A DNA stretch of 42,906 nucleotides from a virus: positions 1 through 42,906 of IMG/VR virus record IMGVR_UViG_3300036944_000392. One strand, written 5' to 3'. The translations under genes were made by a program, and so were the position numbers. The notes beneath the pieces were generated by a model. It saw nothing but the letters and a program-made list of their open reading frames with translations, had not been told where the DNA came from and ran no database searches. Numbering within the stretch: position 1 is the stretch's first letter; every line of letters starts with the position of its first letter. Shown here piece after piece: positions 1 through 42,906 of the stretch.

Positions 1-127
1 CAGCTTGGCCCCGCTCTTGAAGACCATTCCGACAAGTTCTATTGGGATGGCCTTGGGATCGATGTTTCGTACCGCCTTGGCAACAAGGAAACAGGTTCGG
101 ACGGCCACGAATACGTCATGGTGCAGG
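1..127. repeat. 127-bp direct terminal duplication, left copy
   Basis: Identical, base for base, to 42780-42906. The repeat lies wholly inside one coding sequence, and joining the two copies restores a continuous 101-codon frame. An exact 127-base overlap is what a k=127 assembler leaves on a circular or circularly permuted molecule, so I read it as an assembly overlap rather than a physical terminal repeat. Confidence 0.95.
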
Positions 128-285
128 CAGGCGCAGACCTTGCCGCATCGGCCCGCCTTGCAGTCAACGAGACTACCTGGGTAGCAACGGCTTCTGCCGG
201 TGGTGCCTTTGAAGTCCCGGCTGGCATTGAAGGCGGGGAAGTCGCCAACGGCGAATACTTCCACGCACGCCGGTTCCTGCTCTAG
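1..285 (+). CDS. Decoration-like small virion protein (3-prime part)
   Basis: This is the 3-prime part of a gene whose start is at 42759 at the other end of the window; joined across the 127-bp overlap it encodes 101 residues. Position 1 is codon 8. It follows the major capsid gene by 12 bases and has no transmembrane segment or signal peptide. Small acidic proteins directly after the coat gene in P22-like and lambdoid phages are often head decoration or stabilisation proteins, and that role is inferred here from position and size alone. The gene ends in tandem stop codons, TAG at 283-285 followed at once by TAA, so amber readthrough would add only one residue. Confidence 0.8.
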   Translation, partial: QLGPALEDHSDKFYWDGLGIDVSYRLGNKETGSDGHEYVMVQAGADLAASARLAVNETTWVATASAGGAFEVPAGIEGGEVANGEYFHARRFLL

Positions 286-312
286 TAAGGTTGGCGTGAC
301 GAATGACATAGG

Positions 313-338
313 AGGAGGCTTACGGGCCTCCTTCTCTT
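313..338 (+). terminator. Intrinsic terminator or attenuator after the capsid genes
   Basis: A perfect 7-bp stem (313-319 with 326-332) closes a 6-base loop and is followed by a mixed T/C tract. It lies between the decoration-like gene and the 364 gene. It probably gives partial termination, so that coat and decoration transcripts exceed those for the low-copy tail genes. The T tract is weak, so leakiness is expected. Confidence 0.55.
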
Positions 339-363
339 GACCTCAGACAAGGAACACCGAAAC

Positions 364-1068
364 ATGAGTGCTATCAGCAGAATTCAAGAGGCGGATCTGG
401 AACACCTGATCGAGCCTATTTTCAAGTTTGAAACCTACGAAAACGTCAACCAGTCGGAAATCAAGGGCGAACCCGTAATGGAGACGCGGGAAGTGGTCGA
501 GGTGCGGTTTGCGGGTGATCGCAACTACGCGCCCGTACTTCCGGCTGACTCCGTCTATCGCCGTGAGGGCCATCGTCAGGTGACGTATGCCGAGCGGTGG
601 TCCAAGCGATACGCCGAGTTCGTCCAGGGTGCAGCGCAGACGGCTTCCGGTACTCCACTTGAGAAGCTGATGCCTTACGGCATTACGGGTTCGCAGCTTT
701 CCCTTTGCCGTGCCCTCAAGGTCTACTCCATCGAAGCCCTCTACAACATGGACGGCGCTAACTTGAAGAACCTGGGGATTCACACAAACGAACTGAAGCG
801 CATGGCCAATGAGTACATGACGGACCGTGCCAAGGGTTCCGAGACGCTTCAGGAGCTTGAGGCGCTGAAAAAAGAGCTTGCCGAGATTCGTCTAGCGAAA
901 CCCATCCCGGAAGAACAGTTCGACGGCATGACACCGCAGGATATCGATGCCTTCTCCAACCTGTCCGATGATGAGCTTAAGGCTTACATCAAGGACAAGA
1001 CAGGCACAGGGGTTCGTGGCCAGCCTTCCCGTGATACGCTCCTGAGCATGGCTAGGGATGCTGCCTGA
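364..1068 (+). CDS. Conserved phage head-region protein, 234 aa
   Basis: A soluble 234-residue protein of unknown function between the decoration-like gene and the gp4-like adaptor. The middle (about residues 95-150) is helical, with a run (KNLGIHTNELKRM) that resembles a helix-hairpin-helix. Residues about 160-180 are a short charged coiled coil, and the tail is Asp/Lys rich. ATG at 364 is preferred over the upstream TTG at 337 because AAGGA lies 10 bases before it. It overlaps the next gene by one base (TGATG), so the two are probably translationally coupled. Position suggests head completion or the DNA gate, but I recognise no family with confidence. Confidence 0.85.
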   Translation: MSAISRIQEADLEHLIEPIFKFETYENVNQSEIKGEPVMETREVVEVRFAGDRNYAPVLPADSVYRREGHRQVTYAERWSKRYAEFVQGAAQTASGTPLEKLMPYGITGSQLSLCRALKVYSIEALYNMDGANLKNLGIHTNELKRMANEYMTDRAKGSETLQELEALKKELAEIRLAKPIPEEQFDGMTPQDIDAFSNLSDDELKAYIKDKTGTGVRGQPSRDTLLSMARDAA

Positions 1069-1754
1069 TGGCTCTCCTGAACGCGCTTCAATCCGCCTCT
1101 ATCCGCCTGATGGGCAAAAAGCCCACGGCATTTGCTTCGTCCAGTAACAAGTTTGAACTTGAGCTTATGGACATGGCGGGTGAGGTGGCAACTGACATCA
1201 TGAAGTCTCATGAATGGCAGGCCCTGAAGCGCGTTCACTCCATCTCAGGGGATGTTGCGGGGACGACGGCTTTCCCGCTTCCGAGTGACTTTGACCGTTT
1301 CCTGATCAACGCCGATTTTGTAGGAGAAGAGACTATCGGTGGCCGGTGGTTCCAGCAGATTTCGGATATCAACGAGTTTACCTATCTAACGGAACGGGAA
1401 ATGGAAATATCCTGGCCGGGAGCGTGGATGATCTACGCCAATCAGATCCGGTTCGTTCCTGCGCCAGAGGATGGCGAAACATACCGTATTCCGTATATCT
1501 CCCGTAACTTTGTCCTTTCTGGCACGGGAACGCCAAAAGCCACCTTTACGGCTGATGATGACACGTTCGCGCTATCGGAACGTCTTCTAACGCTGGGCGT
1601 CATCTGGAAGTGGCGCGAGAACAAGAAAATGGACTATACCGGCGACCTTGAGAACTTCACTAAGGCCTTTGGGGAGGAATCCGCCAAGGATGGCGGAACC
1701 CCTATTTATCGCTCCGGGTCCTCGGGGCGGTGGTCGATGGGTTATCGGTGGTAG
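1068..1754 (+). CDS. Tail adaptor, P22 gp4-like
   Basis: A 228-residue protein resembling the head-tail adaptor/tail accessory factor family typified by P22 gp4, which forms the ring joining the portal to the tail hub. The support is an N-terminal helical part (LNALQSASIRLMG and the MDMAGEVATDIM helix), then a Trp- and Phe-rich beta region (FPLPSDFDRF; FQQISDINEFTY), a C-terminal helix, and the position between coat and hub genes. It is longer than P22 gp4 (166 residues). It ends in TAG. Its last ~50 bases overlap the opposite-strand gene 1702-1917, so leftward transcription runs antisense into its 3-prime end. Confidence 0.75.
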   Translation: MALLNALQSASIRLMGKKPTAFASSSNKFELELMDMAGEVATDIMKSHEWQALKRVHSISGDVAGTTAFPLPSDFDRFLINADFVGEETIGGRWFQQISDINEFTYLTEREMEISWPGAWMIYANQIRFVPAPEDGETYRIPYISRNFVLSGTGTPKATFTADDDTFALSERLLTLGVIWKWRENKKMDYTGDLENFTKAFGEESAKDGGTPIYRSGSSGRWSMGYRW

Positions 1755-1917
1755 TCATATCTGAAGGGTGGATGGCTACAACGCGTCCATTTTCGTCTTG
1801 AAATGTGCAGAACTTTCCGGTTTCAAGAAAATATTGCCAAGCTTTGTCTATTTCGTCTTTGTTTTCTTCCATCATCTTATGGACCACAAGATTTAGCATA
1901 GTTTCGACATTACTCAT
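1702..1917 (-). CDS. Small acidic protein, last gene of an antisense cassette
   Basis: A 71-residue protein of unknown function. The start is ATG at 1917 rather than the longer frame, because AGGAGG lies 9 bases upstream on the minus strand. The N-terminal half is a negatively charged amphipathic helix (VVHKMMEENKDEIDKAW) and the C-terminus is Ser/Thr/Pro-rich and probably disordered. It is last of four leftward genes (2418 to 1702) that sit inside the rightward virion operon, and it overlaps the 3-prime end of the gp4-like gene by 53 bases. It has no signal peptide or transmembrane helix. Cassettes of this kind inside structural operons are usually accessory 'moron' genes. Confidence 0.7.
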   Translation of the reverse strand: MSNVETMLNLVVHKMMEENKDEIDKAWQYFLETGKFCTFQDENGRVVAIHPSDMTTTDNPSTTAPRTRSDK

Positions 1918-1919
1918 CT

Positions 1920-2015
1920 TCACATCCCTCCTATCAGATGCAGCGCCACCAGTAGCGAGACAGCGCACACGGCGCAGAACAGGACTAGGGCGGCGCATAG
2001 GGTTTTGTCTGTCAT
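1920..2015 (-). CDS. 31-residue single-span membrane miniprotein
   Basis: A 31-residue frame that begins at an ATGA overlap with the stop of the upstream gene and ends two bases before the start of the next. Residues 6-28 form one hydrophobic helix (LCAALVLFCAVCAV and onward) after a short polar N-terminus MTDKT. The tight stop-start spacing on both sides is the main reason to believe it. It has no recognisable family; phage miniproteins of this size may act in membrane signalling or superinfection exclusion, which is only inference here. Confidence 0.6.
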   Translation of the reverse strand: MTDKTLCAALVLFCAVCAVSLLVALHLIGGM

Positions 2016-2194
2016 TGTGGGATTTCCCATTTTTCTTCATCTGGGATATTAGCCCACAGAACCTCCATGGTAGCTGCGCTAACGGCCACAGGCCAAACAA
2101 CCATGATCATTAATTTGACATGGAAATCTTCGGTTTTGTAGGGGCCGCCCATAGTTACCCCCATGCCGACCATGGCGTAAATCAGGTATTTCAT
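2012..2194 (-). CDS. 60-residue membrane protein of the antisense cassette
   Basis: A 60-residue protein with two hydrophobic stretches, residues 1-15 (MKYLIYAMVGMGVTM) and about 27-45 (VKLMIMVVWPVAVSAA). GGAGG lies 9 bases before ATG 2194, which favours this start over ATGs at 2200 and 2221. The product is likely an inner-membrane protein. Its stop overlaps the start of the 31-residue miniprotein, and it follows the 73-residue gene by 2 bases, so all four cassette genes look like one polycistron. Function unknown. Confidence 0.65.
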   Translation of the reverse strand: MKYLIYAMVGMGVTMGGPYKTEDFHVKLMIMVVWPVAVSAATMEVLWANIPDEEKWEIPQ

Positions 2195-2196
2195 TT

Positions 2197-2418
2197 TCAT
2201 CTTCCTCCAAAAAAACCCCACCCTAATGGCGGTCCATCTACAGCCATGTCTTCTGCCAGCCAGTCTGGCAAAAGCTCCCCTTCAATTGGCATATCCGCGC
2301 CTCCGAATGGTTCAAAGTCACTCGTTAGCACGTTATCGCCTGGGCTCACGTCTCTGGTAAGACGATAGCCCTGCTCAGGGTTTGACGGGTTGCGGATTTC
2401 GTATCCCTTCTTTCTCAT
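2197..2418 (-). CDS. 73-residue soluble protein, first gene of the antisense cassette
   Basis: A 73-residue protein of unknown function with an N-terminus MRKKGYEIRNPSN and a Gly-rich C-terminus. GGAGG is 8 bases before ATG 2418, and a close match to a promoter (TTGACT, 17 bases, GATAAG) lies just upstream at 2449-2477 on the same strand. It is therefore the promoter-proximal gene of a four-gene leftward unit. No transmembrane helix, signal or catalytic motif is visible. Confidence 0.7.
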   Translation of the reverse strand: MRKKGYEIRNPSNPEQGYRLTRDVSPGDNVLTSDFEPFGGADMPIEGELLPDWLAEDMAVDGPPLGWGFFGGR

Positions 2419-2448
2419 CTCTCATCCCTCCATAATTCACTACACCCA

Positions 2449-2477
2449 CTTATCCCCCAAGATAAATGACAAGTCAA
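2449..2477 (-). promoter_or_regulatory. Leftward promoter of the antisense cassette (TTGAC/GATAA type)
   Basis: Read on the minus strand, -35 TTGACT (2477-2472) and -10 GATAAG (2454-2449) are separated by exactly 17 bases, with TTA at spacer positions 7-9. The same arrangement occurs at 16525-16553, 32532-32560 and 36149-36177 and, without the -35, at 29041-29069. It drives the four genes 2418 to 1702 and overlaps the rightward promoter at 2466-2494. Confidence 0.7.
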
Positions 2478-2494
2478 CCCCCATGCGCTATATT
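2466..2494 (+). promoter_or_regulatory. Rightward promoter for the tail hub gene
   Basis: -35 ATGACA (2466-2471), a 17-base spacer and -10 TATATT (2489-2494) lie 29 bases before the start of the hub gene. The -35 overlaps that of the leftward promoter on the other strand, so the two should compete for polymerase. This restarts late transcription after the antisense cassette. Confidence 0.5.
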
Positions 2495-2523
2495 CCCATC
2501 ACAACCCAAGGGAAGCCGCAAGA

Positions 2524-4341
2524 ATGTACCTCCGCAATCCCGTAACTCCTAAAAGGCGTACCGCTCAAACGAAGATGTTCCCAGCCCCCACCGCTGGGTG
2601 GATTTCCAACCGGAACATCTCGACGCCTGAAAGCGGGGTGCAGGGCGCGGCCATCCTGGATAACTTCTTTCCGACAGCGACGGGGGCGATCCTGCGTCGG
2701 GGCAAGTCTCTGTATGTCCAGGTTGGCGAAACCACAATCACGTCCATCTTCTCTTACAATGCGGGCATCAACAAGCGTCTGTTTGCCGCCAATGCTACGA
2801 CAATCTACGATATCACCGATTCCCTAGCTCCTGTGGAGGTGGTAACGGGCAAAACCAACGGTTACTGGTCTGTGGTGCAGTTCGCCACTACAGGCGGTAT
2901 CTTCCTTATTGGCGTCAATGGCGAGGATACCGGCTTTGTGTTCGACGGCACGGATTTCTACGACAATGTAGAGGGCGGCGTGTGGGAGGTTCCATACGAT
3001 AACGAAACAGCGCCCTTTGTCGTGGGTGAAGTGGTCACAGGCGCAGTCTCGGGCGCTACAGCTACGGTCTACCGCGTAGAGGCCGCACGCCTACTGGTGA
3101 CTGACATCACGGGCGGGCCATTCCAGGATGATGAGGGTCTAACGGGGAGTCTAGGTGGTGGGGCGCAGGTTAACGGTATCGCCTTTAGCTTGATCCCTGG
3201 CGTGACATTCGACAGCGGCACGTCAACGTCTACGACTGCCGACATGTCATACGTATGGGCCTACAAAAGCCGTCTGTTCTTCCTTGAAAAGGAAACGATG
3301 AACTTTTGGTATCTGACGTCTCCAGACGCTATCGGTGGACCTGCCGACGTGTTCCCTCTGGGTGCAGATCTTGGCCGGGGCGGCTCCCTCATCTTTGGTC
3401 ATGGGTGGTCACTGGATAGTGGTGCATCGGGCGGTCTATCGGAACAGTGCATCTTCGTGTCTTCAGAGGGCGAAGTGGCCGTCTATCAGGGAAATGATCC
3501 AGCGCAGGCAGCGCAATGGTCAAAAGTTGGCGTCTACCGTATTGGAAGGCCTTTGGGGAAAGATGCTTTCATTCGTGCCGGTGGCGATATCATCATTTCT
3601 ACCTCCATTGGCAAGATACCCATTTCCCAAGCCATCCAGCGGGACTTCGCCGCATTGGCCCCTGCTGCCGTGTCCTACCCCATTGAGGAGGCGTGGCGGC
3701 AGGCCGTCGATGAGCGGGGCGCGGAGGGGTGGGTGGCCGAGATGTGGCAAGGGGGGCAGATGGTTGTTGTTGCCCCGCCTACGGCTTCAGGAACGGAGCC
3801 TGTGGTATTCGTAGCCAATGCTGGCACAGGCGCATGGGGCAGATACACAAATTGGAACATGAAGTGCGCCCATTCCGTAGAAGGCGACTTGTATTTTGGC
3901 TCCCCTAACGGTGAAGTTTACCGCGCCAACATCGGCGGCATGGACGGAGACCAGACTTACACGGGCGTTTATATGCCTTTGTTTGAGTATCTAGGCTCCC
4001 CCGCGTCAATCAAGGTTGGCGTTATAGGGCGTGCCGTGTTGCGGTCCCGTGCTGATGTCAATGAAGTCATTGCCCTTCATTCCGATTACGACATGAATAT
4101 GGAGTCGCCCCCGAATGCCGCGCCAGTCCCTGCGGGCAATACATGGGGTAGCGCCATCTGGGGCCAGGCGAAGTGGGGCGGCTCCAGCCCTGAGATCATG
4201 AACCAGGACTTCCATTCCATCGGCGGTTCCGGCTATACGCTGTCTCTGTCCCTACAGGTCACTAGCGGGGCACTCACACCTATCGATACCGAGATCATCC
4301 GCATGGAAATGGTTTACAACGTTGCTGAGATCGTCACGTGA
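2524..4341 (+). CDS. Tail hub / packaged-DNA stabilisation protein, P22 gp10-like
   Basis: A 605-residue beta-rich protein in the position of P22 gp10 (tail hub, plugging the packaged head). The sequence has many short Gly/Thr-rich strands typical of a propeller-like hub (FSYNAGINKRLFAA; GTGAWGRYTNW; FGSPNGEVYRA). The N-terminus (AGWISNRN) and FFPTATGAILRRG motifs are common in rhizobial and related podovirus hub proteins. It is longer than P22 gp10 (472 residues), apparently because of an inserted Thr/Gly-rich domain near residues 155-240. It overlaps the next gene by 4 bases. Family assignment rests on remembered pattern and gene order. Confidence 0.75.
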   Translation: MYLRNPVTPKRRTAQTKMFPAPTAGWISNRNISTPESGVQGAAILDNFFPTATGAILRRGKSLYVQVGETTITSIFSYNAGINKRLFAANATTIYDITDSLAPVEVVTGKTNGYWSVVQFATTGGIFLIGVNGEDTGFVFDGTDFYDNVEGGVWEVPYDNETAPFVVGEVVTGAVSGATATVYRVEAARLLVTDITGGPFQDDEGLTGSLGGGAQVNGIAFSLIPGVTFDSGTSTSTTADMSYVWAYKSRLFFLEKETMNFWYLTSPDAIGGPADVFPLGADLGRGGSLIFGHGWSLDSGASGGLSEQCIFVSSEGEVAVYQGNDPAQAAQWSKVGVYRIGRPLGKDAFIRAGGDIIISTSIGKIPISQAIQRDFAALAPAAVSYPIEEAWRQAVDERGAEGWVAEMWQGGQMVVVAPPTASGTEPVVFVANAGTGAWGRYTNWNMKCAHSVEGDLYFGSPNGEVYRANIGGMDGDQTYTGVYMPLFEYLGSPASIKVGVIGRAVLRSRADVNEVIALHSDYDMNMESPPNAAPVPAGNTWGSAIWGQAKWGGSSPEIMNQDFHSIGGSGYTLSLSLQVTSGALTPIDTEIIRMEMVYNVAEIVT

Positions 4342-4751
4342 CAGGGGCCGTGATCGTAACCGATGAGCGGGTGGCGCGGTTCGTATCCGATGAGCTAGGT
4401 TGCGGCCTGTGTCCTCCCTATACCTGCATGGGCGTGGAGAAGGATGGCGAGATCATCGGCGGCGTTATCTTCAACGTGTTCGAAGGCAAGGATATCCATG
4501 TCACAGTTGCCGGAACAGGATGGGACAGAAAGTTCCTGATAGCTGTAGGGGAGTATGTGTTCTGGCAATTGGGCTGTAACAGGATGACGATTACCACCAA
4601 TCAGGACAGAGTTGTAAACATGGCCGTGAAAATGGGCGGCGAGATAGAGGGTCGATTGAGGAAGTATTATCCCGATGGTCGAGAGGCCATTATCGTTGGC
4701 ATCCTGGCCGAAGACTACAAGCCTTTTAGGTGGTTGAAAACCAAACACTGA
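4338..4751 (+). CDS. GNAT-like acetyltransferase in the tail operon
   Basis: A 137-residue protein with the layout of phage GNAT N-acetyltransferases: N-terminal strand-helix, a central strand pair (DGEIIGGVIFNVFEG), then an ITTNQDRVVNMAVKMGGEIEG stretch like the acceptor-side helix and strand of GNATs. The canonical acetyl-CoA signature (R/QxxGxG/A) is not obvious, so catalysis is uncertain. It starts at GTG overlapping the stop of the hub gene. In podoviruses a gene of this type often follows the gp10-like gene, either as a virion-associated protein or a host-modifying enzyme; the substrate is unknown. Confidence 0.6.
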   Translation: MTGAVIVTDERVARFVSDELGCGLCPPYTCMGVEKDGEIIGGVIFNVFEGKDIHVTVAGTGWDRKFLIAVGEYVFWQLGCNRMTITTNQDRVVNMAVKMGGEIEGRLRKYYPDGREAIIVGILAEDYKPFRWLKTKH

Positions 4752-4762
4752 TCCGATATAGT
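4734..4762 (+). promoter_or_regulatory. Rightward late promoter before the ejection genes
   Basis: -35 TTGAAA (4734-4739), 17-base spacer and -10 TATAGT (4757-4762). The same -10 with a TTGAAC -35 occurs at 25127-25155. The -35 lies in the last codons of the acetyltransferase-like gene, and the next start is 65 bases downstream. Confidence 0.55.
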
Positions 4763-4827
4763 AATGTAGTCAAGGTGCAACTGACCCCCACTTTATGCGC
4801 CCTTTATTCCATACAAGGGTATGACAA

Positions 4828-6135
4828 GTGAAAGCACCAAAAGCACCAGATCCAGTTGCAACTGCGCAGGCCCAAGGTGGCATGAATCGCGACACCGCGA
4901 TTACGCAGCAGCAACTAAACATGGTTGATCAGTACAACCCTTGGGGGTCTATCACATATCAGCAAACTGGCGAAAATACGTTTACTGATTCTCAAGGGAA
5001 AGTGATCAGCACTCCTTCGTATTCCCAGTACACGAATTACACCCCTGAATCTCAGGCCATCTTCGACAAGACAAATCAGGCTCAGACGAACCTTGCGGAT
5101 CTTGCTGCTCAGCAGTCGGGGTTCCTGAAGGATTATCTGGGTCAGGGAAGCCCTCAGCTTAACCAGAATGTGGGACTTAACGAAAACCTTGGCCTGCAAA
5201 CCAACATCGGCGGCACGTACAGCAACAAGCTAGGGGGTGCGTATACCACTCAGATCGGTGGCAACTATACGGACACTTACGCTGGCGCTGATGATTTCTC
5301 CGCTGATCGTGAGATGTACACCGATGCTCTTATGCAGCGCATGGCCCCCCAGCAGCAGCAGGATGAATCAGCCCTCCGGAACCAGCTTGTGCAGTCCGGT
5401 ATTCGCCCCGGCACAGCCGCATGGGACTCGGAATACGCCCGCCTGTCCTCTGCCACCAACGATGCGCGTCTAGGCGCTATCCTTGCCGGTGGTGACGAAC
5501 AGGCCCGTATGGTTGGGATGTCTCGTGATGCCGCTATGTTTGGAAATCAGGCAAACCTTCTCAAGTCGCAGTTTGGCAATGAGGCAGAATTCAACCGATT
5601 CCAGGCGCAGAATGCCGCGTCGTTGGGTCAGGCCAGCTTTGCCAATGATGCCCGCGCTGCCAACGCTAACTTTGCCAACAATGCGCGTCTCCAGAATGCG
5701 ACATTCAACAACGCAGCTACTTTGCAGAACCGTAACCAGCCATTGAATGAGCTTTCCGCCGTCATGAGCGGTGCGCAAATTCAGGCCCCCGGTGCGGCTT
5801 CGGGCCCATCTCCGCAAACGCAGGTTGGCGGTGTGGACTATACAGGTTTGGTAAATCAAAAATACCAGAGTGAGCTTGCGTCCTACCAGTCTGGTATGGG
5901 CGGTCTGTTTGGTATTGGGTCAGCGTTGGTGGGGGCGCTGCCGTTCTCTGACCGTAGACTGAAAGAGAACATCACTCGCATCGGCAAGACCGATGGTGGC
6001 ACGCCTATCTATTCCTACAACTACGTATGGGGCGGGCCTGTCCAAATGGGCGTCATGGCTGATGAAGTGCCGGAAGCTGCTGTATTCGATGAGAGCGCGG
6101 GCTTCTACCGCGTAGACTATGCGAAGGTGAAATAA
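4828..6135 (+). CDS. Virion protein with C-terminal chaperone (S74-like) motif
   Basis: A 435-residue Gln/Asn/Ala-rich protein. The middle contains repeated helical Ala-Asn units (NDARAANANFANNARLQNA). The C-terminus has SDRRLKENI, the signature of the intramolecular chaperone (peptidase S74) found at the end of phage tail spikes and fibres, which trimerises and may cleave itself off. Only about 65 residues follow the signature, which is short for a full chaperone domain. Gene order (hub, this gene, lysozyme, ejection protein) suggests an ejected internal protein or tail needle rather than an external fibre. The start is GTG, after an AAGGG. Confidence 0.65.
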   Translation: MKAPKAPDPVATAQAQGGMNRDTAITQQQLNMVDQYNPWGSITYQQTGENTFTDSQGKVISTPSYSQYTNYTPESQAIFDKTNQAQTNLADLAAQQSGFLKDYLGQGSPQLNQNVGLNENLGLQTNIGGTYSNKLGGAYTTQIGGNYTDTYAGADDFSADREMYTDALMQRMAPQQQQDESALRNQLVQSGIRPGTAAWDSEYARLSSATNDARLGAILAGGDEQARMVGMSRDAAMFGNQANLLKSQFGNEAEFNRFQAQNAASLGQASFANDARAANANFANNARLQNATFNNAATLQNRNQPLNELSAVMSGAQIQAPGAASGPSPQTQVGGVDYTGLVNQKYQSELASYQSGMGGLFGIGSALVGALPFSDRRLKENITRIGKTDGGTPIYSYNYVWGGPVQMGVMADEVPEAAVFDESAGFYRVDYAKVK

Positions 6136-8108
6136 TGGCACTTTCTCCCGCACCACAACCTTTTCTTTGGGGATCGAAGGGCCGTCGTTTGACGCCCGAT
6201 GAGATCGAGCGCGAACGCCAGATAGCCGCCGCTCTGATGAAGCCTGACACGTCCCCCGTTGGTCATTGGCTGGAAGGTGCCGCCCGCTTGGCTGGCACAC
6301 TTTCGGGGAAGATCCGTGAAGGACGTGCCGACAAGGCATCCGTTACGAATGCAGCCGCCAGCAAAATAAATATAGAGAAAATGTATAACGCTATTTACGG
6401 CGGAGGACAGACGGCCACGACCACTGCGCCTATGACGGCATCTGCTGCCGGTAGCGGTGTGGCTGCGGAGCTGGCGGGTGGCGGGGCTGTAACCCCTGCT
6501 TCAATCCCTACCACTGCCGACGCACAGCAGATTCGTGCTGGCCTTATCAATCGGGGCTTGCCAGAGCATATTGCCGATGGGTTCGTGGTCAACTTTCAGG
6601 ATGAAAGCGGCCTTAACCCTGGCATCAATGAAGCCAATCCACTGGTTCCGGGTTCCCGTGGGGGATTCGGTCTTTACCAGCTTACCGGCCCGCGTCGGAA
6701 GGCTTATGAGTCTTTTGCTCAAGAGCGTGGTGTAGATCCTGCCGACGTAGACGCGCAGCTTGATTTCTTGATGACCGAGCTTCAGGGGCCGGAAAAAGCC
6801 GCTGCGGAACGCATCATGGCGGCGGCTGACACACCCATGGCTGCACAAGCAATCGTCAACCACTTCTTGCGCCCTTCCCCAGAGCACCGTGAGCGCCGGT
6901 CGGCAGCTTATGCACAGTTAGGCTCCGCTCCTGTCGAAGTTGCCGCCCTGGGTGGCGGCAGTGAGGCGGGTTATGTTGACCCTATGGTAGCGTCGGCAGC
7001 GCCGCCTATGGCATCTCCGCAGGCGCCGCCACAGCAAGTAGCGCAGGCTCCCGCAGGCCCTCAGTTTAACCCTATCATTTTGGAAACCCTGACGAACCAA
7101 TACGCTTCTCCGGAAGAAAAGGCAGTCGCCCAAGCTCTGCTTAATCAGCAGCTTTCCCAGCAGCAGGCGGCACAACAGGCCGCGTTGAAAGAGCAACAGC
7201 GTGCGGCTGAGATTGCACGGCGTCAGCAGATCGCACAGCAGACTGGTATTGACCCCGTGTATGCGCAGGACGATGCAATCTGGGAAGGTGCAGCGGGCAA
7301 TCTGTTTGCGGCTCCGTCTACGTCTACAGTCAACGGCACTGTGGTGGACAATCGCACTGGCCAGCCGATCTATCAGGCTCCACCCCAGAATTACCGTCAG
7401 GTTTACGGTGAGGAAGCCGCTGCGATGGGCCTTGACCCGTCTAAGGCTTATAACATCGGCCCTAATGGGGAAGTTAAGCCTATTGGCGAAGGCGGTGTTG
7501 TGGTCAACAACAACCTTGGTGAAGACAAGTTTGGTGGGGAGTTCGCCAAATTGGATGCTTCCGCCTTGGCCGAAGTCTCCACCTCTGGTCTTGCCGCACA
7601 GCGCAACCTTGGCCGCATCAACCAGCTAGAGGAATTGCTGAAGTCCAGCCCCGCTGGCTTGGCTGGTGCTGCTGCCCAGCGGGCCGGTGAATGGGGCATT
7701 AATACGGAAGGTCTCGACACACTCCAGGCTGCACAGGCTGCAATCAACTCTTTGATCCCTGAGCAACGCCCTCCGGGTTCCGGGCCTATGTCTGACCGTG
7801 ACATTGATTTGTTCCGCCAGGGTCTGCCGCGCATCATCAACCAGCCGGGGGGAAACCAGCTTATCATCAGCACCATGCGGGCTGTCGCGCAATACGATGC
7901 TGAAGGCGCAAAGATTGTGCAGCAGTTGCGCAATGGTGATATCAATAGAGCACAAGCGTTCGAAATGCTTCAGGCGCGGCCTAATCCGCTGGAATCGTTC
8001 AAGGTGCCAGCGGAGCAAGAAAACCCGCTTCCGGCACAGACAGGCGGCACGGCACCCAAGACTGGTGGCCGTCTCCGGTATAACCCAGTGACGGGAGAGC
8101 TTGAATGA
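6135..8108 (+). CDS. Virion-associated lysozyme / DNA ejection protein
   Basis: A 657-residue protein with a phage tail lysozyme domain at about residues 128-262: NFQDESGLNPG carries the likely catalytic Glu, followed by GGFGLYQLTGPRR and a helical C-terminal half. It should cut peptidoglycan during genome injection. The flanks are Ala/Pro/Gln-rich and low complexity (AQQAALKEQQRAAEIARRQQ), and the C-terminal third is helical, as in ejection proteins that leave the head with the DNA. It starts at a TAATG overlap with the previous gene and shares ATGA with the next, so the ejection proteins are probably translated as a coupled set. Confidence 0.8.
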   Translation: MALSPAPQPFLWGSKGRRLTPDEIERERQIAAALMKPDTSPVGHWLEGAARLAGTLSGKIREGRADKASVTNAAASKINIEKMYNAIYGGGQTATTTAPMTASAAGSGVAAELAGGGAVTPASIPTTADAQQIRAGLINRGLPEHIADGFVVNFQDESGLNPGINEANPLVPGSRGGFGLYQLTGPRRKAYESFAQERGVDPADVDAQLDFLMTELQGPEKAAAERIMAAADTPMAAQAIVNHFLRPSPEHRERRSAAYAQLGSAPVEVAALGGGSEAGYVDPMVASAAPPMASPQAPPQQVAQAPAGPQFNPIILETLTNQYASPEEKAVAQALLNQQLSQQQAAQQAALKEQQRAAEIARRQQIAQQTGIDPVYAQDDAIWEGAAGNLFAAPSTSTVNGTVVDNRTGQPIYQAPPQNYRQVYGEEAAAMGLDPSKAYNIGPNGEVKPIGEGGVVVNNNLGEDKFGGEFAKLDASALAEVSTSGLAAQRNLGRINQLEELLKSSPAGLAGAAAQRAGEWGINTEGLDTLQAAQAAINSLIPEQRPPGSGPMSDRDIDLFRQGLPRIINQPGGNQLIISTMRAVAQYDAEGAKIVQQLRNGDINRAQAFEMLQARPNPLESFKVPAEQENPLPAQTGGTAPKTGGRLRYNPVTGELE

Positions 8109-9625
8109 TTGAAGTCGAGCTTCCGGACGGAACCATTGCTGAATTTCCTGATGGCACGTCTAACGATGTCATCAAGGGCGTATTGCAGAAGCAGTTTGGA
8201 GGCGGTCAAGGTGCCACACCACAGACAGCAGCACCTGCCGCCGTCCCATCATGGGCAGAGAACATTGACGCCTTCGGGCGCGGTGTAGCCAATGGTGCGT
8301 CCTTTGGATTTGCCGACAACGTCGGCGCAGGCGCTAGGTGGCTTGGCGGCAAGGTTCTACCATGGCAAGAAAACGTCACCTATGATCAGGCCCTTCAGGA
8401 AGTTAAAAACGAAGATCGTGCCGTAGCGGAGGCCAACCCAATGGCCGACATCAGCGGCAATGTTCTTGGCGCATTGGCTACCGCTTCCCGCCTCCCGACC
8501 GTTGCAGGGTCTATGGGCACTAGTGCCATGACCGGCGCAACAGGTCTTGGCGCTCGTGCGCTCTTGGCCGGGGGCGAGGGTGCAGGCTACGGCGCTCTAA
8601 CATCCTTAGGTAACGACCAGGATGTAGGGACAGGCGCACTTATCGGTGGCGGTCTTGGTGTTGCGGGTAGCCTAGCGGGGGATGCCATCCAGGGAGTTGT
8701 GAACGCAAGAACTCAGGCTCGTGCGGTTCCTACCATTGATGACCTAAAGTCCGAAGCAAACACGCTTTACAAAACGGCAGAAGCGCGTGGCGTTGTAGCA
8801 GATGCTGCGGCCACTCAGAACCTTTCCGACAGCGTCCGCAAGATCGCCCGTGACAATGAGTTGATAACGCCGAAAGGCAGGATTTCTGAAGCCTACCCAC
8901 GCGCAAAGGAGGCGATGACGCTTCTGGATGACTACGCTGGCGAGGTGATGAATCCTACCCAGATGCAGGTTGTTCGCGACACCCTTGCTGATGCCCGCAA
9001 TGCTACAGAGGGCAAGGAACGACGCATTGCATCGAAGATGCTGGAGGAGTTTGACAAATTCACCACTCCGCTTGCCCCCGAATTGGACGAAGCCCGCAAG
9101 GTTTCGCAACGCTACATCAAGGCTGGGCAACTTGAAAGGATGCGAGAGCTAGGTGACATTCGCGCTGGCCAGTTCACCAACTCTGGCACCGAAAATGCCA
9201 TGAGGACAGAATATCGTCAGCTTGACCGCGCCATTGCCAAGGGTCAAGAAGCCGGATGGGGACCTGCGGAACGTGAGGCTATCGCCAATGTTTCACGGGG
9301 TACTCCAGGGCAGACTTTAGCGCGGAATGTCGGCAAGCTTGCTCCCACGGGGCCGGTAAGTTTTATGGCTGGCGCGGGGGTCCCCTTTATGGTGGGTAAC
9401 GCTATCGGAGGGCCGGGAACAGGTGCGGCTTCTGCCGCTGTCGCCTCCTCCCTTGGTTATGGCGGTAAGGCCGTTGCCAACTCTATTCAGGCGAGAAACA
9501 TCCAGATTGCTGAATTGCTGGCTAGATCCGGTGGGCAGTTACCGCAAGTGAATGATTCTGGTATAAGAGATGCAGTCGTTCGTGCACTTATTGCGGGCGG
9601 CACTAACCAATTGGCGGGCCAATAA
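8105..9625 (+). CDS. Internal virion / DNA ejection protein
   Basis: A 506-residue protein opening with a short beta-domain (ELPDGTIAEFPDGTSNDVI) that occurs at the start of many podovirus ejection proteins. Residues about 100-200 are Gly/Ala-rich and weakly hydrophobic (NVLGALATASRL; TGALIGGGLGVAGSLAG) and could insert in membrane. A charged helical region follows (EAYPRAKEAMTLLDDYAG), and a second Gly/Ala hydrophobic stretch lies near 420-460. Such alternation is typical of proteins that form a trans-envelope channel. It overlaps its neighbours at both ends (ATGA, TAATG). Confidence 0.7.
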   Translation: MIEVELPDGTIAEFPDGTSNDVIKGVLQKQFGGGQGATPQTAAPAAVPSWAENIDAFGRGVANGASFGFADNVGAGARWLGGKVLPWQENVTYDQALQEVKNEDRAVAEANPMADISGNVLGALATASRLPTVAGSMGTSAMTGATGLGARALLAGGEGAGYGALTSLGNDQDVGTGALIGGGLGVAGSLAGDAIQGVVNARTQARAVPTIDDLKSEANTLYKTAEARGVVADAAATQNLSDSVRKIARDNELITPKGRISEAYPRAKEAMTLLDDYAGEVMNPTQMQVVRDTLADARNATEGKERRIASKMLEEFDKFTTPLAPELDEARKVSQRYIKAGQLERMRELGDIRAGQFTNSGTENAMRTEYRQLDRAIAKGQEAGWGPAEREAIANVSRGTPGQTLARNVGKLAPTGPVSFMAGAGVPFMVGNAIGGPGTGAASAAVASSLGYGGKAVANSIQARNIQIAELLARSGGQLPQVNDSGIRDAVVRALIAGGTNQLAGQ

Positions 9626-9912
9626 TGCCATACGACAGTTACGGAACCTACAGCCTACCCTCAACATATTTCGTAGAGGTTGGCGATGATGTGTTGCCTA
9701 TCCAGCACAACCCCCCGCTGGAGGACATTCGTGCTGCCCTGTCGAGCGTGATGGTCCGTGATGGACGTGCAGCGGCAACGGGGAACTGGAGCATGGGTGG
9801 GTATAAAATAACCAATGTCCTAGCTGGGGATGCGCCGGGAGATGTTGTCACCAACAGCCAACTTGGCGATATGGAAAACGACGCCTATTTCTTCGGCATG
9901 ACGGGCGGTTGA
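9625..9912 (+). CDS. Fibre-anchoring small tail protein
   Basis: A 95-residue protein. Its core (about residues 10-70) has the pattern seen at the N-terminus of many tail fibres: YFVEVGDDVLPIQHNPPLEDIRA, then MVRDGRAAATGNWSMGGYKITNV. Here it is a separate gene ahead of the long fibre, so it may be an adaptor that anchors the fibre to the tail. It starts at a TAATG overlap. Confidence 0.65.
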   Translation: MPYDSYGTYSLPSTYFVEVGDDVLPIQHNPPLEDIRAALSSVMVRDGRAAATGNWSMGGYKITNVLAGDAPGDVVTNSQLGDMENDAYFFGMTGG

Positions 9913-9913
9913 T

Positions 9914-10114
9914 ATGAGGAAGTTCGTAAAACCTGGAAACATGGTAAAGTGGCGGCGGCGTGATGTCGTTGTTCCTTTCCCGTGGCTTCTGGGTGGACCA
10001 ATGCCGCAGCTAGGCCCGAACCAGTTCTATCTTACGGATGAAGATGGAGCGTATTTGCAGGATGATCAGGGAAACTATCTGATCGGGGAACGCGGAGACT
10101 TTAATGGCCGGTGA
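9914..10114 (+). CDS. 66-residue protein between fibre genes
   Basis: A small protein with a basic N-terminus (MVKWRRRD) and a short repeat-like C-terminus (YLTDEDGAYLQDDQGNYLIGE). It sits one base after the adaptor gene and overlaps the fibre gene by 11 bases. The YLTDEDGxYLQDDxGNYL repeat occurs near the N-terminus of many fibre-region phage proteins. Likely a minor tail component; function not established. Confidence 0.6.
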   Translation: MRKFVKPGNMVKWRRRDVVVPFPWLLGGPMPQLGPNQFYLTDEDGAYLQDDQGNYLIGERGDFNGR

Positions 10115-11489
10115 TATCACAACCCGCACCCTATCGGATTACTTTTCCAAGCTTCCTGCGGGGCCTTCGGAGCGGGTGGTTACGGATGACCTAAAGAGGA
10201 TGGCAACCGCCAACTTTGAACAGGCATCCGAGTGGGCAGAGGTAGCACGCACGGGAAGCTTCAATGATCTTGTAGATGTCCCGCCGTTTCCAGATGCGCA
10301 GGTCAATGCGGATTGGAATTCTGTGGGTGGCGCTTCAGAGATCCTGAACAAACCTGTTCTAGGTGGCGCAGCCGCTTTGAGTGTGGGCACCACTGCCGGA
10401 ACCGTCGCGGCGGGTAACGATAGCCGTATTGTCGCTGCTGTTCCGAACACTCGTTCTGTGATCGCGGGCACAGGTTTGTCAGGCGGCGGGCCTCTATCGG
10501 CAAACGTCACTCTGGCGCTGTCTAGCACTTCGCAAGCCGCGTTGGAACTGGCAGGGTCAGCATTGCAGTTCGATGATGTAGGAGACATGGCCTTTAAGGA
10601 TAAGGTCTATGTCGAGGATATTGCTGCCTCCGGTCTTCCTGATGCGACTACGTTCCTGCGGGGGGATGGCCAGTGGCGCGATATTGGAGAGGATTTTGGC
10701 GTCCTCGATATCACCGCTGGGGAAAACATCTCCATTGACAAGACGGACCCGCAGAATCCTATCATCAGCGCGGTTGGGGGCGCATCCGGTGGGCAGGTTA
10801 ACACGGTCGTTGGTGGCACTTCTATTACCGTTGATTCCACAGACCCAATAAACCCAATTGTGTCTGCTACTGTCGGGACAGCGGCGGGTACGGTAGCTGC
10901 TGGTAACGATACCAGGATTGTCAACGCTACACCCAATACACGGACGATTACCGCAGGTACGGGGCTTACGGGCGGTGGCAACCTCACGGCCAATCGGACT
11001 TTGGCTCTTTCCACTGACAGCATTGCATCCTTGGCTGCTGCGGATACCGCCGTGCAGCCTGTGGATCTGGCCTCTGTTGCGACTTCCGGCTCCTATAATG
11101 ACCTTTCCGGCCTGCCCACGCTCGGAACGGCAGCAGCGCAGGATACGACGGCGTTTGCGCCATCTTCGCATGTGGGCGCTGGTGGAACAGCCCATGCTGT
11201 CGTTACCACATCCGTTAACGGGTTTATGTCGTCTGCTGATAAGACGAAGCTGGATAGTGTTTCGTCGGGGGCGGCGGTTACTTCCGTCGCGGGCAAGACT
11301 GGCGTTGTCACCTTAGCAAAAGCCGATGTGGGTCTTGCCAACGTCGATAATACCTCAGACGCAAACAAACCCGTGTCAACGGCAACACAGACCGCCCTAG
11401 ATCTGAAGGCAAACGCGGCCACGACATATACAAAAACAGAAATCGATAATATGATGAGTGACCAGTATTGGTACTCCGTAGTTATGTAA
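10104..11489 (+). CDS. Tail fibre protein
   Basis: A 461-residue fibre. It contains repeated modules typical of phage fibres, twice GTVAAGNDxRIV followed by TITAGTGLTGGGxLxANxTLALS (about residues 95-155 and 255-300), and a C-terminal region of trimeric-stalk type (SSADKTKLDSV; KADVGLANVDNTSDANKPVS; TYTKTEIDNM). No depolymerase motif is visible. The N-terminal ~60 residues probably bind the tail. The short C-terminus after TEIDNM suggests that the tip is supplied by the downstream small genes. Confidence 0.8.
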   Translation: MAGDITTRTLSDYFSKLPAGPSERVVTDDLKRMATANFEQASEWAEVARTGSFNDLVDVPPFPDAQVNADWNSVGGASEILNKPVLGGAAALSVGTTAGTVAAGNDSRIVAAVPNTRSVIAGTGLSGGGPLSANVTLALSSTSQAALELAGSALQFDDVGDMAFKDKVYVEDIAASGLPDATTFLRGDGQWRDIGEDFGVLDITAGENISIDKTDPQNPIISAVGGASGGQVNTVVGGTSITVDSTDPINPIVSATVGTAAGTVAAGNDTRIVNATPNTRTITAGTGLTGGGNLTANRTLALSTDSIASLAAADTAVQPVDLASVATSGSYNDLSGLPTLGTAAAQDTTAFAPSSHVGAGGTAHAVVTTSVNGFMSSADKTKLDSVSSGAAVTSVAGKTGVVTLAKADVGLANVDNTSDANKPVSTATQTALDLKANAATTYTKTEIDNMMSDQYWYSVVM

Positions 11490-11502
11490 GGACGAACCTA
11501 CA

Positions 11503-11817
11503 ATGAGCACACCCAATAACGCCCGTGCAGTTCTCACAACGGCTGCGGCAGACATTTACACCGCCCCGGCTGGTGGCGCTAAGATTACCATGATCCAGGT
11601 GGCGAACGTCGCTGCTACGGCAGATGTCGATGTAACTGTGCAGTGGCTCACGTCGGCTGCTGCGGTAACGCGGCTTTGCTTCAATTCCACGGTTGCCAAC
11701 AAGGATTCCCTGTCCGTTCCTGCCGGTGGCCTTATCCTGAAGGCTGGAGAGAAGATCCAGGCGCTGGCTTCTGCTACGACATCAGCAGAGATCACCGTTT
11801 GCGCCTTGGAGGGCTGA
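11503..11817 (+). CDS. Small beta-rich tail-region protein
   Basis: A 104-residue Ala/Thr/Val-rich protein, predicted all-beta, resembling short proteins found next to fibre genes in many podoviruses and siphoviruses (MSTPNNARAVLTTAAADIYTAP; AGEKIQALASATTSAEITVCALEG). It has no signal or membrane segment. It lies 13 bases after the fibre gene with a GGA-type binding site. Probably a virion decoration or fibre-associated protein. Confidence 0.65.
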   Translation: MSTPNNARAVLTTAAADIYTAPAGGAKITMIQVANVAATADVDVTVQWLTSAAAVTRLCFNSTVANKDSLSVPAGGLILKAGEKIQALASATTSAEITVCALEG

Positions 11818-11820
11818 CAT

Positions 11821-12459
11821 ATGCCTAGATTTAAGCAGCCTTTGTCGGGGCTTTCGCGGCTGAGTGATCGCGTGGGGGGTGGGGACGGCGCTCTGAGACT
11901 TGTATATCAGCTTCAAGGCGCTTCTGGGACAATATCCGTCGGTATAGATGGTTCTGTTGTAGATGTTGACGATTTAGTTTTAGTCTTTGCTGTGTCATCC
12001 AGCACGTTAACGCCAAGTATTCCAGGGGGGTTTGGTTATGTTGACTTGGGTACAATAGGTACGTCTTCCGGTATCGTGAGGGCAGCGTACCGGCCAGCTT
12101 TTGCTGGAGAAACGGCTACAGGTTCTTTCGCAAATTCTCAGTATGTAAGCGTTATGGCATTTAGAAATCACAATGGAATTGGCCAGTTACTTACTACGTC
12201 TTTAGCAAGTTCTACCTCTAGTCCAAATATTGGAACATTGTCGGGCGCAACAAAAGGCTCTAGGATCGCCGTAGGTACAAATTCAAATTTTTCTGCCGCT
12301 AGAGTACCTGGAGAGGCTGCGGTTTTTGGGTCCACAGGCAAGATCGGCATATCAGTTAACCCTATGGAAAGCGCGGGAAGTTTCGGCGGCGCACAATTCA
12401 CGACTGCGTCGGCACCAGCACAACAGAATTTCTTTGGGGTGGAGGTACTCGCAGCATGA
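11821..12459 (+). CDS. Receptor-binding candidate, AT-richer than neighbours
   Basis: A 212-residue Ser/Gly/Thr-rich beta protein of unknown function. From about 11880 to 12440 the DNA is visibly richer in A and T and uses codons (TTA, ATA, TCT) rare in flanking genes, which suggests recent acquisition. Recently swapped genes in fibre clusters often encode the receptor-binding tip. The N-terminus (MPRFKQPLSGLSRLSD) is basic. It overlaps the next gene by 4 bases. Confidence 0.6.
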   Translation: MPRFKQPLSGLSRLSDRVGGGDGALRLVYQLQGASGTISVGIDGSVVDVDDLVLVFAVSSSTLTPSIPGGFGYVDLGTIGTSSGIVRAAYRPAFAGETATGSFANSQYVSVMAFRNHNGIGQLLTTSLASSTSSPNIGTLSGATKGSRIAVGTNSNFSAARVPGEAAVFGSTGKIGISVNPMESAGSFGGAQFTTASAPAQQNFFGVEVLAA

Positions 12460-12986
12460 CCCTCTACTCCCTCAACGGCTCCTATCCCGCACCGCTTCCG
12501 TTCCGCATCTACATGATCGATGGCGCGTCCCGCACTGACCCCAGCACGTTTACGCCAGAGGAGATTTCGGAGGCGGGGTATGTTGAGGCTCCTTCCCAGC
12601 CTACTTATGACCCTTCCCAGAAGACGCTAGGGTGGGATGGTGTAAACTGGACGCTTACAGATTCCGTTCCTCCTGTTGTGGAGCCTACGCCACCAGCTTT
12701 GTATGCGGCGGGACAGCTTCAAATCACCGATATGGAAGTAACAGGTCTTGAGGTAAACTCTCGATTTGGCGGGGCGTTCTGGGTTGATACCGGGACATAT
12801 ATTGTTTTCTTCGCGGACCCACAGCCTGACACGGATTATATTGTGATGGCTACCGCAGGGCCTTTTACTGCCTATGTCACACCAACAGAAAAGTATGAAG
12901 ATTTCTTCACTCTGACCGTCATCAATTCGGCAGGACAGCCCACGGATGCCGATTTCGTTAACCTTTCAATTCTGAGGGCTTCATAA
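12456..12986 (+). CDS. Tail-region protein with a fibre-type N-terminal module
   Basis: A 176-residue protein. The N-terminal half (IDGASRTDPSTFTPEEI, then AGYVEAPSQPTYDPSQKTLGWDGVNW) matches a module common in tail fibre assembly and tip proteins that line up short Trp-containing repeats. The C-terminal half is a beta sandwich-like region. It overlaps the previous gene by 4 bases and the next by one. Likely a tip or chaperone component. Confidence 0.6.
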   Translation: MTLYSLNGSYPAPLPFRIYMIDGASRTDPSTFTPEEISEAGYVEAPSQPTYDPSQKTLGWDGVNWTLTDSVPPVVEPTPPALYAAGQLQITDMEVTGLEVNSRFGGAFWVDTGTYIVFFADPQPDTDYIVMATAGPFTAYVTPTEKYEDFFTLTVINSAGQPTDADFVNLSILRAS

Positions 12987-13273
12987 TGGGGACCACCATG
13001 CCAAAGCTTATCTGCTCCAAGACTATCAACGGCGTTACTGCTGTTCGCAATATCACCACAGCCTCTGGTAACCAGGGGCTTTATGTCAGGACCATTGTCG
13101 GCGTCGGCAATCCATTCTGGTGGTTTAATTCCATTCCTCCAGGCGTTGTGATCGGTGCAGACTTCACCAATGCGCCCATCTGCACGTCCGACACCACGGT
13201 AAACAACACGCTTATCAGCCAGATTACGGCGCAGCCTGAAGACGTGATTATCTATCAGCAGGCGGAAGAGTAA
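12986..13273 (+). CDS. Small tail-region protein, 95 aa
   Basis: A 95-residue beta-rich protein of unknown function, last of the fibre cluster and 6 bases before the endolysin. Starts at ATG 12986 (TAATG overlap with the preceding stop) or at the in-frame ATG 12998. Two Cys (near residues 8 and 66) and no signal peptide. Confidence 0.6.
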   Translation: MGTTMPKLICSKTINGVTAVRNITTASGNQGLYVRTIVGVGNPFWWFNSIPPGVVIGADFTNAPICTSDTTVNNTLISQITAQPEDVIIYQQAEE

Positions 13274-13279
13274 CCGCTC

Positions 13280-14086
13280 ATGACAATGAATCGCGCCAAA
13301 TTCTATACCGCTCTACGCCGTAAATCTTCCGGAGTTTTCGGCAGTAAGCTAGGGCAGTCGCAGGTAGAGGGTATGGAGGGCATTCTTGATGCCTTCGTTA
13401 CTCATGGCGACGGGCGCGACAAGACACTGGCATATGCACTTGCTACAGCCTATCACGAGACCGGGGCAAAGATGGTCCCGGTTCGTGAAGGGTTTGCGTC
13501 CACTGACAAGGCCGCACGGCGTATCGTAGCCAAGCGCAAGTATGGCGTTCCCACGGGGAAGTACGGCCACGTCTACTATGGGCGTGGTCACGTCCAGTTG
13601 ACGTGGGAGGAGAATTACAAACGATCCTCAGAGGATGCCCGTTATGATCTGGTGTCCTATCCAGACAAGATGCTAGATCCGGTCATCTCCGCCCGTGTTC
13701 TCATCAAGGGGCTGCTGGATGGCCGCTGGAACGGAAAGGGGAAGGGGATTGCGTTCTACCTTCCTACCTCGGGAGCCGATGATTTGCGCAATGCCCGCAG
13801 GACCGTCAACATCACGGACAAATGGGACATGATCGGCGGATATTACAAGGCGTTCCTGGCCGCTATCCGGGAGGCTGGGGGCGTCCCTGTGGCTGTTCCT
13901 AAGCCTATGGCGAAGGTGCCTATTACAATTCCTGCCAATTCGCCAGAGCCATACACGGTTCCTAAGCCGCCGACAAAGACAACCACAGCCGCCGCAGCCG
14001 GGGGCATAGTTGCCGCCCTTGCAGCCGGGGCCGCGTTCTTCTCTAACCTGCCGTGCCAGTGGTTCGGCGTAATGTGTGGGCCATAA
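13280..14086 (+). CDS. GH19-type endolysin with C-terminal membrane segment
   Basis: A 268-residue peptidoglycan hydrolase of the chitinase-like GH19 fold. HETG at residues 59-62 supplies the predicted catalytic Glu60, and YYGRGHVQLTW (99-109) is the substrate-groove motif. A Pro-rich linker (about 205-232) leads to a hydrophobic Ala/Gly stretch (234-254) followed by a short Cys-containing tail (CQWFGVMC). Most GH19 endolysins are soluble; a C-terminal membrane segment would tether the enzyme to the inner membrane. The start at 13280 has a second in-frame ATG two codons later. It heads the lysis cassette. Confidence 0.85.
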   Translation: MTMNRAKFYTALRRKSSGVFGSKLGQSQVEGMEGILDAFVTHGDGRDKTLAYALATAYHETGAKMVPVREGFASTDKAARRIVAKRKYGVPTGKYGHVYYGRGHVQLTWEENYKRSSEDARYDLVSYPDKMLDPVISARVLIKGLLDGRWNGKGKGIAFYLPTSGADDLRNARRTVNITDKWDMIGGYYKAFLAAIREAGGVPVAVPKPMAKVPITIPANSPEPYTVPKPPTKTTTAAAAGGIVAALAAGAAFFSNLPCQWFGVMCGP

Positions 14087-14090
14087 CGAG

Positions 14091-14330
14091 ATGACCATAT
14101 CTGGCATATTCAAAACCATTGCCCGCTGGCGTACCTGGGTAGTCAATCTTGTCCTTGTGGCCATCACACTCGCTCCTGAAGTCCTGTCGGCTCCGGAGAT
14201 CCTGGCTATCGTGCCGCCCGATTTCCAGCGATACTTCTTGGCGTTCTTGTTCTTGGTCAATATCTGGATGCGTCCTCGGAAGGCCGTTCTTCCGTCAGAC
14301 CCAGAGGTGAAAAATGCTAAACTGGCTTAA
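14091..14330 (+). CDS. Holin candidate (two membrane segments)
   Basis: A 79-residue protein with hydrophobic segments at about 15-31 (WVVNLVLVAITLAPEVL) and 45-62 (FQRYFLAFLFLVNIW), a short loop containing VPPD, and a basic tail. This is the size and topology of class II holins and resembles the DUF7940-like small membrane proteins of alphaproteobacterial phages. ATG 14091 is preferred over the upstream GTG at 14076, which overlaps the endolysin stop. It overlaps the spanin gene by 17 bases. Confidence 0.65.
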   Translation: MTISGIFKTIARWRTWVVNLVLVAITLAPEVLSAPEILAIVPPDFQRYFLAFLFLVNIWMRPRKAVLPSDPEVKNAKLA

Positions 14331-14556
14331 TATCGGTATTGGCGCCTTGGTAGGTGGCCTATTGGCGTTTGGTCCTGTGTATTTCTATGGTAAAAGTGTT
14401 GGCAAGTCCGACCTGATAGCGCAACTACAGGAAGACCGCGCAAGGATCGTAAAGGATGGGAAACAGGTTGATGAGAGCGTTTACACTTCGGATGACGCTA
14501 GTCTCTGTATCCTGCTTGGTGGTTGTGGGGTGCCAGACCCGCCCCATCCTGACTAG
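14314..14556 (+). CDS. Inner-membrane spanin (Rz-like)
   Basis: An 80-residue protein with an N-terminal transmembrane helix (about 5-25, IGIGALVGGLLAFGPVYFYG) then a charged helical periplasmic part (DLIAQLQEDRARIVKDGKQ) that could form a coiled coil. The next gene begins inside it in another frame and encodes a lipoprotein, the classical Rz/Rz1 arrangement. It is shorter than lambda Rz (153 residues). It ends in TAG. Confidence 0.75.
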   Translation: MLNWLNIGIGALVGGLLAFGPVYFYGKSVGKSDLIAQLQEDRARIVKDGKQVDESVYTSDDASLCILLGGCGVPDPPHPD

Positions 14557-14683
14557 CGCGTGTGACGTTCTTGTGCCCATCAATCCGAATCCAGAGACGA
14601 ATTCCTATCTTGTTGAGAACGACAGGAGTGTGGCTGTATCTATTGCCCGTCACCGTGGAAGATTCGAACAAGCGGGCTGCTGA
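14456..14683 (+). CDS. Outer-membrane lipoprotein spanin (Rz1-like)
   Basis: A 75-residue protein (70 from the alternative ATG at 14471) that begins within the Rz-like gene in a different frame. Its N-terminus has a basic start, a hydrophobic run (LVSVSCLVVV) and a lipobox ending VVGC, so signal peptidase II should leave a lipidated Cys. The mature part contains several Pro residues, as expected of Rz1. With the Rz-like protein it should fuse the inner and outer membranes at lysis. Confidence 0.75.
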   Translation: MGNRLMRAFTLRMTLVSVSCLVVVGCQTRPILTSACDVLVPINPNPETNSYLVENDRSVAVSIARHRGRFEQAGC

Positions 14684-14907
14684 TGTCACTAGATGCGCTT
14701 GTAGACAGGTTCTGGGAGGCGGGAGGCATATGGGCAGTCATATGCTTCCTTTTGTCCGTTGTGATCGTTTACATGTACAAGGCGCGTGAGAAGTCCCAGA
14801 ATGAGCATGTAGAAACCCTGAAAGCGGTTCTTCCATTGATGGAAAAGTTCGAATCCACCATGAAGACAGCCCTTAGTGTTGTATCCAAATCCCGGAGCGA
14901 CAGGTGA
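14683..14907 (+). CDS. Single-span membrane protein of the lysis cassette
   Basis: A 74-residue protein with one transmembrane helix (about 15-32, GIWAVICFLLSVVIVYMY) and a charged C-terminal helix. Begins at a TGATG overlap with the spanin gene. It could be a second holin-like or antiholin component; no family recognised. Confidence 0.6.
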   Translation: MSLDALVDRFWEAGGIWAVICFLLSVVIVYMYKAREKSQNEHVETLKAVLPLMEKFESTMKTALSVVSKSRSDR

Positions 14908-15092
14908 CAGCTATGGGCATCCTTGGATGGATCACGAACAAGAAGGTGGAGGATGAGAAGCGCCAGCTTCGATCCCAACTGACTAAATCCATAATGGATT
15001 TCGAACACAGACGTTGTGAAATAGAAAAAGTAGCCGACGACGTAATGAAGATTATGAGACACCGCAGGAGCGATGGGCGTGAAGAGACTTAG
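14904..15092 (+). CDS. Small charged coiled-coil protein, 62 aa
   Basis: A 62-residue, highly charged helical protein (KKVEDEKRQLRSQLTKSI). Start GTG at 14904 overlaps the previous stop; ATG 14913 is an alternative. No membrane segment. It overlaps the following gene by 20 bases. Function unknown. Confidence 0.5.
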   Translation: MTAMGILGWITNKKVEDEKRQLRSQLTKSIMDFEHRRCEIEKVADDVMKIMRHRRSDGREET

Positions 15093-15771
15093 AACATCCA
15101 TCGTTGCGTGGTCAGGCGCTGCCGCTATGGCGTCTTTCGGTATTCTGTATCAAGTCATGCCATACCAAGCGATGCTGGATCTTGCGCTTAGTCTGGCGCT
15201 GGGTGCGGCATTGGCCACGGTTGTTCGCTATTCTGTGGATGCATTACGTTCCATGAGAGACGGCAGGGCAGGGGCGAACTTCCTGATTGCCGCCGTGTTC
15301 TCCATCGCCATGGTTATCTTGGTGCAGAGGACTTGGGTGCTGGTCCTGAGTGCCTACGGTAGGCCAGACTGGCTTACGGATTCTTCCATGACCATCTTCA
15401 TCCCCTGGATGCTGGCGTGGGCTGTGTCCATGGCCTTTATCGCTCCAGACGTGGACGACTACAACGTAGGTGAGCGCCGAGGCGTGTGGAAGAGTGTGGC
15501 GCTGTTTATGGGTGGTGCAATTGCGGGGTTTGTGCTGGCTTCGTCGTTTCGGGCGGGGGAATTGGGGCCGCGTGTTGGGGAGTTGGTGCAGAAGGTGAAT
15601 GGCCGTCCTGCATGTACAGCTAGGGAGCATGTATGGGTGTCCTCCCATGGCGTCTACCATACTGCAACAAGCCCTTACAGAGCAATGGTTGTACCAGAAT
15701 GGTGCTTCTCCAGTGTGGCAGAGGCCGAAGCTAAGGGGTTCCGGCCTCCTGTGTCTACCGCGAAGCCTTAG
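15073..15771 (+). CDS. Multi-span inner-membrane protein
   Basis: A 232-residue protein with about five hydrophobic segments: 8-27, 30-50, 65-87, 105-125 and 140-162. A C-terminal soluble part has two Cys (TAREHVWVSSHGVYH; PEWCFSSVAEAEAKGF). The gene is last in the rightward late unit and ends in TAG. A GTG at 15079 is the better start by spacing, since AGGAG ends 8 bases before it; the ATG at 15073 is only 2 bases from the site. Function unknown; superinfection exclusion or lysis timing are possibilities. Confidence 0.65.
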   Translation: MGVKRLRTSIVAWSGAAAMASFGILYQVMPYQAMLDLALSLALGAALATVVRYSVDALRSMRDGRAGANFLIAAVFSIAMVILVQRTWVLVLSAYGRPDWLTDSSMTIFIPWMLAWAVSMAFIAPDVDDYNVGERRGVWKSVALFMGGAIAGFVLASSFRAGELGPRVGELVQKVNGRPACTAREHVWVSSHGVYHTATSPYRAMVVPEWCFSSVAEAEAKGFRPPVSTAKP

Positions 15772-15868
15772 CAGCCACCCGCTCCAGATCCTTCGTAACC
15801 CACCAGAAGAAGCCAATGGGCAGGCTCATGGCCATGAATAGGTGGCCAAGTTGATCAATCAATGACAT
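15755..15868 (-). CDS. 37-residue membrane-active miniprotein
   Basis: A short leftward frame starting inside the 3-prime end of the 15855-15992 gene (14-base overlap). Residues 8-25 (HLFMAMSLPIGFFWWV) are hydrophobic with a basic C-terminus. It runs 17 bases into the end of the opposite-strand gene. Support is the tight coupling and hydrophobic profile; no family. Confidence 0.4.
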   Translation of the reverse strand: MSLIDQLGHLFMAMSLPIGFFWWVTKDLERVAAKASR

Positions 15869-15992
15869 AGCCGTTTACCTCTTGGTTCTTCAGATCGTGT
15901 TCTGCCTGCTGGTGTTCAGCGACGACCAGGCCCCAGATCATAATGGCTCCGAACAAAAAAACCATCACGATACTTCCCTGGAAATTCAACAT
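15855..15992 (-). CDS. 45-residue single-span membrane miniprotein
   Basis: A 45-residue frame starting at ATGTTGA, which overlaps the stop of the upstream gene; AAGGAG inside that gene is 8 bases before the start. Residues 7-25 form a transmembrane helix (SIVMVFLFGAIMIWGLVVA), followed by a His/Gln/Glu-rich tail. Likely an inner-membrane protein. Function unknown. Confidence 0.5.
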   Translation of the reverse strand: MLNFQGSIVMVFLFGAIMIWGLVVAEHQQAEHDLKNQEVNGYVID

Positions 15993-16273
15993 ACCCCCAT
16001 CTCCTTCTCAAACTCACACCAGTGAAGCTCGGCGTCCTTGGACTGCTGCTCCAGCTTGTGGCTGATAACCTGGAACACGAACGTGGACAGTGAGGGTATG
16101 TAGGGGTTGATGTCCTTGCGGTAGAACCACTTGTCGTGGCCGTCCAGCTTGATCCCGGACACGAAGAATTCGCCTTCGTAGCCTTCTCCGCAGCTTGTCA
16201 GGAGGGCGGTTCCAGAGGCTAGAAGCCCTTCGCCCATGACGTGGATTTCTTCGAATTGGTATTCGGTTTCCAT
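15986..16273 (-). CDS. Hypothetical protein, 95 aa
   Basis: A 95-residue soluble, beta-then-helix protein of unknown function (EYQFEEIHVMGEG; then CEGEGY-like Cys near residue 28; FQVISHKLEQQSKDAELHWCEFEKE). AGGAG lies before ATG 16273. It is the second gene after the promoter at 16525-16553, 16 bases after the 68-residue gene. Confidence 0.65.
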   Translation of the reverse strand: METEYQFEEIHVMGEGLLASGTALLTSCGEGYEGEFFVSGIKLDGHDKWFYRKDINPYIPSLSTFVFQVISHKLEQQSKDAELHWCEFEKEMGVC

Positions 16274-16289
16274 TGTGGTGTTCTCCTAA

Positions 16290-16496
16290 TTAACGACGCT
16301 TCTTGTGAAACTTTATGGCTACACGATGATTCCATTTTTCTGATATCATCTCTCTGCGTACATCCGATACTTGATCGTCAGTGAACCAGGAGAAGTCTTT
16401 TGATGACAAAATAGATGATAGCCAGTCGTATTCCCTGTCTTCAAATATTCTGTTGTTCTTCATGATTTGGAGTTCATTTCTTTCGCGTCTGTTCAT
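16290..16496 (-). CDS. Hypothetical charged protein, 68 aa
   Basis: A 68-residue protein, rich in Arg, Lys, Asp and Glu, with SWFTDDQVSDVRREM. The start at 16496 is chosen because AAGGAG is 9 bases upstream; the longer frame would read through the promoter and terminator region. First gene of a small leftward unit that begins just after a strong terminator. Function unknown. Confidence 0.65.
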   Translation of the reverse strand: MNRRERNELQIMKNNRIFEDREYDWLSSILSSKDFSWFTDDQVSDVRREMISEKWNHRVAIKFHKKRR

Positions 16497-16524
16497 CTCG
16501 CCGTTCTCCTTCTTGCCTGCCTCC

Positions 16525-16553
16525 TTTATCCCACAACCTAAACACCATGTCAA
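16525..16553 (-). promoter_or_regulatory. Leftward promoter after the terminator (TTGAC/GATAA type)
   Basis: Minus-strand -35 TTGACA (16553-16548), 17-base spacer with TTAG at positions 7-10, and -10 GATAAA (16530-16525). It stands 4 bases downstream of the terminator, so the terminal leftward genes (16496 to 15755) form a unit separate from the replication operon. Confidence 0.75.
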
Positions 16554-16557
16554 CAAC

Positions 16558-16599
16558 AAAAAACCCACCGGCCAGAAGGAGGTAGCCGGTGGGTTTTTT
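16558..16599 (-). terminator. Strong bidirectional intrinsic terminator
   Basis: A perfect 15-bp inverted repeat (16558-16572 with 16585-16599) with a 12-base loop. It has a GC core (CCCACCGGC) flanked by six As on one side and six Ts on the other, so it should work in both directions. It closes the leftward replication operon after the 16653 gene. Confidence 0.9.
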
Positions 16600-16652
16600 G
16601 TGGTAGCCTACAAGCTGGGAGAAGCAGCGAGACTGTCCATAGTGATAAACCC

Positions 16653-16889
16653 TTATGACGATCTGCGCAAGTCCCAAATCCGCATTATTTCCTCCTCCAG
16701 ATATGGGCGGATGAGGGGTGGTGCTTTTGCTATCTCGTGCCTGCGGTTTTGAATATCAGGTATTGCCAGTATCGCAGACGCCTTCTGGTAGAGTGGTGCG
16801 CGAATGCAGGATTGGATGACTGGAGCGGCGTCGTCCAGTAGAACACGCCCCTCCAGCACATCCATTATTTGTTCACGTAGCGGCTTCAT
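16653..16889 (-). CDS. Hypothetical protein, 78 aa, last gene of replication operon
   Basis: A 78-residue helical protein of unknown function (PLREQIMDVLEGRVLLDDA; IRPYLEEEIMRIWD). Its ILAIPDIQNRRHEIAKAPPLIRPYLEEE pattern resembles small phage helical repeats in which an Arg-Arg pair precedes LRP. Start at 16889 overlaps the upstream gene by 17 bases; a longer start at 16925 is possible. The terminator follows 54 bases after its stop. Confidence 0.6.
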   Translation of the reverse strand: MKPLREQIMDVLEGRVLLDDAAPVIQSCIRAPLYQKASAILAIPDIQNRRHEIAKAPPLIRPYLEEEIMRIWDLRRSS

Positions 16890-17172
16890 ATGTCTGGCTA
16901 TGCTCCGCGTCCGCAAACAGCCCATCGTTAAGCGGTCTAAGTCTCCCCTTCTTGATTAGTTCCTCACTGGCTTCACGGTTGGCTTTTGCCCCTCCAGGTT
17001 CCATGAAGTAGTAGGCGCCTGCAGGTACGCGCTCATCGTCCGTGAACTCCTTGTGGAGCCTACGCCCTCCCATACGGGACAGAAGACGCATCGCACCCTT
17101 CGTCAGGCGATCCGGGTCTATAGCGATTGGTGGTCTGCGTTCTGCCTTTGGTTCTTTCTGCTTTCTGGTCAC
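16873..17172 (-). CDS. Hypothetical basic protein, 99 aa
   Basis: A 99-residue protein with a strongly basic N-terminus (MTRKQKEPKAERR) and a middle part RLLSRMGGRRLHKEF. It begins with GTG at 17172, and AAGGA lies 8 bases before. Unknown function. It overlaps the downstream gene by 17 bases. Confidence 0.6.
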   Translation of the reverse strand: MTRKQKEPKAERRPPIAIDPDRLTKGAMRLLSRMGGRRLHKEFTDDERVPAGAYYFMEPGGAKANREASEELIKKGRLRPLNDGLFADAEHSQTYEAAT

Positions 17173-17233
17173 GTTCGTATCCTTCCACTTGTAGTCTTAC
17201 GGTGGCGTCAAAGGTGGCTTCGTAGGCGGTCAT
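17060..17233 (-). CDS. Possible 57-residue gene overlapping the 99-aa gene
   Basis: A 57-codon frame starting at ATGA with the methyltransferase stop. The first ~25 residues (MTAYEATFDATVRLQVEGYE) look like a genuine beta-strand start, while the remainder overlaps the 99-residue gene in another frame and looks random. It may be a real overlapping gene or the 5-prime remnant of one. Confidence 0.3.
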   Translation of the reverse strand: MTAYEATFDATVRLQVEGYERDQKAERTKGRTQTTNRYRPGSPDEGCDASSVPYGRA

Positions 17234-17964
17234 GTGTCTGCCTTATAGATTCTGGCTTTGGCGATTTGGAAATATGTGGGATCTTTCTCGATGCCTATGA
17301 ACTTCCGGTTGGTGTTTACGCACGCCACACCAGTGGTTCCGCTGCCCATACAGTTGTCTAATACGGTTCCCCCTTCGTTGGTATATGTCTTAATTAGGTA
17401 TTCCATCAAGGCGACAGGTTTTTGAGTTGGGTGCTTACTATCTTGACGCCTTCCTGTATTAAAATATTGAACAGACGATGGATTTTTTAAATCTCCAAAA
17501 AACTTAGGTTCATCCCCAGATTCTGTCCCGTCCTGTCTCTTCCTGCCTGAATTATCTACTATATATTTCACCCTGTTTTTTCCTCCTCCATCCCTTTCTT
17601 GCATTTGTTTATTATAAATAGGCTGGCTCTTGTAAAATACACAAATATTTTCATGATATTTCATAGGTTGCTTATTTGCCAAAGAAAAGTTGGTTGGTTT
17701 ATCCTTGTGCCAGATCCATTCATACCGAAAGTTTTCAATCTGGGATGCAATCAACTTTGTAGTAAATGGCTGACTTGCAGTAAGAATGACGGGAGTATTT
17801 GATTTACATACTCTCCAATACTCTTTCCAAAGCGGCTCAAATGATATTACCTCATCCCATTTGCAAGATGTAGTCCCATAAGGCAAATCACACAAAACCA
17901 TATCAACGGAGCCGGAAGGAACGTCCTTCATCAACTCCAGGCAATCTCCACATAGCAGTTCCAT
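17230..17964 (-). CDS. DNA methyltransferase, beta class (N4/N6)
   Basis: A 244-residue S-adenosylmethionine-dependent DNA methyltransferase that modifies an amino group of adenine or cytosine. The catalytic motif DLPY is at residues 26-29, and the AdoMet site (LDNCMGSGTTG) lies near the C-terminus at about 202-212, which is the beta-class order. ATG 17964 overlaps the stop of the nuclease gene (TGATG) and AGGAG precedes it. The gene is visibly AT-richer than its neighbours, which suggests import. No matching restriction gene is present, so it is probably an orphan enzyme for self-protection or epigenetic control. Confidence 0.85.
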   Translation of the reverse strand: MELLCGDCLELMKDVPSGSVDMVLCDLPYGTTSCKWDEVISFEPLWKEYWRVCKSNTPVILTASQPFTTKLIASQIENFRYEWIWHKDKPTNFSLANKQPMKYHENICVFYKSQPIYNKQMQERDGGGKNRVKYIVDNSGRKRQDGTESGDEPKFFGDLKNPSSVQYFNTGRRQDSKHPTQKPVALMEYLIKTYTNEGGTVLDNCMGSGTTGVACVNTNRKFIGIEKDPTYFQIAKARIYKADT

Positions 17965-18392
17965 CACTTCTCTCCTTCTTCAATAAGTTTCACCCACTCG
18001 CAAAACCCCTCCCAAGCCGCCACAGCCCCCAGAGCGACACAAACGAAAGCTCCGGCCTTCTGTGCGGCGGTGAGGAATTCCACCTGCCCATCCTGCCACT
18101 GAGACAGCGTGTGGTTCTGCCGCTTGATCTCAATCACCAGCGTTGGCTTGCCGGGGCAGATGATATCCGCAGCACCCTTGGCCAAACCCTCCGCAGCGTG
18201 CCTGATGTGGCTGCTGAATTGCCCCTTCTGGAGCAACTGCTCGTTGCGAGGGTGCAAAATGATCAACCCATAGCTGTCAGGGTACTCCTGACGAACCTTG
18301 TTCACCAGACTGATTTGCTCCAAGGCTTCCTTCGGGCAAGGGCCACGGTAGGACAGGTCGCCGTAGCATTTTATGTGGGGGGGGATCTGCAT
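17964..18392 (-). CDS. VRR-NUC nuclease
   Basis: A 142-residue PD-(D/E)XK nuclease of the VRR-NUC type, a family that cuts branched or structured DNA. The core is GAADIICPGKPTLVIEIKRQN, with the Asp and the Glu-x-Lys pair of the active site, followed by QDGQVEFLTAAQKAG and the final AFVCVALG. GGAGG lies 10 bases before ATG 18392. It sits between a methyltransferase and helicase-linked genes, consistent with Holliday junction or replication intermediate processing. Confidence 0.8.
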   Translation of the reverse strand: MQIPPHIKCYGDLSYRGPCPKEALEQISLVNKVRQEYPDSYGLIILHPRNEQLLQKGQFSSHIRHAAEGLAKGAADIICPGKPTLVIEIKRQNHTLSQWQDGQVEFLTAAQKAGAFVCVALGAVAAWEGFCEWVKLIEEGEK

Positions 18393-18394
18393 GG

Positions 18395-18697
18395 TTATGT
18401 GTCCTCCCTCGGTTGAGGCGATGGGGGTGGCGAGCCGAGCTTGCCGCGCAGCATCGCGTATATCTCGCAGCTCTCGCTGTTCATCGTCGCAGAGTGGTAG
18501 ACATACCACTTGTCCCACGCCTCCGAGCCTTCGGAGCCATCGAACTTGAGCCAGTAAAAGTGGCTCTCATCGCGGTTGAGCATCAGGGCATATCCCTCCG
18601 GCATCTTGCGAATGCCAAGGGACCGATCGCAACGTGTCGCGCCTAGCGCTTCGTGTTGCGACACCTGCTCTTTCAAGCGCTCGATGAGGTCAACCAT
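18395..18697 (-). CDS. Hypothetical protein, 100 aa
   Basis: A 100-residue protein with a helical N-terminus (VDLIERLKEQVSQHEA) and a middle beta part with aromatic residues (SHFYWLKFDG; EAWDKWYVYHSA). Starts inside the upstream gene with an 8-base overlap. Unknown function; the C-terminus is Pro-rich. Confidence 0.6.
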   Translation of the reverse strand: MVDLIERLKEQVSQHEALGATRCDRSLGIRKMPEGYALMLNRDESHFYWLKFDGSEGSEAWDKWYVYHSATMNSESCEIYAMLRGKLGSPPPSPQPREDT

Positions 18698-19019
18698 TGC
18701 CCGAGCCATCCGTGGTAACGAGGGCGGCGCGAGCCTCTTCCTCGCTGTCGAACCACTTGATTTCGGTTTCGTCTGGCTCGCCTTCCTCGTCCCATGTGAT
18801 CGGCACATCAGCCACCCACTTGTCCGGACCTTTCAGCAATGTGCAGACGCGCATCGGCTGGCCCGGCTTAAAGCTTTCGCCGTATCCGTGGACTTGATCG
18901 CGCTCGGGCCAGCTGCAGGTGAATTCCCAATTCTCAGGGTCAAAGCAGTAGTCCAGATCCCCAACCACAAGTGTAACGGGAGATGGGGTGTCCTTCATAT
19001 CGTTATCATCATTCGTCAT
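18690..19019 (-). CDS. Hypothetical acidic protein, 109 aa
   Basis: A 109-residue acidic protein, probably beta-rich (VTLVVGDLDYCFDPENWEF; DKWVADVPITWDEEGE). Start ATG 19019 overlaps the helicase stop (TGATG). No nuclease or binding motif is visible. It may be a helicase partner by position only. Confidence 0.6.
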   Translation of the reverse strand: MTNDDNDMKDTPSPVTLVVGDLDYCFDPENWEFTCSWPERDQVHGYGESFKPGQPMRVCTLLKGPDKWVADVPITWDEEGEPDETEIKWFDSEEEARAALVTTDGSGNG

Positions 19020-20842
19020 CACGCCACCTTACCCATCACGGGCTCCTCATCTTCGGGTTGATTGTAGTCCAGGATAACGAAGAACTTGCTATCCGACTTG
19101 CGGTAACTAATCGTCATAGGTTTAGCATTTCCGCTATCAGTGTGCAACATAAATTTATCGTATGCGCTCTTGTGGAGAGGCTTCTCCGACTCCGGCAGGA
19201 AGTACACAGAGAACTGCCGATAAGGCGTAACCCAGTCCACCCGCAGCGTGGGGTTGCCCGCCTGTGATACACTCTGCTTGCACGTCATGGACAGTACCAC
19301 GTCGCACTGGGGAAGGTGGGGGTCGCGCTTGTGGGCACGAAATTCACCGATGAGCTTTTCCCCAGGGTCTACAAGTTCCGCCTTGCATGAGCGACAGTAG
19401 CGGGCGCTGATGTCATTTTTCTCCTCACACGCTTCGCACACCTTAGAGGACCAGTAATAATCGCAACGATCCAGTTTGCCGCGATCCGTAATGCTTGGCG
19501 TGAAACCGAAGCAGCGCCTGCCGAAGTGCGCTGGCATAGGCCCGTAATCTGTTTCGATCCTGCTGCCAAACACGTCGATGCAATATCCGTTCTCATCGAT
19601 TGGATTGTCTTCGTACTCAGGACGGCACGAAAATCGGTTTTCGTACGAACAACTTGGGCAAATAGCTTTGATACCTTTGCCGTTCGTGATTCCCGTGCTT
19701 GCTCGGATGGTAGGATTATAAATATCTCCGTCCTCAAAGTGGGAATAGACGTTGTCGGCATAATCCAGTAGCAAGGATCTCTCTTTGCATTCGTGCGGCC
19801 TCCACGCCCTACCAAGGATCTGTTGAAGCAGGGCGGCGCTCTCAGTCTTCCTCAAGAGAGCGATTACCTCTGTATGGGGCGCGTCAAAGCCCCTGTGAAG
19901 AGTCCCCACGCTGACCAGATAGCGGATCTCTCCATTACGGTATCTCTCCACGGTCCTCTTGCGTTCGTGCTTCCTCGCTGGGTCTCCTGTCACGATACCG
20001 GACAGCGCAGGGGGCAAGCTGGCATAGATCTCTTCAGCGTGCCGTATGGTGGCACCAAACAGCATTACGCCGCCCTTACGGCCTCTGCTCTCATGAATAA
20101 CTGATGCCACAATGGACGCCGTTTTACGGCCATGCCCGACAAATGCACGGTCTACCTCTGAGGGGTTGAACTGACCCATCTTATTAAGATGTAGACTACT
20201 GGTGTCGTACTTCTCCACATTGATGGCCCCAATATCCATTGGGCAGATAAACCCTTCGTCTAGCATCTCGCGCGCTGGAACTCGGTGCACCAACTTGTGG
20301 AAGAATGGATCTTTGGTGACGTCATCACCTAGAGAGCGCCCGTTTTCATCAATGCGGTATATGTAGCCGCTTCCTAGACGGTAAGGAGTACCGGAGAAGC
20401 CCACCACGCGAAGGGTAGGGTTATTTTCTCTCATTCGTTCAATGATGGCCCTGATAGTAGGGGTGATCTCGTGGCACTCATCGATCACAATTCCGCAGAA
20501 TCCATTTAGGAATCGGCTAATGGAATTGTGCACAGTCATAGGGGTGGCGAAGACAATCTTGTGCTTGGTAGATTTGCTGCCCGCGCTAGCCGAAAAAATG
20601 GATGCCGGTTCGCCTGTCAGCAGGTACTTGTTATAGTTCTGCTCCACCAGCGTTGCGGACGGCGCAAGGCAAAGCACACGCTTGCCGTTGCTAACCCTAT
20701 ACAGGAAGTCTGCAATGGCAGCGATAAGGAAGCTTTTCCCAGCGGCTGGGCAAGCGTCAATAAGCCCCGGCTCAAGAGTGGACTTTAGATAATCCATCAT
20801 CTTTGTATGGCAGCGCTGCTGATACGGGCGGAGTTTAAACAT
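19019..20842 (-). CDS. SF2 DNA helicase (DECH box) with zinc ribbon
   Basis: A 607-residue superfamily 2 helicase. Walker A is at 30-37 (ACPAAGKS), Walker B is DECH at 121-124, motif III SGT at about 150-152, and motifs V and VI (HRGFDAPHTEV; QQILGRAWRP) lie near 320-350. The C-terminal third carries Cys clusters (CPSCSYENRFSC; CEACEEKNDISARYCRSC) that look like zinc ribbons. It probably unwinds DNA in phage replication or recombination. The first codons overlap the stop of the GIY-YIG gene by 8 bases. Confidence 0.85.
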   Translation of the reverse strand: MFKLRPYQQRCHTKMMDYLKSTLEPGLIDACPAAGKSFLIAAIADFLYRVSNGKRVLCLAPSATLVEQNYNKYLLTGEPASIFSASAGSKSTKHKIVFATPMTVHNSISRFLNGFCGIVIDECHEITPTIRAIIERMRENNPTLRVVGFSGTPYRLGSGYIYRIDENGRSLGDDVTKDPFFHKLVHRVPAREMLDEGFICPMDIGAINVEKYDTSSLHLNKMGQFNPSEVDRAFVGHGRKTASIVASVIHESRGRKGGVMLFGATIRHAEEIYASLPPALSGIVTGDPARKHERKRTVERYRNGEIRYLVSVGTLHRGFDAPHTEVIALLRKTESAALLQQILGRAWRPHECKERSLLLDYADNVYSHFEDGDIYNPTIRASTGITNGKGIKAICPSCSYENRFSCRPEYEDNPIDENGYCIDVFGSRIETDYGPMPAHFGRRCFGFTPSITDRGKLDRCDYYWSSKVCEACEEKNDISARYCRSCKAELVDPGEKLIGEFRAHKRDPHLPQCDVVLSMTCKQSVSQAGNPTLRVDWVTPYRQFSVYFLPESEKPLHKSAYDKFMLHTDSGNAKPMTISYRKSDSKFFVILDYNQPEDEEPVMGKVA

Positions 20843-21575
20843 AGCGCCACCTGTATCCGTACGCAGATTTCCTTAACCCCCGGCAAGCTTCGCTTAGATA
20901 TGAAGGACAGGCTTTACTGAACCCCTCAATTTTTAGCCATTCAATCGCAGAGGGCACTCCTTTGAAGCTCATCCCATTGGAGCAGCTTACAGGGATTGTC
21001 TTGTAAACCCTTTTTTTGTACTCCTTTATTATCAATTCACCGCCAATGACATAGCCCCACTTATATCCATACGCTTTATCATTATGAGCATTTGCCGACG
21101 CTCTTATAGCCGAAGCAGTTGCGGAAACATTCGGCCTAGAAATAAATCTAGCGGCCTCTGTAATGCTTACAAACCTAAGACCGCACGTTGTGCCAACTGG
21201 TTTTATTCTTTTTGCTACAGATTTTTCTATCCCCCATCTTGGGACAGTCCTGTCCTTATTTAAGATCCTCATTATTCTTTTCTGGTTTTCACTTTGTTTC
21301 ATGCCAGATGCTCCGTCGCCTCCGTCCGTCATATTACAAAGATTTTTTCTTCCTATTTTCTTGATAAGGATTTTCTCTAGAGCAATGCAACATGGGTCTG
21401 GCGCATCCTTCAAGACGACCTTTACGGTGACTCCGTGTTTTTTCGCAATCCTTTTCCACCAGGCGCTCCTGTTGCTAAAATCAAGCGCACGGCTAGGCTT
21501 CCCTTTCCCTACATAAAAAGGCTTACCGTCGCTTTCACGAAAATGAATATAGGTACAAAAACGTCTGTCAGACAT
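20835..21575 (-). CDS. GIY-YIG homing endonuclease
   Basis: A 246-residue freestanding homing endonuclease. The GIY-YIG domain is at about 1-95 (CTYIHFRESDGKPFYVGKG; EKILIKKIG). Two C-terminal DNA-recognition repeats of NUMOD/IENR type follow at about 135-180 and 200-246, each with an aromatic/basic ending (AYGYKWGYV, AYGYRWRYV). The gene is AT-richer than flanking genes. It is inserted between the 71-residue gene and the helicase, and its stop overlaps the helicase start, so it disrupts nothing obvious. The leader at 21608-21660 can fold. Confidence 0.85.
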   Translation of the reverse strand: MSDRRFCTYIHFRESDGKPFYVGKGKPSRALDFSNRSAWWKRIAKKHGVTVKVVLKDAPDPCCIALEKILIKKIGRKNLCNMTDGGDGASGMKQSENQKRIMRILNKDRTVPRWGIEKSVAKRIKPVGTTCGLRFVSITEAARFISRPNVSATASAIRASANAHNDKAYGYKWGYVIGGELIIKEYKKRVYKTIPVSCSNGMSFKGVPSAIEWLKIEGFSKACPSYLSEACRGLRKSAYGYRWRYV

Positions 21576-21607
21576 AAGCTAATCCTCGCTCTAATCCGGA
21601 AGGTTTA

Positions 21608-21660
21608 TGCGCGGCAGGGGATGGATTAGTCCCTTTTCGTCTGGCCGGACTAGCCGCGCA
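21608..21660 (-). other. Folded leader RNA upstream of the GIY-YIG gene
   Basis: TGCGCGGC at 21608-21615 pairs with GCCGCGCA at 21653-21660, and TAGTCC at 21627-21632 pairs with GGACTA at 21647-21652, with an 11-base bulge on one side. Together that is 14 base pairs in a non-coding stretch between two leftward genes. Function is unknown; a regulatory hairpin for the endonuclease transcript is plausible. Confidence 0.45.
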
Positions 21661-21710
21661 ATGTCAGTGTATCACATTGGCCTCTGTCTGGTAGTCGCGG
21701 AGGATGAGGG

Positions 21711-21926
21711 TCATGGATCACCGGAGGATTTAAGAGCCTTCAACTCTGCTTGTAGCTTGTCGGCTCTTGCGTTCGCAGCTTTCGCCCTCTTATCCAAATC
21801 CCGAAGCCTCCCGGAAAGAATTCTGGCAAGCATGTAATCGCTCTGGCGCTCATAAGCTGGAGCATATCTGGAGACAAATTCAGCATACGCTTCTTCGTCT
21901 GTCATATCCTTATATGTTTCTGGCAT
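21711..21926 (-). CDS. Hypothetical coiled-coil protein, 71 aa
   Basis: A 71-residue protein. The C-terminal half is a continuous charged helix (DLDKRAKAANARADKLQAELKALKS), probably coiled coil. It starts 2 bases from the exonuclease stop, in the recombination operon. Unknown function. Confidence 0.6.
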   Translation of the reverse strand: MPETYKDMTDEEAYAEFVSRYAPAYERQSDYMLARILSGRLRDLDKRAKAANARADKLQAELKALKSSGDP

Positions 21927-21927
21927 C

Positions 21928-22791
21928 TCAAGTCACCTTCCAATATTCCGTTGGCTTCCCGGTCCACGGCTTCAAGTCCAGATCCGGCAGCTTTTCTTTG
22001 ACCACCTTGGCATAGGACACCGCCCCGGCTTTCTCCACCTTGGTCAGCTTCCGGCCTGCTATGACAGCATCCCGTCCGCCAGCAAGGGCCACCAGTTCCG
22101 CCAGCAGATCCTTCTTGCGCTCCTCTAGAAGCTCAATCTGTTCCTTCAGTTCGTCCCACTCGGCAATGGCCTTGTGAGCGGCGGGGGTGTCAATCTCCTG
22201 TCTGCGAGGGGCAAGGTATTCCTCCGGTTCCTTTAGAGCGTCCAGGTACTCAGCGTGGAACTGGCGTAGGATGGGGAGGTTGGCGTTTAGCCATGAGTTG
22301 TCGCGGTTTACGATCTCCGTTTTCGATCCATGCGGTGTCCACTGATAAAATTCGCAATACTTTCTCCCTGTGCAAAGGAGTTGTATTTGAATTTGAGACA
22401 CGTAGTGAGGCTGATCCCAAACGGATTTGAACTTAGGCTCTTTATCATTTCTGATGCCATAGGGCGATTTGCATTCCCATATAGCATGATCCTTTATCAA
22501 CCCATCCGGAGACGCCCCCAGCCAATCCTCCCACTCGAAGAAGCCGCACTTCTCCACAGTGAGGCCGGTTTCCATCTCAAACTCAATGCGCGCCCCTTCC
22601 TCGTGGAAAGAGCCGTGCTGGGTGGCCACGTTGCCTGTGAACTCAGGTTCCGCACCGAGACTGGCGCGGACCATAGCGCGGAGAACGTCGGCGCGGGTTT
22701 GATAGGGGGATAGGCCCAGGATTGCTCCACAGGTGGAAGCGGTCACGCGGCCCTTGCGGGCTTCGTGCCATTCATTGCTGCCCTGCTGCAT
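21928..22791 (-). CDS. YqaJ-type recombination exonuclease
   Basis: A 287-residue exonuclease of the YqaJ/lambda-Exo PD-(D/E)XK family, making 3-prime overhangs for strand annealing. Visible motifs are QGSNEWHEARKGRVTAS at the start, SPDG near residue 94 (active-site Asp), an ECK pair near 106-108, and YVSQIQIQLLCTG. ATG 22791 is chosen because GGAGG is 8 bases upstream. The C-terminus is helical. With the Sak4-like ATPase and SSB-like protein it forms a recombination module. Confidence 0.85.
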   Translation of the reverse strand: MQQGSNEWHEARKGRVTASTCGAILGLSPYQTRADVLRAMVRASLGAEPEFTGNVATQHGSFHEEGARIEFEMETGLTVEKCGFFEWEDWLGASPDGLIKDHAIWECKSPYGIRNDKEPKFKSVWDQPHYVSQIQIQLLCTGRKYCEFYQWTPHGSKTEIVNRDNSWLNANLPILRQFHAEYLDALKEPEEYLAPRRQEIDTPAAHKAIAEWDELKEQIELLEERKKDLLAELVALAGGRDAVIAGRKLTKVEKAGAVSYAKVVKEKLPDLDLKPWTGKPTEYWKVT

Positions 22792-22957
22792 TGCCATTAC
22801 CTCCAAACCGTTCGTTAAGTCTGTCAAAGACACTAAGCCAAAACTGCCGCTGGGTGTCTGTCTTTGCTATTTCTGATCTGTATGCAGCGAAATTCATGAT
22901 TGCGAACCAGTCGCGATCATCGCTTAAGGTTTCGGGTAATGCTTTGAATTCACACAT
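22772..22957 (-). CDS. Hypothetical protein, 61 aa
   Basis: A 61-residue protein (ALPETLSDDRDWFAIMNFA; FWLSVFDRLNERFGG). Starts at a TGATG overlap with the upstream stop and overlaps the exonuclease start by 20 bases. Unknown function, probably helical. Confidence 0.6.
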   Translation of the reverse strand: MCEFKALPETLSDDRDWFAIMNFAAYRSEIAKTDTQRQFWLSVFDRLNERFGGNGNAAGQQ

Positions 22958-23361
22958 CAGTCCTGCTCCTCCAAAACTTCCGCCAACTGACTGAAGAGGT
23001 GGGCGGCTTCGCGGATTTCTTCCGAATTAAACGAACCCCACTCTATCTTCAGAGTTATCGTTTTTGTGTTCCTGTTGTCTACGGTCACAATACCCCACTG
23101 CCCGGGCACAATATCCCGCCTGCAAACCTCGCGGATGGGGCCTTCCTGCCATTCGGAAATGATATTATCCTCACAATCTTCAGTGACATCGTAGGCACTA
23201 ATTCCGTCTTCAGTATAAGAATTCCCACTTTTGCGTTCGTAGTACGGATAGGTTTCTCCTCTCATCCCTGCTTCACGATTAAAATCAGGATTTTCCTCCA
23301 TGGGCCCCACCTTCCGCCCATCCCGCGTCTTATAGAACTTGCCTTCTTCGATCTTAACCAT
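22957..23361 (-). CDS. Hypothetical protein, 134 aa
   Basis: A 134-residue beta-rich protein (EEGKFYKTRDGRKVGPM; WGIVTVDNRNTKTITLKIEWG) with an acidic C-terminal helix (EIREAAHLFSQLAEVLEEQD). The N-terminus resembles short phage proteins with a KIxxGKxYxTRDGRKVGPM pattern. AAGGAG is 7 bases before the start. Role unknown. Confidence 0.7.
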   Translation of the reverse strand: MVKIEEGKFYKTRDGRKVGPMEENPDFNREAGMRGETYPYYERKSGNSYTEDGISAYDVTEDCEDNIISEWQEGPIREVCRRDIVPGQWGIVTVDNRNTKTITLKIEWGSFNSEEIREAAHLFSQLAEVLEEQD

Positions 23362-23423
23362 TGGCTTTCTCCTTCTTCGTTTGGGTAGTGGAGGAGAGCA
23401 TGTCCCTCCCCCCAGTTAGTGGA

Positions 23424-23458
23424 CTGCGAGAACCTTTTCAGGCTCTCATGTCTCGCAG
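23424..23458 (-). other. Hairpin downstream of the SSB-like gene
   Basis: CTGCGAGA (23424-23431) and TCTCGCAG (23451-23458) form an 8-bp stem that starts 3 bases after the SSB-like stop on the leftward strand. There is no following T run, so it is more likely an mRNA stabiliser, pause site or partial terminator. It sits in a 100-base gap. Confidence 0.5.
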
Positions 23459-23461
23459 CCC

Positions 23462-24040
23462 TTAGTTAAAAGGTAGGTCGTCCTCAATAGTTTGTGCCGT
23501 AGACTTCGACGCCTTAACAGCAGCCTTATCCACCTCCGGAACCGGACCCTTCGGAGCCACAGACATAACCCAGTTACCCTTGGGCTTCTTGGTTTCGGCG
23601 TCGTCCCACGTACCCAAGCCAATCACCATCGGCTTATTCAGGAGCGCCAGTGACAGGTGATCGTCAGTTGGTGCGCCATTCAACTTGGATAGCTTACCGC
23701 CTGCGTTGGCATCGATAGCCGCCAGCATCTTCAGGTGCTTGTCTTTCTTCGCCTTGGCCTTGTCTGCGTCCTTTGCATTCGGGTCCAGATCCTTCACCCA
23801 CAGCTTGTGGAAGATCTTGCGGTTCTGGTAGGCTTCGGGCTTCAGGATGACCCACGTTACCTCTACGTAGTCCTCCACGCTATCACGCACGGTTCGCCAC
23901 TTCGCAGCTTCCGGCATGGCAAGAACCTTGGTGCCAGCGGGGATGGGTTCGAAATCGTTGCCAGTACCCGCATCAAACGAGCCTGCGGCGGCTTCAGTGA
24001 CGGCGCTTTCGCCTGTGGATGTATTCCAGAAATCGGACAT
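23462..24040 (-). CDS. Single-stranded DNA-binding protein-like (DUF669-type)
   Basis: A 192-residue protein with an OB-like beta core (PAGTKVLAMPEAAKW; DYVEVTWVILKPEAYQNRKIFHKLWV) and an acidic C-terminal tip ending DDLPFN. That tip is the pattern by which SSB proteins recruit partners. The pattern matches phage DUF669-type SSBs. It lies downstream of the Sak4-like ATPase in the recombination operon. Confidence 0.8.
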   Translation of the reverse strand: MSDFWNTSTGESAVTEAAAGSFDAGTGNDFEPIPAGTKVLAMPEAAKWRTVRDSVEDYVEVTWVILKPEAYQNRKIFHKLWVKDLDPNAKDADKAKAKKDKHLKMLAAIDANAGGKLSKLNGAPTDDHLSLALLNKPMVIGLGTWDDAETKKPKGNWVMSVAPKGPVPEVDKAAVKASKSTAQTIEDDLPFN

Positions 24041-24042
24041 GC

Positions 24043-24324
24043 TTATTCTCCTTTTGCTTTTTTGATGGCGTTGTCGATGTACTCAATGTCGAAGTCTTCC
24101 GGCTTCATAAACCGTCTCGCATAAACCAACGCATCCAGAAGTTCCGGGGCGGCGGCTATTAGGCGGGCGTTGGCTTCGCTTTCCCGTTGATGATTTTCAA
24201 AGCCTTCACCCAATGCGAAATATGTGACGTTTGCGACAGGTCTCCCTGATGGGGACGCTACAACTGGTGCGCCAACTCTCGATGAGTATGGGGACGCAAT
24301 CCATGTACCCTTCGTATGGCTCAT
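24043..24324 (-). CDS. Small phage protein with ARLIAAAPELL motif, 93 aa
   Basis: A 93-residue protein of a widespread phage type with the ANARLIAAAPELLDAL motif and an N-terminus MSHTKGTWIAS. Function not known. Starts at ATGA with the ATPase stop and ends 2 bases before the SSB-like start. Confidence 0.75.
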   Translation of the reverse strand: MSHTKGTWIASPYSSRVGAPVVASPSGRPVANVTYFALGEGFENHQRESEANARLIAAAPELLDALVYARRFMKPEDFDIEYIDNAIKKAKGE

Positions 24325-25100
24325 TCCTTGGTTTCCTTCTTCTTCACCACACCACCAGCAACATACCCCGCCAACGGGTTTTCCCCATGCTTCACCTCGA
24401 TATCCTCACGGATACCGAGACGGTTCTTGGCAACGCTGCTGGGGGTTAGATACGTTACCAGCACAATATCCCCCGTGGTGCGGGCCTTCTTGTTCTCACC
24501 TTCGCCAGTGAGGATGGTTGCCTGCTTCAGGAAGCCCACCAGATCCACGTCATCGACGTATGACTTCATGGACTTCTTATGGAGACGCAGGCTGTATTTG
24601 CTGAACGGGTCCATGTCCGGCAGATCGATGTCCTGGATGTCGGCATGGGCGAGGAACACCGTGTTCATGCCACGCTCCCTACGGATTATTTCGACAGCCT
24701 TCCTGACACGCATGTGTCCTGCCGCTACCGCATCCCGGCCAGCCCCATAACCCCCAAGGGCCTGACTAATTCCCTTAGCCTTCGGGTCTGATGCCAGAAC
24801 CTCTGCAATGAACATGGATTCCAAACCAGTCACGGAATCGATAATCAGGCTCTGGTAATCGTGGGCGTCATGGATCAACGCCTTGAGCTGGCCAAACAGT
24901 TTGTCGCTCGTGTCTGTAACCCCAGGCAGAGACTTTGGCTTAGCGGGCGAATCATCCGGCACCCGTTCGCCCTGTGTCCTGATCATGAATGGTTTTGGGA
25001 ATGTTGCGGCCAGACTTGTCTTGCCGGTTCCTGGCTCACCTACAATGGTGCAGACCAGTGGGCCTCTCTCTTCGAAAGAGGCTTCATCAAGTAGCGACAT
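24321..25100 (-). CDS. RecA-fold ATPase, Sak4-like recombinase
   Basis: A 259-residue P-loop ATPase of the phage RecA-like (Sak4/AAA_24) type. Walker A is GEPGTGKTS at 21-29 and Walker B SLIIDS at 84-89. A conserved AHADIQDIDLPD stretch follows at about 150. It lacks the N-terminal and C-terminal DNA-binding domains of RecA, as Sak4 does. It is first gene of the leftward recombination operon. AGGAG is 8 bases before ATG 25100. Confidence 0.8.
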   Translation of the reverse strand: MSLLDEASFEERGPLVCTIVGEPGTGKTSLAATFPKPFMIRTQGERVPDDSPAKPKSLPGVTDTSDKLFGQLKALIHDAHDYQSLIIDSVTGLESMFIAEVLASDPKAKGISQALGGYGAGRDAVAAGHMRVRKAVEIIRRERGMNTVFLAHADIQDIDLPDMDPFSKYSLRLHKKSMKSYVDDVDLVGFLKQATILTGEGENKKARTTGDIVLVTYLTPSSVAKNRLGIREDIEVKHGENPLAGYVAGGVVKKKETKE

Positions 25101-25126
25101 CTCGCTCTCCTTTTTGCTTCTACCGC

Positions 25127-25155
25127 TTGAACTTGCCTGATTGATAGTTTATAGT
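25127..25155 (+). promoter_or_regulatory. Rightward promoter of the HTH operon
   Basis: -35 TTGAAC (25127-25132), 17-base spacer and -10 TATAGT (25150-25155). It lies in the 89-base divergent region between the leftward recombination operon and the rightward 25190 gene. The leftward operon must start here too, but I could not find a convincing promoter for it. Confidence 0.55.
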
Positions 25156-25189
25156 CAAGGCATAAATGCATAGCGCAGAGGAAAATGTG

Positions 25190-25606
25190 ATGGACGAGAT
25201 ACCGGATGATGTGATGGAGGCGGCGTGGGCCTGTGTTGATGAGTACGTTGACCCGGATCTGGTCCCAGTCATCGCCCGCGCCATCCTTGCAGAGCGGTCG
25301 CGGCATGTGGCCTTGCAGCAGAACCTACGTGATGCTTTCGATGCGCTTTGTGCCATGCGGAACAGCATCAACGAACACATCCCTATGCCGAGCCTTGAGA
25401 GCGATCTTCTCCATGGCCCTGAGACCACAGTCTTTTGTTCCGTCGTTGCAGAAACCGTAATCAACTCCATCCTTGCCGAGCGGGAGAGGTGTGCGAATGT
25501 GGTCCAAGACGAGGGGATAACGTCAGTGGACCTGACTTCTTCTGGCGCATGTTTGAGAGACGGAAGAATAATTGCAAGAATCAACAACACCACTCAGACA
25601 CAGTAA
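25190..25606 (+). CDS. Hypothetical acidic protein, 138 aa
   Basis: A 138-residue, largely helical, acidic protein (MDEIPDDVMEAAWACVDEYVD; ETVINSILAERERCANVVQ). AGGA lies 7 bases before ATG 25190, which is preferred to ATG 25166. The first gene after the promoter at 25127. It resembles phage proteins of unknown function with repeated ILAER motifs. Confidence 0.7.
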   Translation: MDEIPDDVMEAAWACVDEYVDPDLVPVIARAILAERSRHVALQQNLRDAFDALCAMRNSINEHIPMPSLESDLLHGPETTVFCSVVAETVINSILAERERCANVVQDEGITSVDLTSSGACLRDGRIIARINNTTQTQ

Positions 25607-25617
25607 GGTAACCTAAC

Positions 25618-25857
25618 ATGCTCATGACAGTAGAAGACATCGTAAAAGCACTGCACCGCCGCTCCGGTAACGAGGTTGCGCGGGGTTCCGGCGTGCATTT
25701 CGTCACCATCTCCCGCATCAAGAAGGGCCACAAGAAAGCGCCTTCATATGGGACGTTGGAGAAGCTGACACGCTATTTCCAGGAAAATCCAGTGGAAGAA
25801 GAGATCCTGGAGCGGGAGGTTGCCGCGCTACGGGAGAAATTGGGGGAGGGGGAGTGA
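25618..25857 (+). CDS. Helix-turn-helix DNA-binding protein, XRE-like
   Basis: A 79-residue protein with a helix-turn-helix at about 20-45 (VARGSGVHFVTISRIKKGH), near the Cro/XRE pattern, followed by a hydrophobic helix and an acidic tail (EEEILEREVAALREKLGEGE). It could control the divergent promoters nearby. It is the only repressor-like gene here. A leaderless or short AAGG site lies before ATG 25618. Confidence 0.7.
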   Translation: MLMTVEDIVKALHRRSGNEVARGSGVHFVTISRIKKGHKKAPSYGTLEKLTRYFQENPVEEEILEREVAALREKLGEGE

Positions 25858-26078
25858 TGGAGTGGAAACCTATTGAGACAGCGCCATTAGACAAAGATAT
25901 CCTTGCGTGGGCCGATAATTGGCACTGGGAGAGAGTCGAAAAAGCCTACAGGCACAGCGATTTCAACGGGCACAAAGGCGTTATATGTCGCGGAGGCTGC
26001 GCAGGAGCGCCATTTCGCCTTGGTCATAAAGATGCTCCCACTCATTGGATCGATATCCCCATGCCTCCCAACAAATAA
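25857..26078 (+). CDS. DUF551-like protein
   Basis: A 73-residue protein of the phage DUF551 type: MEWKPIETAPLDKDILAW at the start, then a middle loop with Cys, and a C-terminus APTHWIDIPMPP. The family is common beside early phage genes but has no known function. Starts at a TGATG overlap with the HTH gene. Confidence 0.8.
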   Translation: MEWKPIETAPLDKDILAWADNWHWERVEKAYRHSDFNGHKGVICRGGCAGAPFRLGHKDAPTHWIDIPMPPNK

Positions 26079-26106
26079 AGGCCCCTCACGGGGCCTCTTT
26101 CATTTC
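26079..26106. terminator. Bidirectional terminator between convergent operons
   Basis: A 7-bp stem AGGCCCC/GGGGCCT (26079-26085, 26090-26096) with a 4-base loop. The rightward strand follows it with CTTTCATTTC and the leftward with TTTATTTG. It separates the DUF551 gene from the convergent primase gene, whose stop codon lies at 26100. Confidence 0.85.
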
Positions 26107-28508
26107 GGGTGGTATCGAAGGATGACTGCGTTTGTTCTTTTGTTCTTGTCCTTCACCTCCCTGATAAGCCCTTCCTTGATAAGCTTGCCCTTGGCTTCAA
26201 TCACAGCGTCACGGTCCATATCCCGTAGGCATCGCGACGAACACAGCTTACCAATGGTGCACCCTGGCTTGTTCTTGATCTCCTTAAACAGCGTTTCCTT
26301 CAGATTGGCTTTCTTGGCAAAGTTCTTGTCCCACAGAGAAACCATCTCGATCTTGGATTGCGCATCCATCCACGCGGCAGCAGCGGCCCATTGAACGTGT
26401 TCCGCCGTCACCGTCCCGTCTGGAATACCCAGCACCAGGGAGATCTTCGTGGCCTTCTCCGTCATGCGCTTGTAAAGCGGGCCGAATGGAGAACCCTCAG
26501 TCTCGCGCTGGTGTCTGGCATAGTTGCGCTGCCATTTGGCAAAGCCTTTCAGCAGTTCGTCAGCTTCTGCCGTATAGCCTACAGGAATGCTATCGCCCCT
26601 TACCTCGACGCGATCACCCTTCTGCCATGTAGATCCGCCCCACGCCATCTGGGATAGCTGCATTCTCATGCCGATGGGGATATCCGGAACCTCATGGTTC
26701 TCGCGCTCGATAGGAAACTCCTCAGTCTCCAGACACAGCATGGCACGGCCAAGAAAACCTGTCTTGACGTTTTGAACCGTCATTATCTCCCGTAGCTGTT
26801 CCGGAGTGGTAAAGCCCAACAGTGACAGGAATGGCTTATCGATCTTCCCATCATTGTCCAGCCGGGATGTCAGATCATCGACGGCCTTGCGCAATGAGCC
26901 GTCCTTGTCTTCGTTTTCGTCTATCCGTTTCTGATATGCCGAGATCCGCGCCATGATGTCTTTTTTGATTTCGCGCTGGGTGTCCCCGCCGACAATATGG
27001 GCGCTACCTGACTTAGAATAAACTTCCATGAAGGTGGCAATAACGCCGTCAAGATGGGTTGCCCCATTGTTGCGGGAGTTAAGCACCTTCGCCAGACGTT
27101 CGCCAATCTCGTCAACCATGTAGTTCGCGGCCTGATGTTCTATCAGGTTTACCGTCACCTCTCGATCTGACTTTATCTGGCCATAGACGGACGCGCCCAT
27201 GCCTGCCTCAAAGACAAGCCTGCGCACTGCATTAAGCACGGCATCCTTGCCTGTGGCGCTATCGGCAACACCCAGCACGAACATATTGGTGCGGCTCTTG
27301 CGGGCGTTGGCTCCGACGTACCGCAGGCCAGCAATGGCAGACACAGCGTAAACGGCACCCATTGCCGCAAGATACTTGCGCGGGTTCAGGCACTGGCTAT
27401 CGATCCATTTGGCAAGCTTGCCTGTAAAGCCTGGAGGTGACAGAAGATCGATATCAGTCAGGTTGACGGGGCAGCTTTCAACCTTGGCAAACTCATGGTC
27501 AATAGCGTCTTCCTCTTCCTCCTGTTCGCCATCCTCCCCATCGCCCTCTTCGCTGGATTCCTCCTCCACAACGGAGGACTCCCATTGTTCCGTGATGGTC
27601 TTGGAGTTGTCGGCCCACGAATACCAAAGCTCTGGAACCTCGATATCCATCATATCCATGTCTTGATATGACCAACCGTTGTCGGACGCCAGCTTGAAGA
27701 TGGTGGCAACGGTAATAGGTCGCTCTCCTGTATCCCGGAAGCCTCCCCATTTGTAATGGATGTCGTGTTCCTTGTAGTTGGCAGACTGTTGGGACCATTC
27801 GTCCCATATGCTCAAACCATCGCCAGATGTGGCATGGTGAATGGCCATTCCGATGGCAATCCATTCGGAATATTCGTCATAGCAATGGACGTGCTTCAGC
27901 GCATCCCGCAAGACTTCATTCGTAACGGAAATTCGCTCTCCGTCATGCTCTACCTTTTCGTATTCCCGTGGCTTCAGCTTCGCCACAAGGGAGGCGGGAG
28001 CTTCATCTATCTCCTCGACAGATCCTGACAGAACCGTGTAAACGGTACCCTTCCGGTGCATAGATCCAGGGCCAACCACAAAGCCGGTATGTTTAAAATC
28101 AATGCCTGGGTAGTCCTTGTGGATCATCGAAACGCGGATATCAGGCGACAGCTTGAAATAGTAATGCTTCGATCCGCCGCCACTACCGGTTTCAACGATA
28201 AGGCCAGCACTGGCGATCTCGGGGCAGTCTTCGTACAGCTTCTGGAAGGAATCAACGCCGCCTCTCGGGGGGTCAACGTCGATCACAAGCAGGTTATTGC
28301 ACAGCACACCATAGCCGCATCCGATACTTTCGGAGATCATGGCCATCGTGTCCATTTCCTCCTCATCGTGGATTTCTTCGTTCTGCCAGCCTTTTTTGTA
28401 TGGCAGCTTTCCGTTGATTTTCGATTCCCATTCAGGGTCCACAGGGCGCAGCAAGACAACACGAATATCGTTCGCGTTGAAGTCGCGCATCAGCTTTATG
28501 CGCTCCAT
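26100..28508 (-). CDS. Primase-polymerase / helicase replication protein
   Basis: An 802-residue fusion. Residues about 1-175 form an AEP-type primase-polymerase domain with VIDVD (75-79; D77 and D79 predicted metal ligands), GSKHYYF (112-118) and GIDFKHTGFVVGPGS (135-149). A PriCT-2-like region (about 205-280) follows, with WIAIGMAIHHATSG. An acidic linker (314-334) then leads to a P-loop DUF3987-type helicase with GVADSATGKD at 413-422 and YMVDEIGERL. It probably primes and unwinds at the origin. ATG 28508 is 80 bases from the repeat region. Confidence 0.85.
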   Translation of the reverse strand: MERIKLMRDFNANDIRVVLLRPVDPEWESKINGKLPYKKGWQNEEIHDEEEMDTMAMISESIGCGYGVLCNNLLVIDVDPPRGGVDSFQKLYEDCPEIASAGLIVETGSGGGSKHYYFKLSPDIRVSMIHKDYPGIDFKHTGFVVGPGSMHRKGTVYTVLSGSVEEIDEAPASLVAKLKPREYEKVEHDGERISVTNEVLRDALKHVHCYDEYSEWIAIGMAIHHATSGDGLSIWDEWSQQSANYKEHDIHYKWGGFRDTGERPITVATIFKLASDNGWSYQDMDMMDIEVPELWYSWADNSKTITEQWESSVVEEESSEEGDGEDGEQEEEEDAIDHEFAKVESCPVNLTDIDLLSPPGFTGKLAKWIDSQCLNPRKYLAAMGAVYAVSAIAGLRYVGANARKSRTNMFVLGVADSATGKDAVLNAVRRLVFEAGMGASVYGQIKSDREVTVNLIEHQAANYMVDEIGERLAKVLNSRNNGATHLDGVIATFMEVYSKSGSAHIVGGDTQREIKKDIMARISAYQKRIDENEDKDGSLRKAVDDLTSRLDNDGKIDKPFLSLLGFTTPEQLREIMTVQNVKTGFLGRAMLCLETEEFPIERENHEVPDIPIGMRMQLSQMAWGGSTWQKGDRVEVRGDSIPVGYTAEADELLKGFAKWQRNYARHQRETEGSPFGPLYKRMTEKATKISLVLGIPDGTVTAEHVQWAAAAAWMDAQSKIEMVSLWDKNFAKKANLKETLFKEIKNKPGCTIGKLCSSRCLRDMDRDAVIEAKGKLIKEGLIREVKDKNKRTNAVILRYHPK

Positions 28509-28538
28509 TAGTTTGCGCCTTTGTGGTTGTTTGTTTGC

Positions 28539-28566
28539 AATATATTGGGAATTAAACTAACGTAAA
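28539..28566 (-). promoter_or_regulatory. Possible leftward promoter of the primase gene
   Basis: Minus-strand -35 TTTACG (28566-28561), 16-base spacer and -10 TATATT (28544-28539). The start is 31 bases downstream. The -35 is imperfect, so this is a best guess for the primase transcript. Confidence 0.4.
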
Positions 28567-28605
28567 ACACAGCCATCGGGTCATCCTTATCATGATCTGA
28601 GGTCA

Positions 28606-29044
28606 GGGCGTTCCACCTCGGCAAAGGTGTTTGAGCGCCCGATTTATTTCTCCCTCAAGCTACTCCTATCCGTTTCCGTGGTCAACGGCCTTCGGATGCC
28701 GTTTAACGATTTCCGCTGGATTTCCATGTTTGGAAATCGATTAAGTTTTTGATTTTTATGGACTATTTGGAATTTGGCCTTACGGTTTCCGATTTCCGTT
28801 TCCCTATAAGAGGAATTCCATATCTCTTTTAAGAAAATTAGTTAATCTTCTTCTTTATATTTCTCTTATAAGAGACTGTAATATAATGCTTATTTTCCCT
28901 TAGAGGGGGATTGGTAGGGGTTCTCTTTTTACCCACCCCATATAGTATGGGAGCGGAAATCGGAAATCTATGCGATTAACTCATTATTCTGTAATGGAAG
29001 CAATAGGTTAGATCGTTTCCAAAGCTGGAAACAGGGCGGAAATC
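28606..29044. other. Probable replication origin: AT-rich, iteron-rich non-coding region
   Basis: About 440 non-coding bases between the primase gene and the rightward early operon. It holds near-identical GGAAATC/GATTTCC motifs at 28707, 28718, 28732 (the last two an inverted pair), 28790, 28955, 28962 and 29038. Related GTTTCC/GGAAAC boxes are at 28785, 28798, 29015 and 29027. A perfect 14-bp palindrome TCTCTTATAAGAGA lies at 28862-28875, and a nested hairpin (GGGCG/CGCCC with CACCT/AGGTG) at 28606-28640. The AT-rich centre around 28,800-28,900 could be the melting site. Binding by the primase or another factor is inferred. Confidence 0.75.
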
Positions 29045-29069
29045 TATAAATGTTAGCACTCACGATAAT
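29041..29069 (+). promoter_or_regulatory. Rightward early promoter, GATAA type without a good -35
   Basis: GATAAT at 29064-29069 is preceded by TGTTAG at the same spacing as in the promoters at 32532 and 36149, but the -35 position reads AATCTA instead of TTGAC. The first gene starts 65 bases downstream. The last origin iteron overlaps its -35, so initiator binding could repress it. Confidence 0.5.
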
Positions 29070-29133
29070 TTCTGCTTGACTTCCTCAACGCAACGGGCCA
29101 ATGTCGGGTCAGTTCAAAACGAAGGAGGCCGAG

Positions 29134-29397
29134 ATGGCTAGGAATGATGGTGGAGCTGCGTTTCCAAGAGCCGCAGCGGAGTATGGTCACGGAGGACACT
29201 ACGAACAGGACGGCATGTCCCTGCGCGACTGGTTCGCTGGTCAGGCATTGAGTGGGATATCTGGGCACCTGTCAGAAATGATTTCTGCTGACATCGTTAG
29301 CAAGGAAGAAATCCTTGAGGGATTCACAGCGGCATCCATAATGGCATTCAAGCTGGCAGACGCCATGCTGGCAGAACGGGAGAAGGACAATGCTTAA
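29134..29397 (+). CDS. Small phage protein, 87 aa
   Basis: An 87-residue protein of a common phage type: DGGAAFPRAAAEYGHG, then GMSLRDWFAGQALSG, and ending KLADAMLAEREK. AAGGAGG lies 5 bases before ATG 29134, which is therefore chosen over ATG 29101. Function unknown. First gene after the origin. Confidence 0.75.
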   Translation: MARNDGGAAFPRAAAEYGHGGHYEQDGMSLRDWFAGQALSGISGHLSEMISADIVSKEEILEGFTAASIMAFKLADAMLAEREKDNA

Positions 29398-29710
29398 ACT
29401 CACAACCGCACTCGCACTGGCAATGGCCATTGCAACCCCAGCACTGGCCCAGAAACCCCCACCCAGCCCCACAAAAGCACTGGTCAACATCATCGTGGCG
29501 GAACAGTTCTGCGCTATGAGGATGCCGCCAAAGGAGATCATCACGGCTATCGGTGGTCAGGCAGTGGCAGAAACCGGACTGGACATGCCGCAGATGGTCG
29601 ATGCCTCCTACATCGCAGCCACGGCCATCGGGAACGCGTATCGTGCTGACGGCACCCTGCCGGGGTTCTGCCTGCGGATGGCGGAGATCTATTCGGGGAG
29701 TGGGTGGTGA
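29390..29710 (+). CDS. Secreted (periplasmic) protein, 106 aa
   Basis: A 106-residue protein with an N-terminal signal peptide of about 20 residues (hydrophobic LTTALALAMAIATPALA, cleavage after ALA). The mature part is helical with two Cys (EQFCAMRM; GFCLRMAE) that could form a disulphide. No family recognised. Early secreted phage proteins may alter host envelope or exclude other phages. It overlaps the previous gene by 8 bases. Confidence 0.7.
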   Translation: MLKLTTALALAMAIATPALAQKPPPSPTKALVNIIVAEQFCAMRMPPKEIITAIGGQAVAETGLDMPQMVDASYIAATAIGNAYRADGTLPGFCLRMAEIYSGSGW

Positions 29711-29976
29711 TGGGTGCTGAGGCAGGGATGGTGGAACGGGTGGCTAGGGCGATTACCAAAGCGTATGGTTGGAGTAACGATGACGAATCATGGGAGGCGT
29801 TCACGGATGAAGCACGCGCAGCTATTGCAGCGATGCGGGAGCCTACGGAGGGGATGCGCAAGGCTGTGGAGAAGGCAGAGAATGACATGGGTGTATGTCA
29901 TGCAGCCTATGAGCATATCGACTGGGACGAAGCATGGCCGGTAGCAATAGACGCCGCATTGGAGGACACGAAATGA
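29710..29976 (+). CDS. Hypothetical acidic protein, 88 aa
   Basis: An 88-residue acidic helical protein (EAGMVERVARAITKAYGW; TDEARAAIAAMREPTEGM; HIDWDEAWPVAIDAAL). It resembles widespread small phage proteins with an ARAAIAAMREPTxxM core. Starts at a TGATG overlap, and its stop overlaps the GcrA-like start (ATGA). Confidence 0.75.
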   Translation: MGAEAGMVERVARAITKAYGWSNDDESWEAFTDEARAAIAAMREPTEGMRKAVEKAENDMGVCHAAYEHIDWDEAWPVAIDAALEDTK

Positions 29977-30653
29977 GCGCACCAAGAGGAAGCCTGTGGA
30001 CGGAAGAAGCCGTAGACACTGCGGCAAAGCTTTGGGGCCAGAATAAAACGGCAAAGCAGGTCGCAGAGGCATTAGGCCCATCGTTCACCAAAAATATGGT
30101 CATCTCTCTGGCCAATCGTGCCAGGGACAGGTTCCCGGCCCGTAAGCCGCTAATGGAGACGGCCTTGAACCTGCCGGTGGATGATATCGCCAAAATCTGG
30201 AACGAATGCCCCCACAGGTCTTCTGCGGACATCGGCAAGGAGTTCGGAGCCAAGGCGTCAACCATCCGTGGACTGGTCACGAAGCATCCGGGAAAGTTTA
30301 ACCCTCGCCCACGAGGTGGGGAGCGTGTTAGCGCAAAATCAAAAGCCAACAAGACCGCACGCAAGAGCAAGACCATCTCCACGGCATGGAGCAGGCCGAC
30401 CCGTGATCCTGCTGCACCGAAGATTGTCTATCGGAATCCTGATCTGGACAGCTATGAGCTTAAGCGATTGCCATTTGCAGCAGACATGGTTTCAAACACA
30501 GGCTGCAAGTACCCACTGACGGACACGGGGCCGCATATGTTCTGTGCCCACACCCGTCATGAGATGAAGCCGTATTGTGCTTATCATGTGGTCAAGTGCA
30601 ATCCGCCGGGGGCGGGGACGGGGTCGGAGAAGAGGGCGCATAAGATTCGGTGA
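29973..30653 (+). CDS. GcrA-like cell cycle regulator
   Basis: A 226-residue protein with an N-terminal GcrA-type DNA-binding segment (WTEEAVDTAAKLWGQNKTAKQVAEALG) and a second similar segment (IAKIWNECPHRSSADIGKEFG). The C-terminus has the Cys/His pattern of the GcrA sigma-binding end: GCKYPLTDTG, FCAH, PYCAYH. GcrA binds sigma-70 and methylated GANTC sites in alphaproteobacteria. The protein is larger than host GcrA (about 170 residues) because of a duplicated helical region. AGGAGG-type GGAGG is 8 bases before the start. The phage copy could redirect host promoters. Confidence 0.8.
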   Translation: MSAPRGSLWTEEAVDTAAKLWGQNKTAKQVAEALGPSFTKNMVISLANRARDRFPARKPLMETALNLPVDDIAKIWNECPHRSSADIGKEFGAKASTIRGLVTKHPGKFNPRPRGGERVSAKSKANKTARKSKTISTAWSRPTRDPAAPKIVYRNPDLDSYELKRLPFAADMVSNTGCKYPLTDTGPHMFCAHTRHEMKPYCAYHVVKCNPPGAGTGSEKRAHKIR

Positions 30654-30682
30654 TTGACTATCATCGTGTCTAAGGCTATCTT
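30654..30682 (+). promoter_or_regulatory. Rightward promoter after the GcrA-like gene
   Basis: -35 TTGACT (30654-30659), 17-base spacer and -10 TATCTT (30677-30682), right after the GcrA-like stop. It would drive the DUF3309 gene and probably those beyond it. Confidence 0.45.
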
Positions 30683-30792
30683 GCCATCATCCGGTTGAAA
30701 TATCGGGGAGCGCATGGCTCTTGCAGGCACTTGATGTTCTGTCTCCATGAAGTCCTTGGGTGCACACAGGGCATTTTATTTTGCGAGGGTCC

Positions 30793-30942
30793 ATGTCAAC
30801 AATCCTGCTAGTCATCCTGGTTATCTTGGTCCTAGGCCTCATGCCGTCAGCAGGCTTCCACAGCTACGGGTGGGGGCCATCTGGTGCCGTTGGCGTTCTC
30901 CTGGTGGTGCTGTTGGTGTTTGTGTTGACGGGGCGGGTGTGA
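30793..30942 (+). CDS. DUF3309 membrane miniprotein
   Basis: A 49-residue protein of the DUF3309 family: MSTILLVILVILVLGLMPS, a short Ser/Tyr/Gly middle (HSYGWGPSG) and a second hydrophobic segment ending LTGRV. The family is common in alphaproteobacterial chromosomes, which supports that host range and suggests host origin. It has two transmembrane segments. Function unknown. Confidence 0.75.
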   Translation: MSTILLVILVILVLGLMPSAGFHSYGWGPSGAVGVLLVVLLVFVLTGRV

Positions 30943-31172
30943 CCCAGAATTTACTGAACAGGGTGGGACCTTTCGAAGGTGAAGCGGATTGTAGCCTTGC
31001 ATAGAAGTTTGATGCTAGCGTGCCACCCAATCTTTCATTCTCACGCAATCGAATTTCGAGCCGCATTTATTAACCAATCGGGAAGCCCTTATGGGGCCGG
31101 TGGCAGTTCAAGGCTAGGATGCTCAAAATTACGCTTAGACTTCCTGAGAAATAAAGACGAAGGAAAAGGAAT

Positions 31173-31292
31173 ATGTTTAAAAAGTTCATATCTATTTATT
31201 TGTCTTACCGAAGGGATAGCAGGTTAAGTCAGATTGAATCATTAAAGGGAGCAGTATTGTGGTCTGGGGTGCTGCATACACGGAAGGACTGA
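31173..31292 (+). CDS. 39-residue miniprotein before the membrane protein
   Basis: A 39-residue basic protein (MFKKFISIYLSYRRDSRLSQ; GAVLWSGVLHTRKD). It has a good AAGGA-rich binding site just upstream and is 6 bases before the next gene. It has no clear membrane helix. The preceding 230 bases (30943-31172) hold no gene that I can support. Confidence 0.5.
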   Translation: MFKKFISIYLSYRRDSRLSQIESLKGAVLWSGVLHTRKD

Positions 31293-31297
31293 AAGAT

Positions 31298-31465
31298 ATG
31301 AATTTAGTAATTGCCCAGATGTTTGCCGCTGCTTTCTGGATGCTATTGGCTGTTGTTTTGCCAGAGAATGTCGCAGCACTCGGGTGGGTCCTGTCGCTAT
31401 TGGTGATTGTTGCTCTTTGGGCATGGGGGCTGACTAAGTTTGGCAGAGATGATTTTGGAATCTAG
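31298..31465 (+). CDS. Two-span membrane protein, 55 aa
   Basis: A 55-residue protein with hydrophobic segments at about 5-19 and 25-45 (AAFWMLLAVVLP; ALGWVLSLLVIVALWAWG) and a charged tail (TKFGRDDFGI). AAGGA is 9 bases before ATG 31298. Its TAG stop overlaps the AGGAG of the next gene. Possible holin-like or accessory membrane protein. Confidence 0.6.
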   Translation: MNLVIAQMFAAAFWMLLAVVLPENVAALGWVLSLLVIVALWAWGLTKFGRDDFGI

Positions 31466-31478
31466 GAGTTAAATTGTA

Positions 31479-32036
31479 ATGCCAGCAGGTAGGCCATCCC
31501 TCTACAAACCAGAGTATTGCGCAGAGGTGATTGAGCTTGGCAAAGCCCCGAATGGCTTTTCTTACATTTACACGCTCAATTGTCCTGAGACAGATGTAGT
31601 GATGTATGTGGGTAAAACCGTGTCACCTGTAAATCGGTACAGATCCCACTGCAAAGAGTTTAGAGGGTTCACGGCCAAGGACAAATGGTGTGCCAAATTG
31701 GCGGCATCTGGTCTTCGACCCAAGATGAAGATTATCGAACTTACAGACGACTGGAGGGGCGCAGAGAAGGTTTGGGTTGGCCACTACAGATCTTTCGGCA
31801 AGCTGCTAAACCATAGCGATGGCGGTGACGGAGGCTACAAGGCAACAGGCTCTAAGCGTCAAAAGTCAAACTACCAGACAGTTATAAACCGTCTTAATGC
31901 CATCATTGCAGATGGCGGGTGCAAGCTAACTCAGTTGCGAGACAACATGAGGGAAGCCAAGAAGCACTTTGCAGCGCAGGGAGAATCCTATTTCTTTGAA
32001 TACTGCATGGGCCGTGTTTTTGAGGATGCAAAGTGA
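31479..32036 (+). CDS. GIY-YIG endonuclease with terminase-like N-terminus
   Basis: A 185-residue protein. Residues about 27-110 are a GIY-YIG domain (FSYIYTLN; VVMYVGKT; NRYRSHCKEF). Residues 1-25 (MPAGRPSLYKPEYCAEVIELGK) match the N-terminus of phage small terminase subunits and not a normal endonuclease start, so the gene looks like a homing endonuclease fused onto the first codons of an older terminase gene. A full small terminase follows directly. The C-terminal part is helical and basic. AGGAG is 10 bases before ATG 31479. Confidence 0.7.
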   Translation: MPAGRPSLYKPEYCAEVIELGKAPNGFSYIYTLNCPETDVVMYVGKTVSPVNRYRSHCKEFRGFTAKDKWCAKLAASGLRPKMKIIELTDDWRGAEKVWVGHYRSFGKLLNHSDGGDGGYKATGSKRQKSNYQTVINRLNAIIADGGCKLTQLRDNMREAKKHFAAQGESYFFEYCMGRVFEDAK

Positions 32037-32473
32037 TGGCCCGTCCATCTGATTACAATCAAGAGACAGCGGATCAGATCTGTGAGCTTCTGGCGAACGG
32101 CAAGAGCCTACGCATGATTTGCGCAAGTGAAGACATGCCTAATAGGGCTACAGTGTTCAGGTGGCTTGCTCGGCACAAGGAGTTCAGCGACCAATACGCA
32201 TACGCGCGTGATGCTCAGGCAGACGTTTTGTTCGATGAGGTGCTTGATATTGTTGATGATGCCTCAAACGATTACATGTCTAGCGTGGATGATGAGGGCG
32301 GACTTGCCTACAAACTGATGGGCGAGAACATCCAGCGTTCCAGGCTACGCATGGATGCCCGCAAGTGGATGGCTGGCAAGCTGCGTCCGAAGAAGTACGG
32401 CGATAAGCTGGAGCTATCAGGCGACCCATCGTCACCACTCCAGGTGGTCATTCAGAAATTCACGGCTGAGTGA
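32036..32473 (+). CDS. Terminase small subunit
   Basis: A 145-residue terminase small subunit. An N-terminal helix-turn-helix (ARPSDYNQETADQICELLANGKSLRMICAS; TVFRWLARHKEF) precedes a helical oligomerisation part (QADVLFDEVLDIVDDAS) and the typical QRSRLRMDARKWMAGKLRPKKYG segment. It binds the packaging site and controls the large subunit. It lies 1.9 kb before the large subunit, separated by a methyltransferase and an endonuclease, which is unusual. It overlaps the previous stop (TGATG). Confidence 0.85.
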   Translation: MARPSDYNQETADQICELLANGKSLRMICASEDMPNRATVFRWLARHKEFSDQYAYARDAQADVLFDEVLDIVDDASNDYMSSVDDEGGLAYKLMGENIQRSRLRMDARKWMAGKLRPKKYGDKLELSGDPSSPLQVVIQKFTAE

Positions 32474-32531
32474 CGACGATGATCTGGCGTCGATTGCGGC
32501 GGGTGTTTCTTAGAAAGTTTGATTTTCCCTG

Positions 32532-32560
32532 TTGACGTTGTTGTTAGTCCGTGCGATAAA
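32532..32560 (+). promoter_or_regulatory. Rightward promoter, TTGAC/GATAA type (copy A)
   Basis: -35 TTGACG (32532-32537), 17-base spacer containing TGTTAG, and -10 GATAAA (32555-32560). It is near-duplicate to that at 36149-36177, and both are followed by the same 15-base leader (AATCATCGAAACGGA). It precedes the 82-residue gene. Confidence 0.75.
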
Positions 32561-32587
32561 CAATCATCGAAACGGAGAAACAAGCAG

Positions 32588-32836
32588 ATGATCACCAAAT
32601 ACGAAATTGCAGCCACCAAGAACGGCAAATTCTTCACGGTCGCCTACACTGCTCGTAAGTCCAAGTCCAACCTCATCAACAACGTCGGCCACTACGGCCA
32701 CCTGATCGCTCTTGCGGTTGGTGCTGACGAAGAAGCTGTTTGCACCAAGGCCACCAAGGACGAAATCGTAATGTCTGATGGCACCCGCATCTACTACACA
32801 GGCCGCACCGAGCTTGACGCAGAGCGTGCAGCTTAA
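32588..32836 (+). CDS. Hypothetical protein, 82 aa
   Basis: An 82-residue protein, basic in the first half (ATKNGKFFTVAYTARKSKSNL) and rich in Thr/Ala/Lys, of unknown function. It directly follows promoter copy A and the GGAG site of the shared leader. It may be beta-rich with the conserved HYGHLIALA core. Confidence 0.65.
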   Translation: MITKYEIAATKNGKFFTVAYTARKSKSNLINNVGHYGHLIALAVGADEEAVCTKATKDEIVMSDGTRIYYTGRTELDAERAA

Positions 32837-32858
32837 TCCTTTTTCCAGGAGCATAGAA

Positions 32859-33062
32859 ATGAACCCTTCATCCGCACCATACGCAGACGATTTCTTTGTA
32901 GCCGCCATCGAGATTGATGGCTTCATCAAGCCAATCTACCAGATGCCATACGGTCGCCCATTCCGAGCAGAGTCCGGCGCGAAGAAGGAAGCCAAGAGAT
33001 TCTTGGACTCCCTTAGCACTGTCGAGCGCCAGAGGGTAGAGCGTGCCATCAAGGATGCATGA
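32859..33062 (+). CDS. Hypothetical protein, 67 aa
   Basis: A 67-residue protein (NPSSAPYADDFFVAAIEID; PYGRPFRAESGAKKEAKRFLDSL) of unknown function. AGGAG is 7 bases before ATG 32859. It lies 22 bases after the preceding gene and 1 base before the methyltransferase start, so the three are likely cotranscribed. Confidence 0.6.
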   Translation: MNPSSAPYADDFFVAAIEIDGFIKPIYQMPYGRPFRAESGAKKEAKRFLDSLSTVERQRVERAIKDA

Positions 33063-33063
33063 T

Positions 33064-33855
33064 ATGAATCTCTATAACTGTGATTGTGTCGATGCAATGG
33101 TATGCATGGATGACAATATTATAGACTTAACGGTTACATCTCCGCCATACGATAACCTACGCACATACAACGGAAGGCTGAACGATTGGGACACTCAGAA
33201 GTGGCAAGCAACCATCCGAGAGTTGTACCGCGTCACAAAGTCCGGAGGCGTTGTTGTGTGGGTCGTTGGAGATGCCACAGTTAATGGTAGCGAGACCGGA
33301 ACAAGCTTTCGACAGACGCTACACGCGATGGAATGCGGCTTTAGATTGCACGACACGATGATCTGGAACAAGCCAAATGTCTTCCCGAAGCCGTCTAATA
33401 GATACGAGCAATCACACGAATATATGTTCGTCTGGTCAAAGGGGAAACCGAAGGTTTTTTCGGGTATCCGTGACAAGAAGAATGTTGGCTTTGGCCGTAA
33501 ATTGAGTGGCAACAAAACAAACGAAGAAGGTTCGCGCGTTTCTCTTCATGGCGTAGGTAAGACAGTAGCTGAGTATGGGCTACGTTTCAATGTATGGGAA
33601 ATTATGACAGCGAATGGGAAAAAGGATCATAACCATCCTGCGCCATTCCCAGAGGCCCTAGCACGAGATCACATATTAAGCTGGTCAAACGAAGGTGATA
33701 CTGTTTTTGATCCGTTTATGGGGTCTGGGACGACAGGGAAGATGGCCTTGGAGAATGGGAGGGAATTCATAGGTATTGAACGTGATACTGAATACTTCCA
33801 GATAGCTAAGAGCCGAATAAACCATGCCCATAACCCCCGCCGCCGCCGCCGCTGA
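33064..33855 (+). CDS. DNA methyltransferase, beta class (SPPY)
   Basis: A 263-residue DNA amino-methyltransferase with catalytic TSPPYD at about 25-30 and the AdoMet motif FDPFMGSGTTG at 215-225, plus NKPNVFPKP and HPAPFPEALARDHI in the target domain. The order and GSGTTG are beta class. SPPY is typical of N4-cytosine enzymes but also occurs in N6-adenine enzymes. It ends with a run of five Arg that overlaps the terminase-like remnant at 33824 and is probably not part of the enzyme. With the GcrA-like protein it could alter the host methylation programme. Confidence 0.85.
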   Translation: MNLYNCDCVDAMVCMDDNIIDLTVTSPPYDNLRTYNGRLNDWDTQKWQATIRELYRVTKSGGVVVWVVGDATVNGSETGTSFRQTLHAMECGFRLHDTMIWNKPNVFPKPSNRYEQSHEYMFVWSKGKPKVFSGIRDKKNVGFGRKLSGNKTNEEGSRVSLHGVGKTVAEYGLRFNVWEIMTANGKKDHNHPAPFPEALARDHILSWSNEGDTVFDPFMGSGTTGKMALENGREFIGIERDTEYFQIAKSRINHAHNPRRRRR

Positions 33856-33895
33856 GCTTCTGGCACGTCGCAAGGCGGGGTTTACCTTCCTGTAA
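33824..33895 (+). pseudogene. Terminase-large-like 5-prime remnant, 23 codons
   Basis: A short frame in the methyltransferase 3-prime end and beyond: [20 protein letters not shown] then FL and a stop. Many phage large terminases begin with ITPAAAAELLRRRKA, so this looks like the first codons of such a gene left after replacement or insertion. The working large terminase starts 500 bases later with a different N-terminus. Confidence 0.4.
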
Positions 33896-33915
33896 AAGTC
33901 TGCCATATTACATAC

Positions 33916-34410
33916 ATGGAAACAAGACTTACACTCCTAGAGAAAATACCCAAGACAAGGCCAGCTAAAGCACGGTATCGGTGCGTATGTGGCGCTGAGG
34001 TTGTGGCGTATTGCTGCAACGTGTCGTCAGGTAAAACAAGGTCTTGTGGGTGCTACAGGCGCGAGAGCGCCCTAGCCAAGATGGAGAGCCATAAGCAGGC
34101 GTTCTCCGGCGGCAACGTCAAGCATGGGGAGTGGGACGCCTACACAGGCCAGAGCTATACTCTCATGCTTCAGCGGTGTTACAATCCAAAGCGTTCAAAT
34201 TACCCATATTATGGGGGCAGAGGCATCGCGGTGTGTGACAGGTGGCGCGATAGCTACCTGTCCTTTGTGCACGACATGGGAAAGCGCCCGCCAGGAATGA
34301 CTATCGAGCGCGTTGATAACGACGCCGACTATTCTCCTGATAATTGCGTGTGGGCTACACGTAAGCACCAAGCTAACAACAGAAGGCCGCGCAATTCATG
34401 TCTAAAATAA
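33916..34410 (+). CDS. HNH-family endonuclease
   Basis: A 164-residue protein of a widespread phage HNH/AP2-like homing endonuclease type. A Cys-rich N-terminus ([20 protein letters not shown]) is a zinc finger. The core ([31 protein letters not shown]) is followed by a typical HNH end ([30 protein letters not shown]). It may have a weak promoter of its own (TTACCT/TATTAC). It overlaps the terminase start by 13 bases, and its insertion explains the separation of small and large subunits. Confidence 0.8.
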
Positions 34411-35783
34411 TCCTGCCCCATAGCGGGTGGAAGCCAAGACCATACCAAATGCCGCTTTGGAGCTATCTTGAGAAGGGCGGGAAACGGGCCGTCGAGATCG
34501 CTCATAGACGGTGGGGCAAGGATGACTTGATCCTGCACCGTACAGCCATCGCGTTACATGAGAGACCAGCATCATACTGGCATATGCTCCCCCTACAGAC
34601 GCAAGCACGTAAGGCTATCTGGAGCGCGGTAAACCCGCACACTGGCAAGCGCCGCATTGACGAAGCGTTCCCCATGGAACTACGGGAGAACACGCTAGAT
34701 GATGAGATGTTTATCCGGTTCAAGAATGGGGCAACGTGGCAGGTTGTGGCCAGTGATCGATATAACAGCCTTGTTGGCGCTGGTGTCGCTGGCGTTACCT
34801 TCTCTGAGTTTGCATTGGCGAACCCTTCTGCGTGGGGCTACATCCGGCCTATGATCGAAGAGAATAACGGATGGGCGGCGTTTATCACCACGCCACGCGG
34901 GCGCAACCATGCCAAAGATCTGTATGATATGGCCGTGAAGAACCCCAAGTGGTTCGCGGAGGTGTCCAACATTCACACTACAGGCGCATTGTCTCAGGAG
35001 CAGCTAGACGAGTCCTTGAAAGAGTACATTGCGTTGTACGGCGAAGACATGGGAACCGCTCAATTCGAGCAAGAGTACCTATGCTCATTCAACGCCGCCA
35101 TCATGGGTGCGTTCTATGCCCGTGAGATGTCAAAGGTTCGCAGCGAAGGCCGCATTGATGAGACGCTAGAGGCTGTCGAAGGATGGCCTGTGCATCGAGC
35201 GTGGGATATCGGCGTGAAGGACGATACCAGCATTTGGTGGTTTCAGGTTGTCGGCACCCAGCTATTCATCCTTGATTGCTACAGCCAGTCGGGCGTCGGC
35301 GTGGATCACTATGCGGAGATCGTACACAAGAAGACAGAGGAATACGGCTGGGAGAGCGGTATCGATTACGTGCCGCACGATGCCAAGGTGAAGGAGTGGG
35401 GTTCTGGCAAGACCCGCGTTGAAACTATGATGGAGCTAGGGCTTAAGCCTGAGCTTGTGCCGATGGCTACTAAGCTTGACGGTGTAAACGCTGTACGTCG
35501 CACCATGCCTTTCTGTGTGTTCCACTCCAGGTGCGAGGCGCAAGGGTTGCCAGCCTTGGAGCAGTACCGGCGCGAATGGGATGATGACAAGAAGGCTTTT
35601 AAGGCTTCTGAGGTACACGACTGGTCATCCCACTTGGCTGACGCATTCCGTTATCTTGCGCTTACGTGGCGCACTACGGCTACGGCCTTGAAGATCCCTG
35701 ATAGGTCGGATGCTGTAAACATGACTGAGGCAGGCTACGTTGTCGCGCCGCCTTTGGAACAACAAGGGAGACGTCGGCGTTAG
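34398..35783 (+). CDS. Terminase large subunit
   Basis: A 461-residue packaging motor. The ATPase has an adenine/Q motif ([11 protein letters not shown]), Walker A HRRWGKDD at 36-43, Walker B GVTFSE at 132-137 with catalytic Glu137, and the coupling motif FITTPRG near 158. The nuclease domain has Asp in [10 protein letters not shown] (about 272), [10 protein letters not shown] (about 330) and HLADAFRY (about 425). It cuts and translocates DNA into the head. It ends in TAG. The N-terminus begins directly with the Q motif, as in P22- and T7-like terminases. Confidence 0.9.
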
Positions 35784-35824
35784 TTCTGGATAGCCCATAG
35801 TTGTTACAGCCACAGGAGCGCACC

Positions 35825-35977
35825 ATGGCCACCGATAAGAAAGAGTACCCATACGACAACGAGTTCCCGGAGAACGTGAACCCGACTGACAAGAACCGCC
35901 GCGAGTTCTCCAAGAAGCGTGAGAAAGAGGTGGAGGACGCCAAGCGTGATGCGGAAGAAGCTTCGGAAAGAGAGTGA
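35825..35977 (+). CDS. Small charged protein, 50 aa
   Basis: A 50-residue hydrophilic protein, half Glu/Asp/Lys/Arg, with PYDNEFPENVNPTDKNR and a helical tail (KKREKEVEDAKRDAEEAS). AGGAG is 6 bases before ATG 35825. No family. Its 3-prime end overlaps the -35 of the promoter for the tRNA-like RNA. Confidence 0.65.
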   Translation: MATDKKEYPYDNEFPENVNPTDKNRREFSKKREKEVEDAKRDAEEASERE

Positions 35978-36002
35978 CAGAGAGCCGAAGGTTTGATATA
36001 AG
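35974..36002 (+). promoter_or_regulatory. Promoter of the tRNA-like RNA
   Basis: -35 GTGACA (35974-35979), 17-base spacer and -10 TATAAG (35997-36002). The expected start, about 36009, almost coincides with the 5-prime end of the tRNA-like RNA at 36011, so the RNA would need little or no 5-prime trimming. Confidence 0.6.
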
Positions 36003-36010
36003 AGAGTTAG

Positions 36011-36093
36011 CGGCTGTTGGGAGAGAGGATGAATCCAACCTGACTACCAGGTATGCCTGAAAGGGCACGTACGTTCGAATCGTACACAGTCGT
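36011..36093 (+). tRNA. Class II tRNA-like RNA, anticodon position CTA
   Basis: An 83-base tRNA-like cloverleaf. The acceptor is CGGCTGT (36011-36017) with ACAGTCG (36086-36092), 7 bp with one G-U. The D-arm GGA/TCC has a GG-containing loop. The anticodon arm ACCT/AGGT (36038-36041, 36049-36052) holds a 7-base loop GACTACC with CTA at 36044-36046. The variable arm is TGCC/GGCA, and the T-arm is a perfect GTACG/CGTAC with a canonical TTCGAAT loop (36069-36085). The long variable arm makes it class II (Leu/Ser/Tyr type). CTA would read UAG, but position 33 is A (not U) and 37 is C, so decoding is doubtful. CCA is not encoded. Confidence 0.5.
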
Positions 36094-36095
36094 TT

Positions 36096-36125
36096 AGGGC
36101 CATCTTCGGGTGGCCCTTTCTTTTT
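36096..36125 (+). terminator. Terminator of the tRNA-like RNA
   Basis: A 7-bp stem AGGGCCA/TGGCCCT (36096-36102, 36111-36117), 8-base loop and a T-rich tail (TTCTTTTTG). Located 3 bases after the tRNA-like RNA. It probably also ends transcripts from the terminase operon. Confidence 0.85.
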
Positions 36126-36148
36126 GTTCGTTTTCTGTGATTTAGGTG

Positions 36149-36177
36149 TTGACCTGTTTGTTAGCTTATGCGATAAC
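36149..36177 (+). promoter_or_regulatory. Rightward promoter, TTGAC/GATAA type (copy B)
   Basis: -35 TTGACC (36149-36154), 17-base spacer containing TGTTAG, and -10 GATAAC (36172-36177). The spacer and the 15 bases that follow the -10 closely match copy A at 32532. It restarts transcription after the terminator, ahead of the 60-residue gene. Confidence 0.75.
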
Positions 36178-36212
36178 AAATCATCGAAACGGACACAGAG
36201 GGAAACACGGAC

Positions 36213-36395
36213 ATGACCAACAGCGAAATGAACCGCCGCATCGCAACTCTCACAGAAACGAAGGTTGCGCACATCCAGCGCCTCATCCGCAACGGATACG
36301 ACGCCCGCGAAATTAACAACTTCCGCATCGGCGCAACACTGGCTCAGATTAACGCGGTTTTCCAGCTTGATACCCACTGGGAGAAGGCGGCGTGA
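36213..36395 (+). CDS. Small helical basic protein, 60 aa
   Basis: A 60-residue protein with two helical stretches (EMNRRIATLTETKVAHIQRLIRNG; AREINNFRIGATLAQINAVFQL). The second helix has the look of a DNA-binding helix-turn-helix end, but I cannot confirm it. It is the first gene after promoter copy B. Translation of the next gene is coupled (GTGA). Confidence 0.6.
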   Translation: MTNSEMNRRIATLTETKVAHIQRLIRNGYDAREINNFRIGATLAQINAVFQLDTHWEKAA

Positions 36396-36715
36396 ACACA
36401 AAAGAAAAGCTCGCAATAAAACTAGCTCCGCGATTGTCGGAGCTAGTGGGCCATGAGATTGACCCATCACGAATTAAGTTCTACCCGGCTAGGGGGTATT
36501 GGACGCATACCCATCAAGATGTAATGGGGTTCACTGGTTCTTACAGGTTTTCAGATAATAGTTCGGCACTGTTTTCTATCGGCTCATGGGACAACATGAC
36601 TGATTGTATCAGGTATGGTTTTTTGCTCCACGACGAGCGTAAAAGTTATCATCCTGAAGCGCATTTCATGATTGAGGCTTTGAAGCGTAGACGCCCCAGG
36701 ATATCTATGCCTTGA
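36392..36715 (+). CDS. Hypothetical protein, 107 aa
   Basis: A 107-residue protein starting at GTG with the previous stop overlapped. Mixed helix (KEKLAIKLAPRLSELVGHEID) and beta (YWTHTHQDVMGFTGSYRFSD) features, and no recognised family. It is AT-richer than the portal operon. Confidence 0.6.
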   Translation: MNTKEKLAIKLAPRLSELVGHEIDPSRIKFYPARGYWTHTHQDVMGFTGSYRFSDNSSALFSIGSWDNMTDCIRYGFLLHDERKSYHPEAHFMIEALKRRRPRISMP

Positions 36716-36785
36716 CCATAACACACACCCCAGATTTCGGTGGGTTGGGGTAACGGCGCAAGCCCGCACGATGCCAGCCGAAACA

Positions 36786-36811
36786 CCCGCCGGGGCCATC
36801 ATCCCGGCGGG
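36786..36811 (+). other. GC-rich hairpin in the gap before the 64-aa gene
   Basis: CCCGCCGGG (36786-36794) and CCCGGCGGG (36803-36811) form a 9-bp stem with an 8-base loop. The following ATTTC is not a strong T-run, so an attenuator or RNA stability element is likelier than a full terminator. It lies 36 bases before the TTG start at 36847. Confidence 0.45.
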
Positions 36812-36846
36812 ATTTCAGTACCTAGAAGGAAGAGGAGTTACACCCC

Positions 36847-37041
36847 TTGGCAGATGAACATCAATCGTTAGACCCCCGGTGGCCAAAGATGGCTGACAAG
36901 GTCGTTTACATCAGAAAATCGGATGAGGAAAACGAATGGGAACTTAAAGACGCCCATGGCAATGTGATAAATAGGGGCAACAGGTCCTCTTGCTTCTTCA
37001 AGGCGGCTTTGACTTATTGTTATTTGGCGTCTCTAAACTGA
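36847..37041 (+). CDS. Hypothetical protein, 64 aa (TTG start)
   Basis: A 64-residue protein (MADEHQSLDPRWPKMADKVVY; EWELKDAHGNVINRG). The start is TTG at 36847 because AGGAG is 9 bases upstream; the in-frame ATG at 36889 has no site. Ends in a short hydrophobic stretch (FFKAALTYCYLASLN). Unknown function. Confidence 0.5.
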   Translation: MADEHQSLDPRWPKMADKVVYIRKSDEENEWELKDAHGNVINRGNRSSCFFKAALTYCYLASLN

Positions 37042-37116
37042 CAGCATTAGAGAAGCCCTTTCATTTCCTCGCGCCCTGATATAGATTAGCCCAACACGCA
37101 CACCACAGGGCACCAC

Positions 37117-39498
37117 ATGGACATCCGCGACACAGAACTTGCAGACACGCTGACGGTTACGGATGAGCCAAAGAGCGCCGCCAATATCCTGGAAGCTATC
37201 GAGGACTCAGAGCGGGCGTTCCATGCGTATAACGACTATTGCAGGCGTGTGGATAATGCCCTGTCTTCCAAGGGTAATCTTGATGCCACCTCCTCCGCTA
37301 TGGGCTACACGGACCAGGAGTACGATATCTTCTGGGCGTCCATGGAGATCCTTAAGCCTGCCATCTATGCTCGCCCTCCCAAGCCTGTAGCCACTCCCCG
37401 ATTCAAGGATGGCCGCCTCATTGACAAGACGGTGGCCGAGCTTATCGAGCGCAACGTTTACAGCGAGTTCGACCGTTCCGACATAGATCAGGCTATGCTG
37501 AGTATTCGTGACGATCTGGCAACCACCAATCGCGGTGTTGCATGGGTCACGTATGAGAGCGACGGCAAGGGCGGTGGCAAGCGTGTCTGTGTCGAGCATC
37601 TGGACCGTATGGACTTCCTGCATGAGCCTGCCCGCAAGTGGTCCGAGGTTGGGTGGGTTGCCCGTCGTGCATGGATGACCCGCACCGAGATGAAGAAGCG
37701 GTTCCCCGGCAATGAGGGCTGGGAGGAGGCCAATTATGCCATTCGTCGTGAAGATCGGGATTCTGGTGGTGCTGATCTGTCTGCGAAAGCTTCCGTTTGG
37801 GAAGTTTGGAGCCGCGTCGATAACAAAGTTTACTGGGTCTCTGAAGGCGTTGCCAAGATTCTGGAGGAGAGCGAACCGTATATGAATCTGCGGGGGTTCT
37901 TCCCCTGCCCGCGCCCTGCCTATGGGACATTGGTTCGCCGCACACTCATTCCCGTGCCAGATTACCGCCGCTATGAGGGCCTTATCGAGCAGATCGATGA
38001 AGCCACCAGCAAGATCTATGATTGGCTGTATGAGGCCAAGCTTAAGGGCTTTGTGCCCGCTGGTGGGGATGTAGGGTCCGCCATCAAGACCGCCCTAGAG
38101 GCAAACGACACCACCACAATCATTCCTCTTCCAGGGGCTGCGTTTGCCGCAGGTTCTGCGTCCGGCTTTATCGCATGGATGCCCCTGGATATGATCACCG
38201 CTGCTATCCAGGGCATGCTGGAAGCCCGCCGTGAGATGATCAACAACTTCTATGAGTTGTCCGGTATCTCCGACATTATGCGTGGTGCGACGGAAGCGCA
38301 GGAAACCTATGGGGCGCAACGTCTCAAGTCTCAGTATGGCAGCATCCGCGTTCGTGAGAAGATCGATGAGATGGTGCGACTGGCAAGGGATATCGCTTAT
38401 ATCTCTGCTGAGATCATCTCCGATAACTTCGATCAGGATCTGTTGCTTGAAACGGCGCAGATGGATATTCCCTCCCGCCGCGAGGTGGAAAAGTCTATCC
38501 GTGAGCTTAAGCAGGCGTGTGAGGATGAGCTAACGGCGTTGATGGAGGGTTTGCAAGATCAGCCTCCACCGCCACCAGAGGCCCCGGAACAAGCCGCGCA
38601 GATGGAACAGCAGTTCCAGGAGGCGCAAAAGGCTATCCTTGCGAAGTATCAACCCCAGCTTGACCAGTTGGGCAAGTCCGTCGTTATCGAAGACGTGATG
38701 AAGATCCTGAAGGATGACAAGATCCGCAATCTTGTCATTGATATTGAGACGGATTCCACTGTCCTGACAGATGAGGTTGCGGAAAAGCAATCCCGCGCCG
38801 AGTTCCTGACGGCCTTCGCCAATGCTACCCAGTCTGTGCAGTCCTTGCTACAGGCGGGTGAGGCGGGAGCACAATTGGCCGGTGGGCTGCTGAAGTTCGT
38901 TCTTGCCCCATATCATGCCAATCGTGAGCTTGATTCCCTGATTGATGCCTTCATTGAAAAGGCTCCTGAGTTTGCCGCTGCGGCTGCGGGTGAAGGGGAG
39001 AATGATGGGCTTATCGAGGCGCAGAACAAGCTTGCCGAGGCCGAACAGATGAAGGCGCAGGCCACCATGGAAGGCGTCAAGGCCCGCGCTATGAAGGATC
39101 AGGCCGACATGCATGCCAAGTTGCAGCAGATGGAGGTTGACACCCAGGAGAAGGTTGCGAAGATGCAACTGGAGAACCAGAAGCTACAGCTTGCCAGCCA
39201 GAAGCAGGAACAGGAGTTCCAGGCCAAGATGGCAGATATGGACGCCAAGCAGAACCTTATGCAGGCACAGACGGCAGAGATCCTGAACAAGATTGGTTTG
39301 GACGTTCGCAAGCAGGATCTGGCAGAGTATCAGGAGGCACGTGCAGTTGAACAGACCCAAGTTGATACGGCGCTTAAGGTTACTTCAGAAGAACGCGCTA
39401 ATCGCCAGCAGGAAGTATCCGAAGTGCAGGGTGAGCGTCAGATGACGATGCAGGAGCGGGCGGCTATGCAGCAAGACCAACAGAAGGAACCTGTATAA
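37117..39498 (+). CDS. Portal protein, P22-like
   Basis: A 793-residue portal. The core (about 40-450) has the conserved phage portal pattern (DQEYDIFWASMEILKPAIYARPPKPV; DDLATTNRGVAWVTYESDG; WSEVGWVARRAWMTRTEM; YELSGISDIMRGATEAQETYGAQRLKSQ). The C-terminal ~300 residues are a long Gln/Ala/Lys/Glu coiled-coil helix, equivalent to the P22 portal barrel. P22 portal is 725 residues. It forms the dodecameric DNA entrance and starts the packaging vertex. A TATAGA box at 37080 may be a weak promoter. Confidence 0.9.
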   Translation: MDIRDTELADTLTVTDEPKSAANILEAIEDSERAFHAYNDYCRRVDNALSSKGNLDATSSAMGYTDQEYDIFWASMEILKPAIYARPPKPVATPRFKDGRLIDKTVAELIERNVYSEFDRSDIDQAMLSIRDDLATTNRGVAWVTYESDGKGGGKRVCVEHLDRMDFLHEPARKWSEVGWVARRAWMTRTEMKKRFPGNEGWEEANYAIRREDRDSGGADLSAKASVWEVWSRVDNKVYWVSEGVAKILEESEPYMNLRGFFPCPRPAYGTLVRRTLIPVPDYRRYEGLIEQIDEATSKIYDWLYEAKLKGFVPAGGDVGSAIKTALEANDTTTIIPLPGAAFAAGSASGFIAWMPLDMITAAIQGMLEARREMINNFYELSGISDIMRGATEAQETYGAQRLKSQYGSIRVREKIDEMVRLARDIAYISAEIISDNFDQDLLLETAQMDIPSRREVEKSIRELKQACEDELTALMEGLQDQPPPPPEAPEQAAQMEQQFQEAQKAILAKYQPQLDQLGKSVVIEDVMKILKDDKIRNLVIDIETDSTVLTDEVAEKQSRAEFLTAFANATQSVQSLLQAGEAGAQLAGGLLKFVLAPYHANRELDSLIDAFIEKAPEFAAAAAGEGENDGLIEAQNKLAEAEQMKAQATMEGVKARAMKDQADMHAKLQQMEVDTQEKVAKMQLENQKLQLASQKQEQEFQAKMADMDAKQNLMQAQTAEILNKIGLDVRKQDLAEYQEARAVEQTQVDTALKVTSEERANRQQEVSEVQGERQMTMQERAAMQQDQQKEPV

Positions 39499-39668
39499 TG
39501 CCTCCACAAGGTTTCCCAGTCGTCATCTCTGACAGAGGCGCACCATTCGTTGCCGTCACCGAGCGTGCGCCACTGGCCATCGTTGCAACCAACGGTCTAG
39601 GCGTGCCAATTCGCATCGTCACGGAGAAAGCCCCGCCGCTTATTGTGCAGGGTTACACAGCGCCATAA
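39498..39668 (+). CDS. Small phage protein, 56 aa
   Basis: A 56-residue protein, hydrophobic/Pro-rich, with repeated pattern ending in VTEKAPPLIVQGY. Begins at a TAATG overlap with the portal gene. Small proteins with a terminal APPL-VxGY pattern occur in several podoviruses between portal and scaffold. Function unknown. Confidence 0.6.
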   Translation: MPPQGFPVVISDRGAPFVAVTERAPLAIVATNGLGVPIRIVTEKAPPLIVQGYTAP

Positions 39669-39714
39669 ACATGTTATATCATCAACAACAGTTAACCCAG
39701 GAGTTACCACCAAC

Positions 39715-39909
39715 ATGGCCAACGTAAAACGACTTGTAGAACTTAGCATGGTCCCGCCGCTTGCCAAGGAAGTAGCCAGCCAGATCGATGGCGCAGTTTC
39801 TGGCAATGCTGCTGTTGCGGCACTGACCCCGCTGGCAGATCCGGCAACCGCTACCACGACAGAGATTGCCACGAAGGTTAACGAGATCATCGCGGCGTTG
39901 CAGGGTTGA
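39715..39909 (+). CDS. Small phage protein, 64 aa
   Basis: A 64-residue protein of alternating Ala/Thr/Val (MVPPLAKEVASQIDGAVSG; TATTTEIATKVNEIIAALQG). CAGGAG is 11 bases before ATG 39715, and a possible promoter (TTACAC/TATATC) lies upstream at 39653-39680. The longer frame from 39643 lacks support. Unknown function, seen near scaffold genes in related phages. Confidence 0.6.
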   Translation: MANVKRLVELSMVPPLAKEVASQIDGAVSGNAAVAALTPLADPATATTTEIATKVNEIIAALQG

Positions 39910-39911
39910 TC

Positions 39912-40259
39912 ATGGCTGAAAAGCAATGGTTCACCCTCCCCAACGGGAGGCAGGTATACAGAACGCCCCCTGACCAGACGCGGTCGCAGGGGCGTTCCAC
40001 TACGTTGGCCATCCCATACTTCAAGCGGGACACCATCGAACTGTGCCAGTCTCAGGCAGATGGCAGGTGGTACGACTCCCTCTCTGCCCTCCGTGCCACC
40101 TACAAGCCAAGCGGAAATCCGCAGGGTGAGGAGTATATCGAGCTTGGCAATCAGGAGATCCGTTCCGAGCCAGAGCCACGTAAGAAGCTGGAAAAGGCTG
40201 AAGTGGCTGACATCGTAGATCAAGCGCAGGCGGCTATTGCAAGAGGAGAAGTGGAGTGA
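39912..40259 (+). CDS. Hypothetical virion-region protein, 115 aa
   Basis: A 115-residue protein (AEKQWFTLPNGRQVYRTPPDQTRSQGRS; YFKRDTIELCQSQADGRW) with a charged helical C-terminus (EKAEVADIVDQAQAAIARGEVE). ATG 39912 is chosen over an in-frame TTG at 39906. The family is not known; position suggests head assembly. Confidence 0.65.
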   Translation: MAEKQWFTLPNGRQVYRTPPDQTRSQGRSTTLAIPYFKRDTIELCQSQADGRWYDSLSALRATYKPSGNPQGEEYIELGNQEIRSEPEPRKKLEKAEVADIVDQAQAAIARGEVE

Positions 40260-40495
40260 TGGATATGAATAAATTGGAAGGCATCAAGTCTTTAGTTGGG
40301 CAAATTATGGCGGCACGATTGGGTATGGGGTTTGCCTACAAAGAGGGCGCTAAGGAGGCTCTTGAAGCCGCAGCGGTATGGGCGTTCCCCAGAGGGAAAC
40401 GCGCATTTATTGACGCCGTTGAATACAAATCAAAACAATACGAATACCCACGCGGATCTATTGAAATGCCGTGGGGCACATACGTTCGACCATAA
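40259..40495 (+). CDS. Hypothetical protein, 78 aa
   Basis: A 78-residue protein (GIKSLVGQIMAARLGMGFAYKEGAKEAL). AGGAG lies 10 bases before ATG 40259, or GGAG 8 bases before the in-frame ATG 40265. It overlaps the previous stop (TGATG). AT-richer than its neighbours. Function unknown. Confidence 0.55.
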   Translation: MDMNKLEGIKSLVGQIMAARLGMGFAYKEGAKEALEAAAVWAFPRGKRAFIDAVEYKSKQYEYPRGSIEMPWGTYVRP

Positions 40496-40523
40496 TCACA
40501 CCTAACCTCAGATAGGTAAAACC

Positions 40524-41723
40524 ATGCCAGAAGAAATTGCAGTAGTCGAAAGAACCGTTCTTGAGCCGGGGACGGAACCTATTGAGCAGTCTACCAACGT
40601 AGAGCGGGATCTGTCGGCGCTTACTCCAGATAAGCCGCAGACGCCCGAAAAGCCCGACACCAAGACCAGCCGTGGCGACGTTGAAAAGGCGTTGGACAAG
40701 ATCCAGGCTGATGATTCCTCGAAAGAGGCCAAGGACGCCAAAGCCGAGGCCAAGCCAGACACAAAGATTACCCCGAAAGAGCAGGCCGCAAAGCCAGCCG
40801 AAAAGGTCGCGGCCCCTGCCGATGACAAAGCCGTGCAGGAGCCAAAGGGCGCTGACCGCCGTTCTGAGGGGCGCGATTACCCCGAAGCTCCTGCACGGTT
40901 TCTTCCCAAGGCGAAAGAGGTGTGGCGCAACGCCCCTCTGGTGGTGCAGCAGGAAGTTTCCCGTATCGTCCAGGAACACGATGCAGAGGTTGCCCGCTAC
41001 AAAGAGACTACGCAGGAATATGAAAGCATCAAGCACTATGCCGAGCGTGCGAAGCAGGGCGGGACGGACCTAAAGACCGCGCTGGATAACTACGTTGGCA
41101 TTGAGGACAAGCTGCGGGAAAACCCTTCCGAGGGCCTGAAGTCCATTATCAACAACATGGGCATGCACCCATCCCGTGCCATCGCCAGCATCATGCAGGC
41201 TTACAATGTCACCCCGCAGCAGCTTATGCAGCATATGCAGCAGGCCCCGCATGAGTACAGCCCTCTAGCCGCGCCAAGGCAGCAGCCACAACAGGCTCCG
41301 CAACAGCAGGCTAATCCCGAAATCCAGGAGCTTAAGCAGCAGCTCCAGCGGATGCAGGAACAGCAGACCGCAGACAACGTTATCAAGCCCTTTATTGAAG
41401 AGGGGCACGATAGATATTATGAGTTGCAAGAAGATATTGCCTTTTTCCTGCAAAGCGGTAAAATACCATCTACCTTGAGTCCTCGTGAGCGACTTGAGGC
41501 GGCATATGACATGGCTGAACGGATCAACCCGTCTTCACATTATCAACCGCCTCAGACCACGCCCGACGTAGACCCTGAGTCCCAGCATCGCCGTGCTGAA
41601 CCTGACCTCAACGGCACCAAATCCGTTAAAGGCGCTCCAAACGGGGGCATGGACTCACCGCCAAAGCGCTTCAAATCAACCCGTGATGCCGTTAAGGCTG
41701 CGATGTCAGCTAACGGCATGTAA
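40524..41723 (+). CDS. Scaffolding protein
   Basis: A 399-residue protein. The N-terminal 120 residues are acidic/Lys/Pro-rich and probably disordered (KPQTPEKPDTKTSRGD; AKAEAKPDTKITPKEQAAKP). Then a helical section with RFLPKAKEVWRNAPLVVQQEVSRIV, GLKSIINNMGMHPSRAIASIMQA and a Gln-rich coiled part, and a basic C-terminus (PPKRFKSTRDAVKAAMSANGM) that would bind coat. Composition and the position just before the major capsid gene mark it as the internal scaffold that shapes the procapsid. Confidence 0.85.
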   Translation: MPEEIAVVERTVLEPGTEPIEQSTNVERDLSALTPDKPQTPEKPDTKTSRGDVEKALDKIQADDSSKEAKDAKAEAKPDTKITPKEQAAKPAEKVAAPADDKAVQEPKGADRRSEGRDYPEAPARFLPKAKEVWRNAPLVVQQEVSRIVQEHDAEVARYKETTQEYESIKHYAERAKQGGTDLKTALDNYVGIEDKLRENPSEGLKSIINNMGMHPSRAIASIMQAYNVTPQQLMQHMQQAPHEYSPLAAPRQQPQQAPQQQANPEIQELKQQLQRMQEQQTADNVIKPFIEEGHDRYYELQEDIAFFLQSGKIPSTLSPRERLEAAYDMAERINPSSHYQPPQTTPDVDPESQHRRAEPDLNGTKSVKGAPNGGMDSPPKRFKSTRDAVKAAMSANGM

Positions 41724-41735
41724 AGGAACAAGCGA

Positions 41736-42746
41736 ATGGCTCCGGTCACCACTGAGCGCGAACTTCGCCAGCTTCTCACCACCTCCGCTGTCATGCGACA
41801 GACGGCAATCGAGGATCTGGTTTATAACTCCCATCCCGTTCTTTCCCTCATCCGTGAGAATGCGCGTGTCCGTCCCTACTACGGTGCGGAAATCCGTGTT
41901 CCCCTGATGATCGATACGCTTGAAGCCCAGTGGTTCACTGGTTACGACAAGCTGCGTATCGAGCCGAAGGAACTGATCAACTCGGCTGTGTTCACGCCGA
42001 AGCGCGTTGTGTCCATGTTCTCTCTGGACGGTTCCACGCTGATGGCTAACCAGGGGCGTGGCGAGATCATCGATCTTGTGTCCACATACCTGGATGCTGC
42101 CGAAGAGGCCGTAATGGATGCAATGGACGAAGCTGTCCACGCAGACGGTACGGGTAACGGCGGTCGCTCCATGATCGGTCTTGCAGGCGCTATCCCCATC
42201 ATTGCCAACGCTGGCACTTATGGTGGTATTGACCGTGCAGCGCATCCGATCTGGCGCACATCCACCTTCAGCGTCCCCGGTGGTGACTTCCCTGACATCG
42301 GTACTGTCTGGGATTCCACCACGGCACGGCCTATCCTTGAGCGCATTCTGATGCAGCGCTCCAAGGGTTCCCGCCATGCGGATCTGGTCATCGCGGATGT
42401 CAATTCCTACTCTGCCATCTCCGCTTCGCTTGTCGCTCATCAGCGCATCATGTCTGCCCGTGTTGGTCGCCTTGGCTTCGAAGCCCTGGAAATCGCAACG
42501 GGCGCTGGCACGATTGCTGTCACGGCGGCTGGTGGTATCGGCACGCGTATGCCCGCAAATACCATCTACGGCATCGATACAACGGCGCTGACGATGTATT
42601 ACCATCCAAGCAAGAACTTCGTTCCGTTCCATCCCGGCGACGGCGCAAAGCCAATCAACCAGGATGCAATCGCACAGGGCATTGAGTGGGCCGGGGAGCT
42701 TGTGCTTTCCAATCCGCGCTTTAGCTGGCGCTTGATCACGGCTTAA
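41736..42746 (+). CDS. Major capsid protein
   Basis: A 336-residue coat protein, probably HK97-fold. It has an N-terminal arm (RELRQLLTTSAVMRQTAIEDLVY), a beta region, a central helical spine (STYLDAAEEAVMDAMDEAVHADGTGNG) and a C-terminal beta/P-domain (YYHPSKNFVPFHPGDGAKP). It follows the scaffold by 12 bases and precedes the decoration-like gene. AAGGA precedes the ATG 41736. Confidence 0.9.
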   Translation: MAPVTTERELRQLLTTSAVMRQTAIEDLVYNSHPVLSLIRENARVRPYYGAEIRVPLMIDTLEAQWFTGYDKLRIEPKELINSAVFTPKRVVSMFSLDGSTLMANQGRGEIIDLVSTYLDAAEEAVMDAMDEAVHADGTGNGGRSMIGLAGAIPIIANAGTYGGIDRAAHPIWRTSTFSVPGGDFPDIGTVWDSTTARPILERILMQRSKGSRHADLVIADVNSYSAISASLVAHQRIMSARVGRLGFEALEIATGAGTIAVTAAGGIGTRMPANTIYGIDTTALTMYYHPSKNFVPFHPGDGAKPINQDAIAQGIEWAGELVLSNPRFSWRLITA

Positions 42747-42758
42747 GGAGCAAAGAAC

Positions 42759-42906
42759 ATGGTATTTCGCACATCTCACCAGCTTGGCCCCGCTCTTGAA
42801 GACCATTCCGACAAGTTCTATTGGGATGGCCTTGGGATCGATGTTTCGTACCGCCTTGGCAACAAGGAAACAGGTTCGGACGGCCACGAATACGTCATGG
42901 TGCAGG
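42759..42906 (+). CDS. Decoration-like small virion protein (5-prime part)
   Basis: The start of the gene that continues at 1-285. ATG 42759 lies 12 bases after the coat stop, with an AAGGAG site. The first 49 codons are in this part; codon 8 onward is the duplicated segment. The complete protein is 101 residues, beginning MVFRTSHQLGPALEDHSDKF. Confidence 0.8.
   Translation, partial: MVFRTSHQLGPALEDHSDKFYWDGLGIDVSYRLGNKETGSDGHEYVMVQ
42780..42906. repeat. 127-bp direct terminal duplication, right copy
   Basis: Exact copy of 1-127. See the left copy. The circularised length is 42,779 bp. Confidence 0.95.

Follow-up and report, generated by a model that had tools for sequence, protein, structure and literature searches.

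Does the small structured RNA encoded between the large terminase and portal genes of a 42.9-kb virus record decode UAG, or is its likeness to a tRNA put to some other use? A sequence-only reading of this record (the window: the whole stretch analysed, 42,906 nt) had described an independently transcribed class II tRNA-like RNA with CTA in the anticodon position, and had offered both a suppressor tRNA and a tRNA mimic as explanations.

Setting of the locus

About 175 loci were gathered for comparison through terminase neighbours, portal neighbours and short DNA patterns; they carry L numbers where they need to be told apart. Among named phages, Rhizobium phage RHph_I3_18 and Bradyrhizobium phage ppBjS10J-1 have the closest terminases; this, together with a GcrA-like protein encoded in the window, makes an alphaproteobacterial host likely. 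Its terminase-portal interval holds a small gene, the tRNA-like RNA and two small ORFs (Table 1). In RHph_I3_18, ppBjS10J-1 and Ruegeria phage 45A6 the terminase and portal genes abut or overlap, and ARAGORN reported no tRNA in the terminase-portal stretches examined. Among bacterial genomes, no prophage with a window-type terminase was confirmed; PADLOC, run on ten window proteins, returned no match.

The small upstream gene (35826-36000) appears frameshifted relative to L083 and L088, with the conserved C-terminal ESDxEPKV in another frame. A second noncoding stretch before the portal gene (36717-36815) matches L083 at 96% identity (102 nt) and L008 at 95% (83 nt), against only about 70% for the portal coding DNA; at its end is a strong hairpin resembling a terminator (CCCGCCGGG..CCCGGCGGG), and it is probably another small structured RNA (z -2.7). 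Elsewhere in the window, a known phage-associated RNA, int-alpA (RF02996, 38.2 bits), lies at 21595-21660 (-).

Table 1. Features of the terminase-portal region of the window
Feature	Position	Strand	Description
Large terminase	34398-35783		
Small gene upstream of the RNA	35826-35978	+	ATG at 35826, TGA near 35976
Promoter-like sequence, GTGACA-17-TATAAG	35974-36002	+	-35 GTGACA 35974-35979, 17 nt, -10 TATAAG 35997-36002
tRNA-like RNA, class II tRNA body	36009-36094	+	direct reading, fold, covariation, descriptor
Acceptor stem, 5' strand, GCGGCTGT	36010-36017	+	8 bp; ninth pair A36009-T36094 possible
D-arm, GGA-GAGAGGATGAA-TCC	36020-36036	+	3-bp stem, 11-nt loop; A14, G15, G18, G19, A21 present
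Anticodon-position arm, ACCTG-ACTAC-CAGGT	36038-36052	+	5-bp stem, 5-nt loop 36043-36047; CTA at 36044-36046
Long variable arm, TGCCT-GAAA-GGGCA	36054-36067	+	hairpin
T-arm, GTACG-TTCGAAT-CGTAC	36069-36085	+	perfect stem; 20-mer shared with L083, L021, L084
Acceptor stem, 3' strand, ACAGTCGT	36086-36093	+	no CCA encoded
Intrinsic terminator, AGGGCCATC-TTCG-GGTGGCCCT + TTCTTTTT	36096-36125	+	stem 36096-36117, UUCG loop, T-run; identical in L083
Portal	37117-39498		

The tRNA-like body and its predicted transcription signals

The arms of the body can be read directly from the letters, and the class II fold described earlier, with its perfect TTCGAAT T-arm and long variable arm, stood up to scrutiny, shuffled sequence giving no match. 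T8 and G9 follow the 5' strand of the acceptor stem, C48 sits between the variable arm and the T-arm, and the acceptor-T helix amounts to 13-14 bp; CCA could be added by a host enzyme. The minimum-energy fold (-30.4 kcal/mol, z -2.9 against shuffles) contains the acceptor, anticodon-position, variable and T arms, while the 3-bp D-stem owes its support to covariation and not to folding energy.

The promoter named in the sequence-only reading does consist of the letters claimed, and its counterpart in L083, GTGACG-17-TATAAC, lies at an equal distance from the RNA; a consensus promoter scan left it unscored, below threshold, because TATAAG ends in G. Its -35 box overlaps the 3' end of the small upstream gene, so codon conservation also contributes to the conservation of the promoter in L083. 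The expected start, about 6-7 nt past TATAAG, coincides with the first (5') base of the acceptor stem, much as had been proposed, and the terminator, likewise predicted to follow the RNA directly, begins 2 nt past the body. The window and L083 have in common a block (80% over 187 columns) that opens some 35-40 nt ahead of the -10 box and closes with the terminator; this conserved promoter-to-terminator cassette argues for an independently transcribed unit.

Relatives and covariation

In the collections searched, L083 alone is a close relative. It keeps the promoter, acceptor, D-arm, T-arm and terminator of the window cassette, with a compensatory change in the D-stem (GGA/TCC to GGG/CCC) and a G-C pair in place of the outer acceptor G.U. 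The anticodon and variable arms, by contrast with these, have been rebuilt as other well-paired hairpins: the anticodon-position arm is ACCT-GACG-AGGT, a 4-bp stem with a GACG tetraloop, which leaves no room for an anticodon, and in place of the window's variable arm stands another hairpin of greater length. Scanning for exact matches to the D-arm and to the terminator turned up L083 alone.

Three more distant loci complete a set of five full bodies: L021, found through its terminase, with the same body on another acceptor and D-stem; L084, an unrelated phage chosen for the same T-arm 20-mer; and L151, chosen by its acceptor and T-arm pairing. Run over 1.62 Mb of related phage DNA, a strict descriptor of acceptor, D-arm and T-arm picked out these five and no others, with no match in three shuffles; a looser acceptor/T-arm descriptor gave six matches, against 0-1 in shuffles. 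In the trimmed five-member alignment 98.8% of cells are paired and 13 of 16 pairs have changed on both sides (none of 500 shuffles was as good, and no slide came near), a count that is partly circular because of how L084 and L151 were chosen. In those two, only the D-stem, the D-side core letters and G15-C48 are free of selection, and these agree in all five. The D-stems are GGA/TCC, GGG/CCC, GCA/TGC, GCT/GGC and CCA/TGG. Core positions 8, 13, 14, 15, 18, 19, 21, 48, 54, 55, 56 and 58 are identical in every member and 57 is always a purine, so that all 13 positions checked match in each, including G15-C48, G18, G19, T54, T55, C56 and A58. Conservation of the paired arms in relatives, which the sequence-only reading had made a test of the cloverleaf, is thus borne out for the acceptor, D and T stems.

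The L084 phage, which is AT-rich, carries two adjacent tRNA-like bodies at 3440-3685, with very long insertions in their anticodon arms. A host tRNA was considered as parent of the window RNA and rejected: the T-arm 20-mer had a single match in the bacterial genome collection, in Paenibacillus, where there is no tRNA, and this was taken as chance.

The anticodon position

The window RNA has the acceptor, D and T stems and the tertiary-core residues of a tRNA; it lacks a 5-bp anticodon stem with a 7-nt loop and U33. In the stable, minimum-energy structure the loop is the 5-nt ACTAC. Placing CTA at positions 34-36 requires a 7-nt loop, GACTACC, for which G36042-C36048 must be opened and an A.A mismatch accepted at the base of the stem; N33 is then not U and N37 not a purine. 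CTA is therefore not the natural anticodon that it had been taken for. The tRNA-gene search proposed earlier gave a mixed outcome: ARAGORN calls a tRNA, but as tRNA-Gly(ACC) with a poor stem, a spurious assignment in which the stem is mostly unpaired, and the Rfam covariance models for tRNA (RF00005) and tRNA-Sec (RF01852) did not match the RNA even at E<=10. The identity of a tRNA-Sec, considered for the 13-bp acceptor branch, was also discarded on the lack of a UCA anticodon.

None of the five full bodies has a canonical 5-bp/7-nt anticodon arm with U33. For comparison, ordinary tRNAs in the same set of loci, read by eye, have normal arms (loops CTTGTAA in the L088 tRNA-Thr and CTCATAA in the L016 tRNA-Met).

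Similar RNAs beside terminase and portal genes

The noncoding RNAs of related phages are diverse, and several of them contain tRNA-like modules. Most lie at the terminase-portal junction: in the window, L083, L021, L018, L086, L087, L088, L098, L151, L106, L128 and Microcystis phage Mwe-JY13, portal and terminase homology having been checked. In L004, L005, L013 and L144 they lie just before the terminase; in both positions the RNAs of this phage group are bounded by terminators. Modules without a canonical anticodon arm occur beside terminase or portal in L098 (where a small gene is followed by a tRNA-like RNA whose loop has 9 nt, then by a terminator and the portal), L018 (a tRNA-like body whose anticodon stem is damaged and which scores 44 bits with Rfam tRNA, plus a second module), L013 (a tetraloop in the anticodon position), L144, and L088 (a tRNA-Ser-like body plus a second module with a T-arm-like hairpin). 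GCCCAATGGGCAAAGAGTTTG is common to L021, L018, L005 and L086-L088, most of which also have the closing stem TTTGGAATG...CATTCCAAA around very different contents.

Several further observations concern these loci. The tRNA-Ser-like body of L088 (5703-5620, -) has C33 instead of U33 and a weak Rfam tRNA-Sec score (32.4 bits, cut-off 47). Longer noncoding units are present in L086 (2300-3100, -), L087 (700-1700, -), L088 (5250-6030, -), L018 (3690-4190) and L043 (8200-8500); they also carry GCCCAATGGGCAAAGAGTTTG and closing-stem modules, a conserved block, CAAGTCCCGAAAGGGCAGCTAGGGTTGATC, without an Rfam match is found in those of L086, L087, L088 and L043, and a promoter-like GTGGTAGATAATACGCA in L018 and L005, with a variant in L088. 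These units may represent an undescribed large phage RNA family. In Mwe-JY13 (L176 1605-2330 = 40504-41229) no genes are annotated over about 0.8 kb of the terminase-portal interval; CCGAAAGGCAACGAAAT-like motifs recur in this sequence, and its 3' end is tRNA-like, GGGAAGC...GGGTTCGAATCC...GCTTCCC, and by eye looks like a T-arm plus acceptor. A different noncoding motif, TCCAATGyGGAG..CGATCAGCCCCTTGTAmGGGTA, lies between a small gene and the portal in L099 (7487-7830), L101 (2353-2700) and L088 (4900-4955).

Comparison with known systems

With class II tRNAs (tRNA-Ser/Leu/Tyr) the window RNA shares T8, a 3-bp D-stem, the D-loop GAGxGGxxxAx, G15-C48, the long variable arm and the TTCGAAT T-arm; it differs in its 8-9-bp acceptor and in lacking a canonical anticodon arm, an encoded CCA and an Rfam tRNA match. 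Allo-tRNAs, some of them in phages, have 8/4 or 9/3 acceptor branches, 12 bp in all, and keep their anticodon loops; an unusually long acceptor stem is shared, but the window RNA has 13-14 bp and no anticodon. The bacterial Y RNA YrlA is likewise a standalone bacterial noncoding RNA with a tRNA-like module; the window RNA differs in being closed by the acceptor stem itself. Identity as a Y RNA was rejected, there being no Ro/Rsr (TROVE) gene in the window or the records of the five relatives, and no Rfam match.

Also comparable are mascRNA and menRNA, tRNA-like RNAs with an elbow and no decoding anticodon loop (PMC11693755). These are human, are made by RNase P from a long RNA and have a reduced D-arm, whereas the window RNA has its own promoter-like sequence and a full class II core. 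GOLLD and ROOL, large structured phage RNAs linked to tRNAs (PMC12286853), invite comparison with the longer RNAs of L018, L086-L088 and L176; the window RNA measures about 85-115 nt, and their Rfam models had no match in the loci scanned.

Discussion

The explanation favoured here, and judged reasonably probable, is that a promoter and terminator of its own frame a gene whose noncoding product mimics tRNA, with a class II body and no usable anticodon, most likely acting as a decoy or docking RNA. Transcription would begin from the RNA's own promoter, at or within 1-2 bases of the 5' end of the acceptor stem, and end at the terminator directly behind that stem. The transcript would fold into a class II tRNA body with the elbow (the D-loop/T-loop contact), the 13-14 bp acceptor-T helix and the long variable arm intact, and, having no usable anticodon, would not decode. 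At the level of sequence the RNA has the elbow and acceptor-T helix of a tRNA without a decoding loop, as a mimic should, and the retention of similar RNAs at one place in related phages suggests that tRNA imitation serves a purpose other than translation. Predicted to be present in infected cells and to fold as an L, the RNA would act by being taken for a tRNA, most likely occupying or recruiting host factors that read the elbow, acceptor or long variable arm instead of the anticodon, either as a decoy or as the module by which a ribonucleoprotein docks. Candidate partners include RNase P, RNase Z or the CCA-adding enzyme, T-loop modifying enzymes, SerRS-type synthetases, and a tRNA-directed defence nuclease or toxin; the elbow is recognised by RNase P, RNase Z, the ribosome, LeuRS, TruB and Dus enzymes (review PMC4810234). 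By analogy, elbow mimicry without an anticodon has an established precedent in mascRNA and menRNA, where it suffices to recruit RNase P/Z (PMC11693755). A literature search, not exhaustive, found no paper on phage-encoded non-decoding tRNA mimics, nor such a use of mimicry by stand-alone DNA-phage RNAs.

Could the RNA nevertheless decode? A suppressor, or a decoding tRNA of another kind, that had an unusual anticodon loop, carried Ser or Leu and read UAG in phage mRNAs would draw on the facts that CTA fits positions 34-36 if the loop is opened, that class II bodies are charged by SerRS and LeuRS largely independently of the anticodon, and that TAG closes the window's large terminase gene, where readthrough could add 31 aa. 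The amber-suppressor reading fails on loop geometry (a stable 5-nt loop, no U33, no purine 37) and on the 4-nt loop of L083; the other three full-body relatives also lack a canonical arm, ARAGORN reads ACC from a poor stem, the terminase stop in L083 is TAA instead of TAG, and the 13-14 bp acceptor-T helix exceeds the 12 bp that EF-Tu normally accepts. Decoding is thus very improbable, and of the two explanations first offered it is the mimic that fits a covarying tRNA body with an intact tertiary core and a remodelled decoding part. A decaying tRNA pseudogene, acquired from a host or a different phage and retained fortuitously, is unlikely, if less so: phages often carry tRNA genes, and it is the decoding part that is broken, with anticodon and variable arms evolving fast. 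Decay should, however, reach all arms, and the acceptor, D and T arms are intact with compensatory changes and a core preserved in all five; moreover, the limits of the cassette are those of promoter and terminator, the anticodon arms of both the window and L083 copies are rebuilt and fully paired, and relatives at the same locus share the pattern.

Two other roles were considered. As in MALAT1/mascRNA, RNase P/Z or the terminator might define and stabilise an RNA end, making the element one of processing or end protection. The tRNA-like module is followed by a terminator in the window, L083 and L098, and in L021, L018 and L088 it is embedded in a longer noncoding region that a long stem closes; but the promoter is so close that the window RNA would be nearly leaderless, leaving no upstream RNA in need of a 3' end unless the true precursor is a transcript reading through from the terminase operon, and this role seems rather unlikely. 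A part of the packaging machinery, a portal- or terminase-associated RNA like the pRNA of phi29, is suggested by the run of loci with noncoding RNAs at the terminase-portal junction, synteny beside the portal gene being the sole feature of such an RNA seen in these sequences. The junction is without a gap in many near relatives that share the terminase, the RNAs are upstream of the terminase in L005, L004, L013 and L144, and they look too diverse for one fixed motor part, which makes this role as improbable as decoding.

The tRNA-mimic reading may extend beyond the window. Tentatively, this phage group may keep fast-evolving structured RNAs at the terminase-portal junction that share a non-decoding tRNA body, a deliberate mimicry that would serve as a decoy for tRNA-directed host factors or defence, or as the RNA component of a virion or packaging complex. 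More such RNAs may be hidden because annotation tools mislabel them (tRNA-Gly here) or miss them (Rfam). Should the RNA's partner prove to be RNase P, a modification enzyme, a synthetase or a defence protein that targets tRNA, nature would have supplied a compact inhibitor or bait. The tRNA genes of phages are usually regarded as aids to translation; if the mimic reading is true, phages would also exploit the shape of tRNA as such.
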